Below, piece after piece: positions 1-40,921 of a stretch of 40,921 bases of DNA (positions are counted from its first letter, which is position 1; each line of letters opens with the position of its first letter). A program made the position numbers and the translations under genes. The notes below the pieces were generated by a model. That model saw nothing but the letters and a program-made list of their open reading frames with translations. It did no database searches and was not told where the DNA came from. Origin of the DNA: Gammaproteobacteria bacterium (lineage in GTDB: Bacteria; Pseudomonadota; Gammaproteobacteria; Ga0077536). The DNA lies in the NCBI GenBank assembly GCA_016209015.1, contig JACQWY010000011.1, positions 1-40,921 of the forward strand, in the 5' to 3' direction.

Positions 1-10
1 CGGACCTACG
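1..10. repeat. Partial REP-type palindrome arm cut by the window edge
   Basis: The first ten bases, cggacctacg, are identical to the end of the right arm of the palindrome at 22025-22062. The window therefore probably starts inside another copy of the same dispersed repeat, lying just downstream of the sigma-54 regulator stop codon. Only ten bases are visible, so a chance match remains possible. Confidence 0.35.
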
Positions 11-1985
11 TGGGGTCACGGCCGCGCGATTTGCCGCGGATGCCATACGCCTTCAGCTTCTCGTAGAGCGTGCTGCGGGCGATGCCGAGATCGCGGGCGG
101 CGCGCAGCATGTTGCCGCCGTGGCGCTCGATGGCGTCTTCGATCGCCGCACGCTCCGTCGCCTTGAGTCCGCCCGGCGCGAGCGGCGGGCGTTCCGGCGG
201 CACGAAATCGGGCGGGAGATCGCCGGGCGTGAGCTCGTTGGAATCGGCGAGGAACCACATGCCCTCGAGCACGTTGCGAAGCTCGCGGATGTTGCCGGGC
301 CAGGGATGGCGATTCAGTGCATCGAGGAGATCCGAACGCAGCACCTTGCGCTCGCCGCCGTCGCGGGCGTGGAGCTGGGCGATGAAGTGCTCGGCGAGCA
401 GCACCGTGTCGCGCTGGCGTGCCCGCAGCGGCGGCAGCGGCAGCGTCGTGCTCGCGAGGCGGTAGTAGAGGTCCTGGCGGAAGCGGCCGCCCATGACGTC
501 GGCGCGGAGATCCCGGTTCGTCGCCGAGACGATGCGCACGCGCACTTCACGCGTGCGGTTTTCACCGAGGCGGCTGACGACGCCGTCCTGGAGCACGCGC
601 AGCAGTTGCGCCTGCACTTCGAGCGGCAGCTCGCCCACTTCGTCCAGCAAGAGCGTGCCGCCGTCGGCTGCTTCGAAGCGTCCGGCGCGGCCGCCGCGCT
701 GCGCGCCCGTGAATGCACCGTCGACGTAGCCGAAGAGCTCGCTGCAGACGAGATCCTTCGCGAGCGCGCCGCAGTTCACCGCGACGAACGGCCCAGGCGC
801 CGCGGGCGACGCCTCGTGGATGGCGCGCGCGAACTCTTCCTTGCCGACGCCCGTCTCGCCGAGGATCAGCACCGGCATCGCGGCGGCGGCGAGCTTCTTC
901 GCGCGCTCGACGGCGGCGCGGATCGCCTCGCTCTCGCCGATGATGCGCTCGAACGCGAGCTCCTGGGCCGAAGGCGTGCGGCGCGGTGCGCTCGCGACGA
1001 CGGCCGCGCGCGGGTGCGCCGCGCGGTTCGGGACCACGACGAGCAGTCCGAGATCCTTGCCCTCGAGCGCGACGGGATGGATCCAGTCTGCGTCGATCCA
1101 GGCCGGCAGCGAGCAGCCGCCGCGCCGCGCGCGCTCGAATCCGCCCGCACCGAGCGGACGGCCCGTGCCGAGATCGGCCGTGATGCCGCGCCGCGCGAGG
1201 ACCTCGAGCGCGAGCCGGTTCGTGCTCACGACGCGCCCCTTGCTGTCGAGCACGATGAGACCATCGCTGTTCCAGGCACCGGCCTCCTCGTTGCACCACT
1301 GCAGGAGACGGATGCGATCGCGTGCCTCCCAGCCGCGGAGGATCGCCTCGATCTGATTCGCGGTGGACATCGCGAGCGCGAGGCTGTGGGCGTTGAACGT
1401 GTTGTCGGGCCCGGAGATGTCGACGACGCCGAGGATGTCCGTGCCGCCGGGTTCGCGGACGAGCGCCGCGGAGCACGTCCATTCCTTCACGCTCTCGCAG
1501 AAGTGCTCGATGGCGTGCACCTGTACCGGGCTCGCGAGCGCGATGGCGGTGCCGATCGCGTTCGTGCCGCTCGCGTGCTCGTGCCAGCCGCCGCCCGGCG
1601 CGATATGGCGCGCCGCGCCCTCTTCGCGCGTGCGCTGATCGCCGTAGACGTCGAGGATTACGCCCTGCGGGTCGGCGACGGCGAGCAGGCTCTTCGAGGG
1701 ATTCAGCACGTCGGCGAGCGTATGCGTGACTTCGCGCGCCGCGCTCAGCAGCTCCTGGTGGCGGCGCTTCAACTGTTCGAGCTGTTCGCCGGCCGCGAGC
1801 AGCGGCGCCTGCATCGCGCCAGCCTGCACCTGCGCATCGCGACAGCGCGCCCAGGAATCGCGGACCACGTCGCGCACGCGCGCATCGCCGGTGTCGCCGT
1901 TCACCATGAACGACTCCCAGGCGAGCATCACGTTGCGGGAGAAATGCGGTTCGAAGACCTCGTTGCCGAGCACCTGCACCTTCAT
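6..1985 (-). CDS. Sigma-54-dependent transcriptional activator, AcoR-like (GAF-AAA+-Fis)
   Basis: A 659-residue enhancer-binding protein that would activate RNA polymerase carrying sigma-54. The N-terminal third is GAF-like, with a segment reading [12 protein letters not shown], as in AcoR-type regulators. The AAA+ domain follows, with Walker A GETGVGKE near residue 375, the sigma-54 contact loop GAFTGA near 422 and the Walker B region LLLDEVGEL near 446. A Fis-type helix-turn-helix ([20 protein letters not shown]) ends the protein. The ATG at 1985 is chosen because GGAGG lies eight bases upstream; the open frame extends further but has no better start. It lies 290 bases downstream of the co-directional cysteine-cluster gene. 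The effector is unknown: AcoR proteins sense acetoin or related small molecules, but that is family knowledge. I found no convincing -24/-12 promoter in the window, so its target is not identified. Confidence 0.93.
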
Positions 1986-2275
1986 GAGTCCGACCTCCGG
2001 GGCCCGCGGGCCGCTTCTGTTCAGCGACGGCCGACGCGCCGCGCTCGGGCGGCTCTGCCGGTCGTCGCATGGGAACATCGCCCCAGCACGCCGTCCTTGA
2101 GGCGGATCAACCGGCGTCCCGGACCGCGGCGACACTCAGCCCGTGTGCGGCGTGCGCCCGCGATCCTGCACGGCGCGACCGGCGCGCGTTCGACGCGGAC
2201 GGGATCCCGGGACGTGGCCTGCTCCGTGGCGGTGGGCTCGCGGCGCGCGACGCTGCGGGCGCGCCGCCGCCGGCG

Positions 2276-3028
2276 TCAAGGCGGCGGGCTGCCGGGCCTC
2301 GCGCCGAGCGTGCTCAGGCGATCGAAAGCCGCGGCCATTTCCGCACGCTCGACGTCGCGGAGCGTCGCGTCCTGCCAGACCGCCTCGCCCGCGAGCCAAC
2401 GCCCGGCCGCCCCGCCGTCCTGCAACGCCAGGCCGAGCGCCTGGTTGAGCTCGTAGAGTCCCCAGGCGAGACCGGCGTCGCGCAGCGCCGCCTGCAGCGC
2501 ATTCTGGATGAGACCGCGAAAATGGAGATGCAGCGCCGAGGCGGGGATCCCGGCGCGGCGACCCGCCGCGGCTTCACCGCAGGCCGTGCGATCGTGGCTC
2601 GCGAGGCCGCGGCAGGCGAGCGGGCGCACGGGATAGATCTCGCACTCGCCGCGGGTGAGGAACGGGCAGTACACCCGCGCCGCCCAGCGGCCCGCCTCGT
2701 CGAGGCCGCGCGTGCGCTCGTCGGCCGCCGCGACACGCTGCGCGAGGCCCGGGCCGGCCGCCTGGCTGTCGCGCCAGCGCACGTAATGCGCCGCGAGCAG
2801 GATTTCCGGCGCGGTCGCGACGACGCGCAGCCGGCAGCACGACGCACAGCCCTTGCGGCACGCGAGGCCGGCCTCGCCTTCCGCGTCGGCCGCGACGTTG
2901 CCCTCGAAGCTCGTGAACGCCATGGTCAGCAGGCGCGGGATCACTTCGCCCGGCACGCAGGCGTCGATGACGCGCGTGAAGCCACCGCGCTGGGCGGCGA
3001 AGAACTGCAGGTGCTCGTCCGTGTGCAT
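2276..3028 (-). CDS. YkgJ/FliB-type cysteine-cluster protein
   Basis: A 250-residue soluble protein of the zinc/iron-chelating cysteine-cluster class. The hallmark is the segment CRKGCASCC in the N-terminal third, followed by FLTRGECEIYPVRPLACRG, the second typical metal-ligand cluster. These proteins bind metal through CxxxCxxCC and later cysteines, and their cellular roles are mostly unknown. The ATG at 3028 is preferred over an upstream in-frame ATG because AGGAGG sits seven bases before it. It lies 145 bases downstream of the acyl-CoA dehydrogenase stop on the same strand, so read-through co-transcription is possible. The family assignment is good; no specific function is claimed. Confidence 0.85.
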   Translation of the reverse strand: MHTDEHLQFFAAQRGGFTRVIDACVPGEVIPRLLTMAFTSFEGNVAADAEGEAGLACRKGCASCCRLRVVATAPEILLAAHYVRWRDSQAAGPGLAQRVAAADERTRGLDEAGRWAARVYCPFLTRGECEIYPVRPLACRGLASHDRTACGEAAAGRRAGIPASALHLHFRGLIQNALQAALRDAGLAWGLYELNQALGLALQDGGAAGRWLAGEAVWQDATLRDVERAEMAAAFDRLSTLGARPGSPPP

Positions 3029-3173
3029 GCGCTGCCTCCTCGGGCTGGGGTCGTGCGCGGCGATCGAGGGCATCGCGTTCGTGCCGAGCGTAGTCGGCGG
3101 CGCGCGACCCGACTTGCGCTCGATCAGCCCACGGAGTCGCGACGGCCGCAGCGGCGGCGCTCGGCGTGCGACC

Positions 3174-4343
3174 TCACCCGCTGCCGCGGCCGGCGCCCGG
3201 CAGATCCGCCTCCGCCGCGAGCGCCCTGCTGATGATCATCCTCTGCATGTCGTTCGTGCCTTCGTAGATCTGGCAGACGCGCTGATCGCGGTAGAGCCGC
3301 GCGACATCGTAGTCCTCGAGATAACCGTAGCCGCCGTGGATCTGGATGGCGTCCGTGCAGACCCGCTCCGCCATGGTCGTCGCGAAGAGCTTCGCCATGG
3401 ACGCTTCGCGCGCGCAGCACTCGCCGCGCTCGACCATGCGGGCGACGCGATGGACGTAGCTGCGGGCGATCTCGATCGCCGTGTCCATGTCGGCGAGACG
3501 GAACGCGAGCGCCTGGTGCGCGGCGATCTTCTGGCCGAAGGCTTCGCGTTCGAACGCGTACTTGCGCGCCGCCTCGAACGCGGCACGCGCGAAGCCGACC
3601 GCCTGCGCGGCCACGGAGACGCGCCCGTCGGAGAGCATGGAGAGCGTCAGCGCGTAGCCGCCGTCGACGGTGCCGAGCACGTTCGCGGCCGGCACGCGGC
3701 ACTCCTCGAAGAAGACCTGGGCCGTGTCGGAGACGCGTTGCCCGAGCTTGTCCTCGGCGGGACCGACGCGCAGGCCGGGGGTGTCGTTCGGGACGATGAA
3801 AATGGTGAGGCCCTTCGCGCGATGCGCCGGTTCCGTCACCGCGACCACGAGGAAGACGCCGGCGATGCGGGCGTTCGTGATGAACTGCTTCGCGCCGTTC
3901 AGCACGTAGTGATCCCCGTCGCGCACGGCGCGGGTGCGGAGATTCGAAGCGTCCGAGCCCGCCTGCGGCTCGGTGAGGCAGAACGCCCCGATGCACTCGC
4001 CGCCCGCCATGCGCGGCAGCCACGCCGATTTCTGCGCGGGCGTGCCATGGCGTTCGAGGACGAGGCCAGCGCCGAGGTTGTGGACGTGCACGGTCGTCGA
4101 GATGCCGCCGCCGCAGGCCGCGATCTCCTCGACCGCGAGGATGAAGGCCGTGAACGAGGCGCCGCTGCCGCCCCACTCCGGCGCCATCATCATGCCGAAA
4201 ATCCCGGCCGCGCCCATTTCGTCGAGCACGGGACGGGGAATCGCGCCCGCCTTCTCCCAGGCGCGCAGCCCCGGCGCGAGCACGCGGCGGGCGAAAGCGG
4301 CGGTGGCGTCGCGTACGTTGATTTCGTCTGCGCTGAAAGTCAT
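3174..4343 (-). CDS. Acyl-CoA dehydrogenase
   Basis: A 389-residue flavoenzyme of normal family length that would oxidise an acyl-CoA to the 2,3-enoyl-CoA, passing electrons to ETF. Visible signatures are FCLTEPQAGSDASNL (flavin and substrate region), QIHGGYGYLEDYDVARLYRD and, near the C-terminus, IYEGTNDMQR, whose glutamate is the usual catalytic base. The ATG has a GGAG about nine bases upstream. It is transcribed divergently from the family III CoA-transferase at 4457, with 113 bases between them, so both may share a control region: the transferase would activate an acid and the dehydrogenase desaturate the thioester. The chain length of the substrate cannot be read from the sequence. It is distinct from the second dehydrogenase at 12751-13926. 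Confidence 0.94.
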   Translation of the reverse strand: MTFSADEINVRDATAAFARRVLAPGLRAWEKAGAIPRPVLDEMGAAGIFGMMMAPEWGGSGASFTAFILAVEEIAACGGGISTTVHVHNLGAGLVLERHGTPAQKSAWLPRMAGGECIGAFCLTEPQAGSDASNLRTRAVRDGDHYVLNGAKQFITNARIAGVFLVVAVTEPAHRAKGLTIFIVPNDTPGLRVGPAEDKLGQRVSDTAQVFFEECRVPAANVLGTVDGGYALTLSMLSDGRVSVAAQAVGFARAAFEAARKYAFEREAFGQKIAAHQALAFRLADMDTAIEIARSYVHRVARMVERGECCAREASMAKLFATTMAERVCTDAIQIHGGYGYLEDYDVARLYRDQRVCQIYEGTNDMQRMIISRALAAEADLPGAGRGSG

Positions 4344-4456
4344 AGTCGGTCTCCACGACGTGCGATGGCCGGAGAGGTCGATTCTTGGAGCGGTCGCGCG
4401 TGATCGTCAATCCACCGCTGCCGCATCTGCATCTCTGAAACCAGGAGCATTGACCC

Positions 4457-5539
4457 ATGTCAGGCCCGCTCGCCGGACTCACCGTGCTGTCGCTCGCCGA
4501 GCAGTATCCCGGTCCCTATTGCACGCTGCTGCTCGCGGATCTCGGCGCGGACGTGATCCTCGTCGAGCGACCGGGCGGCGGCGATCCGGCGCGCGCGTTC
4601 CCGGATTTCTTCGCGGCGATCTCGCGCAACAAGCGCAGCGTCTGTCTCGATCTGAAGAACGCCGCGGATCGTGAGGCGCTGCTCGATCTCGCGGCACGCG
4701 CCGACGTGCTGCTCGAGGGCTATCGCCCGGGCACGATGGCGCGGCTCGGGCTCGGCTGGGAGACGTTCGAGACACGCAACCCGCGGCTCGTCTACGTCTC
4801 GATCTCGGGCTTCGGTCAGGACGGGCCGTATCGCGACCGGCCGGCGCATGACATCTCCTACCAGGCGGTGACGGGCTTGCTGTTCGCGCAGAGCACGACG
4901 CCGGGCGCGGTGCCGGACGTCGCGCTCGGCGATCTGTGCGGCGCGATGTTCGCGACCGTCGGCGTGCTCGCCGCGCTGCAGGGCCGAAGCGCGACCGGCC
5001 GCGGCACCTACGTCGACGTCTCGATGACGGACGGTCTCGTGTCGTGGATGAGCGCGCTGCTCGGGCCGGTGCTGAACGGCGGCGCGCGCTTCGACGGCAC
5101 GGACGAGCCCGCGTACGGCGCGTTCCAGACCGCCGACGGCCGGGTGCTCACGATCAGCATCGCGCACGAGGATCACTTCTGGCGGGCGCTCTGCGCGCTG
5201 CTCGCGCTCGATGCCGCCGGCATGGCGCACGACGAGCGCGTGCGCCGGCGCGTCGAGCTCCGCGCCGGCATAGCGGCCCGGCTCGCCCGCGAGACGCTCG
5301 CGCACTGGGCGGCGCGCTTCGACGGCGCGGGCATTCCGTGGGGGCCGGTGCACGACCTCGCGGGCGTGACGCGCGATCCCCACTTCATCGCCCGGCGCAT
5401 GTTCGCCGCGATCGCGAGGCGCGACGGCAGCACGGAGCATCACGTCGTGCAGCCGCTGAAGTTCTCCGCCTACGACGCCGCGATCACGCGCCCCACGCCC
5501 GCGCTCGGCGAGCACACCGACGAGGTGCTCGGACGCTGA
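4457..5539 (+). CDS. CaiB/BaiF family III CoA-transferase
   Basis: A 360-residue family III CoA-transferase that would move CoA between a donor thioester and a free carboxylic acid. It begins with the typical GPLAGLTVLSLAEQYPGPYC and LADLGADVILVERPGGGDPA segments. The motif ALGDLCGAMFA carries Asp159, aligned by context with the catalytic aspartate that forms the acyl-anhydride intermediate in this family. The start has AGGAG about nine bases upstream. It diverges from an acyl-CoA dehydrogenase and is followed, after 262 bases, by nifJ. The acid and the donor are unknown. A second, different family member lies at 11577-12746, also paired with an acyl-CoA dehydrogenase. Confidence 0.93.
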   Translation: MSGPLAGLTVLSLAEQYPGPYCTLLLADLGADVILVERPGGGDPARAFPDFFAAISRNKRSVCLDLKNAADREALLDLAARADVLLEGYRPGTMARLGLGWETFETRNPRLVYVSISGFGQDGPYRDRPAHDISYQAVTGLLFAQSTTPGAVPDVALGDLCGAMFATVGVLAALQGRSATGRGTYVDVSMTDGLVSWMSALLGPVLNGGARFDGTDEPAYGAFQTADGRVLTISIAHEDHFWRALCALLALDAAGMAHDERVRRRVELRAGIAARLARETLAHWAARFDGAGIPWGPVHDLAGVTRDPHFIARRMFAAIARRDGSTEHHVVQPLKFSAYDAAITRPTPALGEHTDEVLGR

Positions 5540-5801
5540 GCGCGCGCCTCGCATTCCCCGACGGAGGCCGCCGAGCCCCGCGCGAAATCCGCCGCGAACC
5601 CGCGCTCGATCAAGAAACCGCGACGCGAACTTTCCATACTGACGGCAAGCTCAATCCGATCCCCCCCGGGCCGCTACAACCGGACGTGCGCCCGGCCCCG
5701 TAACGCGGCTCGATCGGAGACGGGCGACACGGCGACGCCGGCCCAGGGCAGGTCCGGACCACCCGACAGCCACCGCCCGGTGCGGGCGGGAGAAGGAACA
5801 C

Positions 5802-9381
<3,580 letters not shown>

Positions 9382-9389
<8 letters not shown>

Positions 9390-10392
9390 ACTGAATACCA
9401 CCTGGCTCGGGCTCGCGCTGCGCACGCCTTTCGTCGTCGCGGCGTGTCCGGTCTCGGACGACGTCGACCATCTCGCGCGCTACGTGGAGGCCGGCGCGAG
9501 CGCGGTGGTCATGCGCTCGCTGTTCGAGGAGCAGATCATCGCCGAACAGATGGCGGCGCATCACCTCATCGACGGGCGGACCGACATGGACGCGGAATCG
9601 CGCAGCTTCATGCCCGAGAGCGGCACCGTGACGCTCGGCCACGAGCACTACATCCGGCACCTCGAGCGGATCCGGGCACGCACGGGCGTGCCGGTGATCG
9701 CCTCGCTGAACGGCGTGACGCCGGGCGGCTGGACGGAGATGGCGCGGGATCTCGAGGCGGCCGGCGCGGCGGCGATCGAGCTGAACCTCTACGAGGTCGC
9801 GACGGACCCGCAGGAGAGCGGCAGCGAAGTCGAAACGCGCCAGATCGAGACCGTGCGTTCCGTCGTCGGCGCGGTGAGCGTGCCGGTGGCCGTGAAGCTC
9901 TCGCCGTTCTACGCGTCCGTGCCGGCGTTCTGCCGGCAGCTCGCCGGCGCCGGCGCGAAGGGCGCGGTCGTATTCAACCGCTTCTACCAGCCGGACGTGC
10001 AGCTCGAGACGCTGGACCTCGACACGAACCTGCATCTCTCCACGTCGGCCGAGCTGCCGCTGCGTCTGCATGCGCTCGCGCTGCTGCATGGACGCGTGGC
10101 ACTCGATCTCTCCGCGGCAGGCGGCGTGCACACGGCGGAGGACGCGGCGAAGGCGATCGTCTGCGGCGCGAACATCGTGCAAATGGCGTCCGCCCTGCTC
10201 GAGAACGGGCCGGAATATCTGGCGGCGACCGTGGCGGCGTTCGCCGGCTGGCTCGCGGAGCAGGGCTATCGCGACGTCGCCGAAGCGCGGGGTGTGATGT
10301 CGCTCGAGAACGCGCCGAATCCCGGCGCCTGGGAGCGGCTCAATTACATGCGCATGCTCGCCGGCTGGCAGCCGCGCGCGAAACGCCGTTGA
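9382..10392 (+). CDS. Dihydroorotate dehydrogenase-like flavoprotein, NifJ-linked
   Basis: A 336-residue TIM-barrel flavoprotein of the dihydroorotate dehydrogenase superfamily. It starts SELNTTWLGLALRTPFVVAA, has VPVAVKLSPFY in mid-barrel and the FMN-phosphate-type end ANIVQMASALLENG. The ATG at 9382 lies inside the 3' end of nifJ (8-base overlap), and an in-frame ATG further upstream lies within nifJ. This family is often encoded beside nifJ and is usually annotated as dihydroorotate dehydrogenase-like. It lacks an obvious pyrimidine-pathway neighbour here, so a role in electron transfer with the oxidoreductase is more likely than uridine synthesis. That role is inference from position. Confidence 0.9.
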
Positions 10393-10438
10393 TGACCGGG
10401 CGCGGGGAACGGGGACGCAGGCCGTCGTTCCGCCCGCT

Positions 10439-10897
10439 TCACTCCGGCGGCGGAGCCGGCGGCATTTCGTAATCCGTGCTCGAGAAGTCGTAGGCCTCGA
10501 TCGCGTCCGGCCCGAACAGGCAGGCCTCGCGGCTCGGCGGCCGCGGCAGATCGCGGCTGGGCGTGACGACGTCGTAGGCGCGGATGATCTCCGGATCGGT
10601 GATGTCGCGATTGCGTTCCAGGCATTCCGCCACGCGCTCGGCGAGTGCCGGCCAGGACCCGACGGCGACGTGCTCGTGTTCCCGCCAGCCGGTGTTGCGC
10701 GCGACCACCCACGCCCCCCAGAAGCTCACCGCGACCACGAGCTTGAGATAACGCTGCGCGACGTGGTCGTCGAGCTGCGCGCAGACCTGCGGGAGACCCA
10801 GTCCGATGAGGTCGTGACGACCGAGCCGATGCAGGCCCGCGTCGCGCCGGAGCAGCGCGGCGAGATGCATGCGTTGAAAATCGAAATCCAGTTCCAT
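10439..10897 (-). CDS. Hypothetical protein
   Basis: A 152-residue protein I do not recognise. It has an acidic, aromatic start (MELDFDFQRMHLAALL), one short hydrophobic segment (KLVVAVSFWGAWVVA) that could be buried or membrane-associated, and a proline-rich end (YEMPPAPPPE). No catalytic motif or metal-binding pattern is visible. It is convergent with the DHOD-like gene, whose stop is 46 bases away. There is no strong ribosome binding site. Its frame shows amino-acid composition typical of a real protein, while the overlapping frames are arginine-rich shadows. Function unknown. Confidence 0.6.
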   Translation of the reverse strand: MELDFDFQRMHLAALLRRDAGLHRLGRHDLIGLGLPQVCAQLDDHVAQRYLKLVVAVSFWGAWVVARNTGWREHEHVAVGSWPALAERVAECLERNRDITDPEIIRAYDVVTPSRDLPRPPSREACLFGPDAIEAYDFSSTDYEMPPAPPPE

Positions 10898-10992
10898 GAA
10901 TGCCGGGATAGTGTCGCCGTTCCAGTCATCGGCATGACGCTGCGAAACTTGGGCGGCGCGCCGCGTACCCGATCACACGCCGGAACGGCCGC

Positions 10993-11463
10993 TCACTGCG
11001 CCGGCTGCGGCAGCACCTGCATCCACGGCCGGTTGCAGCTCGGCACGTAGGGGTAATAGCCGAAGCCCGGGCAGTAGTACCAGTAGTCCGGCGCGGGCGC
11101 CGGTGCGGGCACGACGTCCGGCGGCCGCTGCACGTAGACCGGCGGGCTCTGCTGTTCGATCACGAGCGGTCGATTCCAGTAGGGATCGTAGAAGGGGTCG
11201 TAGAAGGGGTCGTAGTAGCGTCGCGGATAGGGGTCCCACAGCGGCGCGCCGAAATAGAACCCGATGCTCGAATGGCTGCGGTGGTGTCCGCGGTAGCCGC
11301 CGTCCCGATGACCGCCGTCCCGATGACCGCCGTCGCGATGACCGCCGTCGCGATGGCCCCCGTCACGATGACCGCCGTCGCGGCCGCCGCCGCGATCGGC
11401 ATGGGCGGGGGCGGCGAGCGCGAGCGCCAATACCGGGAGAGCGAAGAGCAGACGAGTTTTCAT
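10993..11463 (-). CDS. Exported protein with HRDGG repeats and Tyr/Pro-rich tail
   Basis: A 156-residue secreted or envelope protein. A signal peptide is clear: MKTRLLFALPVLALALAAPAHA with an AxA-type cleavage site. The mature part begins with five near-identical HRDGG pentapeptides (about residues 27-52), followed by GHHRSHSSIGFYFGAPLW. The rest is rich in tyrosine, proline and tryptophan (DPFYDPFYDPYW, APAPAPDYWYYCPGFGYYP). Two cysteines lie near the C-terminus. The repeat block resembles disordered metal- or polyanion-binding low-complexity tracts, but no family can be named. It lies between unrelated genes on the same strand as the CoA-transferase at 11577. The repeat DNA is described separately. 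Confidence 0.75.
   Translation of the reverse strand: MKTRLLFALPVLALALAAPAHADRGGGRDGGHRDGGHRDGGHRDGGHRDGGHRDGGYRGHHRSHSSIGFYFGAPLWDPYPRRYYDPFYDPFYDPYWNRPLVIEQQSPPVYVQRPPDVVPAPAPAPDYWYYCPGFGYYPYVPSCNRPWMQVLPQPAQ
11297..11386 (-). repeat. 15-bp coding tandem repeat (HRDGG)
   Basis: Six tandem 15-base units, of the type ccgccgtcccgatga on the plus strand, start at 11297, 11312, 11327, 11342, 11357 and 11372. The last is degenerate. They encode the HRDGG pentapeptide array of the exported protein. Unit length is a multiple of three, so copy-number change keeps the frame. Confidence 0.9.
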
Positions 11464-11576
11464 GCGTTCGATTCCGATCCGTGTGCGGACATTCTCGCGC
11501 GGCGCGCCGTGAATGCGCCCTGAACGATGCCGCGAAACGAATGCCTGGAGTTTCGACCCGCCGCGCAGGAGCGGGT

Positions 11577-12746
11577 TCAGTCCGCGTCCAGACCGAACTC
11601 GCGCAGCACTTCCGCAGTGTGCTCGCCGAGCGTCGGGGCACGGGTTCGCACCCCACCCGGCGTCGCGGTGAAATGGATCGGCGTGTTCGCGACGACGGCG
11701 CCCGGCGCGCAGCCGGGCAGCTCGAGCGACGCCAGCATGCCGCGCGCCGCGACGTGCGGGTCCGCGAAGATTTCCGCGACGTCGTTCGCCGGGCCGTAGG
11801 GCACGCGTCCGCCGAGCCGCACCGCGAGCTCGGCTTTCGTGTGCCGGACGGTCCAGTCGCGGACGATCGCCATCACTTCCCCGGCGTGCGCGAGCCGCGA
11901 GGCATTCGACGCGTAACGCGGATCGGCGGCGAGCTCCGGCCGCTCCATCGCCGCGCACAGCGCGCGCCATTCCGGGTCCTGCGGGCAGGCGATCGCGATC
12001 CAGCCATCGGCCGCCTCGACGACGGAATACGGGCAGGCCATCGGGTGATCGTTGCCCTCGGGCGTCGGGACGACGCCCGTGAACGCATGCTGGAAGACGA
12101 TGCGCTCGCAGAGCGCGAGCATCGCGTCGTACATCGCGACGTCGAGGAACTGGCCCTCGCCCGTCCGCTCGGCGTGGCGGACGGCGGCGAGGATGCCGAA
12201 CGCGCACAGCATGCCGGGCACGAGGTCGCCGATGCCGGGGCCCGCCTTCATCGGCACGCCGGGGCCCGTGATGCCGAGGAAACCGCCCATGGCCTGCGCG
12301 ACGATGTCGAACGCGGGCCATTCGGCATACGGACTCGCGCCGGTGCGCGGATCGCCGAAGCCGCGGATCGCGGCGTAGACGAGCCGTGGATTGCGCGCGC
12401 ACAGCGTCTCGTAACCGAGGCCCAGGCGATCCATCACGCCGACGCGGAAGTTCTCCGCGACGACGTCGACGCCCTCGACCATGGCGAGGAAGCGCGCGCG
12501 GTCGCGCCCGGTCTTCAGATCGAGCACGATGCCGCGCTTGTTGCGGTTCACGCTCTGGTAATAGCCGCTGTAGCGCCGCGCCGTGTCGTCGGCGAGGAAG
12601 GGACCTATCGAGCGCGTGAGATCGCCCTGCGGGGCCTCGATCTTGATGACGTCCGCGCCGTGATCCGCGAGCAGCATCGTGCAGAACGGCCCGGCGAGGA
12701 CCTGCGTGAGGTCGAGGACCCGGATGCCTTCGAGCGCGCCGCGCAT
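11577..12746 (-). CDS. CaiB/BaiF family III CoA-transferase
   Basis: A 389-residue family III CoA-transferase, starting RGALEGIRVLDLTQVLAGPF with LADHGADVIKIEAPQGD. Asp174, in the motif GIGDLVPGML, occupies the position of the catalytic aspartate. The C-terminal TLGEHTAEVLREFGLD is also typical of the family. The gene follows the acyl-CoA dehydrogenase at 12751-13926 on the same strand with only four bases between stop and start, so the two form an operon and probably act on the same acyl group. The pair resembles the dehydrogenase/transferase pair at 3.2-5.5 kb, but gene order and orientation differ. Substrate unknown. Confidence 0.93.
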   Translation of the reverse strand: MRGALEGIRVLDLTQVLAGPFCTMLLADHGADVIKIEAPQGDLTRSIGPFLADDTARRYSGYYQSVNRNKRGIVLDLKTGRDRARFLAMVEGVDVVAENFRVGVMDRLGLGYETLCARNPRLVYAAIRGFGDPRTGASPYAEWPAFDIVAQAMGGFLGITGPGVPMKAGPGIGDLVPGMLCAFGILAAVRHAERTGEGQFLDVAMYDAMLALCERIVFQHAFTGVVPTPEGNDHPMACPYSVVEAADGWIAIACPQDPEWRALCAAMERPELAADPRYASNASRLAHAGEVMAIVRDWTVRHTKAELAVRLGGRVPYGPANDVAEIFADPHVAARGMLASLELPGCAPGAVVANTPIHFTATPGGVRTRAPTLGEHTAEVLREFGLDAD

Positions 12747-12750
12747 CGCC

Positions 12751-13926
12751 TCAGGCCTTCGGCTTGCCGAGCAGGCTGTCGGAGATGATGCGCAACTGGA
12801 TCTCGGACGTGCCCTCGAAGATCTTCGTCAACCGCGCGTCGCGCCAGTAGCGCTCGACGGCATGGAGCTTCGTGTAACCCGCGCCGCCGAGGATCTGCAG
12901 CGCCTCGCTCGTCACGCGCTCCGCCATCTCGCTCGCGAAATACTTCACCATCGCGGCCTCGCGGTCGCAGCGCTCGCCGGCGTCGATGCGATCGCACACG
13001 AAGTACAGCAACTGCCGCGCCGCCTCGATCTCCGTCGCCATCTTCGCGAGCTTGAAGCGCGTGACCTGGAATTCCGAGATCGGCTGGCCGAACTGCACGC
13101 GCTGCTGCGCGTACGCCGTCGCATCTTCGAGCGCGCCCTGGGCGAGGCCGATGGAGCGCGCGGCGGTGTGCGCACGGGCCTCGTCGAGGCCCTTCGTCAG
13201 CGCATAGAACGCCTTGCCGGGCTCGCCGATCTGCGCGCTGGCCGGGACGCGCAGACCGTCGAACGCGAGCTCCCAGGTCTTCCAGCCGAAGTAGCCGATT
13301 TTCGGAATCGGCGCGCCCTGCGTGTTCGGCGGCAGCGCACCGCGCGGCTTGTCGACGATGAACGCGCTGATGCCGAGATGGCGGCGCGTGGGATCGGGCG
13401 GCGGCGCCGTGCGCGCGAACAGCACGAGGTAGTCCGCGCCGTCGGCGAACGTGCACCAGTACTTGTTGCCGGTGATTACCCACTCCCCACCCCGGAGCTC
13501 GGCACGGCAGGAGATCGAGGCGAGGTCGGAGCCCGTGTCGGGCTCGGAGAGCGCGGCGGCGCAGAGATATTCGCCGCGGGCGACGCGCGGCAGGATGTCG
13601 CGCTTCTGCTCCGGCGTGACGAGGTCCGCGATCAGCATGCCGTTGCCGCGCGCGATGATGCTCGCGACGCTCATCCAGCCGCGCGCGAGCTGCTCGGCGA
13701 CGAGGCAGTATTCGAAACACCCGAGCCCGCTGCCGCCGTACTCCTCGGCAATGCGGATCCCGAAATAACCCATGTCGGCGAGCTGTGCCCGCAGCGCGTC
13801 GGGGATGTCGCCCTGCTCGGGGTCGAGCCGGTTCGCGACGGGCAGCACCTCGTTGAACGTGAAGTCCCGCGCGGTATCACGGATCAGGCAGCGTTCCGGG
13901 GTCATGAGTCCGCTCGCCCCGCTCAT
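12751..13926 (-). CDS. Acyl-CoA dehydrogenase
   Basis: A 391-residue acyl-CoA dehydrogenase. Visible signatures are YGGSGLGCFEYCLVAEQLAR, AALSEPDTGSDLASISC (flavin region), QILGGAGYTKLHAVERYWRD and KIFEGTSEIQLR, where the glutamate is the usual catalytic base. The ATG at 13926 is chosen because GGAGGG lies seven bases upstream; a second ATG seven codons later has no comparable site. It is the first gene of a two-gene operon with the CoA-transferase immediately downstream. A 240-base divergent gap separates it from the small gene at 14167 and contains an FNR-like dyad. Substrate chain length is not deducible. Confidence 0.93.
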   Translation of the reverse strand: MSGASGLMTPERCLIRDTARDFTFNEVLPVANRLDPEQGDIPDALRAQLADMGYFGIRIAEEYGGSGLGCFEYCLVAEQLARGWMSVASIIARGNGMLIADLVTPEQKRDILPRVARGEYLCAAALSEPDTGSDLASISCRAELRGGEWVITGNKYWCTFADGADYLVLFARTAPPPDPTRRHLGISAFIVDKPRGALPPNTQGAPIPKIGYFGWKTWELAFDGLRVPASAQIGEPGKAFYALTKGLDEARAHTAARSIGLAQGALEDATAYAQQRVQFGQPISEFQVTRFKLAKMATEIEAARQLLYFVCDRIDAGERCDREAAMVKYFASEMAERVTSEALQILGGAGYTKLHAVERYWRDARLTKIFEGTSEIQLRIISDSLLGKPKA

Positions 13927-14020
13927 GGCCCCCTCCGGCCCGCCGCCACTGCATGCCGTCTCGCCTTGTTCCGCATCGCGCCTCCGAAGTGTCCTGGCAG
14001 GAGGGCCGGATTCTCGGCGC

Positions 14021-14034
14021 TTAACCGGGATCAA
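14021..14034. promoter_or_regulatory. FNR/Anr-like dyad
   Basis: The sequence TTAAC-CGGG-ATCAA lies between two divergent start codons. Read on the other strand it is TTGAT-CCCG-GTTAA, that is, one perfect and one imperfect half-site of the FNR consensus TTGAT-N4-ATCAA. It is 95 bases from the dehydrogenase start and 133 bases from the start at 14167. A chance match is quite possible. Confidence 0.3.
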
Positions 14035-14166
14035 GTCCAGCGCACTGGGCGCCCCGCCGGACTGGAGGCGCGCCAGCCGGGGCCGCTACACTGGTCACCA
14101 CAGGCACAGCCATCCCCGTCCGGGCAGGGAACCCGCCCGCCCCCAGCGTGCTCAACGGAAGGCCTT

Positions 14167-14511
14167 ATGAGCGAACTCGAACACTCCGGACACGAACTCT
14201 ACGAGCTCGGCGAACGCATCGGCCGCCTCGCCATCATGGGCGGCGTGAACCTCGCGAGCGACGAAATCGTCATTGCGCTGATCAAGGGCGATTTCGCGTA
14301 CTGCGGGCAGCACAGCCCGACGCTCACGCAACACCTCTTCGACGAGCTCCGCTCGCTGATCATGCTCTGGTATCAGCTCGAGCAACGCACGATCGAAATG
14401 TTCGGCGAGGACGTCGGCAGCAAGGTCATCGCGGAGCAGGAAGCGCGCCTGCGCCAGCGCGGCTTCGTCCGCTTCGGCCATCGCGCCCAGATGGGCCTCA
14501 CCCGCATGTGA
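14167..14511 (+). CDS. Hypothetical small acidic protein
   Basis: A 114-residue soluble protein I do not recognise. It begins MSELEHSGHELYELGERIGR, is rich in leucine and glutamate and looks mainly helical. A central stretch reads DEIVIALIKGDFAYCGQHSP and the end is basic (RQRGFVRFGHRAQMGL). There is one cysteine and no signal peptide. The ribosome binding site is GGAAGG, seven bases before ATG. It stands upstream of the exporter operon, from which a strong hairpin separates it. The length and helicity would suit a small regulatory or partner protein, but nothing in the sequence proves that. Confidence 0.7.
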   Translation: MSELEHSGHELYELGERIGRLAIMGGVNLASDEIVIALIKGDFAYCGQHSPTLTQHLFDELRSLIMLWYQLEQRTIEMFGEDVGSKVIAEQEARLRQRGFVRFGHRAQMGLTRM

Positions 14512-14517
14512 GTGCCC

Positions 14518-14542
14518 GCCGGCGGCCGCCTGGGCCGCCGGC
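14518..14542 (+). terminator. Strong GC hairpin after 14167 gene, possible terminator/attenuator
   Basis: A perfect 10-bp stem, GCCGGCGGCC and GGCCGCCGGC, encloses a 5-base loop and is followed by cttatt. It begins seven bases after the stop codon and ends about 30 bases before the adaptor start at 14572. It may therefore terminate most transcription from the small gene or attenuate entry into the exporter operon. The T-tract is short. Confidence 0.7.
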
Positions 14543-14571
14543 CTTATTCGCAGTATCCTGGAGGCGCCATC

Positions 14572-15711
14572 ATGAAGCGCCTCGTTCTCCTCAGCCTCGT
14601 CCTCGCGCTCCTCGCCGCCGGCGGCTACTGGCTGTCCCGGCCGCAGCCCATCCACGTCGCGCTCCACGCCGTCGCCCGCGGGCCGGTGCGGGCCACGGTC
14701 GCGAACACGCGCGTCGGCACCGTCAAGGCCTGTGCGCGCGCGAAAATGTCGACCTCGGCCCCCGGTCAGGTCGCGTCCCTGCCCGTGAAGGCCGGGGATC
14801 GCGTCGCGAAGGACGAAATTCTGCTCGAGCTCTGGAACGAGGATCTGAAATCCTCGCTCCGCCAGAGCGAGGCCGAGCTCGGCACCGCGCGACGCCGCGT
14901 CGAGGAGGCCTGCGCCACGGCCGCCGGTGCGCAGCGCGACGCGGAACGCTGGCAGCGGCTGCGCAGAAATCAGGTCGTGTCCGAGGAGAAGGTCGACAGT
15001 GCCGTGACGAGCGCGCAAGCCACGGCCGCCGCCTGTGCCGCGGCGCGCGCCACGATCGCGGCCGGGGAAGCCCGCAGCGAGGTCGTGCGCCAGGAGATCG
15101 AGAAGACGCGCCTGCGCGCGCCGTTCGCCGGCGTCGTCGCGGAGGTGAACGCGAAGCTCGGCGAATACCTCACGCCCTCCCCGCCCGGCATTCCGACGCT
15201 GCCCGCCGTCGACGTGATCGACAATACCTGCCTCTACGTCTCGGCGCCCATCGACGAAGTCGACGCGCCGGCGATCCGCCCGGGCATGGCGGCCTGCGTC
15301 ACGCTCGACGCGTTCAAGGAGAAGCGCTGCGGCGCCCGCGTGCGCCGCGTCGCGCCCTACGTGCTCGAGCAGGAGAAGCAGTCGCGCACCGTCGAAGTGG
15401 AAGTCGAATTCGGCACCGCCGCGGATCTCGCCGGGCTCATGCCCGGCTACAGCGCGGACATCGAGATCCTGCTCGACGAGCACGCCGACGTGCTGCGCGT
15501 GCCGACGGAAGCCGTCATCGAGGGCCATCGCGTGCTCGTCTACGATGCCGCGCGCCGACGCCTCGCGGAGCGCAGGTTCGAGCCCGGGCTCGCGAACTGG
15601 GAGTACACGGAAGCGGCTTCTGGTCTCGCCGCCGGCGATCGCATCGTGCTCTCGATCGGTCGCGAGGGCGTGGAGGACGGCGCCGCTGCGCTGCCCGAGG
15701 ACGCCAGGTAG
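14572..15711 (+). CDS. HlyD/MacA-type periplasmic adaptor of an ABC exporter
   Basis: A 379-residue membrane-fusion protein. An N-terminal anchor (MKRLVLLSLVLALLAAGGYW) is followed by a lipoyl-like half-motif (GQVASLPVKAGDRVAKDEIL). A long alanine- and glutamate-rich coiled-coil hairpin spans about residues 90-175, then the second lipoyl half (KTRLRAPFAGVVAEVNAKLG) and beta-barrel domains follow. The ATG has GGAGG nine bases upstream. It heads a run of four genes with the ATPase and two permeases, the composition of MacAB/DevBCA tripartite exporters, which lift substrate from the periplasm or inner membrane toward an outer-membrane channel. No TolC homologue is encoded here. Substrate unknown. 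Confidence 0.92.
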   Translation: MKRLVLLSLVLALLAAGGYWLSRPQPIHVALHAVARGPVRATVANTRVGTVKACARAKMSTSAPGQVASLPVKAGDRVAKDEILLELWNEDLKSSLRQSEAELGTARRRVEEACATAAGAQRDAERWQRLRRNQVVSEEKVDSAVTSAQATAAACAAARATIAAGEARSEVVRQEIEKTRLRAPFAGVVAEVNAKLGEYLTPSPPGIPTLPAVDVIDNTCLYVSAPIDEVDAPAIRPGMAACVTLDAFKEKRCGARVRRVAPYVLEQEKQSRTVEVEVEFGTAADLAGLMPGYSADIEILLDEHADVLRVPTEAVIEGHRVLVYDAARRRLAERRFEPGLANWEYTEAASGLAAGDRIVLSIGREGVEDGAAALPEDAR

Positions 15712-15722
15712 CGCGACCCCGC

Positions 15723-16430
15723 ATGGCTGGCGACGCCTCCGATCTCATCGCGCTCGCCGGCGTCTCCCGCGTCTTCGATCTCGGCGGCCAGCAGGTGCGC
15801 GCCGTCGACGGCGTGGATCTCGGGATCGGCCGCGGCGAGTACGTCTCGATCATGGGCCCCTCGGGCTCCGGCAAGTCGACGCTGCTGAATCTCATCGCGC
15901 TGCTGGACCGGCCGACGTCAGGCCGCTACGCGCTCGACGGACAGGACGTGACCGCGCTGTCGGACGACGCGCTCGCGGATCTGCGTCGCCATGCGATCGG
16001 CTTCGTGTTCCAGTTCTTCCACCTCGTGCCACGGCTCACGGCGGCCGAGAACGTCGAGCTGCCGATGACGCTCGCGGGGATCGCACCTGCGGAGCGCAAG
16101 CCGCGCGTCGCCGCCGCGCTCGACGCTTTCGGGCTCGCGGACCGCGCGAACCATCGGCCGCAGGAGCTCTCGGGCGGCCAGCGGCAGCGCGTCGCGATCG
16201 CCCGCGCCACCGTGATGCGACCGCTCCTCGTGCTCGCCGACGAGCCGACCGGCAATCTCGATTCCGCCTCCGGTGCGCAGGTCGTCGAGCTGCTCGAGAC
16301 ACTGTGGCGCGAGCAGGGCGTCACGCTCCTCGTCGTCACCCACGATCGTGATCTCGGCGCCCGCGCGCGGCGGCGCATCCGCATCGTCGACGGCCGCATC
16401 GCCGAGGATACGGGGCCGGCGCATGCGTAA
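15723..16430 (+). CDS. ABC exporter ATP-binding protein, MacB/LolD-like
   Basis: A 235-residue stand-alone ABC ATPase. Walker A is GPSGSGKST (residues 45-53), the Q-loop region reads GFVFQFFHLVPRL, the signature LSGGQRQR lies near 148, Walker B with DEPTGNLD near 173, and the switch histidine in VVTHDRD. This pattern is characteristic of the LolD/MacB/DevA subclass that works with FtsX-like permeases. The gene starts 11 bases after the adaptor stop and its end overlaps the first permease by 8 bases, so the stoichiometry is likely coordinated by coupled translation. Confidence 0.95.
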   Translation: MAGDASDLIALAGVSRVFDLGGQQVRAVDGVDLGIGRGEYVSIMGPSGSGKSTLLNLIALLDRPTSGRYALDGQDVTALSDDALADLRRHAIGFVFQFFHLVPRLTAAENVELPMTLAGIAPAERKPRVAAALDAFGLADRANHRPQELSGGQRQRVAIARATVMRPLLVLADEPTGNLDSASGAQVVELLETLWREQGVTLLVVTHDRDLGARARRRIRIVDGRIAEDTGPAHA

Positions 16431-17631
16431 TCGCGATACGCTCGCCCTCGCCGCCGGCGCGCTCCGCGTGCAGTCGCGGCGCACGCTGCTGATCGTGCTC
16501 GCCACCGCGATCGGGGTCGCGGCCGTGCTGCTGCTGACCGCGCTCGGCGACGGTGCACGGCATTACGTGATCGACGAATTCAGCTCGCTCGGCACGCGCC
16601 TCATCGTCATCATCCCCGGCCGCAACGAGACGGTGGGCGGCCCGCCGCCGCTGCTCGGCGAGACCCCGCGCAGCCTGACGCTCGCCGACGCGGCCGCCGC
16701 CGCGCGCCATCCGCTGATCGGCCGTGTCGCACCCGTCATGATCGGCGAAGCGCCGGTATCGACGCCGAGCGGCCTCGAGCGCGAGGTGATGATCCTCGGC
16801 TCGACGAACGAGATCATCGGGCTGCGCCATCTGGAGCTCGCGCAGGGCCGCGGTCTGCCTGCGATCCCGCCGGATCGCGCCGCGCCGGCCTGCGTGCTCG
16901 GCGACAAGCTGAAGCGCGAGCTGTTCGGCACGGGGCCTGCGCTCGGGAGCTGGGTCAGGATCGGCGACCGCCGCTTCCGCGTCGTCGGCCTCTTCGCACC
17001 GGTCGGCACGAGCCTCGGCGACAACCTCGACGATCTCGCGATCATTCCCGTGGCCTCCGCGCAGCAGATCTTCGATCGCGAGGCGCTGTTCCGCATCCTG
17101 ACCGAGCCGCGCGGCACCGTGGACATCGACGCCGCCGCGGAGGCCTTGAAGCAGGTGATCGCCGCACGTCACGAAGGCGAGCAGGACGTCACCGTGATCA
17201 CCCAGGACAGCGTGCTGAAGACTTTCGATCGGATCCTGACCGTGCTGACGCTCGCAGTGGCCGGCATCTCCGCGATCAGCCTCTTCGTCGCGGGCATCCT
17301 CGTCATGAACGTGATGCTCGTCGCCGTCGCGCAGCGCCGCGCGGAGATCGGGCTCCTGAAGGCGCTCGGGGCGACGCTCGCCGACATCCGCAATCTTTTT
17401 CTGCTCGAAGCCGTACTGTTGTGTCTCGGCGGCGGCGCCGCCGGCACGATCGTCGGCTACGGCGGCACGCTGCTGGTCCGAGTCCTCTACCCGAAATTCC
17501 CGGCCGCCGTGCCGGCCTGGGGCCTCGCCGCCGGTCTCGCGACCGCCTTCGTCGCGGGCCTCGTGTTCGGCGTCGGCCCCGCGCGCCGCGCCGCGCGTCT
17601 CGATCCGGTCGAGGCGCTCGCGAAGCGATGA
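16423..17631 (+). CDS. FtsX/MacB-like ABC permease, first of two
   Basis: A 402-residue permease with one N-terminal membrane segment (TLLIVLATAIGVAAVLLLTA), a large periplasmic MacB-type core domain (about residues 45-270) and three C-terminal membrane segments. The FtsX-type segment VMLVAVAQRRAEIGLLKALG precedes the second of these. The typical cytoplasmic end AARLDPVEALAK is present. It overlaps the ATPase gene upstream by 8 bases and the second permease downstream by 4 bases (ATGA). Each permease has only four predicted segments, so a heterodimer of the two is the likely channel. Confidence 0.93.
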   Translation: MRNRDTLALAAGALRVQSRRTLLIVLATAIGVAAVLLLTALGDGARHYVIDEFSSLGTRLIVIIPGRNETVGGPPPLLGETPRSLTLADAAAAARHPLIGRVAPVMIGEAPVSTPSGLEREVMILGSTNEIIGLRHLELAQGRGLPAIPPDRAAPACVLGDKLKRELFGTGPALGSWVRIGDRRFRVVGLFAPVGTSLGDNLDDLAIIPVASAQQIFDREALFRILTEPRGTVDIDAAAEALKQVIAARHEGEQDVTVITQDSVLKTFDRILTVLTLAVAGISAISLFVAGILVMNVMLVAVAQRRAEIGLLKALGATLADIRNLFLLEAVLLCLGGGAAGTIVGYGGTLLVRVLYPKFPAAVPAWGLAAGLATAFVAGLVFGVGPARRAARLDPVEALAKR

Positions 17632-18833
17632 GGATCCGCCCCCGCGACGCGCTCGCCTTCGCGCTCCGCGCCGTGAGCTCGCAGCGTCAGCGCTCGGGAT
17701 TGACGATCCTCGGCATCGCCGTCGGCATCGCGACGGTCGTGCTGCTGACCTCGATGGGCCGCGGCGTGCGCGTGTTCGTGAAGGGGGAGTTCACGCAGTT
17801 CGGGACGAACATCATCGGCATCCATCCCGGCAAGACCGAGACGCTCGGCATGACGGGCGGCACGATCTCGAGCGTGCGTCAGCTCACGGTCGAGGACGCC
17901 GAAGCGCTCGCGCGCCTGCCCGCAATCGACGGCGTCATGCCCTCGATCCAGGGCAATGCGGAAGTGAAGGCCGGCGGGAAGCACCGCCGCGCGTTCGTGT
18001 TCGGCGTCGGTCCGGACATCCCGCGGGTGTGGAACATGCAGGTCGCGCTCGGACGCTTCCTGCCGCCGGATACGCTGAGGAGCCCGCGCGCCTACGCCGT
18101 GCTCGGCGCACGCATGCACCGCGAGCTCTTCGGCACGGCGAGCCCGCTCGGCGCGCGCATCAAGGTCGGCGACGAGATCCTGCGCGTCGTCGGCGTGATG
18201 AAACCGAAGGGCCAGATGCTCGGCTACGATCTCGACGACACGCTGTTCATGCCCGTGGCGATGGCGAAGCAGCTCTTCGACCGCGAAGGGCTGATGGAGA
18301 TCGACGTCGTCTACGAGCCGGGCTACGCCGATGCCTGGGTGGCCGATGCAGTGAAGCGCGTGCTGCTCGCCCGTCACGGCCGCGAGGACTTCACGATCAT
18401 CACGCAGGACAAGATGCTCGCGGTGCTGGATTCCATCCTCACGATCCTGACCGCGGGCGTCGCCGCACTCGGCGGCATCTCGCTCGTCGTCGGCGCGGTC
18501 GGCATCACGACGATCATGACGATCGCGATCGCGGAACGCACCGCCGAGATAGGTCTGCTGCGTGCGCTCGGCACGCGGCGCGCTGATCTCGTGCGGCTCT
18601 TCCTGCTCGAGGCGACCGCGCTCGGCGCGGTCGGGGGCCTGCTCGGCCTCGGCGCCGCACTCGCCTGCGTCGCGCTGCTCGAGGCGCTCGTGCCGGACTT
18701 CCCGCTCGAAGTCGCCTGGGGCTATGCGGGCGCGGCGCTCGTGCTCGCCGTCGGCATCGGGCTCGCGGCCGGCGCCGCCCCGGCCGCACGCGTGGCGCGG
18801 CTCGATCCGGTCGAGGCCCTGCGCGCGGAGTGA
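17628..18833 (+). CDS. FtsX/MacB-like ABC permease, second of two
   Basis: A 401-residue paralogue of the preceding permease with the same layout: an N-terminal membrane segment (LTILGIAVGIATVVLLT), a periplasmic core, then three C-terminal segments ending ARLDPVEALRAE. It has the conserved stretch MTIAIAERTAEIGLLRALG. The protein differs clearly from its partner across the periplasmic domain, so the tandem pair is an old duplication with likely division of labour. The start codon overlaps the previous stop as ATGA. The gene closes the exporter operon, 64 bases before the ECHDC3-like gene. Confidence 0.93.
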   Translation: MRIRPRDALAFALRAVSSQRQRSGLTILGIAVGIATVVLLTSMGRGVRVFVKGEFTQFGTNIIGIHPGKTETLGMTGGTISSVRQLTVEDAEALARLPAIDGVMPSIQGNAEVKAGGKHRRAFVFGVGPDIPRVWNMQVALGRFLPPDTLRSPRAYAVLGARMHRELFGTASPLGARIKVGDEILRVVGVMKPKGQMLGYDLDDTLFMPVAMAKQLFDREGLMEIDVVYEPGYADAWVADAVKRVLLARHGREDFTIITQDKMLAVLDSILTILTAGVAALGGISLVVGAVGITTIMTIAIAERTAEIGLLRALGTRRADLVRLFLLEATALGAVGGLLGLGAALACVALLEALVPDFPLEVAWGYAGAALVLAVGIGLAAGAAPAARVARLDPVEALRAE

Positions 18834-18897
18834 CGCGACTTGCGCGCCCCCGGGCCGGCCGTGAGAATACGGCTTCCCGTCCCATCAGGAGCAGCCC

Positions 18898-19701
18898 ATG
18901 AGCCTAGCGACCGCCGCCGACGCCGCGAGTGCCGCCGTCATCCGGCACGATGCCGCGGGTATCGCCACCCTCACGTTGAACCGTCCCGAGCGCTACAACA
19001 CGCTCGCCGAGGAGACGATCACCGCGCTCTCGCAATCGCTCGAAGCGATCGCCGGCGACGCCAGCGTGCGCGTCGTCGTCATCGCGAGCACCGGCAAGGC
19101 GTTCTCGACCGGGCACGACATGAAGCAGATGCGCGCGAACCGCAACGAAGCCTACCTGAAGAAGCTCCTCGCCGACTGCTCGGCGATGATGCAGGCCATC
19201 GTCCGCCTGCCGCAGCCGGTCATCGCGCAGGTCCAGGGCATCGCGACCGCGGCCGGCTGCCAGCTCGTCGCGAGCTGCGACCTCGCGATCGCCGCGCAGT
19301 CCTCGCGCTTCGCGACGAGCGGCATCAATTACGGTCTCTTCTGCGCGACACCTGCCGTCGCGCTGTCGCGTACCGTGGCGCGCAAGCACGCGCTCGAGAT
19401 GCTCTTCACGGGCAACTTCGTCGACGCCGAAACCGCGGCGCGCATCGGGCTCATCAATCGGGCGGTGCCGGACGAGCGTCTCGAAGCGGAGGTGCTGGAG
19501 CTCGCGACCGCGATCGCGCGCAAGTCGGGCTATGCGGTCAAGCTCGGCAAGGCCTCTTACTACGCGCAGGCCGACCAGCCGCTCGACGCGGCCTATCGCT
19601 GCGCCTCCGCCGATCTCGTGCGCAATCTGCTCGCGAAGGACGGCGTCGAGGGCGTGGATGCCTTCTTCGAGAAGCGTGAACCGAAATTCGAGCAGGACTG
19701 A
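18898..19701 (+). CDS. ECHDC3-like crotonase-fold protein lacking both catalytic glutamates
   Basis: A 267-residue enoyl-CoA hydratase/isomerase-fold protein. The CoA-binding start (IATLTLNRPERYNTLAEE) and the oxyanion region (KAFSTGHDMKQM) are normal. In hydratases the two acid/base glutamates lie in GGGCEL and in the following xxPEINxG. Here the corresponding stretches are AAGCQLVASCDLA (about residue 119, Gln) and FATSGINYG (about 139, Gly). That is the ECHDC3 pattern, so hydration by the classical mechanism is unlikely. The start has AGGAG upstream. It is followed after 11 bases by an AMP-dependent acyl-CoA ligase, suggesting action on that ligase's product. The reaction is unknown. Confidence 0.9.
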   Translation: MSLATAADAASAAVIRHDAAGIATLTLNRPERYNTLAEETITALSQSLEAIAGDASVRVVVIASTGKAFSTGHDMKQMRANRNEAYLKKLLADCSAMMQAIVRLPQPVIAQVQGIATAAGCQLVASCDLAIAAQSSRFATSGINYGLFCATPAVALSRTVARKHALEMLFTGNFVDAETAARIGLINRAVPDERLEAEVLELATAIARKSGYAVKLGKASYYAQADQPLDAAYRCASADLVRNLLAKDGVEGVDAFFEKREPKFEQD

Positions 19702-19712
19702 GAGTATCGACC

Positions 19713-21359
19713 ATGAACCAGGCCCGGAATCCCTACGAACAACATCTCGACCGCTGCACCGCGAATTACACGCCGCTCTCGCCGCTGTCCTTCGTCCAAC
19801 GCGCGGCCTCCGTCTACGGCCACCGCACGTCCGTCGTCCACGGTGAGCGCCGCTGGACCTGGCGCGAGACGTTCGCGCGCTGCCGCCGTCTGTGCTCGGC
19901 GTTGCAGAAGCGCGGGATAGGACTCGGCGACACGGTCGCCGTCGTCGCGACGAACATCCCGGCGTTCTACGAAGCGCTGTTCGGCATTCCGGCGGCGGGC
20001 GCGGTGATCAATCCGATCAACATCCGTCTCGACGCCGAGGCCATCGCGTTCATCCTCGACCACGGCGAGGCGAAGATGGTGATAACCGACACCGAGTTCG
20101 CGCCGGTCATGAAAGAAGCGCTGAAGCTCTGCAAGGTGAAGCCCGTCGTCGTCGACATCGCGGACGCGACCGCGCCCTGCCACGATCGCCTCGGCGCGAC
20201 CGAATACGAGGAGCTGCTCGCGGAGGGCGATCCGGAAGCGCCCTGGGAGCTGCCGAAGGACGAATGGCAGGCGATGGCGCTCTGCTATACATCAGGGACC
20301 ACCGGCAATCCGAAGGGCGTCGTCTACCACCATCGCGGCGCCTATCTCACGGCCGTCGGCAATGCGCTGTCCTGGAGCCTGCCGCACAATCCGGTCTATC
20401 TCTGGACGCTGCCGCTCTTCCACTGCTGCGGCTGGTGCTTCCCCTGGACGATCGCCATGCAGGGCGGGACGAACGTGTGTCTGCGGCGCATCGCGGCGGC
20501 GAACATCTATCACGCGATCGGCACGGAGGGCGTGACGCATTTCTGCGGCGCGCCGATCGTGCTGAACTTCATCGTCAACGCCTCGGCCAAGGACAAGGCG
20601 CAGATGACGCGGACGGTGAAGGTGATGACCGCAGGCGCCGCGCCGCCGGCGGCGATCATCGAGGCGATGGAGACCGCGGGCTTCGACGTCATCCATGCCT
20701 ACGGCCTGACCGAGACTTACGGCCCGTCCGTCTTCACCGCGCCGCAGGAGGAATGGGCCGCTTACACGAAGCAGCAGATGGCGCAGATCCGCATCCGCCA
20801 GGGCGTGCGCTATCCGACGCTCGAGGATCTCGACGTCATCGATCCCGACACCATGCAGCCCGTGCCGCGCGACGGCGCGACGATCGGGGAAATCATGTTC
20901 AAGGGCAATCTCGTCATGCGCGGGTACCTCAAGAACGCGAAGGCGACGGATGAATCGCTGGGCGGCGGCTGGTTCCATTCGGGCGACCTCGGCGTGATGC
21001 ATGCCGAGAACTACATCCAGATCAAGGATCGCTCGAAGGACATCATCATCTCCGGCGGCGAGAACATCTCGTCCATCGAAGTCGAGGAAGTGCTCTATCG
21101 TCATCCCGCCGTGCTGGAAGCCGCGGTCGTCGCGCGCCCAGACGAGAAATGGGGCGAAACGCCGTGCGCGTTCGTGTGGCTGAAGGCCGATCAGCCGCCG
21201 GTCGGTGCCGATGAGCTCATCGAGTACTGCCGCGAGCACATGGCGCACTTCAAGGCGCCGAAGACGATCGTCTTCCGCGAGCTGCCGAAGACGTCCACGG
21301 GCAAGATCCAGAAATACAAGCTGCGCAAGGAAGCGGAAGCGCTCGGCAGTATGACCTGA
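19713..21359 (+). CDS. AMP-dependent acyl-CoA synthetase (fatty-acid/aryl-CoA ligase)
   Basis: A 548-residue ANL-superfamily ligase that would activate a carboxylic acid with ATP to an acyl-AMP and then to the CoA thioester. The P-loop YTSGTTGNPKG starts at residue 192, followed by HAYGLTETYG, WFHSGDLG and the hinge KDRSKDIIISGGENI. The catalytic lysine is Lys531 in TSTGKIQKYKLR. The overall layout resembles AlkK-type medium-chain ligases. It is the middle gene of a three-gene operon (gaps of 11 and 19 bases) with an ECHDC3-like protein before it and a small exported protein after it. The acid cannot be named from the sequence. Confidence 0.94.
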   Translation: MNQARNPYEQHLDRCTANYTPLSPLSFVQRAASVYGHRTSVVHGERRWTWRETFARCRRLCSALQKRGIGLGDTVAVVATNIPAFYEALFGIPAAGAVINPINIRLDAEAIAFILDHGEAKMVITDTEFAPVMKEALKLCKVKPVVVDIADATAPCHDRLGATEYEELLAEGDPEAPWELPKDEWQAMALCYTSGTTGNPKGVVYHHRGAYLTAVGNALSWSLPHNPVYLWTLPLFHCCGWCFPWTIAMQGGTNVCLRRIAAANIYHAIGTEGVTHFCGAPIVLNFIVNASAKDKAQMTRTVKVMTAGAAPPAAIIEAMETAGFDVIHAYGLTETYGPSVFTAPQEEWAAYTKQQMAQIRIRQGVRYPTLEDLDVIDPDTMQPVPRDGATIGEIMFKGNLVMRGYLKNAKATDESLGGGWFHSGDLGVMHAENYIQIKDRSKDIIISGGENISSIEVEEVLYRHPAVLEAAVVARPDEKWGETPCAFVWLKADQPPVGADELIEYCREHMAHFKAPKTIVFRELPKTSTGKIQKYKLRKEAEALGSMT

Positions 21360-21378
21360 GTCCATTCGGAGGTTCGTC

Positions 21379-21873
21379 ATGAAGAAGCTCTTGATCGCGA
21401 TCGCCCTCGCCGCGAGCAGTGCGGCCCCGGCCGACGAGACGACGCTCTGCCCCGACGGCGCAGGCCCGAAGAGCGCGGTCGAGGGCTACGGCAAGAACCT
21501 GCGCGATCACGAGTTCGCCGCCGCCTACGATTTCGTCACCGCGAAGATGACCGACGGCAAGCCGCGCGAAGAATGGGCGGCGCTGCAGAAGAAGATGTTC
21601 GAGCTCGGCGGCGTCGAGCTCGGTGCGGCCGATCTCCGCGCCCCGCACACCGTCGGCACCGCAAAGGACTGCGCGACTGAGGCCATCGTCCCGAACGTGC
21701 TGCGCGCGAAGGACGTGCTGAACAACCAGGGCAGCACGGAGTTCGAGATCTACACCGTCGTGAAGACCGGCGAGCGCTGGCAGGTCGATTCCCAGGAGAC
21801 GCTGTTCGACGAACCGGCGATCCACAAGTGGTTCCCGGGGGAGAAGATCCCGGAGTTCAAGGAAACGAAGTAG
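21379..21873 (+). CDS. Small exported protein of unknown function
   Basis: A 164-residue protein with a signal peptide (MKKLLIAIALAASSAAPA). The mature domain has the look of a compact alpha+beta fold of the NTF2/DUF4019 kind: a helix pair (KSAVEGYGKNLRDHEFAAAYDFVTAKM), a middle strand-rich part and an end reading GERWQVDSQETLF. Two cysteines may form a disulfide. GGAGG lies eight bases before the ATG. It is 19 bases after the ligase stop and so is probably in the same operon. The fold suggestion is inference; no function is claimed. Confidence 0.75.
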   Translation: MKKLLIAIALAASSAAPADETTLCPDGAGPKSAVEGYGKNLRDHEFAAAYDFVTAKMTDGKPREEWAALQKKMFELGGVELGAADLRAPHTVGTAKDCATEAIVPNVLRAKDVLNNQGSTEFEIYTVVKTGERWQVDSQETLFDEPAIHKWFPGEKIPEFKETK

Positions 21874-22024
21874 GCGGGACCCGGCACTTTGGCCATCGAC
21901 GGCAGGTCGGCGCGGCGCAGGACGAGTGATCCAGAAGTCCGCTACGCGCCGGAAATCGGACGAGATGCTGAGGACTTGCGAAGGTCGAGATCGTTAAGCG
22001 GAAGCGACTCCCTCAAACAGTTCG

Positions 22025-22062
22025 CGTAGGTCCGATTACGCCTGCGGCTAATCGGACCTACG
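22025..22062. repeat. REP-type palindrome with 14-bp perfect arms
   Basis: The left arm CGTAGGTCCGATTA (22025-22038) and the right arm TAATCGGACCTACG (22049-22062) are exact reverse complements. The loop cgcctgcggc can itself pair GCC with GGC. The right arm's end is repeated at bases 1-10. Palindromes of this kind are commonly dispersed between genes of gammaproteobacteria. Confidence 0.88.
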
Positions 22063-22145
22063 AAGATCGCATGCCTGTCCGCTTCTGGCCCATCTCCGCC
22101 CCATCAACCCAATCCGCGACTGGTCGCTGTGCGGCGGAAAGCGAG

Positions 22146-22162
22146 CGTAGGTTGCCGTGAAA
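22146..22162 (+). repeat. 17-bp inverted repeat, left copy
   Basis: CGTAGGTTGCCGTGAAA is an exact reverse complement of 24644-24660. The pair encloses the monooxygenase gene and the leuD remnant, about 2.5 kb. The enclosed DNA may be a mobilised unit, or the sequence may simply be a short dispersed repeat. Confidence 0.6.
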
Positions 22163-22199
22163 TAGGTGCTGCCCCTGGAGCCGGAGATCCTTCAGAGCC

Positions 22200-22376
22200 G
22201 TCGTCCCGGCGAAGGGACCCTCCCGGCGGAGGCCGGGACCGGGACCCAGTCGGTCACCCTCGGCACCGCGAGCGAACGCCGGGGATTTCCAGAGCGTGTC
22301 AGGTCATCGCAACACCCCGAGGTTCCACCACGGCGCCGCGGCGAGATGACTGGGTCCCGGCCTTCGCCGGGACGAC
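22200..22376. repeat. Composite inverted repeat, intergenic BIME-like
   Basis: The segment gtcgtcccggcgaagg at 22200-22215, together with gggacccagt at 22241-22250, is reverse-complemented at 22349-22376, where actgggtccc leads into ccttcgccgggacgac. The element thus has long outer arms and an internal GC-rich hairpin (tcccggcggaggccggga). Such a structure fits a bacterial interspersed mosaic element. No transposase is encoded inside. Confidence 0.75.
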
Positions 22377-22597
22377 GAGGCTGTGGTGCGCTCGCCTCTT
22401 TCATCACTCCGGGCGACGGCATGTCTTCATGACCGATGGGCTGACGAAGGAAGCCCAACATTGATCAAGAACTGCGGGCGCCGTTTCCTCATTGATTGAG
22501 GCTCGGCCGATCGGCCGACGTCCTCGGTTGTGGTGCGCCGTCCCGTACGACAATATTTCGCCTGATCCGGCGACTCGTGATTGAGGGGAGACCAAGC

Positions 22598-24271
22598 ATG
22601 ACCAAGACGTCCGTGAACGAATCGAGCAGCGCCGGCGCCAGGCACGTCGACGCTGTCGTGGTCGGGGCCGGCTTCGCCGGTCTGTACATGTTGCTGCTGC
22701 TGCGCGACCGCCTGGGGCTGGACGTCGTCGGGCTCGAGGCCGCGGACGGGGTCGGTGGTGTCTGGTACTGGAACCGCTATCCCGGGGCGCGCTGCGACAT
22801 CGCGAGCTGCGACTACTCCTATTCGTTTTCGGAAGAACTGCAGCAGGAATGGACCTGGCCGGAGAAGTATCCGGCCCAGCCCGACATCCTCGCCTACCTC
22901 GAGCATGTCGCGGAGCGCTTCGATCTGAAACGCAGCTTCCAGTTCGACACGCGGGTCATTCGTGCCGATTTCGACGAGCGCAGCAATCGGTGGCGCATCG
23001 AGACTGCGCAGGGGGCGCGCTTCGTGGCGAAATATTTCATCCCGGCCACGGGTGTGCTCTCTGAAGGCAACGTTCCCGAATTCAAGGGGCGGGAAAATTT
23101 CGCCGGTCGGAGCTGCTTCACCGGTCGCTGGCCGAAAGGCGGCGTGGATTTCTCCGGTAAGCGCGTCGGCATCATCGGCACCGGGGCGACCGCGATGCAG
23201 GCGATCCCGATCATCGCCGAGCAAGCCGCACACCTCTACGTATTCCAGCGCACACCGTCTTTCGGCGTGCCGTTGCAGAACGAGCCCATGAGCGCCGAGG
23301 AAGACCGGCGGATCAAGGCCGCCTACCCTCAGTTGCGCCGCGCGGCGCGCGAATCCATCGGCGGCCTCAGTCTCCTGGAGGCACGACCCTCGGCACTGGC
23401 AGACTCGCCCGCCGAGCGCCGTGCGCATTACGAGAGTCGTTACCAGGCCGGAGGCTTCAATGTCTGGTTCGCAAGCTACAGCGACATCTTCTTCGACGCC
23501 GCGGCCAACGAGACCGCCGCCGAATTCGTGCGCGAGAAAATCCGCGCGCGGGTCAGGGATCCGGCGGTGGCCGAGCTGCTGTGTCCGCGCCCCGGCGTGA
23601 CCTACGGCACCAAGCGTCAGCCGTGCGAGTCGGGCTACTTCGAAGCCTACAACCGCGACAACGTCACGCTGGTCGACATCCGCCGCGCGCCGATCGAGGA
23701 AATCACCGCGCAGGGCCTGCGTACTACGGACGCGAGCTATGATTTCGATTACCTGATCTACGCGACCGGGTTCGACGCGTTCACGGGCGCCCTGTTCCGG
23801 ATGAACATCACCGGCTGCCGGGGCCTCAGCCTGAACGAGCACTGGTCGGCCGGTCCGCGCTCGTACCTCGGTATCGCGACATCGGGATTTCCCAACATGT
23901 TCAACATCACCGGGCCGCAGAGTCCGTCGGTGTTCTACAACTTCCCGCCGGGCATCGAAATGCACTGCGAGTGGATTGCCGACTGCATCCGCCACATGGA
24001 GGCACAGGGCCTCGCCCGGATCGACGCCGATGCCGGGCACGAGGCAGCCTGGTTGCGTCACATCGTCGAGCTCGCCGACGCGACGCTCATGCCGAAAGCG
24101 AGCTCGTGGTACATGGGCGACAACATTCCCGGCAAGCCACGCGTGTTCATGTTCTATCTGGGCGGCGGACAAAAATACCGCGCGCTCATCGAACAGGAAG
24201 CCGCGAACCGCTATCCGGGTTTCAATTTCATTGCAGAGAACACGGTGCAGACGGGCGCCTCGGGCGAGTGA
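22598..24271 (+). CDS. Baeyer-Villiger-type flavin monooxygenase with altered fingerprint
   Basis: A 557-residue class B flavoprotein monooxygenase that would use FAD, NADPH and O2 to oxygenate a ketone or related substrate. An FAD Rossmann motif GAGFAG lies at residues 23-28, GVGGVWYWNRYPGARCD is the family hallmark and the NADPH motif GIIGTGATAMQ is near 191. The Baeyer-Villiger fingerprint FxGxxxHxxxW(P/D) reads FAGRSCFTGRWP (168-179), with Phe174 in place of the conserved histidine. A ribosome binding site GGGGAG lies eight bases upstream. The gene stands alone among repeats, and its codon use is less biased than that of the genes to its left, suggesting acquisition. Because of the His-to-Phe change, activity could differ (N-oxygenation, a different ketone class, or uncoupling). 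Confidence 0.92.
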   Translation: MTKTSVNESSSAGARHVDAVVVGAGFAGLYMLLLLRDRLGLDVVGLEAADGVGGVWYWNRYPGARCDIASCDYSYSFSEELQQEWTWPEKYPAQPDILAYLEHVAERFDLKRSFQFDTRVIRADFDERSNRWRIETAQGARFVAKYFIPATGVLSEGNVPEFKGRENFAGRSCFTGRWPKGGVDFSGKRVGIIGTGATAMQAIPIIAEQAAHLYVFQRTPSFGVPLQNEPMSAEEDRRIKAAYPQLRRAARESIGGLSLLEARPSALADSPAERRAHYESRYQAGGFNVWFASYSDIFFDAAANETAAEFVREKIRARVRDPAVAELLCPRPGVTYGTKRQPCESGYFEAYNRDNVTLVDIRRAPIEEITAQGLRTTDASYDFDYLIYATGFDAFTGALFRMNITGCRGLSLNEHWSAGPRSYLGIATSGFPNMFNITGPQSPSVFYNFPPGIEMHCEWIADCIRHMEAQGLARIDADAGHEAAWLRHIVELADATLMPKASSWYMGDNIPGKPRVFMFYLGGGQKYRALIEQEAANRYPGFNFIAENTVQTGASGE

Positions 24272-24317
24272 AACGGCGCACCCGCGACACGAGCCGGCGC
24301 GTTCGTGCGGCAGGGAC

Positions 24318-24352
24318 GCGCTCGATGCGCCTCCTGCGTCGGCACATCCCAT
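24318..24352 (+). repeat. 35-base direct repeat, copy A
   Basis: Begins gcgctcgatgcgcctcctgc. It matches 24671-24705 at 31 of 35 positions. The two copies bracket the leuD remnant and the large hairpin, 353 bases apart. Confidence 0.6.
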
Positions 24353-24360
24353 GAACACTG

Positions 24361-24382
24361 CGGGCGCCGCCAGGGCGCCCGC
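24361..24382 (-). terminator. Hairpin downstream of leuD remnant
   Basis: GCGGGCGC-type arms pair across a short loop (gcgggcgc, cgccagg, gcgcccgc, about 24360-24382). The hairpin lies about 27 bases beyond the remnant's stop codon. The same hairpin recurs at 40863-40885 beyond the other leuD end, so it is the native leuD terminator copied with the gene end. There is no long T-tract. Confidence 0.6.
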
Positions 24383-24408
24383 TGTCACTCACGTCGAAGA
24401 GCTGTCGC

Positions 24409-24531
24409 TCAAGTCGCCGCGAACAGCCACGGCTGCTCCGCCTTGCGCTTCGCTTCGTACGCCCGGATCTCGTCGGCGTGCGTGAGCGTGATGCCGATGT
24501 CGTCGAGGCCGTTCAGCATGGGGTGCTTGAG
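24409..24531 (-). pseudogene. leuD: 3' remnant of leuD (3-isopropylmalate dehydratase small subunit)
   Basis: Read on the minus strand, 24531 to 24409 encodes about 40 residues, starting [20 protein letters not shown] and continuing [20 protein letters not shown] before TGA. This is the characteristic C-terminus of LeuD, the small subunit of isopropylmalate isomerase in leucine synthesis. Upstream of 24531 the similarity stops abruptly at unrelated hairpin DNA, so the rest of the gene is missing and there is no start codon. The same stop context and downstream hairpin occur in the same orientation at 40859-40921, at the edge of what is probably the intact gene. The remnant is therefore most likely the far end of an insertion at the leuD 3' end, or a duplicated end. 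Confidence 0.85.
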
Positions 24532-24537
24532 ACTAGA

Positions 24538-24627
24538 GGGAATTGGGCTCAGGTTCGATTTCGCGGGTAAGCGCCGAGGTCCCGGTCGCTCGCATTGGCC
24601 GCGAAATCGAACCTGACCCCAATTCCC
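24538..24627. repeat. 90-base hairpin element, 29-bp arms
   Basis: The left arm (24538-24566, starting gggaattgggctcaggttcg) and the right arm (24599-24627) are reverse complements with one mismatch, around a 32-base loop. The gggtcaggttcg-type core resembles the palindromes that often accompany REP-associated transposases, but none is encoded here. It begins seven bases from the end of the leuD remnant. Confidence 0.85.
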
Positions 24628-24643
24628 GCCGGCACCCCACCTC

Positions 24644-24660
24644 TTTCACGGCAACCTACG
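24644..24660 (-). repeat. 17-bp inverted repeat, right copy
   Basis: TTTCACGGCAACCTACG is the exact reverse complement of 22146-22162. Confidence 0.6.
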
Positions 24661-24670
24661 AGTTGGCCAT

Positions 24671-24705
24671 GCGCTCGATGCGGCACCTGCGTCGGCGCAT
24701 CCTAT
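24671..24705 (+). repeat. 35-base direct repeat, copy B
   Basis: Begins gcgctcgatgcggcacctgc and matches copy A at 24318-24352 except at four positions. It runs straight into the 67-base hairpin. Confidence 0.6.
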
Positions 24706-24709
24706 AATT

Positions 24710-24776
24710 CAATTGGCCAACGCAGCTATAAGAAGCTCCCTCTGCGAAGGGCCTCCAGCTTTTTGAGGGCCAATTG
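24710..24776. repeat. 67-base imperfect hairpin bounded by CAATTGGCC / GGCCAATTG
   Basis: Nine-base perfect outer arms (24710-24718 and 24768-24776) enclose further pairing: aagaagct with agcttttt and ccct with aggg. It could be an element end, a recombination site or a structured RNA. It does not match integron attC core sites. Function unknown. Confidence 0.55.
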
Positions 24777-25161
24777 ACCGTCATTCACTGCGAATCACGG
24801 TTTCTCGGTTTGAGCTGTTGCTTGGCGTCGAGCACTCCTCGGGCCGTACCGGATCGCGCATAAGCCGTAGCGCTTCGACGAATGCGCGGTGCCTGAAAAA
24901 AGGTTCAGGGTGACCTCCTGCCTTCCCCCGAGTCGGAATGCGCGGGTGCGGAGCGTCCGTCAGAGGCGAGGCTGCGGAGGACGGAGCCTCCACCGTCGGG
25001 CGCTCGGCCGGCGCATTTCGAGTCTCTCGTCGCTGCGCACCGCCGGCGTGTAACGTTCTCGGTCTGTACGCGACTAATGGGCGTAGATCTTCTTGACGAT
25101 CCGCTGCGCGCTGGCGAGCCCTCGCTCTATCGACGGTGCGCCACGAGGAGCAATTCGACCC

Positions 25162-25551
25162 ATGATAATTCGAAACGCGATACTCGCAACGCTGATGTCC
25201 GCCGGCGCCGCAACAGCCGATGCCGGAACCATCGAGGCATATACTCAACAAAATTTCGATACCCTGATCGGAGCCGGGAAACCGGTCATCGTCGATGTCG
25301 CCGCCACGTGGTGTCCGACCTGCAAGGCGCAGACGCCGGTCATCGAAGAGGTCGCGAAGCTGCCGGCGTACTCGGGCGTGGCGGTACTGGTGCTGGACTT
25401 CGACACGGGCAAGCCGGCGCTGAAGCAACTCCGCGCAGGCATGCAGAGCACCGTGCTTGCATTCAATCGCGGCAAGGAAGTCGCACGCTCGATCGGCGAT
25501 ACCTCGCGTGTAGGAATCGAGCGCCTGTTCCAGCAGGCTGCGGGCAACTGA
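25162..25551 (+). CDS. Periplasmic thioredoxin-like protein
   Basis: A 129-residue thioredoxin-fold protein with a signal peptide (MIIRNAILATLMSAGAATADA), hence periplasmic. The redox motif is TWCPTCK, Cys51 and Cys54. The later segment MQSTVLAFNRGKE takes the place of the usual cis-Pro loop region, where a threonine-valine pair is seen instead of a clear cis-proline. GAGGAG lies about a dozen bases upstream of the ATG. The stop overlaps the start of a CcdA/DsbD-like membrane protein by one base, so the pair is almost certainly a reductive relay: the membrane protein brings electrons from cytoplasmic thioredoxin and this protein reduces a periplasmic partner. The target is unknown. Confidence 0.9.
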   Translation: MIIRNAILATLMSAGAATADAGTIEAYTQQNFDTLIGAGKPVIVDVAATWCPTCKAQTPVIEEVAKLPAYSGVAVLVLDFDTGKPALKQLRAGMQSTVLAFNRGKEVARSIGDTSRVGIERLFQQAAGN

Positions 25552-26279
25552 TGATGTTAGGGATCGGCTCGCTCGGATTCGGGCTGCTCGCGGGAATCCT
25601 GTCCACACTCTCGCCATGCGTGCTGCCGCTGCTCCCGATCCTGCTCGGGGCGGCGGCTGCACATCACTCCAAGGCGCCGCTGGCACTCGCCGGCGGCCTC
25701 GCGCTGTCTTACGCCGTGATCGGTACGACGCTGGCCTGGGCCGGCGTCGCACTCGGGCTCGATGCAGCGACGTTCCGGAACGTGGGCGCGATGATCGTCG
25801 GCTTGCTGGGCGCCGTCCTGCTTTCGGCCACGCTCCAACAGGGCTTCGCGAGGGTGACTTCGGGCCTGGGGAATGCGGGCAATCGCCTCGTGAACGCCCT
25901 CGACCTCGATGGCTTGCGCGGGCAATTCTACATCGGCCTGACGCTCGGCATCGTATGGAGTCCATGCGTCGGTCCCACCCTGGGTACCGCCATCGTTCTG
26001 GCGAGCCGCGGCACGCATCTCTTCGAAGCAGCGCTCGTGATGGCTGTGTTCGGCGTCGGCGCGGCACTTCCGATCCTGGTGATTTCCGCGGTTTCACGGG
26101 CTGCCGCAGCGCGGGCGCGCGGCAATCTGCTGCGCGCGGGCAGGATCGGCAAAGCCGTGCTCGGATGCGGGTTGATCGTGCTGGCCGTGTTGATCCTGAC
26201 CGGACTCGACAAGGCGATCGAGAGCCGGCTCGTCGCGCATACGCCGGCATGGCTCACTGCACTGACTACCCGATTCTGA
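25551..26279 (+). CDS. CcdA/DsbD-type thiol-disulfide electron transporter
   Basis: A 242-residue inner-membrane protein with about six hydrophobic segments. The two redox cysteines sit in the hallmark motifs LSPCVLPLLP (Cys23) and WSPCVGPTLG (Cys139), as in CcdA and the DsbD membrane domain. These proteins shuttle electrons across the inner membrane through a disulfide between transmembrane helices. The ATG at 25551 overlaps the thioredoxin stop (tgATGatg); a second ATG follows directly. It is convergent with the LLM-class oxidoreductase, 12 bases from that gene's stop. No cytochrome c maturation genes are nearby, so oxidative-damage repair or metal-resistance roles are also possible. Confidence 0.92.
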   Translation: MMLGIGSLGFGLLAGILSTLSPCVLPLLPILLGAAAAHHSKAPLALAGGLALSYAVIGTTLAWAGVALGLDAATFRNVGAMIVGLLGAVLLSATLQQGFARVTSGLGNAGNRLVNALDLDGLRGQFYIGLTLGIVWSPCVGPTLGTAIVLASRGTHLFEAALVMAVFGVGAALPILVISAVSRAAAARARGNLLRAGRIGKAVLGCGLIVLAVLILTGLDKAIESRLVAHTPAWLTALTTRF

Positions 26280-26291
26280 TCCGGCGCAGCC

Positions 26292-27134
26292 TCATTCACC
26301 GGCTACGGCGGGGATCACGAATTCGTCGAGCGTGTGCACAATCGCGGCGTATTCGTCCGGCGTCGAATAGCCCTGGGTATGCACCAGCTGCGAGACGCCC
26401 ACCGCACGATACGCACGCGCGAGCTCGACTGCCGCGCGGCGATCCTCGAGCGGCAGCGTCTTCATCGCGATGACCCGGGGCTGCGGCCGGCCGGCGTCGA
26501 GACCGCGCGCATGAAGCTCGGTCACGGCCGGGGCGAGCTGGTCCGGCAGCAGTCCCACGGGCATCCAGCCATCACCATGCGCGATCACTCGCGGAAAGGC
26601 GAAAGCAGGCGCGCCGCCGATCAGGATCGGGGGCCGTGGCGGTGTCGGCGCGAAGCTGAGCGGCTGTCCGTGGATTTCGACTTTTCCGTCCGCGAAGGCG
26701 TGATGTATCAGCGCCAATGCTTCATCCGTGAGGCGGCCGCGCCGGGAACGATCGACGCCGAGCGCATTGAACTCTTCCTTCAGATAACCAGGGCCTGCGC
26801 CCAGCCACAGCCGGCCCTCGGACAAGGTCTGTATCGTCGCAAGCCATTTTGCCGTCGGCAACGGCGGTCGGTAGGGGATCACCAGCACAGCGATGCCGAG
26901 GTTCACGCGCGACGTGACGGCGGCGACGTAGGACAGCACTCCGAGGGGATCGAGAATAGAGGCCATCTCGAGGGAAATCCCATAAGCGTTGTCCCACTCG
27001 TTGAGCGGCAATCCGAGGTGATCGTTCACCCAGATCGTGGTGATTGCCGATCGATCGGCAATCTCGGCGCAACGCCGGAGGTTCTCCGGCGTTGCGTGCG
27101 GTCCCCAGTTGCGAAGGTTCAAACCGAGTTGCAT
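26292..27134 (-). CDS. LLM-class flavin-dependent oxidoreductase
   Basis: A 280-residue TIM-barrel enzyme of the luciferase-like monooxygenase class, similar to the TIGR03619 group often labelled F420-dependent. Visible family segments are TIWVNDHLGLPLNEW, RVNLGIAVLVIPYRPP, SEGRLWLGAGPGYLKEEFNA and PPILIGGAPAFAFPRV. The ATG at 27134 has GAGGA about eight bases upstream; in-frame starts further upstream lack such a site. It lies 141 bases downstream of an AhpD-like gene on the same strand. Whether it uses FMN or F420 cannot be read here; FMN is likelier unless the organism makes F420. Confidence 0.88.
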   Translation of the reverse strand: MQLGLNLRNWGPHATPENLRRCAEIADRSAITTIWVNDHLGLPLNEWDNAYGISLEMASILDPLGVLSYVAAVTSRVNLGIAVLVIPYRPPLPTAKWLATIQTLSEGRLWLGAGPGYLKEEFNALGVDRSRRGRLTDEALALIHHAFADGKVEIHGQPLSFAPTPPRPPILIGGAPAFAFPRVIAHGDGWMPVGLLPDQLAPAVTELHARGLDAGRPQPRVIAMKTLPLEDRRAAVELARAYRAVGVSQLVHTQGYSTPDEYAAIVHTLDEFVIPAVAGE

Positions 27135-27275
27135 CTGCGCGTCCTCGCGTGATTGGGCTTGCCTCGATGTAGTGGCTCGGTCCTGTGACGACCCGCGGCG
27201 GATTCGTTTCGGCCATCTGTTTGCTTCGATGTCACCGGCCACCGGCTGCCATGGCCGCCGAGCGGCGTGTGACGA

Positions 27276-27845
27276 TCACGAGACGGCATATGCGGCGAAT
27301 GCCTCGTCGACCGCCGTCTGGAACAGGTGGTTGGTATAGTTCGACAGCGTCTTCACGGCTGCGGCGAGCACGACTTGCAAGGCATCGCGGTCGGTGTACC
27401 CCGCGGCGAGAAACGCATCGGCGACGGCCTTAGGAACCTTGCCAGCATTGCGCACGAGCTCCTGCGTGAAGGCGAACAGCGCCGCGAGCTTCGCATCCGG
27501 CAACGGCGTACCGGCACGGATCGCGGCAAGGACCGGCGTGGGCACCTTCGAATACCTGTCGGCCAGCATGCTGTGTGCCGCCGTGCAGTACTTGCAGTCG
27601 TTCTCACGGCTGATTGCGAGGAAAACGACTTCCTGCTCGGCAGGCGAGAAATCGGAATGCTGCCGGAACGCGCCATACCCGTGCAGATACGTGCTGAGCA
27701 CACCGGGTACGTTGACCATGTTCGCATACATGTTCGGTATGAAGCCGACCTGCTTCAGGGCATCCTCCAGGACCGCCGTCTGCATTGCGTCCGCAGTGTC
27801 GGGCACGACGCCCGTCAGAGTGTTCACGATGAAATGTCCGCTCAT
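27276..27845 (-). CDS. Carboxymuconolactone decarboxylase/AhpD-like protein
   Basis: A 189-residue helical protein of the AhpD-like superfamily. The redox motif ENDCKYCTAAHS gives Cys84, Cys87 and His91, the arrangement used by AhpD-type alkylhydroperoxidases. A GAGGAG ribosome binding site precedes the ATG. It is transcribed divergently from an AraC-type regulator 113 bases away, which probably controls it, and is followed by the LLM-class oxidoreductase. It resembles the second AhpD-like protein at 29848 but is only distantly similar. Peroxide or organic hydroperoxide reduction is the likely role; the physiological partner is not encoded nearby. Confidence 0.9.
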   Translation of the reverse strand: MSGHFIVNTLTGVVPDTADAMQTAVLEDALKQVGFIPNMYANMVNVPGVLSTYLHGYGAFRQHSDFSPAEQEVVFLAISRENDCKYCTAAHSMLADRYSKVPTPVLAAIRAGTPLPDAKLAALFAFTQELVRNAGKVPKAVADAFLAAGYTDRDALQVVLAAAVKTLSNYTNHLFQTAVDEAFAAYAVS

Positions 27846-27958
27846 TGGCTACTCCTCGTTGCTGCCGACCGGGATGGTCGATGTCGGCTCACGATAGGCG
27901 GTGGGGCGTCTTTTGCGGCTATCATGCGTCCCAACTCCATAACCGGGCGTGTCGAATC

Positions 27959-28804
27959 ATGGATGTTTCGGATTGCATCTCCACGCTGATCGATCGCATC
28001 GGCTTGCGGGCCGGCACGTTCTACGCCGGACGGCTGTGCGGAACGCACGCCTTTCACGAGGACGAGGGCGTCGGGCACCTGCATGTCGTGCGACATCGCT
28101 CGCTCACGGTGACGCACCCTGATCTTGCGCCGCTGCACATCGAGAAGCCGACGCTGCTGTTCTATCCGAGGCCGCTGCAGCATCGCCTCGAGGTCCCCGA
28201 GTGGGCCGCCGCGGATATCGTCTGTGCGAGCGTACGCTACGACGTCGGAATGGAGAATGCGATGACCCGATCGTTCCCGGCGGTATTGGCCGTTCCGATC
28301 GACGCCGCTCCTGCACTAGAGTCGACGCTCACGCTCTTGTTCGCGGAGGCGGCGGTGAACCGCGTCGGCCGGCAGGTCATGCTCGATCGGCTGTGTGACG
28401 TACTGCTGCTCCAGATCGTCCGCTACGCCGTCGAGCACGAACTCGTCGTGGGCGGCACACTCGGCGGTCTTGCCCACCCGCGACTCGGCGGCCTCGTGGC
28501 GGAAATTCTCGACGCGCCCGAGCGGAGCTGGACGCTCGAGACGATGGCGCACCGGGCCCATCTGTCACGCAGCGCGTTCGCGCGACTCTTCAAAGCCGTG
28601 CTCGGCGTCGCGCCCATCGATTTTCTGACGAAGCTGCGCATTGCGAATGCACAGCAGTTGCTGCGCAAGGGCAGGCCGTTGGCGGTGGTCGCGAGTGCGG
28701 TCGGTTACGGCAGTCAGCCCGCGCTGTCGCGCGCGTTCATACGCGAGGTCGGGGCCGCACCGTCGGAATGGCTGCGTGCGATCGAAGGGCAGGCGGCTTC
28801 TTGA
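27959..28804 (+). CDS. AraC-family transcriptional regulator
   Basis: A 281-residue regulator. The N-terminal half is a cupin-type sensor (cupin_6-like; TLLFYPRPLQHRLEVPE). The C-terminal double helix-turn-helix reads TLETMAHRAHLSRSAFARLF and later VASAVGYGSQPALSRAF, the second being the conserved AraC signature. The ATG at 27959 is selected as the first codon of the folded sensor domain; the frame stays open upstream but the residues there are not domain-like. It diverges from the AhpD-like gene, the classical arrangement for an activator and its target. The inducer is unknown. Confidence 0.92.
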   Translation: MDVSDCISTLIDRIGLRAGTFYAGRLCGTHAFHEDEGVGHLHVVRHRSLTVTHPDLAPLHIEKPTLLFYPRPLQHRLEVPEWAAADIVCASVRYDVGMENAMTRSFPAVLAVPIDAAPALESTLTLLFAEAAVNRVGRQVMLDRLCDVLLLQIVRYAVEHELVVGGTLGGLAHPRLGGLVAEILDAPERSWTLETMAHRAHLSRSAFARLFKAVLGVAPIDFLTKLRIANAQQLLRKGRPLAVVASAVGYGSQPALSRAFIREVGAAPSEWLRAIEGQAAS

Positions 28805-28808
28805 AAGC

Positions 28809-29708
28809 TCAAGCGAGCGAGCTGTCCGCGCGTAGCCGTTCAACGAGGAAATCGACGAAGACGCGAACTCGTACAGCAGCCTTGCGTCCTTCCTGGTAGA
28901 CGACGTGGACGGGCAAGGGCTCCGGTTCATGTCCGCCAAGCACGATTGCGAGCTGCCCGGACCGCAATTCGGGGGCGATCATGTAGGACAACAATCGCGT
29001 CATCCCGCGACCCGCCACGGCAGCCGCAATCGCCGCGTCCGACATGTTGACCGTCAACCGGGGCGCGAGCGGCACGCGCAGCTCGCCTCCGGCGCGCGCA
29101 AAGGTCCATTCCGGCCGCGCGCTCAGGCCCGAGAACAGCACGATGTCATGATGCGCCAGGTCTTCTGGTACGCGCGGAATGCCGCGCGCTTGCAGATAAG
29201 CGGGTGAAGCGCAGACGACGCGCCTGACCCTGCCGACGCGGATTGCGGTCAGGCCGGAATCCGGGAGATCGCCGATGCGGATCGCGACGTCGAGGCCCTC
29301 CTCGATCAGGTTGACTACGCGATCCACGAACAGGGTCTCGAGGGCGACCTCCGGATAGCGTTCGAGAAATTGCAGGAGCAGGGGCACTGCATACAGGTAT
29401 CCGAAACGCACGGATGCAGTCACCGCCAGCCGACCCCGGGGGGCGTGATGCGCGCCCCGGGCTGAATCCTCCGCTTCGCCGAGTTCGCCGAGAATGCGTC
29501 GGCAGTCCTCGAGAAATCGGACCCCCGCATCGGTCAATCGCACCCGCCGCGTCGTGCGGTGAAAGAGCGTGACTCCGAGGCGCCCTTCCAGTGCGGCGAC
29601 AGCGCGGGTCACGGCAGGGGGAGACGAATGCAGTCTGCGGGCAGCGGGCGCGAAGCCGTGGGTGTCGGCGACTGCGATAAAGACCTGCATCTCTTGAAAC
29701 CGGTCCAT
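28809..29708 (-). CDS. LysR-family transcriptional regulator
   Basis: A 299-residue LysR protein of normal length. The winged helix-turn-helix occupies the first 65 residues (FAPAARRLHSSPPAVTRAVA, then LFHRTTRRVRLTDAG). The periplasmic-binding-protein-like effector domain follows from about residue 90. It belongs to the AaeR/DmlR-like part of the family by its RFLEDCRRILGELGEAE linker and RFGYLYAVPLLLQFLERYPE start of the effector domain. It is divergent from the AhpD-like/PNPOx-reductase/GST genes, with dyads between them, so that operon is its likely target. The effector is unknown. Confidence 0.93.
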   Translation of the reverse strand: MDRFQEMQVFIAVADTHGFAPAARRLHSSPPAVTRAVAALEGRLGVTLFHRTTRRVRLTDAGVRFLEDCRRILGELGEAEDSARGAHHAPRGRLAVTASVRFGYLYAVPLLLQFLERYPEVALETLFVDRVVNLIEEGLDVAIRIGDLPDSGLTAIRVGRVRRVVCASPAYLQARGIPRVPEDLAHHDIVLFSGLSARPEWTFARAGGELRVPLAPRLTVNMSDAAIAAAVAGRGMTRLLSYMIAPELRSGQLAIVLGGHEPEPLPVHVVYQEGRKAAVRVRVFVDFLVERLRADSSLA

Positions 29709-29713
29709 CGATT

Positions 29714-29755
29714 ATTCCCGAAAGCGGAATAGTGGATTCCGATAATAGTCTATTC
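29714..29755. promoter_or_regulatory. Candidate LysR operator dyads
   Basis: Two nested dyads lie just upstream of the LysR start: ATTCC-N7-GGAAT at 29714-29730 and GAATAG-N17-CTATTC at 29727-29755. LysR proteins usually bind AT-rich dyads of the T-N11-A type in the divergent promoter they share with the target, so the position is right. The stretch is also the most AT-rich of this intergenic region. Confidence 0.5.
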
Positions 29756-29847
29756 ATGCCTGGCTGATGAGGTCGTATGTTGGTCTCCGCGCCTCACGAC
29801 ACTGGCGCTCTTTCAAACCCGAAACCGACCACTTCAGGAGAAATCCC

Positions 29848-30393
29848 ATGGCCCGTATCAATGTCGTCAATCCTCAAACTGCGGCCGGCGAAGCGAAGAC
29901 CCTGCTCGATGCAATCCAGGCCAAACTCGGTATCACGCCGAACTTTCTGCGTGTGCTCGCGAATTCACCGGACGCCCTCACCGCGTTCCTGGGGCTGCAC
30001 CACATTGCCGAGCACGGCGTCCTGGATCTCGCGACCCGCGAGCGGATCGCGGTCGCGCTCGCACAGCAGAACGCTTGTGAATACTGCTTGTCGGCGCATA
30101 GCGCGATCGGCCGCAAAGCCGGGCTTACCGGTGAGGAGATCGCCGCGAACCGCGCGGGTGGTTCTCAGGATGCAAAGGCTGCGGCGGCGGTCCGCTTCGC
30201 TCGCGCGCTGGTCGAACACAAGGGCGAGGTGACTCACGCGGAGCTGGACGCGGTGCGTACTGCCGGTTACGGCGACGCGGCAGTGGTCGAAATCATCGTC
30301 CACGTCGGCATGAACCTGCTGACGAACATTCTCGGAAAGGCGAGCCGCGTGGAGATCGATTTTCCCAAGGTCGACCTGCAAAGGGCGGCTTGA
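29848..30393 (+). CDS. Carboxymuconolactone decarboxylase/AhpD-like protein
   Basis: A 181-residue AhpD-like protein. The redox motif ACEYCLSAHS supplies Cys77, Cys80 and His84. The N-terminal KTLLDAIQAKLGITPNFLRV and the closing helix reading HVGMNLLTNILGKASRVEID are typical of the peroxidase-related branch. AGGAG lies seven bases before ATG. It is first in a likely operon with the PNPOx-reductase fusion (71-base gap) and a glutathione S-transferase, all divergent from a LysR regulator. The group suggests a response to electrophiles or organic peroxides. Confidence 0.9.
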   Translation: MARINVVNPQTAAGEAKTLLDAIQAKLGITPNFLRVLANSPDALTAFLGLHHIAEHGVLDLATRERIAVALAQQNACEYCLSAHSAIGRKAGLTGEEIAANRAGGSQDAKAAAAVRFARALVEHKGEVTHAELDAVRTAGYGDAAVVEIIVHVGMNLLTNILGKASRVEIDFPKVDLQRAA

Positions 30394-30464
30394 ACTGGCA
30401 CCAGGAGCAACCGGCGCCATCTTGGCGCCGGTTCCAAGCACGGCAATCACAGAGGGACCGGGTC

Positions 30465-32087
30465 ATGGCACGCAACTTTGCCGAAATCACGTTCACCGAA
30501 AGCGTCAGGGCGACTCAGACGCGATACGGTAGCCGGGACGCCAACCGTCGATTCGAAGAGGGCGACGATCCGCACCGCACGTTGACCGCACGGGAGAAGG
30601 AGTTCATCGAAGCCCGCGACGGCTTCTATCAGGCCACGGTCGGGCAGAACGGTTGGCCTTATGTCCAGTTCCGGGGGGGCCCCGAGGGTTTCGTCAAAGT
30701 CCTGGACGGAGCCACGCTCGGCTACGCGGACTTCCGCGGCAATGTGCAGTACATCAGCGTCGGCAACCTGCATTCCGATGCGCGGATTTCGCTCATCCTC
30801 ATGGATTATCCCAATCGTCGGCGGCTGAAGGTGTGGGCCCGGGCGAGCGTGGTCGACGAGGCCGATGATCCCGCGTTGATTGCGCGCCTGGAAATGCCGA
30901 ACTATCGAGCACGCGTGGAACGGGCCATCGTTTTGAAAGTGGAAGCCTACGATTGGAATTGCCCGCAGCACATCACACCGAAATTCACCGAGGAAGAGCT
31001 GCGCGAGAACGGTCGGATCCCGCACGAGGAGCAGCTCACTGCATCGAGACGGGGCCGCCCGGCGCTCGAATCCGGCGCGTGCGGCGATCGCGCGGACCGG
31101 GTGCCGGGGCGGGTGCTCGGCGCTGGACCTCTCGAACTGTACGTGGCGGGGATCCGCCAGTTGACATCCGATGTGCGCGCTTACGAGCTGCGTGCCGCCG
31201 ATGGCAGGGCACTGCCCGACTGGTCGCCCGGCGCACATCTTTCCATTCCCGTGCGTGAAGATGCCGGGCGCGTCGAGAACCGTCCGTACTCACTGGCCGG
31301 TGATCCGGCCAGGACGGACCATTACCTCATTGCGGTGCGCCGACATCGCGAGGGCCGGGGCGGGTCTGACGCCGTGCATCGGGATTTCGCCTTGGGATTG
31401 CGGTTACGCTGCAGCCAGCCCCGCAACGACTTCACCTTACACGACGATCGGCGTCCGGCACTGCTCATCGCCGGTGGGATCGGGATTACACCGCTGCGTG
31501 CCATGGCCCTGGCCGCAAAACGTGCCGGCCGGGATTTCGTCCTGCATGCAATCGCGCCGTCGAGATCGGAATTACCGTTCAGGGACGAGTTGGTTGCTGA
31601 GCTTGGGGCGGCAGTACGCTGCTGGTCCTCGCGTGAAGCGGGTCAGGATCGTCCGAGCGTCAATGCGCTCCTGGACGATCTCGATCCGGAGACGGTGATT
31701 TACGTGTGTGGACCGGCGCGTCTGCTGGAAGCGGTACTTGCCGCAGCCCGTGCGAGAAATATCGATGCCGGGCGGATCCGCTTCGAGCGCTTCGCGCCAC
31801 CCGTGTCGATTGCTGACGAACAACCCATTACCGTCGAACTCCGTCGCTCCGGGAGAACGCTCGCTGTCCGCGCCGACCAGAGCATACTCGAGGCGGCTAT
31901 CGAAGCAGGTATCGATGCCCCGTACGACTGCCGTGTCGGCACCTGCGGACGATGTGCCGTCCAACTGCTGGCCGGAGGGGCCGACCATCGGGACACGGTG
32001 CTGACCCGTGAGGATCGCGTTCGCGCCGGCTTGTTTTGTCCGTGCGTATCGCGAGCGCGCGGCGGGCATCTCGCGCTCGATCTCTGA
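30465..32087 (+). CDS. PNPOx-like / ferredoxin reductase / 2Fe-2S ferredoxin fusion
   Basis: A 540-residue three-part flavo-iron-sulfur protein. Residues 1-200 are a pyridoxamine-phosphate-oxidase-like FMN-binding split barrel (ATVGQNGWPYVQFRGGPEGF, ISLILMDYPNRRRLKVWARA). From about 225 to 445 it is a ferredoxin-NADP reductase-type module with the FAD motif RPYSLAGDP and the nucleotide motifs GGIGITPLRAM and YVCGPARLL. The C-terminus is a plant-type [2Fe-2S] ferredoxin with Cys489, Cys494, Cys497 and Cys527 (C-x4-C-x2-C-x29-C). The start is taken at MARNFAE, with AGAGGGA upstream. The likely chemistry is NAD(P)H to FAD to 2Fe-2S to the FMN of the split barrel, forming a self-sufficient reductase. 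The final acceptor is unknown. Confidence 0.92.
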   Translation: MARNFAEITFTESVRATQTRYGSRDANRRFEEGDDPHRTLTAREKEFIEARDGFYQATVGQNGWPYVQFRGGPEGFVKVLDGATLGYADFRGNVQYISVGNLHSDARISLILMDYPNRRRLKVWARASVVDEADDPALIARLEMPNYRARVERAIVLKVEAYDWNCPQHITPKFTEEELRENGRIPHEEQLTASRRGRPALESGACGDRADRVPGRVLGAGPLELYVAGIRQLTSDVRAYELRAADGRALPDWSPGAHLSIPVREDAGRVENRPYSLAGDPARTDHYLIAVRRHREGRGGSDAVHRDFALGLRLRCSQPRNDFTLHDDRRPALLIAGGIGITPLRAMALAAKRAGRDFVLHAIAPSRSELPFRDELVAELGAAVRCWSSREAGQDRPSVNALLDDLDPETVIYVCGPARLLEAVLAAARARNIDAGRIRFERFAPPVSIADEQPITVELRRSGRTLAVRADQSILEAAIEAGIDAPYDCRVGTCGRCAVQLLAGGADHRDTVLTREDRVRAGLFCPCVSRARGGHLALDL

Positions 32088-32137
32088 CCGACACGATCGA
32101 GCCTCTCGAATTGGTCAACTGCGGAGCCCTTTACGTC

Positions 32138-32734
32138 ATGATCGATCTCTACGAATTTCCTCTTTCGGGCAATTGCCACAAGGTTCGCCTGATGCTTTCG
32201 CTGATCGGTTTGGACTACCGATCGATTGTCGTCCGCGGCGGGGAGCGGGAACACAAGACCGAGGCATTCCTCGCGCTGAATCCACTTGGTCAGGTGCCGG
32301 TCCTCGTGGACGACGCAATTGCCGTGCGCGACAGTCAGGCGATTCTCGTGTATCTCGCCCGGCGCTACGGCGGTTCCGCCTGGTGGCCGGACGAGCCCGC
32401 GGAAATTGCCGCCGTCGTGCCGTGGCTGTTTACCGCAGCGAACGAAATCGCGCGTGGACCGAATGCGGCCCGCCAGCATCGGAAATTCGGACGGGTGCTC
32501 GATTACGACGCGGCGCTCGCGATATCGGCACAGGTCCTGGCGCTCATCGAGGCGCGGTTGCGCGCCAGGACGTGGCTCGCACTCGACGGGCCGAGCATCG
32601 CCGATGTCGCCTGCTATCCCTATCTGGCATTGGCGCCCGAGGGCGAGATAGATCTCGCCCCTTATCCGGCACTGCGCCGCTGGCTCGTTCGCGTTCAGGA
32701 TCTGCCGGGCTATCTCGGTATGCCGGGCATGTGA
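32138..32734 (+). CDS. Glutathione S-transferase
   Basis: A 198-residue GST. The thioredoxin-like N-terminal domain reads MIDLYEFPLSGNCHKVRLML, with the serine in SGNC at the usual catalytic-loop position, and continues FLALNPLGQVPVLVDD and the glutathione-contact DSQAIL. The helical C-terminal domain has LDGPSIADVACYPYLAL, the conserved N-capping motif region. It follows the PNPOx fusion by 50 bases on the same strand, so it is probably part of the LysR-controlled operon. Conjugation or reductive detoxification of an electrophile is likely. It converges on the glycosyltransferase at 32791. Confidence 0.93.
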   Translation: MIDLYEFPLSGNCHKVRLMLSLIGLDYRSIVVRGGEREHKTEAFLALNPLGQVPVLVDDAIAVRDSQAILVYLARRYGGSAWWPDEPAEIAAVVPWLFTAANEIARGPNAARQHRKFGRVLDYDAALAISAQVLALIEARLRARTWLALDGPSIADVACYPYLALAPEGEIDLAPYPALRRWLVRVQDLPGYLGMPGM

Positions 32735-32790
32735 GCAGACGAACGGTCCCGACACCCACTCGACGTCAACGAGGTGTGGGCGGCCGCGCG

Positions 32791-33417
32791 TCATCTGCCG
32801 TCGAGCCAGCCTTTCGGAACCGCGGGTAGATCGTTCGGCTCGTCGATGTCGCGCAGCGCCGGCAGCCGGCAGGTCGTCCAACCCAGCGCGTCCAGCCGTG
32901 CCGACGTCGCTGCAGCCACGGTGGCGGTTCCCCACGAAACACCGCGAAAAAGGCTCGCGTGATAGCGATTCAGCCCGAGCAGGACGTAGCCGCCGTCGAG
33001 GCTCGGAACCAACACCGCGTCGTTGGCCTCGAGAGCGGCTGCAGCCGCACAGAGGACGCTGCTGCCCAGACCCGGGCAGTCGGTGCCGATCAGCAGCGTT
33101 GCGCGATTTGCATACGTGATACGCCTGGCGACACGCGCGAGCCGCGCACCGAGATCGCCGCCGCCTTGCCCACTCACCATGACGGACGGTGCCCGGATAA
33201 TCCCGAGCAGCGTCGACCAGTCGAATGCGGCGGGATCCGGCGTGACGCACAGTTCGACGCTGCCTACTTCGGCGGCCACGGCCGCGCGCAGCGTGGCGTC
33301 CAGCATGCGTCGCGCGAGTCGGGCCGCGCCCGCGCTTCCCAGGGCCGGGATCAATCGCGTCTTGGCAAAGCCCGCGACCGGTGCTTTCGCGAATATCACG
33401 ATGGTCAATTGCTTCAT
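32791..33417 (-). CDS. TIGR04282-type arsenosugar biosynthesis glycosyltransferase
   Basis: A 208-residue protein of the DUF2064/TIGR04282 group, a GT-A-like nucleotidyl/glycosyl transferase fold. Signature segments are IFAKAPVAGFAKTRLIPALG at the N-terminus, LLIGTDCPGLGSSVL and VLVPSLDGGYVLLGLN. Members are habitually found beside arsS and the TIGR04283 glycosyltransferase and are named for arsenosugar synthesis on that basis; the exact sugar transfer has not been defined. It is the only gene of the arsenosugar locus on the minus strand and diverges from the main operon with a 331-base control region between. The ribosome binding site is weak. Confidence 0.88.
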   Translation of the reverse strand: MKQLTIVIFAKAPVAGFAKTRLIPALGSAGAARLARRMLDATLRAAVAAEVGSVELCVTPDPAAFDWSTLLGIIRAPSVMVSGQGGGDLGARLARVARRITYANRATLLIGTDCPGLGSSVLCAAAAALEANDAVLVPSLDGGYVLLGLNRYHASLFRGVSWGTATVAAATSARLDALGWTTCRLPALRDIDEPNDLPAVPKGWLDGR

Positions 33418-33748
33418 GTGTCCCGTCGCCTGAGCGTCGAACCGGCACTCACGATACTGCCATAGTCCGACTCCGGGCGGACGTGACTGCCGGATTCGTC
33501 GGCGATCTCGCGACGGTGCTTACACATCGTGCGCCTCAGTGTAAGAATTCCAAGCGCATCGCCGACCAAGCAGGCGGACCATCAATCATAGCGAGGCAAG
33601 TGCCGCGAGCCCGGCGGGCGTTTCGAGCTCAAACCGCACCCGAAAAAATGCGAGCAACTTCCGTCACCTCCCCGAGCCTCGTCGCGATCGTCCCGCGAGC
33701 TTGCAGGCGTCCGGCCGTCCGACGCGCCCGTGCAGCCGGAATCGCGCC
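33418..33748. promoter_or_regulatory. Divergent control region of the arsenosugar locus
   Basis: This 331-base gap must carry promoters for both the minus-strand glycosyltransferase and the seven-gene plus-strand operon. It contains the CTTACAC/GTGTAAG dyad and an AT-richer patch at 33576-33645 (atcaatcatagcg, cgaaaaaatgcg). I see no clear sigma-70 -35/-10 pair, which would be expected if the operon's own sigma factor is used. Confidence 0.6.
33519..33545. promoter_or_regulatory. Dyad operator candidate CTTACAC-N13-GTGTAAG
   Basis: Perfect 7-base inverted arms at 33519-33525 and 33539-33545, about 20 bases centre to centre (two helical turns), lie between the divergent arsenosugar genes. This is the geometry of a homodimeric repressor site. 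No ArsR-type gene is in the window. Alternatively, each arm could be part of an ECF-type promoter element. Confidence 0.5.
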
Positions 33749-34870
33749 ATGACGTCGAAGCGTCTCGTGCTGATCGGCGGTGGTCACGCGCACCTGGGGG
33801 TGCTCGACACGCTCGCGCGCACGCGGCCGGCCGGTCCGGAAGTCGTGATCGTGAGCCCGGGCCGCTGGCAATATTACTCCGGCATGCTGCCCGGCTGGAT
33901 GATGGGCCAGTACGACCTGCGCGCATGCCGCATCGACCTCGACGCAGTGACCGCACGCGCCGGCGTGCGTCTCGTCGACGACACCGCGGTGGCGTTGGAC
34001 GCCGCCAGGCGCCGCGTCATGCTGGGCAGCGGCGCGGAAGTCGACTACGACGTCCTGTCGCTCGATGTCGGGAGTGAAACGGATGTCAGCGCGCTGGCGG
34101 GGGCAGGTGCCCAACTCCTGCCGGTGAAGCCCCTCGGGGAATTCACGCAGCGTTGGCGATCACTTGGCGCGCCGGCACGGGGCGCGGAACTCGCGCGGCT
34201 CGTCGTGGTGGGCGGTGGAGCAGGCGGCGTCGAGATGGCGATTGCCGCGGCCTGCGTGTTCTCCGCGACGCATGCGTCGACGCGCGTCACGCTCGTGGCC
34301 GGTGCAGAGGGCGTTCTTCCCGACCATTCGGCGCCGGTGCGCCGAATGGCGCTGCGGGCGCTGAGCCGTGCGGCGATCGAAGTCCTCGCCCGACGGGCGG
34401 TCGGTACGCAGGGGGGGCTCGTGCTCGACTCCGGCAAGTTCATTCCGGCAGAGATCGTGATCGCTGCGTCCGGGGCGCGCGCCGCGGGCTGGCTGCGATC
34501 CTCGGGGCTCGAATTGGACGAAGGTGGTTTCGTGGCCGTGAATGCATTTCATCAAAGCCTTTCCCATCCGGAGGTATTCGCGGCCGGTGACGTCTGCACT
34601 CGCGCCGATCGCTCCGTGAGCCGTTCAGGGGTACACGCCGTCAAGACCGGCCCGGTGCTCGCGCACAACGTGCTCGCCGCACTGCGTGGTGGCGAGTTGC
34701 AGCCCTACACGCCTCGTCCATGGTCGCTCTATCTCCTGGTCAGCGGACCACGGAGCGCGATTGCCTCCTGGGGGCCGTGGGCCGTGGAAGGCGCGTGGGT
34801 GCGACGCTGGAAACATCGCATCGACAGCCGCTTCGTGGAGCGCTTCAGGGCAGGGGCGCATCGCTTGTGA
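33749..34870 (+). CDS. FAD-dependent pyridine nucleotide-disulfide-type oxidoreductase, SelD-N-terminal-like
   Basis: A 373-residue flavoprotein. It starts MTSKRLVLIGGGHAHLGVLD, with SPGRWQYYSGMLPGWMMGQY soon after, which is the pattern of the TIGR03169 group (the domain that is fused to the N-terminus of selenophosphate synthetase in some bacteria). A second nucleotide-binding glycine motif (VVVGGGAGGVEMAIA) follows at about residue 150, and FAAGDVCTRADRS is the FAD-contacting end motif. There is no CxxxxC redox disulfide, so it is more like NDH-2-type reductases. It is the first gene of the arsenosugar operon, and its stop overlaps the sigma factor start. A reductive role toward arsenicals or quinones is possible but unproven. 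Confidence 0.88.
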   Translation: MTSKRLVLIGGGHAHLGVLDTLARTRPAGPEVVIVSPGRWQYYSGMLPGWMMGQYDLRACRIDLDAVTARAGVRLVDDTAVALDAARRRVMLGSGAEVDYDVLSLDVGSETDVSALAGAGAQLLPVKPLGEFTQRWRSLGAPARGAELARLVVVGGGAGGVEMAIAAACVFSATHASTRVTLVAGAEGVLPDHSAPVRRMALRALSRAAIEVLARRAVGTQGGLVLDSGKFIPAEIVIAASGARAAGWLRSSGLELDEGGFVAVNAFHQSLSHPEVFAAGDVCTRADRSVSRSGVHAVKTGPVLAHNVLAALRGGELQPYTPRPWSLYLLVSGPRSAIASWGPWAVEGAWVRRWKHRIDSRFVERFRAGAHRL

Positions 34871-35475
34871 ACACCGCCGCGCCTGCCGCCGACCCGAACG
34901 ACCTGACCGATCCGGCGTTTCTCGAAACTCTGCGGCGCCAGATGCTCAAGTTCGCGATTCTGCAACTCGGCGATGCGCATATCGCCGAGGACGCCGTCCA
35001 GGAAGCGCTGATCGGCGCGCTCAAGAACGCCGGGTCCTTCAGGCGTGGCGCGGCCCTCAAGACGTGGGTGTTCGCCATCCTGAAGAACAAGATCGCCGAT
35101 GTCCTCCGTCAGCGGCAGCGGATGAATCTCGCGAACCCGGCCCCCGCCACGGAGGACGACGGTGATGAGTGGGGCGAGTCGTTCGACCGCAAGGGGTATT
35201 GGCAGCCTGCCGAGCGTCCGCTGGCCTGGGCGGATCCCGAGGGTGCGCTCGAGAGCGTGCACTTCTGGCGCGTCTTCGAGACTTGCCTCGAGCATCTGCC
35301 GGCATCCCAGGCGCGTGTCTTCATGATGCGCGAAATGATCGAGCTGAATTCGGACGAAGTGTGCGCGGCCGCCGGCATCACGGTCTCCAATCTCCACGTC
35401 ATGCTCTACCGGGCGCGCCTGCGGCTGCGCGAGTGCCTGGAAAACCACTGGTTCAAACCGGGACGAGGCTCATGA
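34867..35475 (+). CDS. Sigma-70 family (ECF-like) RNA polymerase sigma factor
   Basis: A 202-residue two-domain sigma factor. Region 2 runs from about residue 20 to 80 (GDAHIAEDAVQEALIGALKN, then ALKTWVFAILKNKIADVLRQ). An acidic linker follows (EDDGDEWGESFDRKGYW), and region 4 lies near 135-195 (LEHLPASQARVFMMREMIEL, then DEVCAAAGITVSNLHVMLYR). It resembles the TIGR02943 group, which is typically encoded with a small zinc-finger protein. The only upstream start consistent with the neighbour is a GTG at 34867, overlapping the previous stop as GTGA. Its stop overlaps the zinc-finger gene as ATGA. Position inside the arsenosugar operon suggests it drives this locus, perhaps autogenously. Confidence 0.9.
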   Translation: MNTAAPAADPNDLTDPAFLETLRRQMLKFAILQLGDAHIAEDAVQEALIGALKNAGSFRRGAALKTWVFAILKNKIADVLRQRQRMNLANPAPATEDDGDEWGESFDRKGYWQPAERPLAWADPEGALESVHFWRVFETCLEHLPASQARVFMMREMIELNSDEVCAAAGITVSNLHVMLYRARLRLRECLENHWFKPGRGS

Positions 35476-35657
35476 TGAATTGTCGAACCGCCACCCGGCT
35501 GCTCTCCGAGAAGCTGGAGCGTCCGCTCTCTCGCGGCGAGCGCATCGCGCTATGGTTCCATTGCCTGATGTGCGGGGGATGTCGGAACTTCGGCCGGCAC
35601 CTGACGCAGTTGCGTGTGCTGGCGCAACGGTTCGCCCGCAGCGGGGACCGGACGTGA
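35472..35657 (+). CDS. Small zf-HC2-type zinc-finger protein, putative anti-sigma
   Basis: A 61-residue protein starting MMNCRTATRLLSEKLERPLS with the metal motif HCLMCGGC (His30, Cys34, Cys37 as HxxxCxxC). This is the pattern of zinc-binding anti-sigma domains, in which bound zinc holds the sigma factor until oxidation or metal displacement. Here there is no transmembrane helix, so it would act in the cytoplasm. Trivalent arsenic binds such clustered cysteines, so it could sense arsenite directly, which is inference. The start overlaps the sigma stop (ATGA), the usual sigma/anti-sigma coupling. A further Cys4 could take part in metal binding. Confidence 0.82.
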   Translation: MMNCRTATRLLSEKLERPLSRGERIALWFHCLMCGGCRNFGRHLTQLRVLAQRFARSGDRT

Positions 35658-35719
35658 GCGTCGCGACGCCTGACGCGCATCTGCCGCGCTGATCACACGC
35701 GACACGACGAGGCGAGCAC

Positions 35720-36712
35720 ATGCATTCGACCCTGCCCCTGCTGGCGCCGTCCGGGTTCCCGGAACTCCGGCGCGCACGGCTCACGACGCTCCAGGTCAAT
35801 CTCGGCTACCGTTGCAATCAATCCTGCATCCATTGTCACGTCAACGCCGGCCCGACGCGGACCGAGATGATGAGCGCGGAAACTCTGGCGCTCGTGCTCC
35901 AGGTGCTGACCCATTGCGAGCTCGGCACGCTCGATCTCACCGGCGGCGCACCTGAATTGCATCCCGGCTTTCGCGAGCTCGTGGCCGCTGCCCGTGCGCT
36001 CGGCGTTCGCGTCATCGATCGCTGCAATCTCACGGTATTGCTGGAACCGGGCCAGGAGGAGCTCGCGGAATTCCTCGCCGCACAGGGCGTGGAGATCGTC
36101 GCCTCGCTGCCGTGCTACTCGGTGGACAATGTCGATCGCCAGCGCGGTTCCGGCGTGTTCGAGAAGAGCATCGCGGCGCTGCGCAGGCTGAACGCGCTCG
36201 GCTATGGTCGAAAGGACTCCGGGCTCGTGCTGACGCTCGTCTACAATCCGCAGGGGCCGGTGTTACCGCCGCCGCAGGCACAACTGCAGGCGGAGTACCG
36301 CCGCGAGCTCGGGTCGAAGTTCGGCATCGAGTTCAACGCGCTGTTTGCCCTGACGAACATGCCGATCCAGCGCTTCGGATCGACGTTGATTTCGAAGCGG
36401 CAGTTCGGCAACTACCTCGCGCTCCTGAAAGCGCATCACCAGGACGAGCACATGCAGCATGTGATGTGCCGGCAGCTCGTGAGCGTGGACTGGCAGGGCC
36501 GACTGTATGACTGCGACTTCAATCAACAGCTCGGGCTGGGTATCGACTCGTGGGCATGCATGACGCAATCTTCGCTGCGGGCCTTACACCTGCGCGATCT
36601 GCTGGACACGAATCCTGCAGGCGCGTCGATACGTGTCGGCGAGCATTGCTACGGCTGCACTGCCGGCAGCGGCTCGAGCTGCGGTGGGGCGCTCGGTGCC
36701 CCAGGATCATGA
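35720..36712 (+). CDS. arsS: Arsenosugar biosynthesis radical SAM protein ArsS
   Basis: A 330-residue radical S-adenosylmethionine enzyme. The [4Fe-4S] motif is Cys32, Cys36 and Cys39 in NLGYRCNQSCIHCHVNAGPT, followed by the glycine-rich SAM stretch LDLTGGAPELHP. Its C-terminal part is cysteine-rich (HVMCRQLVSVDW, YDCDFNQQLGL, HCYGCTAGSGSSCGG), typical of TIGR04167 ArsS. Family knowledge is that ArsS attaches the 5'-deoxyadenosyl group to dimethylated arsenic, making the arsenosugar precursor. A purine site GAGG is upstream. Its stop overlaps the next gene by four bases. ArsM, which supplies the methylated arsenic, is three genes downstream in the same operon. Confidence 0.94.
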   Translation: MHSTLPLLAPSGFPELRRARLTTLQVNLGYRCNQSCIHCHVNAGPTRTEMMSAETLALVLQVLTHCELGTLDLTGGAPELHPGFRELVAAARALGVRVIDRCNLTVLLEPGQEELAEFLAAQGVEIVASLPCYSVDNVDRQRGSGVFEKSIAALRRLNALGYGRKDSGLVLTLVYNPQGPVLPPPQAQLQAEYRRELGSKFGIEFNALFALTNMPIQRFGSTLISKRQFGNYLALLKAHHQDEHMQHVMCRQLVSVDWQGRLYDCDFNQQLGLGIDSWACMTQSSLRALHLRDLLDTNPAGASIRVGEHCYGCTAGSGSSCGGALGAPGS

Positions 36713-38886
36713 AGCGCGGCATTTTCCTCCTCGCCCTGTGCGTGCTGGTTGCGGCGTTCTTCGTCACCGGCCTCGACGAGCGACTCAGTCTGCGCGCACT
36801 GCAGTCCTCGCTGAGCACGCTGACGGCGCTGCACGCGCGCGCGCCGCTGTTCTTCGGGCTCGAATTCGCTGCAATCTATGTCCTGGTGACCGCACTGTCA
36901 TTGCCGGGCGCCGCGCTCCTGACTCTGCTCGCAGGCGCCTTGTTCGGGCTCGCCTGGGGCGCTCTGATCGCGTCTTTCGCCTCGAGCGTGGGTGCCTTGC
37001 TCGCGTTCCTGACTTCGCGTCATCTGTTGCGTGATTTCGTGCGCGCGCGCTTCGCGGCGCGATGCACGCTTGTCGACGCCGGGCTCGCACGTGACGGTGA
37101 TCGCTATCTCTTCAGCCTGCGGCTCGTGCCGGTATTTCCGTTCTTCGCAATCAATCTGCTGATGGGCCTCACGCGCATGCCGGCGCGTCGGTTCTACTGG
37201 ATCAGCCAGCTCGCCATGCTGCCGGCCACGCTCGTCTACGTGAATGCAGGCACGCAGCTCGCGCGACTCCGGAGCCTCTCCGATGTCTTCGCGCCCGGCT
37301 TCCTCACGGCTTCCGTCTTGCTCGCGACTCTGCCGTGGACCTCGAAAGCCGTCGCGGGCTGGTGGCGGCGCCGCACGCTTTATGCGCGTTGGCAGCGGCC
37401 ACGACGGTTCGATCGCAATCTCGTCGTCATCGGCGCTGGTGCCGCAGGGCTCGTCTGCTCCTACGTCGCCGCTGCCGCGCGCGCGAAAGTGACGCTCGTC
37501 GAAGCCCACGAGATGGGCGGGGATTGTCTCAATCGCGGCTGCGTGCCGAGCAAGGCGCTGATCCGGGCGGCGAAGCTCGCCCACGAAGTCAGGGAGGCCG
37601 GGCGCTTCGGTGTCGGAACGCCCGGTGATGGCGTCGTGGTGTCGATGCCCGATGTGATGGCGCATGTGCATGCAGCCGTGCGCAGCATCGCACCGCACGA
37701 CGCCGTCGAGCGCTACACCCTGCTCGGGGTCGACGTTCGCCTAGGCCGCGCGCGCGTCGTCGATCCCTGGACCATCGAGGTCACTGCCCACGACGGAATA
37801 CGCTCGACGCTGACGACGCGCGCGATCGTGCTCGCGACCGGCGCGCGCCCAATCGTACCGGATCTGCCGGGTCTCGAGAGTGCGACGTATGCCACGAGCG
37901 ACACGCTCTGGACGCACCTGTCGGCAGCGGCGACGCTGCCGCGACGGATCGTGATCCTCGGCGGCGGACCGATCGGCAGCGAGCTCGCGCAGGCGTTCGC
38001 ACGTCTCGGTGCAGCAGTGACCCTGGTCGAATCCGGGGTGCGGATCCTCGCGCGCGAAGATGTCGACGTCTCGATGCTGGCCCGCGAGGTCCTGCAGGCA
38101 GAGGGGGTGGAGGTCCTGACGGGGCACACGGCGCTGCGCTGTGAACGCACGAGCGGGGAAGACGACCGTACCGAGCGACTCATCGTCGATCAGGCAGGCA
38201 CCACGCGCGCCCGGCCCTTCGACCTGCTGATCTGTGCGGTCGGGCGCAGTGCGCGGCTCACCGGTTACGGGCTCGAGGCGCTCGGGATACCGACCGGCAA
38301 GGTCATCGAGACGAACGAGTATCTCGAAACACTCTATCCGAACATTTTTGCGGCGGGCGATATCGCCGGACCTTACCAGTTCACGCACTACGCGGCACAT
38401 CAGGCGTGGTATGCAACGGTAAACGCGCTGTTCGGCGGCGTCGGGAGATTCAAGCTCGACAACCGCATCGTGCCCTGGATCACATTCCTCGACCCGGAGG
38501 TCGCGCGCGTCGGGCTGAACGAAGCGGACTGTGTACGCGAGGGCATCCCTCACGAAGTGACGCGCTATGAATTATCGGATCTCGACCGTGCGATCGTCGA
38601 CGGTGGGGCGCGGGGCTTCGTCAAAGTCCTCACGGTGCCGGGCAAGGGCAGGATGCTCGGCGTGACGATTGTCGGAAGCCATGCCGCGGAAATGTTGTCC
38701 GAGTTCGTGCTCGCGATGCGCTGGGGACTCGGGCTCGAGAAAATCCTCTCGACCATTCACGTCTATCCCACGTTCGGCGAAGCCAACAAGCATGCGGCGG
38801 CTACGTGGCGTCGTGCGCACCTGCCCAAGCGGGCGCTCGCCTGGCTCGCGCGCTACAACGCCTGGCGGCGGGGCGCCGAAGCATGA
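36709..38886 (+). CDS. TVP38/TMEM64 membrane domain fused to disulfide oxidoreductase
   Basis: A 725-residue fusion. Residues 1-225 are a TVP38/TMEM64 (SNARE-associated, DedA-like) membrane domain with about five hydrophobic segments and the motif RLVPVFPFFAINLLMGLT. From about 238 onward is a class I pyridine nucleotide-disulfide oxidoreductase: FAD motif VVIGAGAAGLVCSY, active disulfide GGDCLNRGCVPSK (Cys273, Cys278), second nucleotide motif VILGGGPIGSELAQAF, and the dimerisation-domain end HVYPTFGEAN. It is often annotated as mercuric reductase, but the C-terminal vicinal cysteine pair and the N-terminal HMA domain of MerA are absent. The gene overlaps arsS and the next gene by four bases each. 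It may reduce an arsenical intermediate at the membrane; that is inference. Confidence 0.9.
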   Translation: MKRGIFLLALCVLVAAFFVTGLDERLSLRALQSSLSTLTALHARAPLFFGLEFAAIYVLVTALSLPGAALLTLLAGALFGLAWGALIASFASSVGALLAFLTSRHLLRDFVRARFAARCTLVDAGLARDGDRYLFSLRLVPVFPFFAINLLMGLTRMPARRFYWISQLAMLPATLVYVNAGTQLARLRSLSDVFAPGFLTASVLLATLPWTSKAVAGWWRRRTLYARWQRPRRFDRNLVVIGAGAAGLVCSYVAAAARAKVTLVEAHEMGGDCLNRGCVPSKALIRAAKLAHEVREAGRFGVGTPGDGVVVSMPDVMAHVHAAVRSIAPHDAVERYTLLGVDVRLGRARVVDPWTIEVTAHDGIRSTLTTRAIVLATGARPIVPDLPGLESATYATSDTLWTHLSAAATLPRRIVILGGGPIGSELAQAFARLGAAVTLVESGVRILAREDVDVSMLAREVLQAEGVEVLTGHTALRCERTSGEDDRTERLIVDQAGTTRARPFDLLICAVGRSARLTGYGLEALGIPTGKVIETNEYLETLYPNIFAAGDIAGPYQFTHYAAHQAWYATVNALFGGVGRFKLDNRIVPWITFLDPEVARVGLNEADCVREGIPHEVTRYELSDLDRAIVDGGARGFVKVLTVPGKGRMLGVTIVGSHAAEMLSEFVLAMRWGLGLEKILSTIHVYPTFGEANKHAAATWRRAHLPKRALAWLARYNAWRRGAEA

Positions 38887-39557
38887 AGGTATCGATCATC
38901 GTACCGGTGCTGGACGAGGCCGCGACCCTGCCGGAACTGCTCGCGCATCTGTTGCCCTTCGAGCGCCATGGCTGCGAGGTGCTGCTCGTCGACGGCGGTA
39001 GCATCGACGGCAGCGCGGCCCTGGCGGCCGCAGCGGGCTTTCGCGTGCTCGGTGCCGAGCCGGGACGAGCCGGCCAGATGAATGCGGGCGGCCGTGCCGC
39101 GCGCGGCGACGTGTTCGTCTTCCTGCACGCGGATACGCGCCTGCCGGCCGGTGCGTGTGCCGCGATCGGTCTCGGTCTCAGCGGCGGAAACCGCGTGTGG
39201 GGGCGATTCGACGTGACGATAGCGGGCCGCTCGCGAGGGCTCGGCATGGTCGCGTTCTGCATGAATCTGCGCTCTCGATGGACGGGCATCGCGACCGGCG
39301 ATCAGGCCATTTTCGTCACCCGCGACGCCTTCGAGGCGAGTGGCGGCTTTCCCGAGCAGCCGCTGATGGAGGATGTCGAGCTCTCGCGGCGTCTGAAACG
39401 AATCTCGGCGCCGGTGTCCCTGCGGCAGCGTGTGGTGACGTCGGGACGACGCTGGGACTCGGCCGGACTATGGACGACGACACTCCTGATGTGGCGGCTA
39501 CGCTTTGCCTACTGGCTCGGTGCCTCGCCAGAGTGCCTCGCCGCGATCTACAAATGA
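38883..39557 (+). CDS. TIGR04283-type arsenosugar biosynthesis glycosyltransferase
   Basis: A 224-residue family 2 (GT-A) glycosyltransferase: VSIIVPVLDEAATLPELL at the N-terminus, LLVDGGSIDGS, then LHADTRLP providing the DxD-like metal site, GDQAIFVTRDAFEASGGFPE and PLMEDVELSRRL toward the end. This is the TIGR04283 pattern named for arsenosugar biosynthesis from its constant association with arsS. It starts at the ATG overlapping the preceding stop (ATGA) and its own stop overlaps an ATG as well. With the divergent TIGR04282 protein it would complete the sugar side of the pathway, although the sugar donor is unknown. Confidence 0.92.
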   Translation: MKVSIIVPVLDEAATLPELLAHLLPFERHGCEVLLVDGGSIDGSAALAAAAGFRVLGAEPGRAGQMNAGGRAARGDVFVFLHADTRLPAGACAAIGLGLSGGNRVWGRFDVTIAGRSRGLGMVAFCMNLRSRWTGIATGDQAIFVTRDAFEASGGFPEQPLMEDVELSRRLKRISAPVSLRQRVVTSGRRWDSAGLWTTTLLMWRLRFAYWLGASPECLAAIYK

Positions 39558-39613
39558 AAGCGATCGGCAGGCGCGGACTGCTGAACGACGTCATCGATCA
39601 GAGGAGCCGAAAC

Positions 39614-40651
39614 ATGCATGAAGTGATCAAGGACTATTATGGCCGGCAGCTCGGGGGTACCGGAGATCTCAAGACCTCGGCCTGCTGCGATGTCGCGCAA
39701 CAGCCGGCGTGGCTGAAACCGTTGCTGAGCAATGTTCACACTGAGGTGCTCGCGCGCTACTACGGCTGCGGCCTGGTCTGTCCGGCCTTGCTCGAGGGCT
39801 GCCGCGTGCTCGATCTCGGTTGTGGCGCGGGCAGGGATGCCTACGTCCTGTCCCAACTCGTCGGGCCGACGGGCATTGTGATTGGTGTCGACATGACTGA
39901 CGAGCAACTCGCCGTCGCGGAGCGTCATCATGCTTCGCACGCGGAACGTCTCGGTTACGACAATATGCACTTCGTGAAGGGCTACATCGAGCGGCTCGAA
40001 GAGCTCGACCTCGGCGCCGGCAGCTTCGACGTCATCGTCTCGAACTGCGTCGTCAATCTCTCGCCCGACAAGGACGCCGTGCTTGCCGGCGTGCATCGCC
40101 TGCTGCGGCAGGGCGGCGAGTTTTACTTCTCGGACGTCTATGCCGATCGGCGCGTGCCGGCGACGGTACGCAACGATCCGGCGCTGTATAGCGAGTGTCT
40201 GGGCGGCGCGCTCTATTGGAAGGACTTCCTGCGTCTGGCGCGGCGCCACGGTTTCGTCGATCCGCGGCTGGTCGAGGACCACGGCATCGCGATCTCCGAT
40301 TCCGAGCTCGCCGATCGTGTCCGCGGGATGGCGTTCTATTCGGCCACGTATCGGTTGTTCAAGCTCGAGGGGCTGGAGGATGCCTGCGAAGACCATGGCC
40401 AGGCCGTGCGGTATCGCGGCACGATCCCGGGCGCTGCGCAGCGCTTTGAACTCGACAAACATCATGCCATCGATACCGGGAAAGTGTTCCCGGTCTGCGG
40501 TAACACCCTGCGCATGCTGAGCGAAACCCGTTACGCCACGCATTTCGAATGCTTCGGCGATTTCAGTGTGCACTTCGGGCTTTTCGCAGGCTGCGGTGAG
40601 ATTTCCCCTTTCGGATTTGTTACGGCCGCGTCGGGCTCGGCGTGCTGTTGA
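39614..40651 (+). CDS. arsM: Arsenite S-adenosylmethionine methyltransferase ArsM
   Basis: A 345-residue arsenite methyltransferase that would add methyl groups to trivalent arsenic using SAM. The SAM motif VLDLGCGAGRD spans residues 65-75. Arsenic-binding cysteines are recognisable: Cys24/25 in KTSACCD, Cys145 in SNCVVNLSPDK and Cys195 in SECLGGALYW. The 145/195 spacing of 50 residues is that of the Cys174/Cys224 pair known from characterised ArsM. The C-terminal domain ends SGSACC. An ATG at 39554 overlaps the previous stop, but the ATG at 39614 is preferred because GAGGAG lies seven bases upstream and the protein then starts with the family's DYYGRQL. Its products would feed ArsS. Confidence 0.95.
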   Translation: MHEVIKDYYGRQLGGTGDLKTSACCDVAQQPAWLKPLLSNVHTEVLARYYGCGLVCPALLEGCRVLDLGCGAGRDAYVLSQLVGPTGIVIGVDMTDEQLAVAERHHASHAERLGYDNMHFVKGYIERLEELDLGAGSFDVIVSNCVVNLSPDKDAVLAGVHRLLRQGGEFYFSDVYADRRVPATVRNDPALYSECLGGALYWKDFLRLARRHGFVDPRLVEDHGIAISDSELADRVRGMAFYSATYRLFKLEGLEDACEDHGQAVRYRGTIPGAAQRFELDKHHAIDTGKVFPVCGNTLRMLSETRYATHFECFGDFSVHFGLFAGCGEISPFGFVTAASGSACC

Positions 40652-40660
40652 ACGGCTGAG

Positions 40661-40695
40661 GCTCGCCCGCGAATAGAAGCCGCTGACCGGCGAGC
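40661..40695 (+). terminator. Weak hairpin after arsM
   Basis: GCTCGCC (40661-40667) pairs with GGCGAGC (40689-40695) across a 21-base loop, starting ten bases after the arsM stop. There is no T-tract, so termination here is only a possibility. Confidence 0.35.
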
Positions 40696-40858
40696 GGGTG
40701 TCGACGCAATTATTCGTCGCCGCGCTCGGCGCGAGCTCCTACACCTTTGCGCTCGCGTCGCGCTCGCAGTCCGTGCCTTCGTCGGAGTGCACGCCCTCGC
40801 GCCTCGTCGAATCGGGCCACAGCATCGGCCGCCTTGGCCGGCATGCGCAGTGAGACGT

Positions 40859-40885
40859 CACTGCGGGCGCCACCAGGGCGCCCGC
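40859..40885 (-). terminator. Hairpin downstream of leuD, second copy
   Basis: Perfect 8-base arms GCGGGCGC and GCGCCCGC surround the loop caccagg (stem 40863-40885). The hairpin and its surroundings (40859-40921) match 24356-24418 at 54 of 63 positions without gaps. Relative to leuD, it lies just past the stop codon on the minus strand. Confidence 0.65.
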
Positions 40886-40911
40886 TGTCACTCACGTCCG
40901 ATGACGAACGC

Positions 40912-40921
40912 TCAAGTCGCC
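40912..40921 (-). CDS. leuD: Extreme 3' end of leuD, cut by window edge
   Basis: Only the last residues, Ala-Thr, and the TGA stop are inside the window. The identification rests on the match of 40859-40921 to the leuD remnant end at 24356-24418, including its hairpin. The gene continues outside the window on the minus strand and is presumed intact. Confidence 0.5.

Follow-up and report, generated by a model that had tools for sequence, protein, structure and literature searches.

In Haemophilus influenzae, the gene for the ECF sigma factor RpoE2 sits beside that for HrsE, a 67-aa cytoplasmic ZAS anti-sigma with the motif C/H-X23-26-H-X3-C-X2-C. The two proteins co-purify, and HrsE reverses the activity of RpoE2 on promoters; the regulon, induced by HOCl and H2O2, is described as msrAB, a DMT transporter, mtsZ and a DoxX operon, and arsenic genes form no part of that description (PMC7907618). 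In Neisseria meningitidis, sigma-E (NMB2144) and MseR belong to an autoregulated operon of DoxX and hypothetical genes and target msrAB, the promoter consensus being GTMAGBWTT-N12/13-CGTCTAAH; the system does not respond to SDS-EDTA, and its authors call the stimuli unexplored (PMC2893595, PMC3240639). Caulobacter crescentus has a metal-responsive counterpart in SigF, an ECF sigma factor freed from a cysteine-dependent anti-sigma, NrsF, under chromate and cadmium (PMC3511200).

The window, by which we mean the whole 40,921-nucleotide stretch of gammaproteobacterial DNA analysed, holds a sigma/anti-sigma pair embedded among arsenosugar genes (Table 1). ArsR-controlled ars operons also place arsenic genes under a cysteine-bearing cytoplasmic regulator, and they work by repressor release, whereas the release proposed here is of a sigma factor. 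SigR/RsrA of Streptomyces coelicolor is a thiol switch, and its actinobacterial disulfide-stress regulon is unlike the window system. RsrA nonetheless has the ZAS motif at the same spacing, and the ligands reported for MseR, C4, H30, C34 and C37, are numbered identically to those of the window's anti-sigma (PMC2893595). Going by published descriptions, the likeness to RpoE2/HrsE lies in an ECF sigma factor with an adjacent ZAS anti-sigma, and in an msr target that turns up in three arsS loci as well; that to sigma-E, judged by consensus and description, lies in the Neisseria consensus, which predicted the sites at 33541 and 33523, and in an operon that would likewise be autoregulated. The meningococcal pair, as described, has a DoxX/hypothetical operon and msrAB for a target, in contrast to the arsenosugar operon here. 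SigF/NrsF resembles the window pair in combining an ECF sigma factor with a cysteine-bearing anti-sigma, and its release by metal stress is of the kind that may operate here, but NrsF is reported to be a membrane protein with its cysteines probably on the periplasmic side, and the promoter (GTAACC-N16-CGAA) and targets differ (PMC3511200). We consider it likely that the pair at 34867-35657 is a switch of the RpoE2/HrsE and sigma-E/MseR type, in charge of the arsenosugar genes.

The locus and its proteins

Gene families were assigned by an NCBIfam scan with curated cut-offs and Pfam domains by gathering score. Seven genes are packed closely into one operon at 33749-40651, which runs from the flavoprotein through sigma, anti-sigma, arsS, the TVP38-flavoreductase fusion and TIGR04283 to the arsM-like gene. 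Four-base overlaps join flavoprotein to sigma, sigma to anti-sigma, ArsS to the fusion, the fusion to TIGR04283 and TIGR04283 to ArsM, leaving a single gap of 62 bp between anti-sigma and arsS. The sequence-only reading had the sigma factor and the 61-residue protein translationally coupled within an operon, and the overlaps on either side of the sigma gene agree. Its picture of the arsenosugar locus as one operon holds for this rightward run, not for TIGR04282, which is divergent, and its gene list left out two members, the flavoprotein and the fusion. It also saw no ArsR here, and none of the genome's six HTH_5 (PF01022) matches at E <= 0.001 lies on this contig (C61); all six are on others. 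The fusion was considered as a mercuric reductase, MerA, and not filed as such because its TIGR02053 score (326 bits) is under the cut-off of 454.

Table 1. Coordinates of genes and predicted promoter sites at the locus
Feature	Position	Strand	Remarks
TIGR04282 glycosyltransferase (DUF2064)	32791..33417	-	186.5 bits, cut-off 134; divergent from operon
Predicted sigma site, GTAAGCACC-N13-CGACGAA	33495..33523	-	PWM 15.5/24.6; faces TIGR04282
Predicted sigma site, GTAAGAATT-N13-CGACCAA	33541..33569	+	consensus 13/15, PWM 24.3/24.6; faces flavoprotein-sigma-anti-sigma-arsS operon
FAD pyridine-nucleotide oxidoreductase, TIGR03169 family (flavoprotein)	33749..34870	+	323 bits, cut-off 310
ECF sigma factor, NF009196/TIGR02943	34867..35475	+	GTG start overlaps flavoprotein stop (GTGA)
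61-aa ZAS anti-sigma	35472..35657	+	NF052368 69.4 bits, cut-off 50; ATGA overlap with sigma stop
ArsS radical SAM protein, TIGR04167	35720..36712	+	448 bits, cut-off 300
TVP38/VTT membrane domain fused to flavin disulfide reductase	36709..38886	+	PF09335, PF07992, PF02852
TIGR04283 glycosyltransferase	38883..39557	+	261 bits, cut-off 182
ArsM-like SAM methyltransferase	39554..40651	+	NF008823 E 1e-50, below cut-off; PF13847

ArsS and both glycosyltransferases stand together over their curated cut-offs, as expected of an arsenosugar cluster, and to that extent the enzymes named in the earlier reading are all present. Its ArsM is ArsM at family level only (NF008823, 172.7 against 263 bits): the curated arsenosugar model AsSugarArsM (NF038099) gives 75.4 of the 400 bits it demands, and none of the 25 models listed for this protein, of 32 matched, is over its cut-off. 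One might conclude that the enzymes make no arsenosugars here and that the switch controls some other ArsS-family pathway; the joint presence of the other three enzymes over their cut-offs argues against this, and we think it decidedly unlikely.

The sigma factor exceeds the curated cut-offs of NF009196 (296.3/287 bits) and TIGR02943 (232.2/162.2 bits) and consists of regions 2 and 4 only (PF04542 and PF08281, both over gathering score). Against plasmids it matched 347 records, with a top identity of 62%. Its small neighbour has the ligand set C4, H30, C34 and C37, in the arrangement C-X25-H-X3-C-X2-C, plus an extra C31; Pfam zf-HC2 scores it at 15.4, under the gathering score of 22.2. An AlphaFold2 model (pLDDT 92.7) has three helices, and its high-TM neighbours in the PDB are the anti-sigma domains of MucA and RsiW (TM 0.67-0.72, with weak E of 2.0-6.5); a PDB profile search returned RsiW alone, at E 0.08.

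Promoter sites and gene linkage

The plus-strand site at 33541 is the window's best match to the published Neisseria sigma-E consensus and the sole near-perfect one there, a predicted promoter of GTAAG-N16/17-CGTC type heading the sigma factor's own operon. It scores close to the maximum (24.6) of a position weight matrix from whose training set the window was left out, and it lies 208 bp upstream of the first start codon, a longer distance than separates arsS from its sites in relatives. The minus-strand site is weaker, of moderate score. Across the genome the pattern GTAAG-N16/17-CGWCNA has 13 matches, two of them, one per direction, in the same 331-bp intergenic region (33418-33748). The reversed control has 69, so the pattern alone defines no regulon in this genome. 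Two further window sites, at 25050 (score 16.9) and 26200 (14.9, inside a coding frame), score much as the minus-strand site does; neither was taken as a regulon member because about two scores of at least 15.5 are expected per window (a rate that includes true sites).

Other genomes carry more of the argument. With a leave-one-out matrix and a threshold of 11, a site precedes arsS in 33 of 79 related upstream regions, always at -53 to -99; among control upstreams the figure is 35 of 2056. The anti-sigma family is present in 29 of the 33 genomes with an arsS site and in 16 of the 46 without (odds ratio 13.6; p-values overstate this association because related genomes are not independent). In class genomes outside the training set, the site occurs in 6 of 32 with the anti-sigma and in none of 30 without it. 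The converse is common: of 45 genomes with the anti-sigma, 16 have no arsS site, and in the class sample the same holds for 26 of 32. Four loci (L044, L055, L103 and L106) have the arsS site and no anti-sigma over cut-off in what may be incomplete genomes, L106 with a match just under it. Sites also precede other genes that lead a unit, namely the TVP38-flavoreductase (9/24), sigma (8/50), TIGR04282 (1/2) and msrB (1/2); the sigma leader of a near relative, L191, scores 6.4, and L041 is not among the sigma leader genes listed as carrying a site.

The survey of arsS neighbourhoods proposed with the sequence-only reading gives repeated linkage: by hand count, arsS-bearing genomes have 54 anti-sigma places, of which 24 adjoin arsenosugar genes; the places were not picked for arsS adjacency, although the genomes were picked for having arsS. 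Across the class, 17 of 60 anti-sigma places have arsS within 10 kb among the arsS listed (hand count). The corresponding count on the sigma tree, 29 of 59, is biased because it takes in loci fetched on account of their arsS (such as L195, L207, L210, L214, L215 and L218).

Could the pair simply be a passenger, regulating itself or other genes while a housekeeping promoter drives arsS? The neighbourhoods of 30 of the 54 pairs showed no arsenosugar gene (some of these stretches stop at contig ends), and the site is missing from most of the arsS upstreams examined in the class. Against this, the position of the arsS site stays fixed even where the pair sits on another contig, its presence correlates with that of the pair, and the window's one near-perfect site heads the operon; we think a mere passenger very unlikely. 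A sigma switch over the arsenosugar genes as a conserved regulon, the proposal of the sequence-only reading, is well supported as a sequence-based prediction, because putative sigma-E/MseR-type sites head the operon here and arsS in many genomes, they track the anti-sigma, and the pair is repeatedly linked to arsenosugar genes.

The signal

At rest, the small zinc-finger protein would hold the sigma factor. Oxidation of its Cys/His zinc site, or loss of zinc to a thiol-reactive agent, would free sigma to bind promoters of the form GTAAG-N16/17-CGAC, one at 33541 (+) and probably another at 33523 (-). Rightward transcription would then take in the flavoprotein, sigma itself, its inhibitor, arsS, the TVP38-flavoreductase, TIGR04283 and arsM, and leftward transcription TIGR04282; in transcribing its own operon, sigma would set up positive feedback. 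We infer that the switch is tripped by thiol/oxidant or soft-metal stress in general, with trivalent arsenic as one candidate.

The earlier reading had the thiol/zinc anti-sigma sensing arsenite or oxidant. In its arsenite-specific form, the cysteine cluster of the 61-aa protein would bind trivalent arsenic, as As(III) or in methylated form, and the protein would then free sigma and so replace ArsR. The pair shares an operon with arsS and an arsM-like gene on a contig free of HTH_5 matches, such pairs are repeatedly linked to arsenosugar genes, and cysteines 31, 34 and 37 fall at i, i+3 and i+6. Cysteine 31, however, is found in the window protein alone among 41 aligned anti-sigmas (10 of the 41 have an extra cysteine somewhere) and is missing from the nearest arsS-linked relatives, L041, L048 and L191; we have dropped it as an arsenite site. 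The other four ligands are the generic ZAS set, shared by pairs around which no arsenosugar gene was seen (L155, L158 and L160 among them). Their invariance in the alignment (A2) was discarded as evidence because the sequences were gathered with the pattern C...HxxxCxxC/W, which itself demands them.

Suppose instead that this is an oxidative or reactive-chlorine stress regulon, with oxidation of the anti-sigma cysteines as the signal and arsenic not sensed at all. Matches to msrA/msrB, an oxidative-repair function, were found in four of 175 loci searched, three of them distinct: msrBA lies between anti-sigma and arsS in L048, beside sigma in L073 and behind arsS in L088. The operon includes a flavin disulfide reductase, and the published relatives control MsrAB, RpoE2 being induced by HOCl and H2O2 (PMC7907618). 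On the other side, the window has no match to MsrA or MsrB, although control of msrAB is a matter of regulon content and no part of what defines the sigma family by sequence, and the meningococcal system, in the accounts of it, is silent to SDS-EDTA, its stimuli unexplored (PMC2893595, PMC3240639). We regard an arsenic-blind oxidative regulon as quite possible, if somewhat short of probable, and an arsenite-specific sensor as unlikely. We do not treat arsenite as the established signal, because the ligands are generic, the studied relatives drive msr and msrBA occurs in three arsS loci; the arsenite half of the earlier claim is plausible and no more, and we give at least equal weight to oxidants or thiol stress in general as the signal.

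What the switch would mean

In the open-licence literature we found no report of sigma/anti-sigma control of arsenosugar genes. On the question of why and when microbes make arsenosugars, the promoter signal that arsS has in common with the TVP38-flavoreductase, msrB in one locus and some sigma genes offers a test for ordinary isolates: whether oxidant or arsenic switches on the making of organoarsenicals, and which cysteine protein mediates this. The switch would also extend this sigma/anti-sigma family to a pathway new to it, the members studied being described as controlling methionine-sulfoxide repair (PMC7907618, PMC2893595, PMC3240639). More broadly, and here we are evenly divided, arsenosugar synthesis in Beta- and Gammaproteobacteria could be an ECF/ZAS stress-switch regulon, with recruitment in at least three subclades of sigma and transfer between lineages along with the genes, and with its output governed by the cell's thiol-redox state (As(III) possibly displacing zinc) and not by ArsR. 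The synthesis of organoarsenicals may thus be wired to thiol/oxidative stress and not to the usual arsenic repressor.

The operon and its putative regulators

The genes named in the sequence-only reading of this DNA all lie where it had placed them. Neighbors in the operon overlap by 4 bases at every junction, except for the 62 bp that separate the anti-sigma gene from arsS. That reading also held that the locus has no ArsR repressor, and the profile search agrees: PF01022 has no match at E <= 0.001 on the window's contig.

Features of the arsenosugar locus, with predicted sigma sites
Feature	Position	Strand	Remarks
TIGR04282	32791-33417		divergent from operon
Predicted sigma site, second	33523 to 33495	opposite strand	weight-matrix score 15.5; aimed at TIGR04282
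Predicted sigma site, GTAAGAATT-N13-CGACCAA	33541	+	operon head; consensus score 13 of 15, top place in 40.9 kb
TIGR03169 flavoprotein	33749-34870	+	first gene of operon
Sigma factor	34867-35475	+
61-aa protein (anti-sigma)	35472-35657	+
arsS	35720-36712	+
TVP38-flavoreductase fusion	36709-38886	+
TIGR04283	38883-39557	+
arsM-like	39554-40651	+

Profile searches place the sigma factor in both NF009196 and TIGR02943, and the 61-residue protein in NF052368. In that protein C4, H30, C34 and C37 carry the same numbering as the ligand residues of MseR, a protein aligned with RsrA in the accessible text of PMC2893595. C31 adds a third close cysteine, which none of the other aligned anti-sigmas shares (41 sequences in all). 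An AlphaFold2 model built on a 41-row alignment (pLDDT 92.7) has three helices; at high TM (0.67-0.72), but with weak E values of 2.0-6.5, Foldseek matches it to anti-sigma domains from MucA and RsiW.

A predicted promoter shared with other arsS loci

The accessible text of PMC2893595 gives the sigma-E consensus as GTMAGBWTT, 12-13 bp, CGTCTAAH, and we scored the window with a simplified form of it (maximum 15). On a weight matrix built from 28 sites at -115 to -45 before arsS, with the window outside the training set, the predicted site at the operon head reaches 24.3 of 24.6. The pattern GTAAG-N16/17-CGWCNA occurs 13 times in the window's own 5.7-Mb genome, against 69 matches for a reversed control, and two of the 13 share the 331-bp intergenic region between TIGR04282 and the operon, where about 0.0008 would be expected at that density. 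Another promoter-like site, at 25050-25077 (+), scores 16.9, near the chance rate; the frames just after it look by eye like a thioredoxin and a CcdA-type membrane protein.

Beyond the window we drew on the best 80 of 591 arsS loci in a genome scan (the named loci), hence those most like it, and left out one whose arsS starts at the locus edge (L113). Consensus scores of at least 11 of 15 came from 33/79 arsS upstreams against 75/2061 other upstreams; the reverse strands of the arsS upstreams gave 10/79. A leave-one-out matrix likewise found the site in 33/79, all at -53 to -99, against 35/2056 controls. Among genes that lead a unit, the site precedes arsS (36/77), the TVP38-flavoreductase gene (9/24), sigma (8/50), TIGR04282 (1/2), msrB (1/2), the flavoprotein (1/10), arsM (1/7) and TIGR04283 (1/23), and flavoreductase alone in 0/3. 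L056 matches the window arrangement, with one site each before flavoprotein and TIGR04282. The sigma gene of L191 has no site (score 6.4), and that of L041 is not among the unit-leading genes listed with one.

NF052368 was over cut-off in 25/38 and 20/42 of the genomes carrying these 80 loci (two scans). It was present in the genome for 29 of the 33 site-bearing arsS loci versus 16 of the 46 others (odds ratio 13.6, p 1.7e-6, with genomes treated as unrelated). A separate class sample of 369 genomes had arsS over cut-off in 180 and the anti-sigma in 56, at 60 places. Of the 69 arsS upstreams taken from those 180, the genome had the anti-sigma over cut-off for 35, a weak match for 4 and none for 30. 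Setting aside the 4 weak cases and 3 upstreams that duplicate named loci leaves the site in 6/32 anti-sigma genomes and 0/30 genomes without one. The site is therefore almost restricted to pair-bearing genomes, many of which do not have it.

The arrangement of sigma/anti-sigma pair and arsenosugar genes is real and conserved. The sigma-switch proposed for these genes is well supported by sequence evidence, namely the predicted site at the operon head, its conservation before arsS and its tie to the anti-sigma; so is a sigma-controlled arsenosugar regulon.

Neighborhoods and ancestry of the pair

The sequence-only reading had suggested surveying arsS neighborhoods for the pair, and the association recurs. 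Genomes of the named loci hold 56 over-cut-off anti-sigma places, of which we inspected 54; the other two, in G386, equal a third in score and frame and were counted as its copies. By hand count, at least 24/54 lie no more than about 7.5 kb from arsS, arsM, TIGR04282 or TIGR04283, a lower bound because several stretches stop at contig ends. In the class survey at least 17/60 lie within 10 kb of a listed arsS (hand count, including the window itself and three contigs identical to named loci). Arsenosugar-linked pairs fall in at least three subclades of the sigma tree, the window sigma clustering with L048, L041, L191, the second copy described below and Microbulbifer pairs (support 81).

Seven loci (L011, L185, L187, L210, L214, L215 and L218) have a distant ECF/anti-sigma pair adjoining arsS, the sigma at about 29-35% identity. 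They mostly have no GTAAG site at the usual distance (in L011 one scores 11.7 at -94), and theirs is apparently a separate recruitment with a different promoter. Other pairs (L193 at 6436-6813, also L144, L159 and L179) sit near small proteins resembling the HvfA RiPP metallophore, that of L193 scoring over cut-off for NF050137 and below it for NF050188; such neighbors are reminiscent of the DoxX/DUF operon in the Neisseria sigma-E regulon.

Window ArsS is 57-71% identical to those of the best 80 of 591 loci (71% to L041) and 47-60% identical to 26 other over-cut-off ArsS of its own family. A quick tree, its sampling uneven in that named rows were chosen for likeness to the window, puts it with the second copy in a group of 82 rows (support 100); the 25 own-family rows in the tree all fall outside this group. 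The 1.5-kb flanks of own-family arsS loci gave no sigma match; one such genome, G314, has the anti-sigma on a different contig. GC, at about 0.70 before, drops to 0.645 near 20.5 kb; at around 42-44 kb it is back to 0.69. These identities, the tree, the flanks and the GC drop agree with transfer of the whole cluster together with its switch. The low-GC stretch holding the locus (20500-40921, extending to about 42000; 0.64-0.67 against about 0.69-0.70 in the surroundings) is probably an acquired island.

The same genome carries a second collinear copy, L136 (G000:C53:20000-36000, at 4136-10949), with sigma, anti-sigma, arsS, fusion, TIGR04283, TIGR04282 and arsM at 53-66% identity to the window. 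This copy is decaying. Some 170 bp of inserted sequence, judged by eye, interrupt its anti-sigma remnant (42%), which has Trp for the last ligand Cys; its ArsS is without the third radical-SAM Cys. Two further loci, L107 and L080, group with proteobacterial rows in the quick tree, and their MAG labels (Halobacteria archaeon and Bordetella parapertussis) may be wrong.

What the switch may sense

Three arsS loci contain MsrB and MsrA genes: between anti-sigma and arsS in L048 (1176-2284; family models checked), beside sigma in L073 (12521-13635) and behind arsS in L088 (7443-8338). MsrAB is likewise a target of related pairs. According to the accessible text of PMC7907618, RpoE2/HrsE of H. influenzae controls MsrAB, with HOCl and H2O2 as inducers, and HrsE co-purifies with RpoE2; that of PMC2893595 puts MsrAB under sigma-E/MseR. 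Since MsrB/MsrA lie in three arsS loci and relatives of the pair control MsrAB, a thiol oxidant is the favored signal. Trivalent arsenic attacks the same thiols as oxidants and is a possible signal too. Arsenite would be one of two or three candidate signals for this proposed arsenosugar switch.
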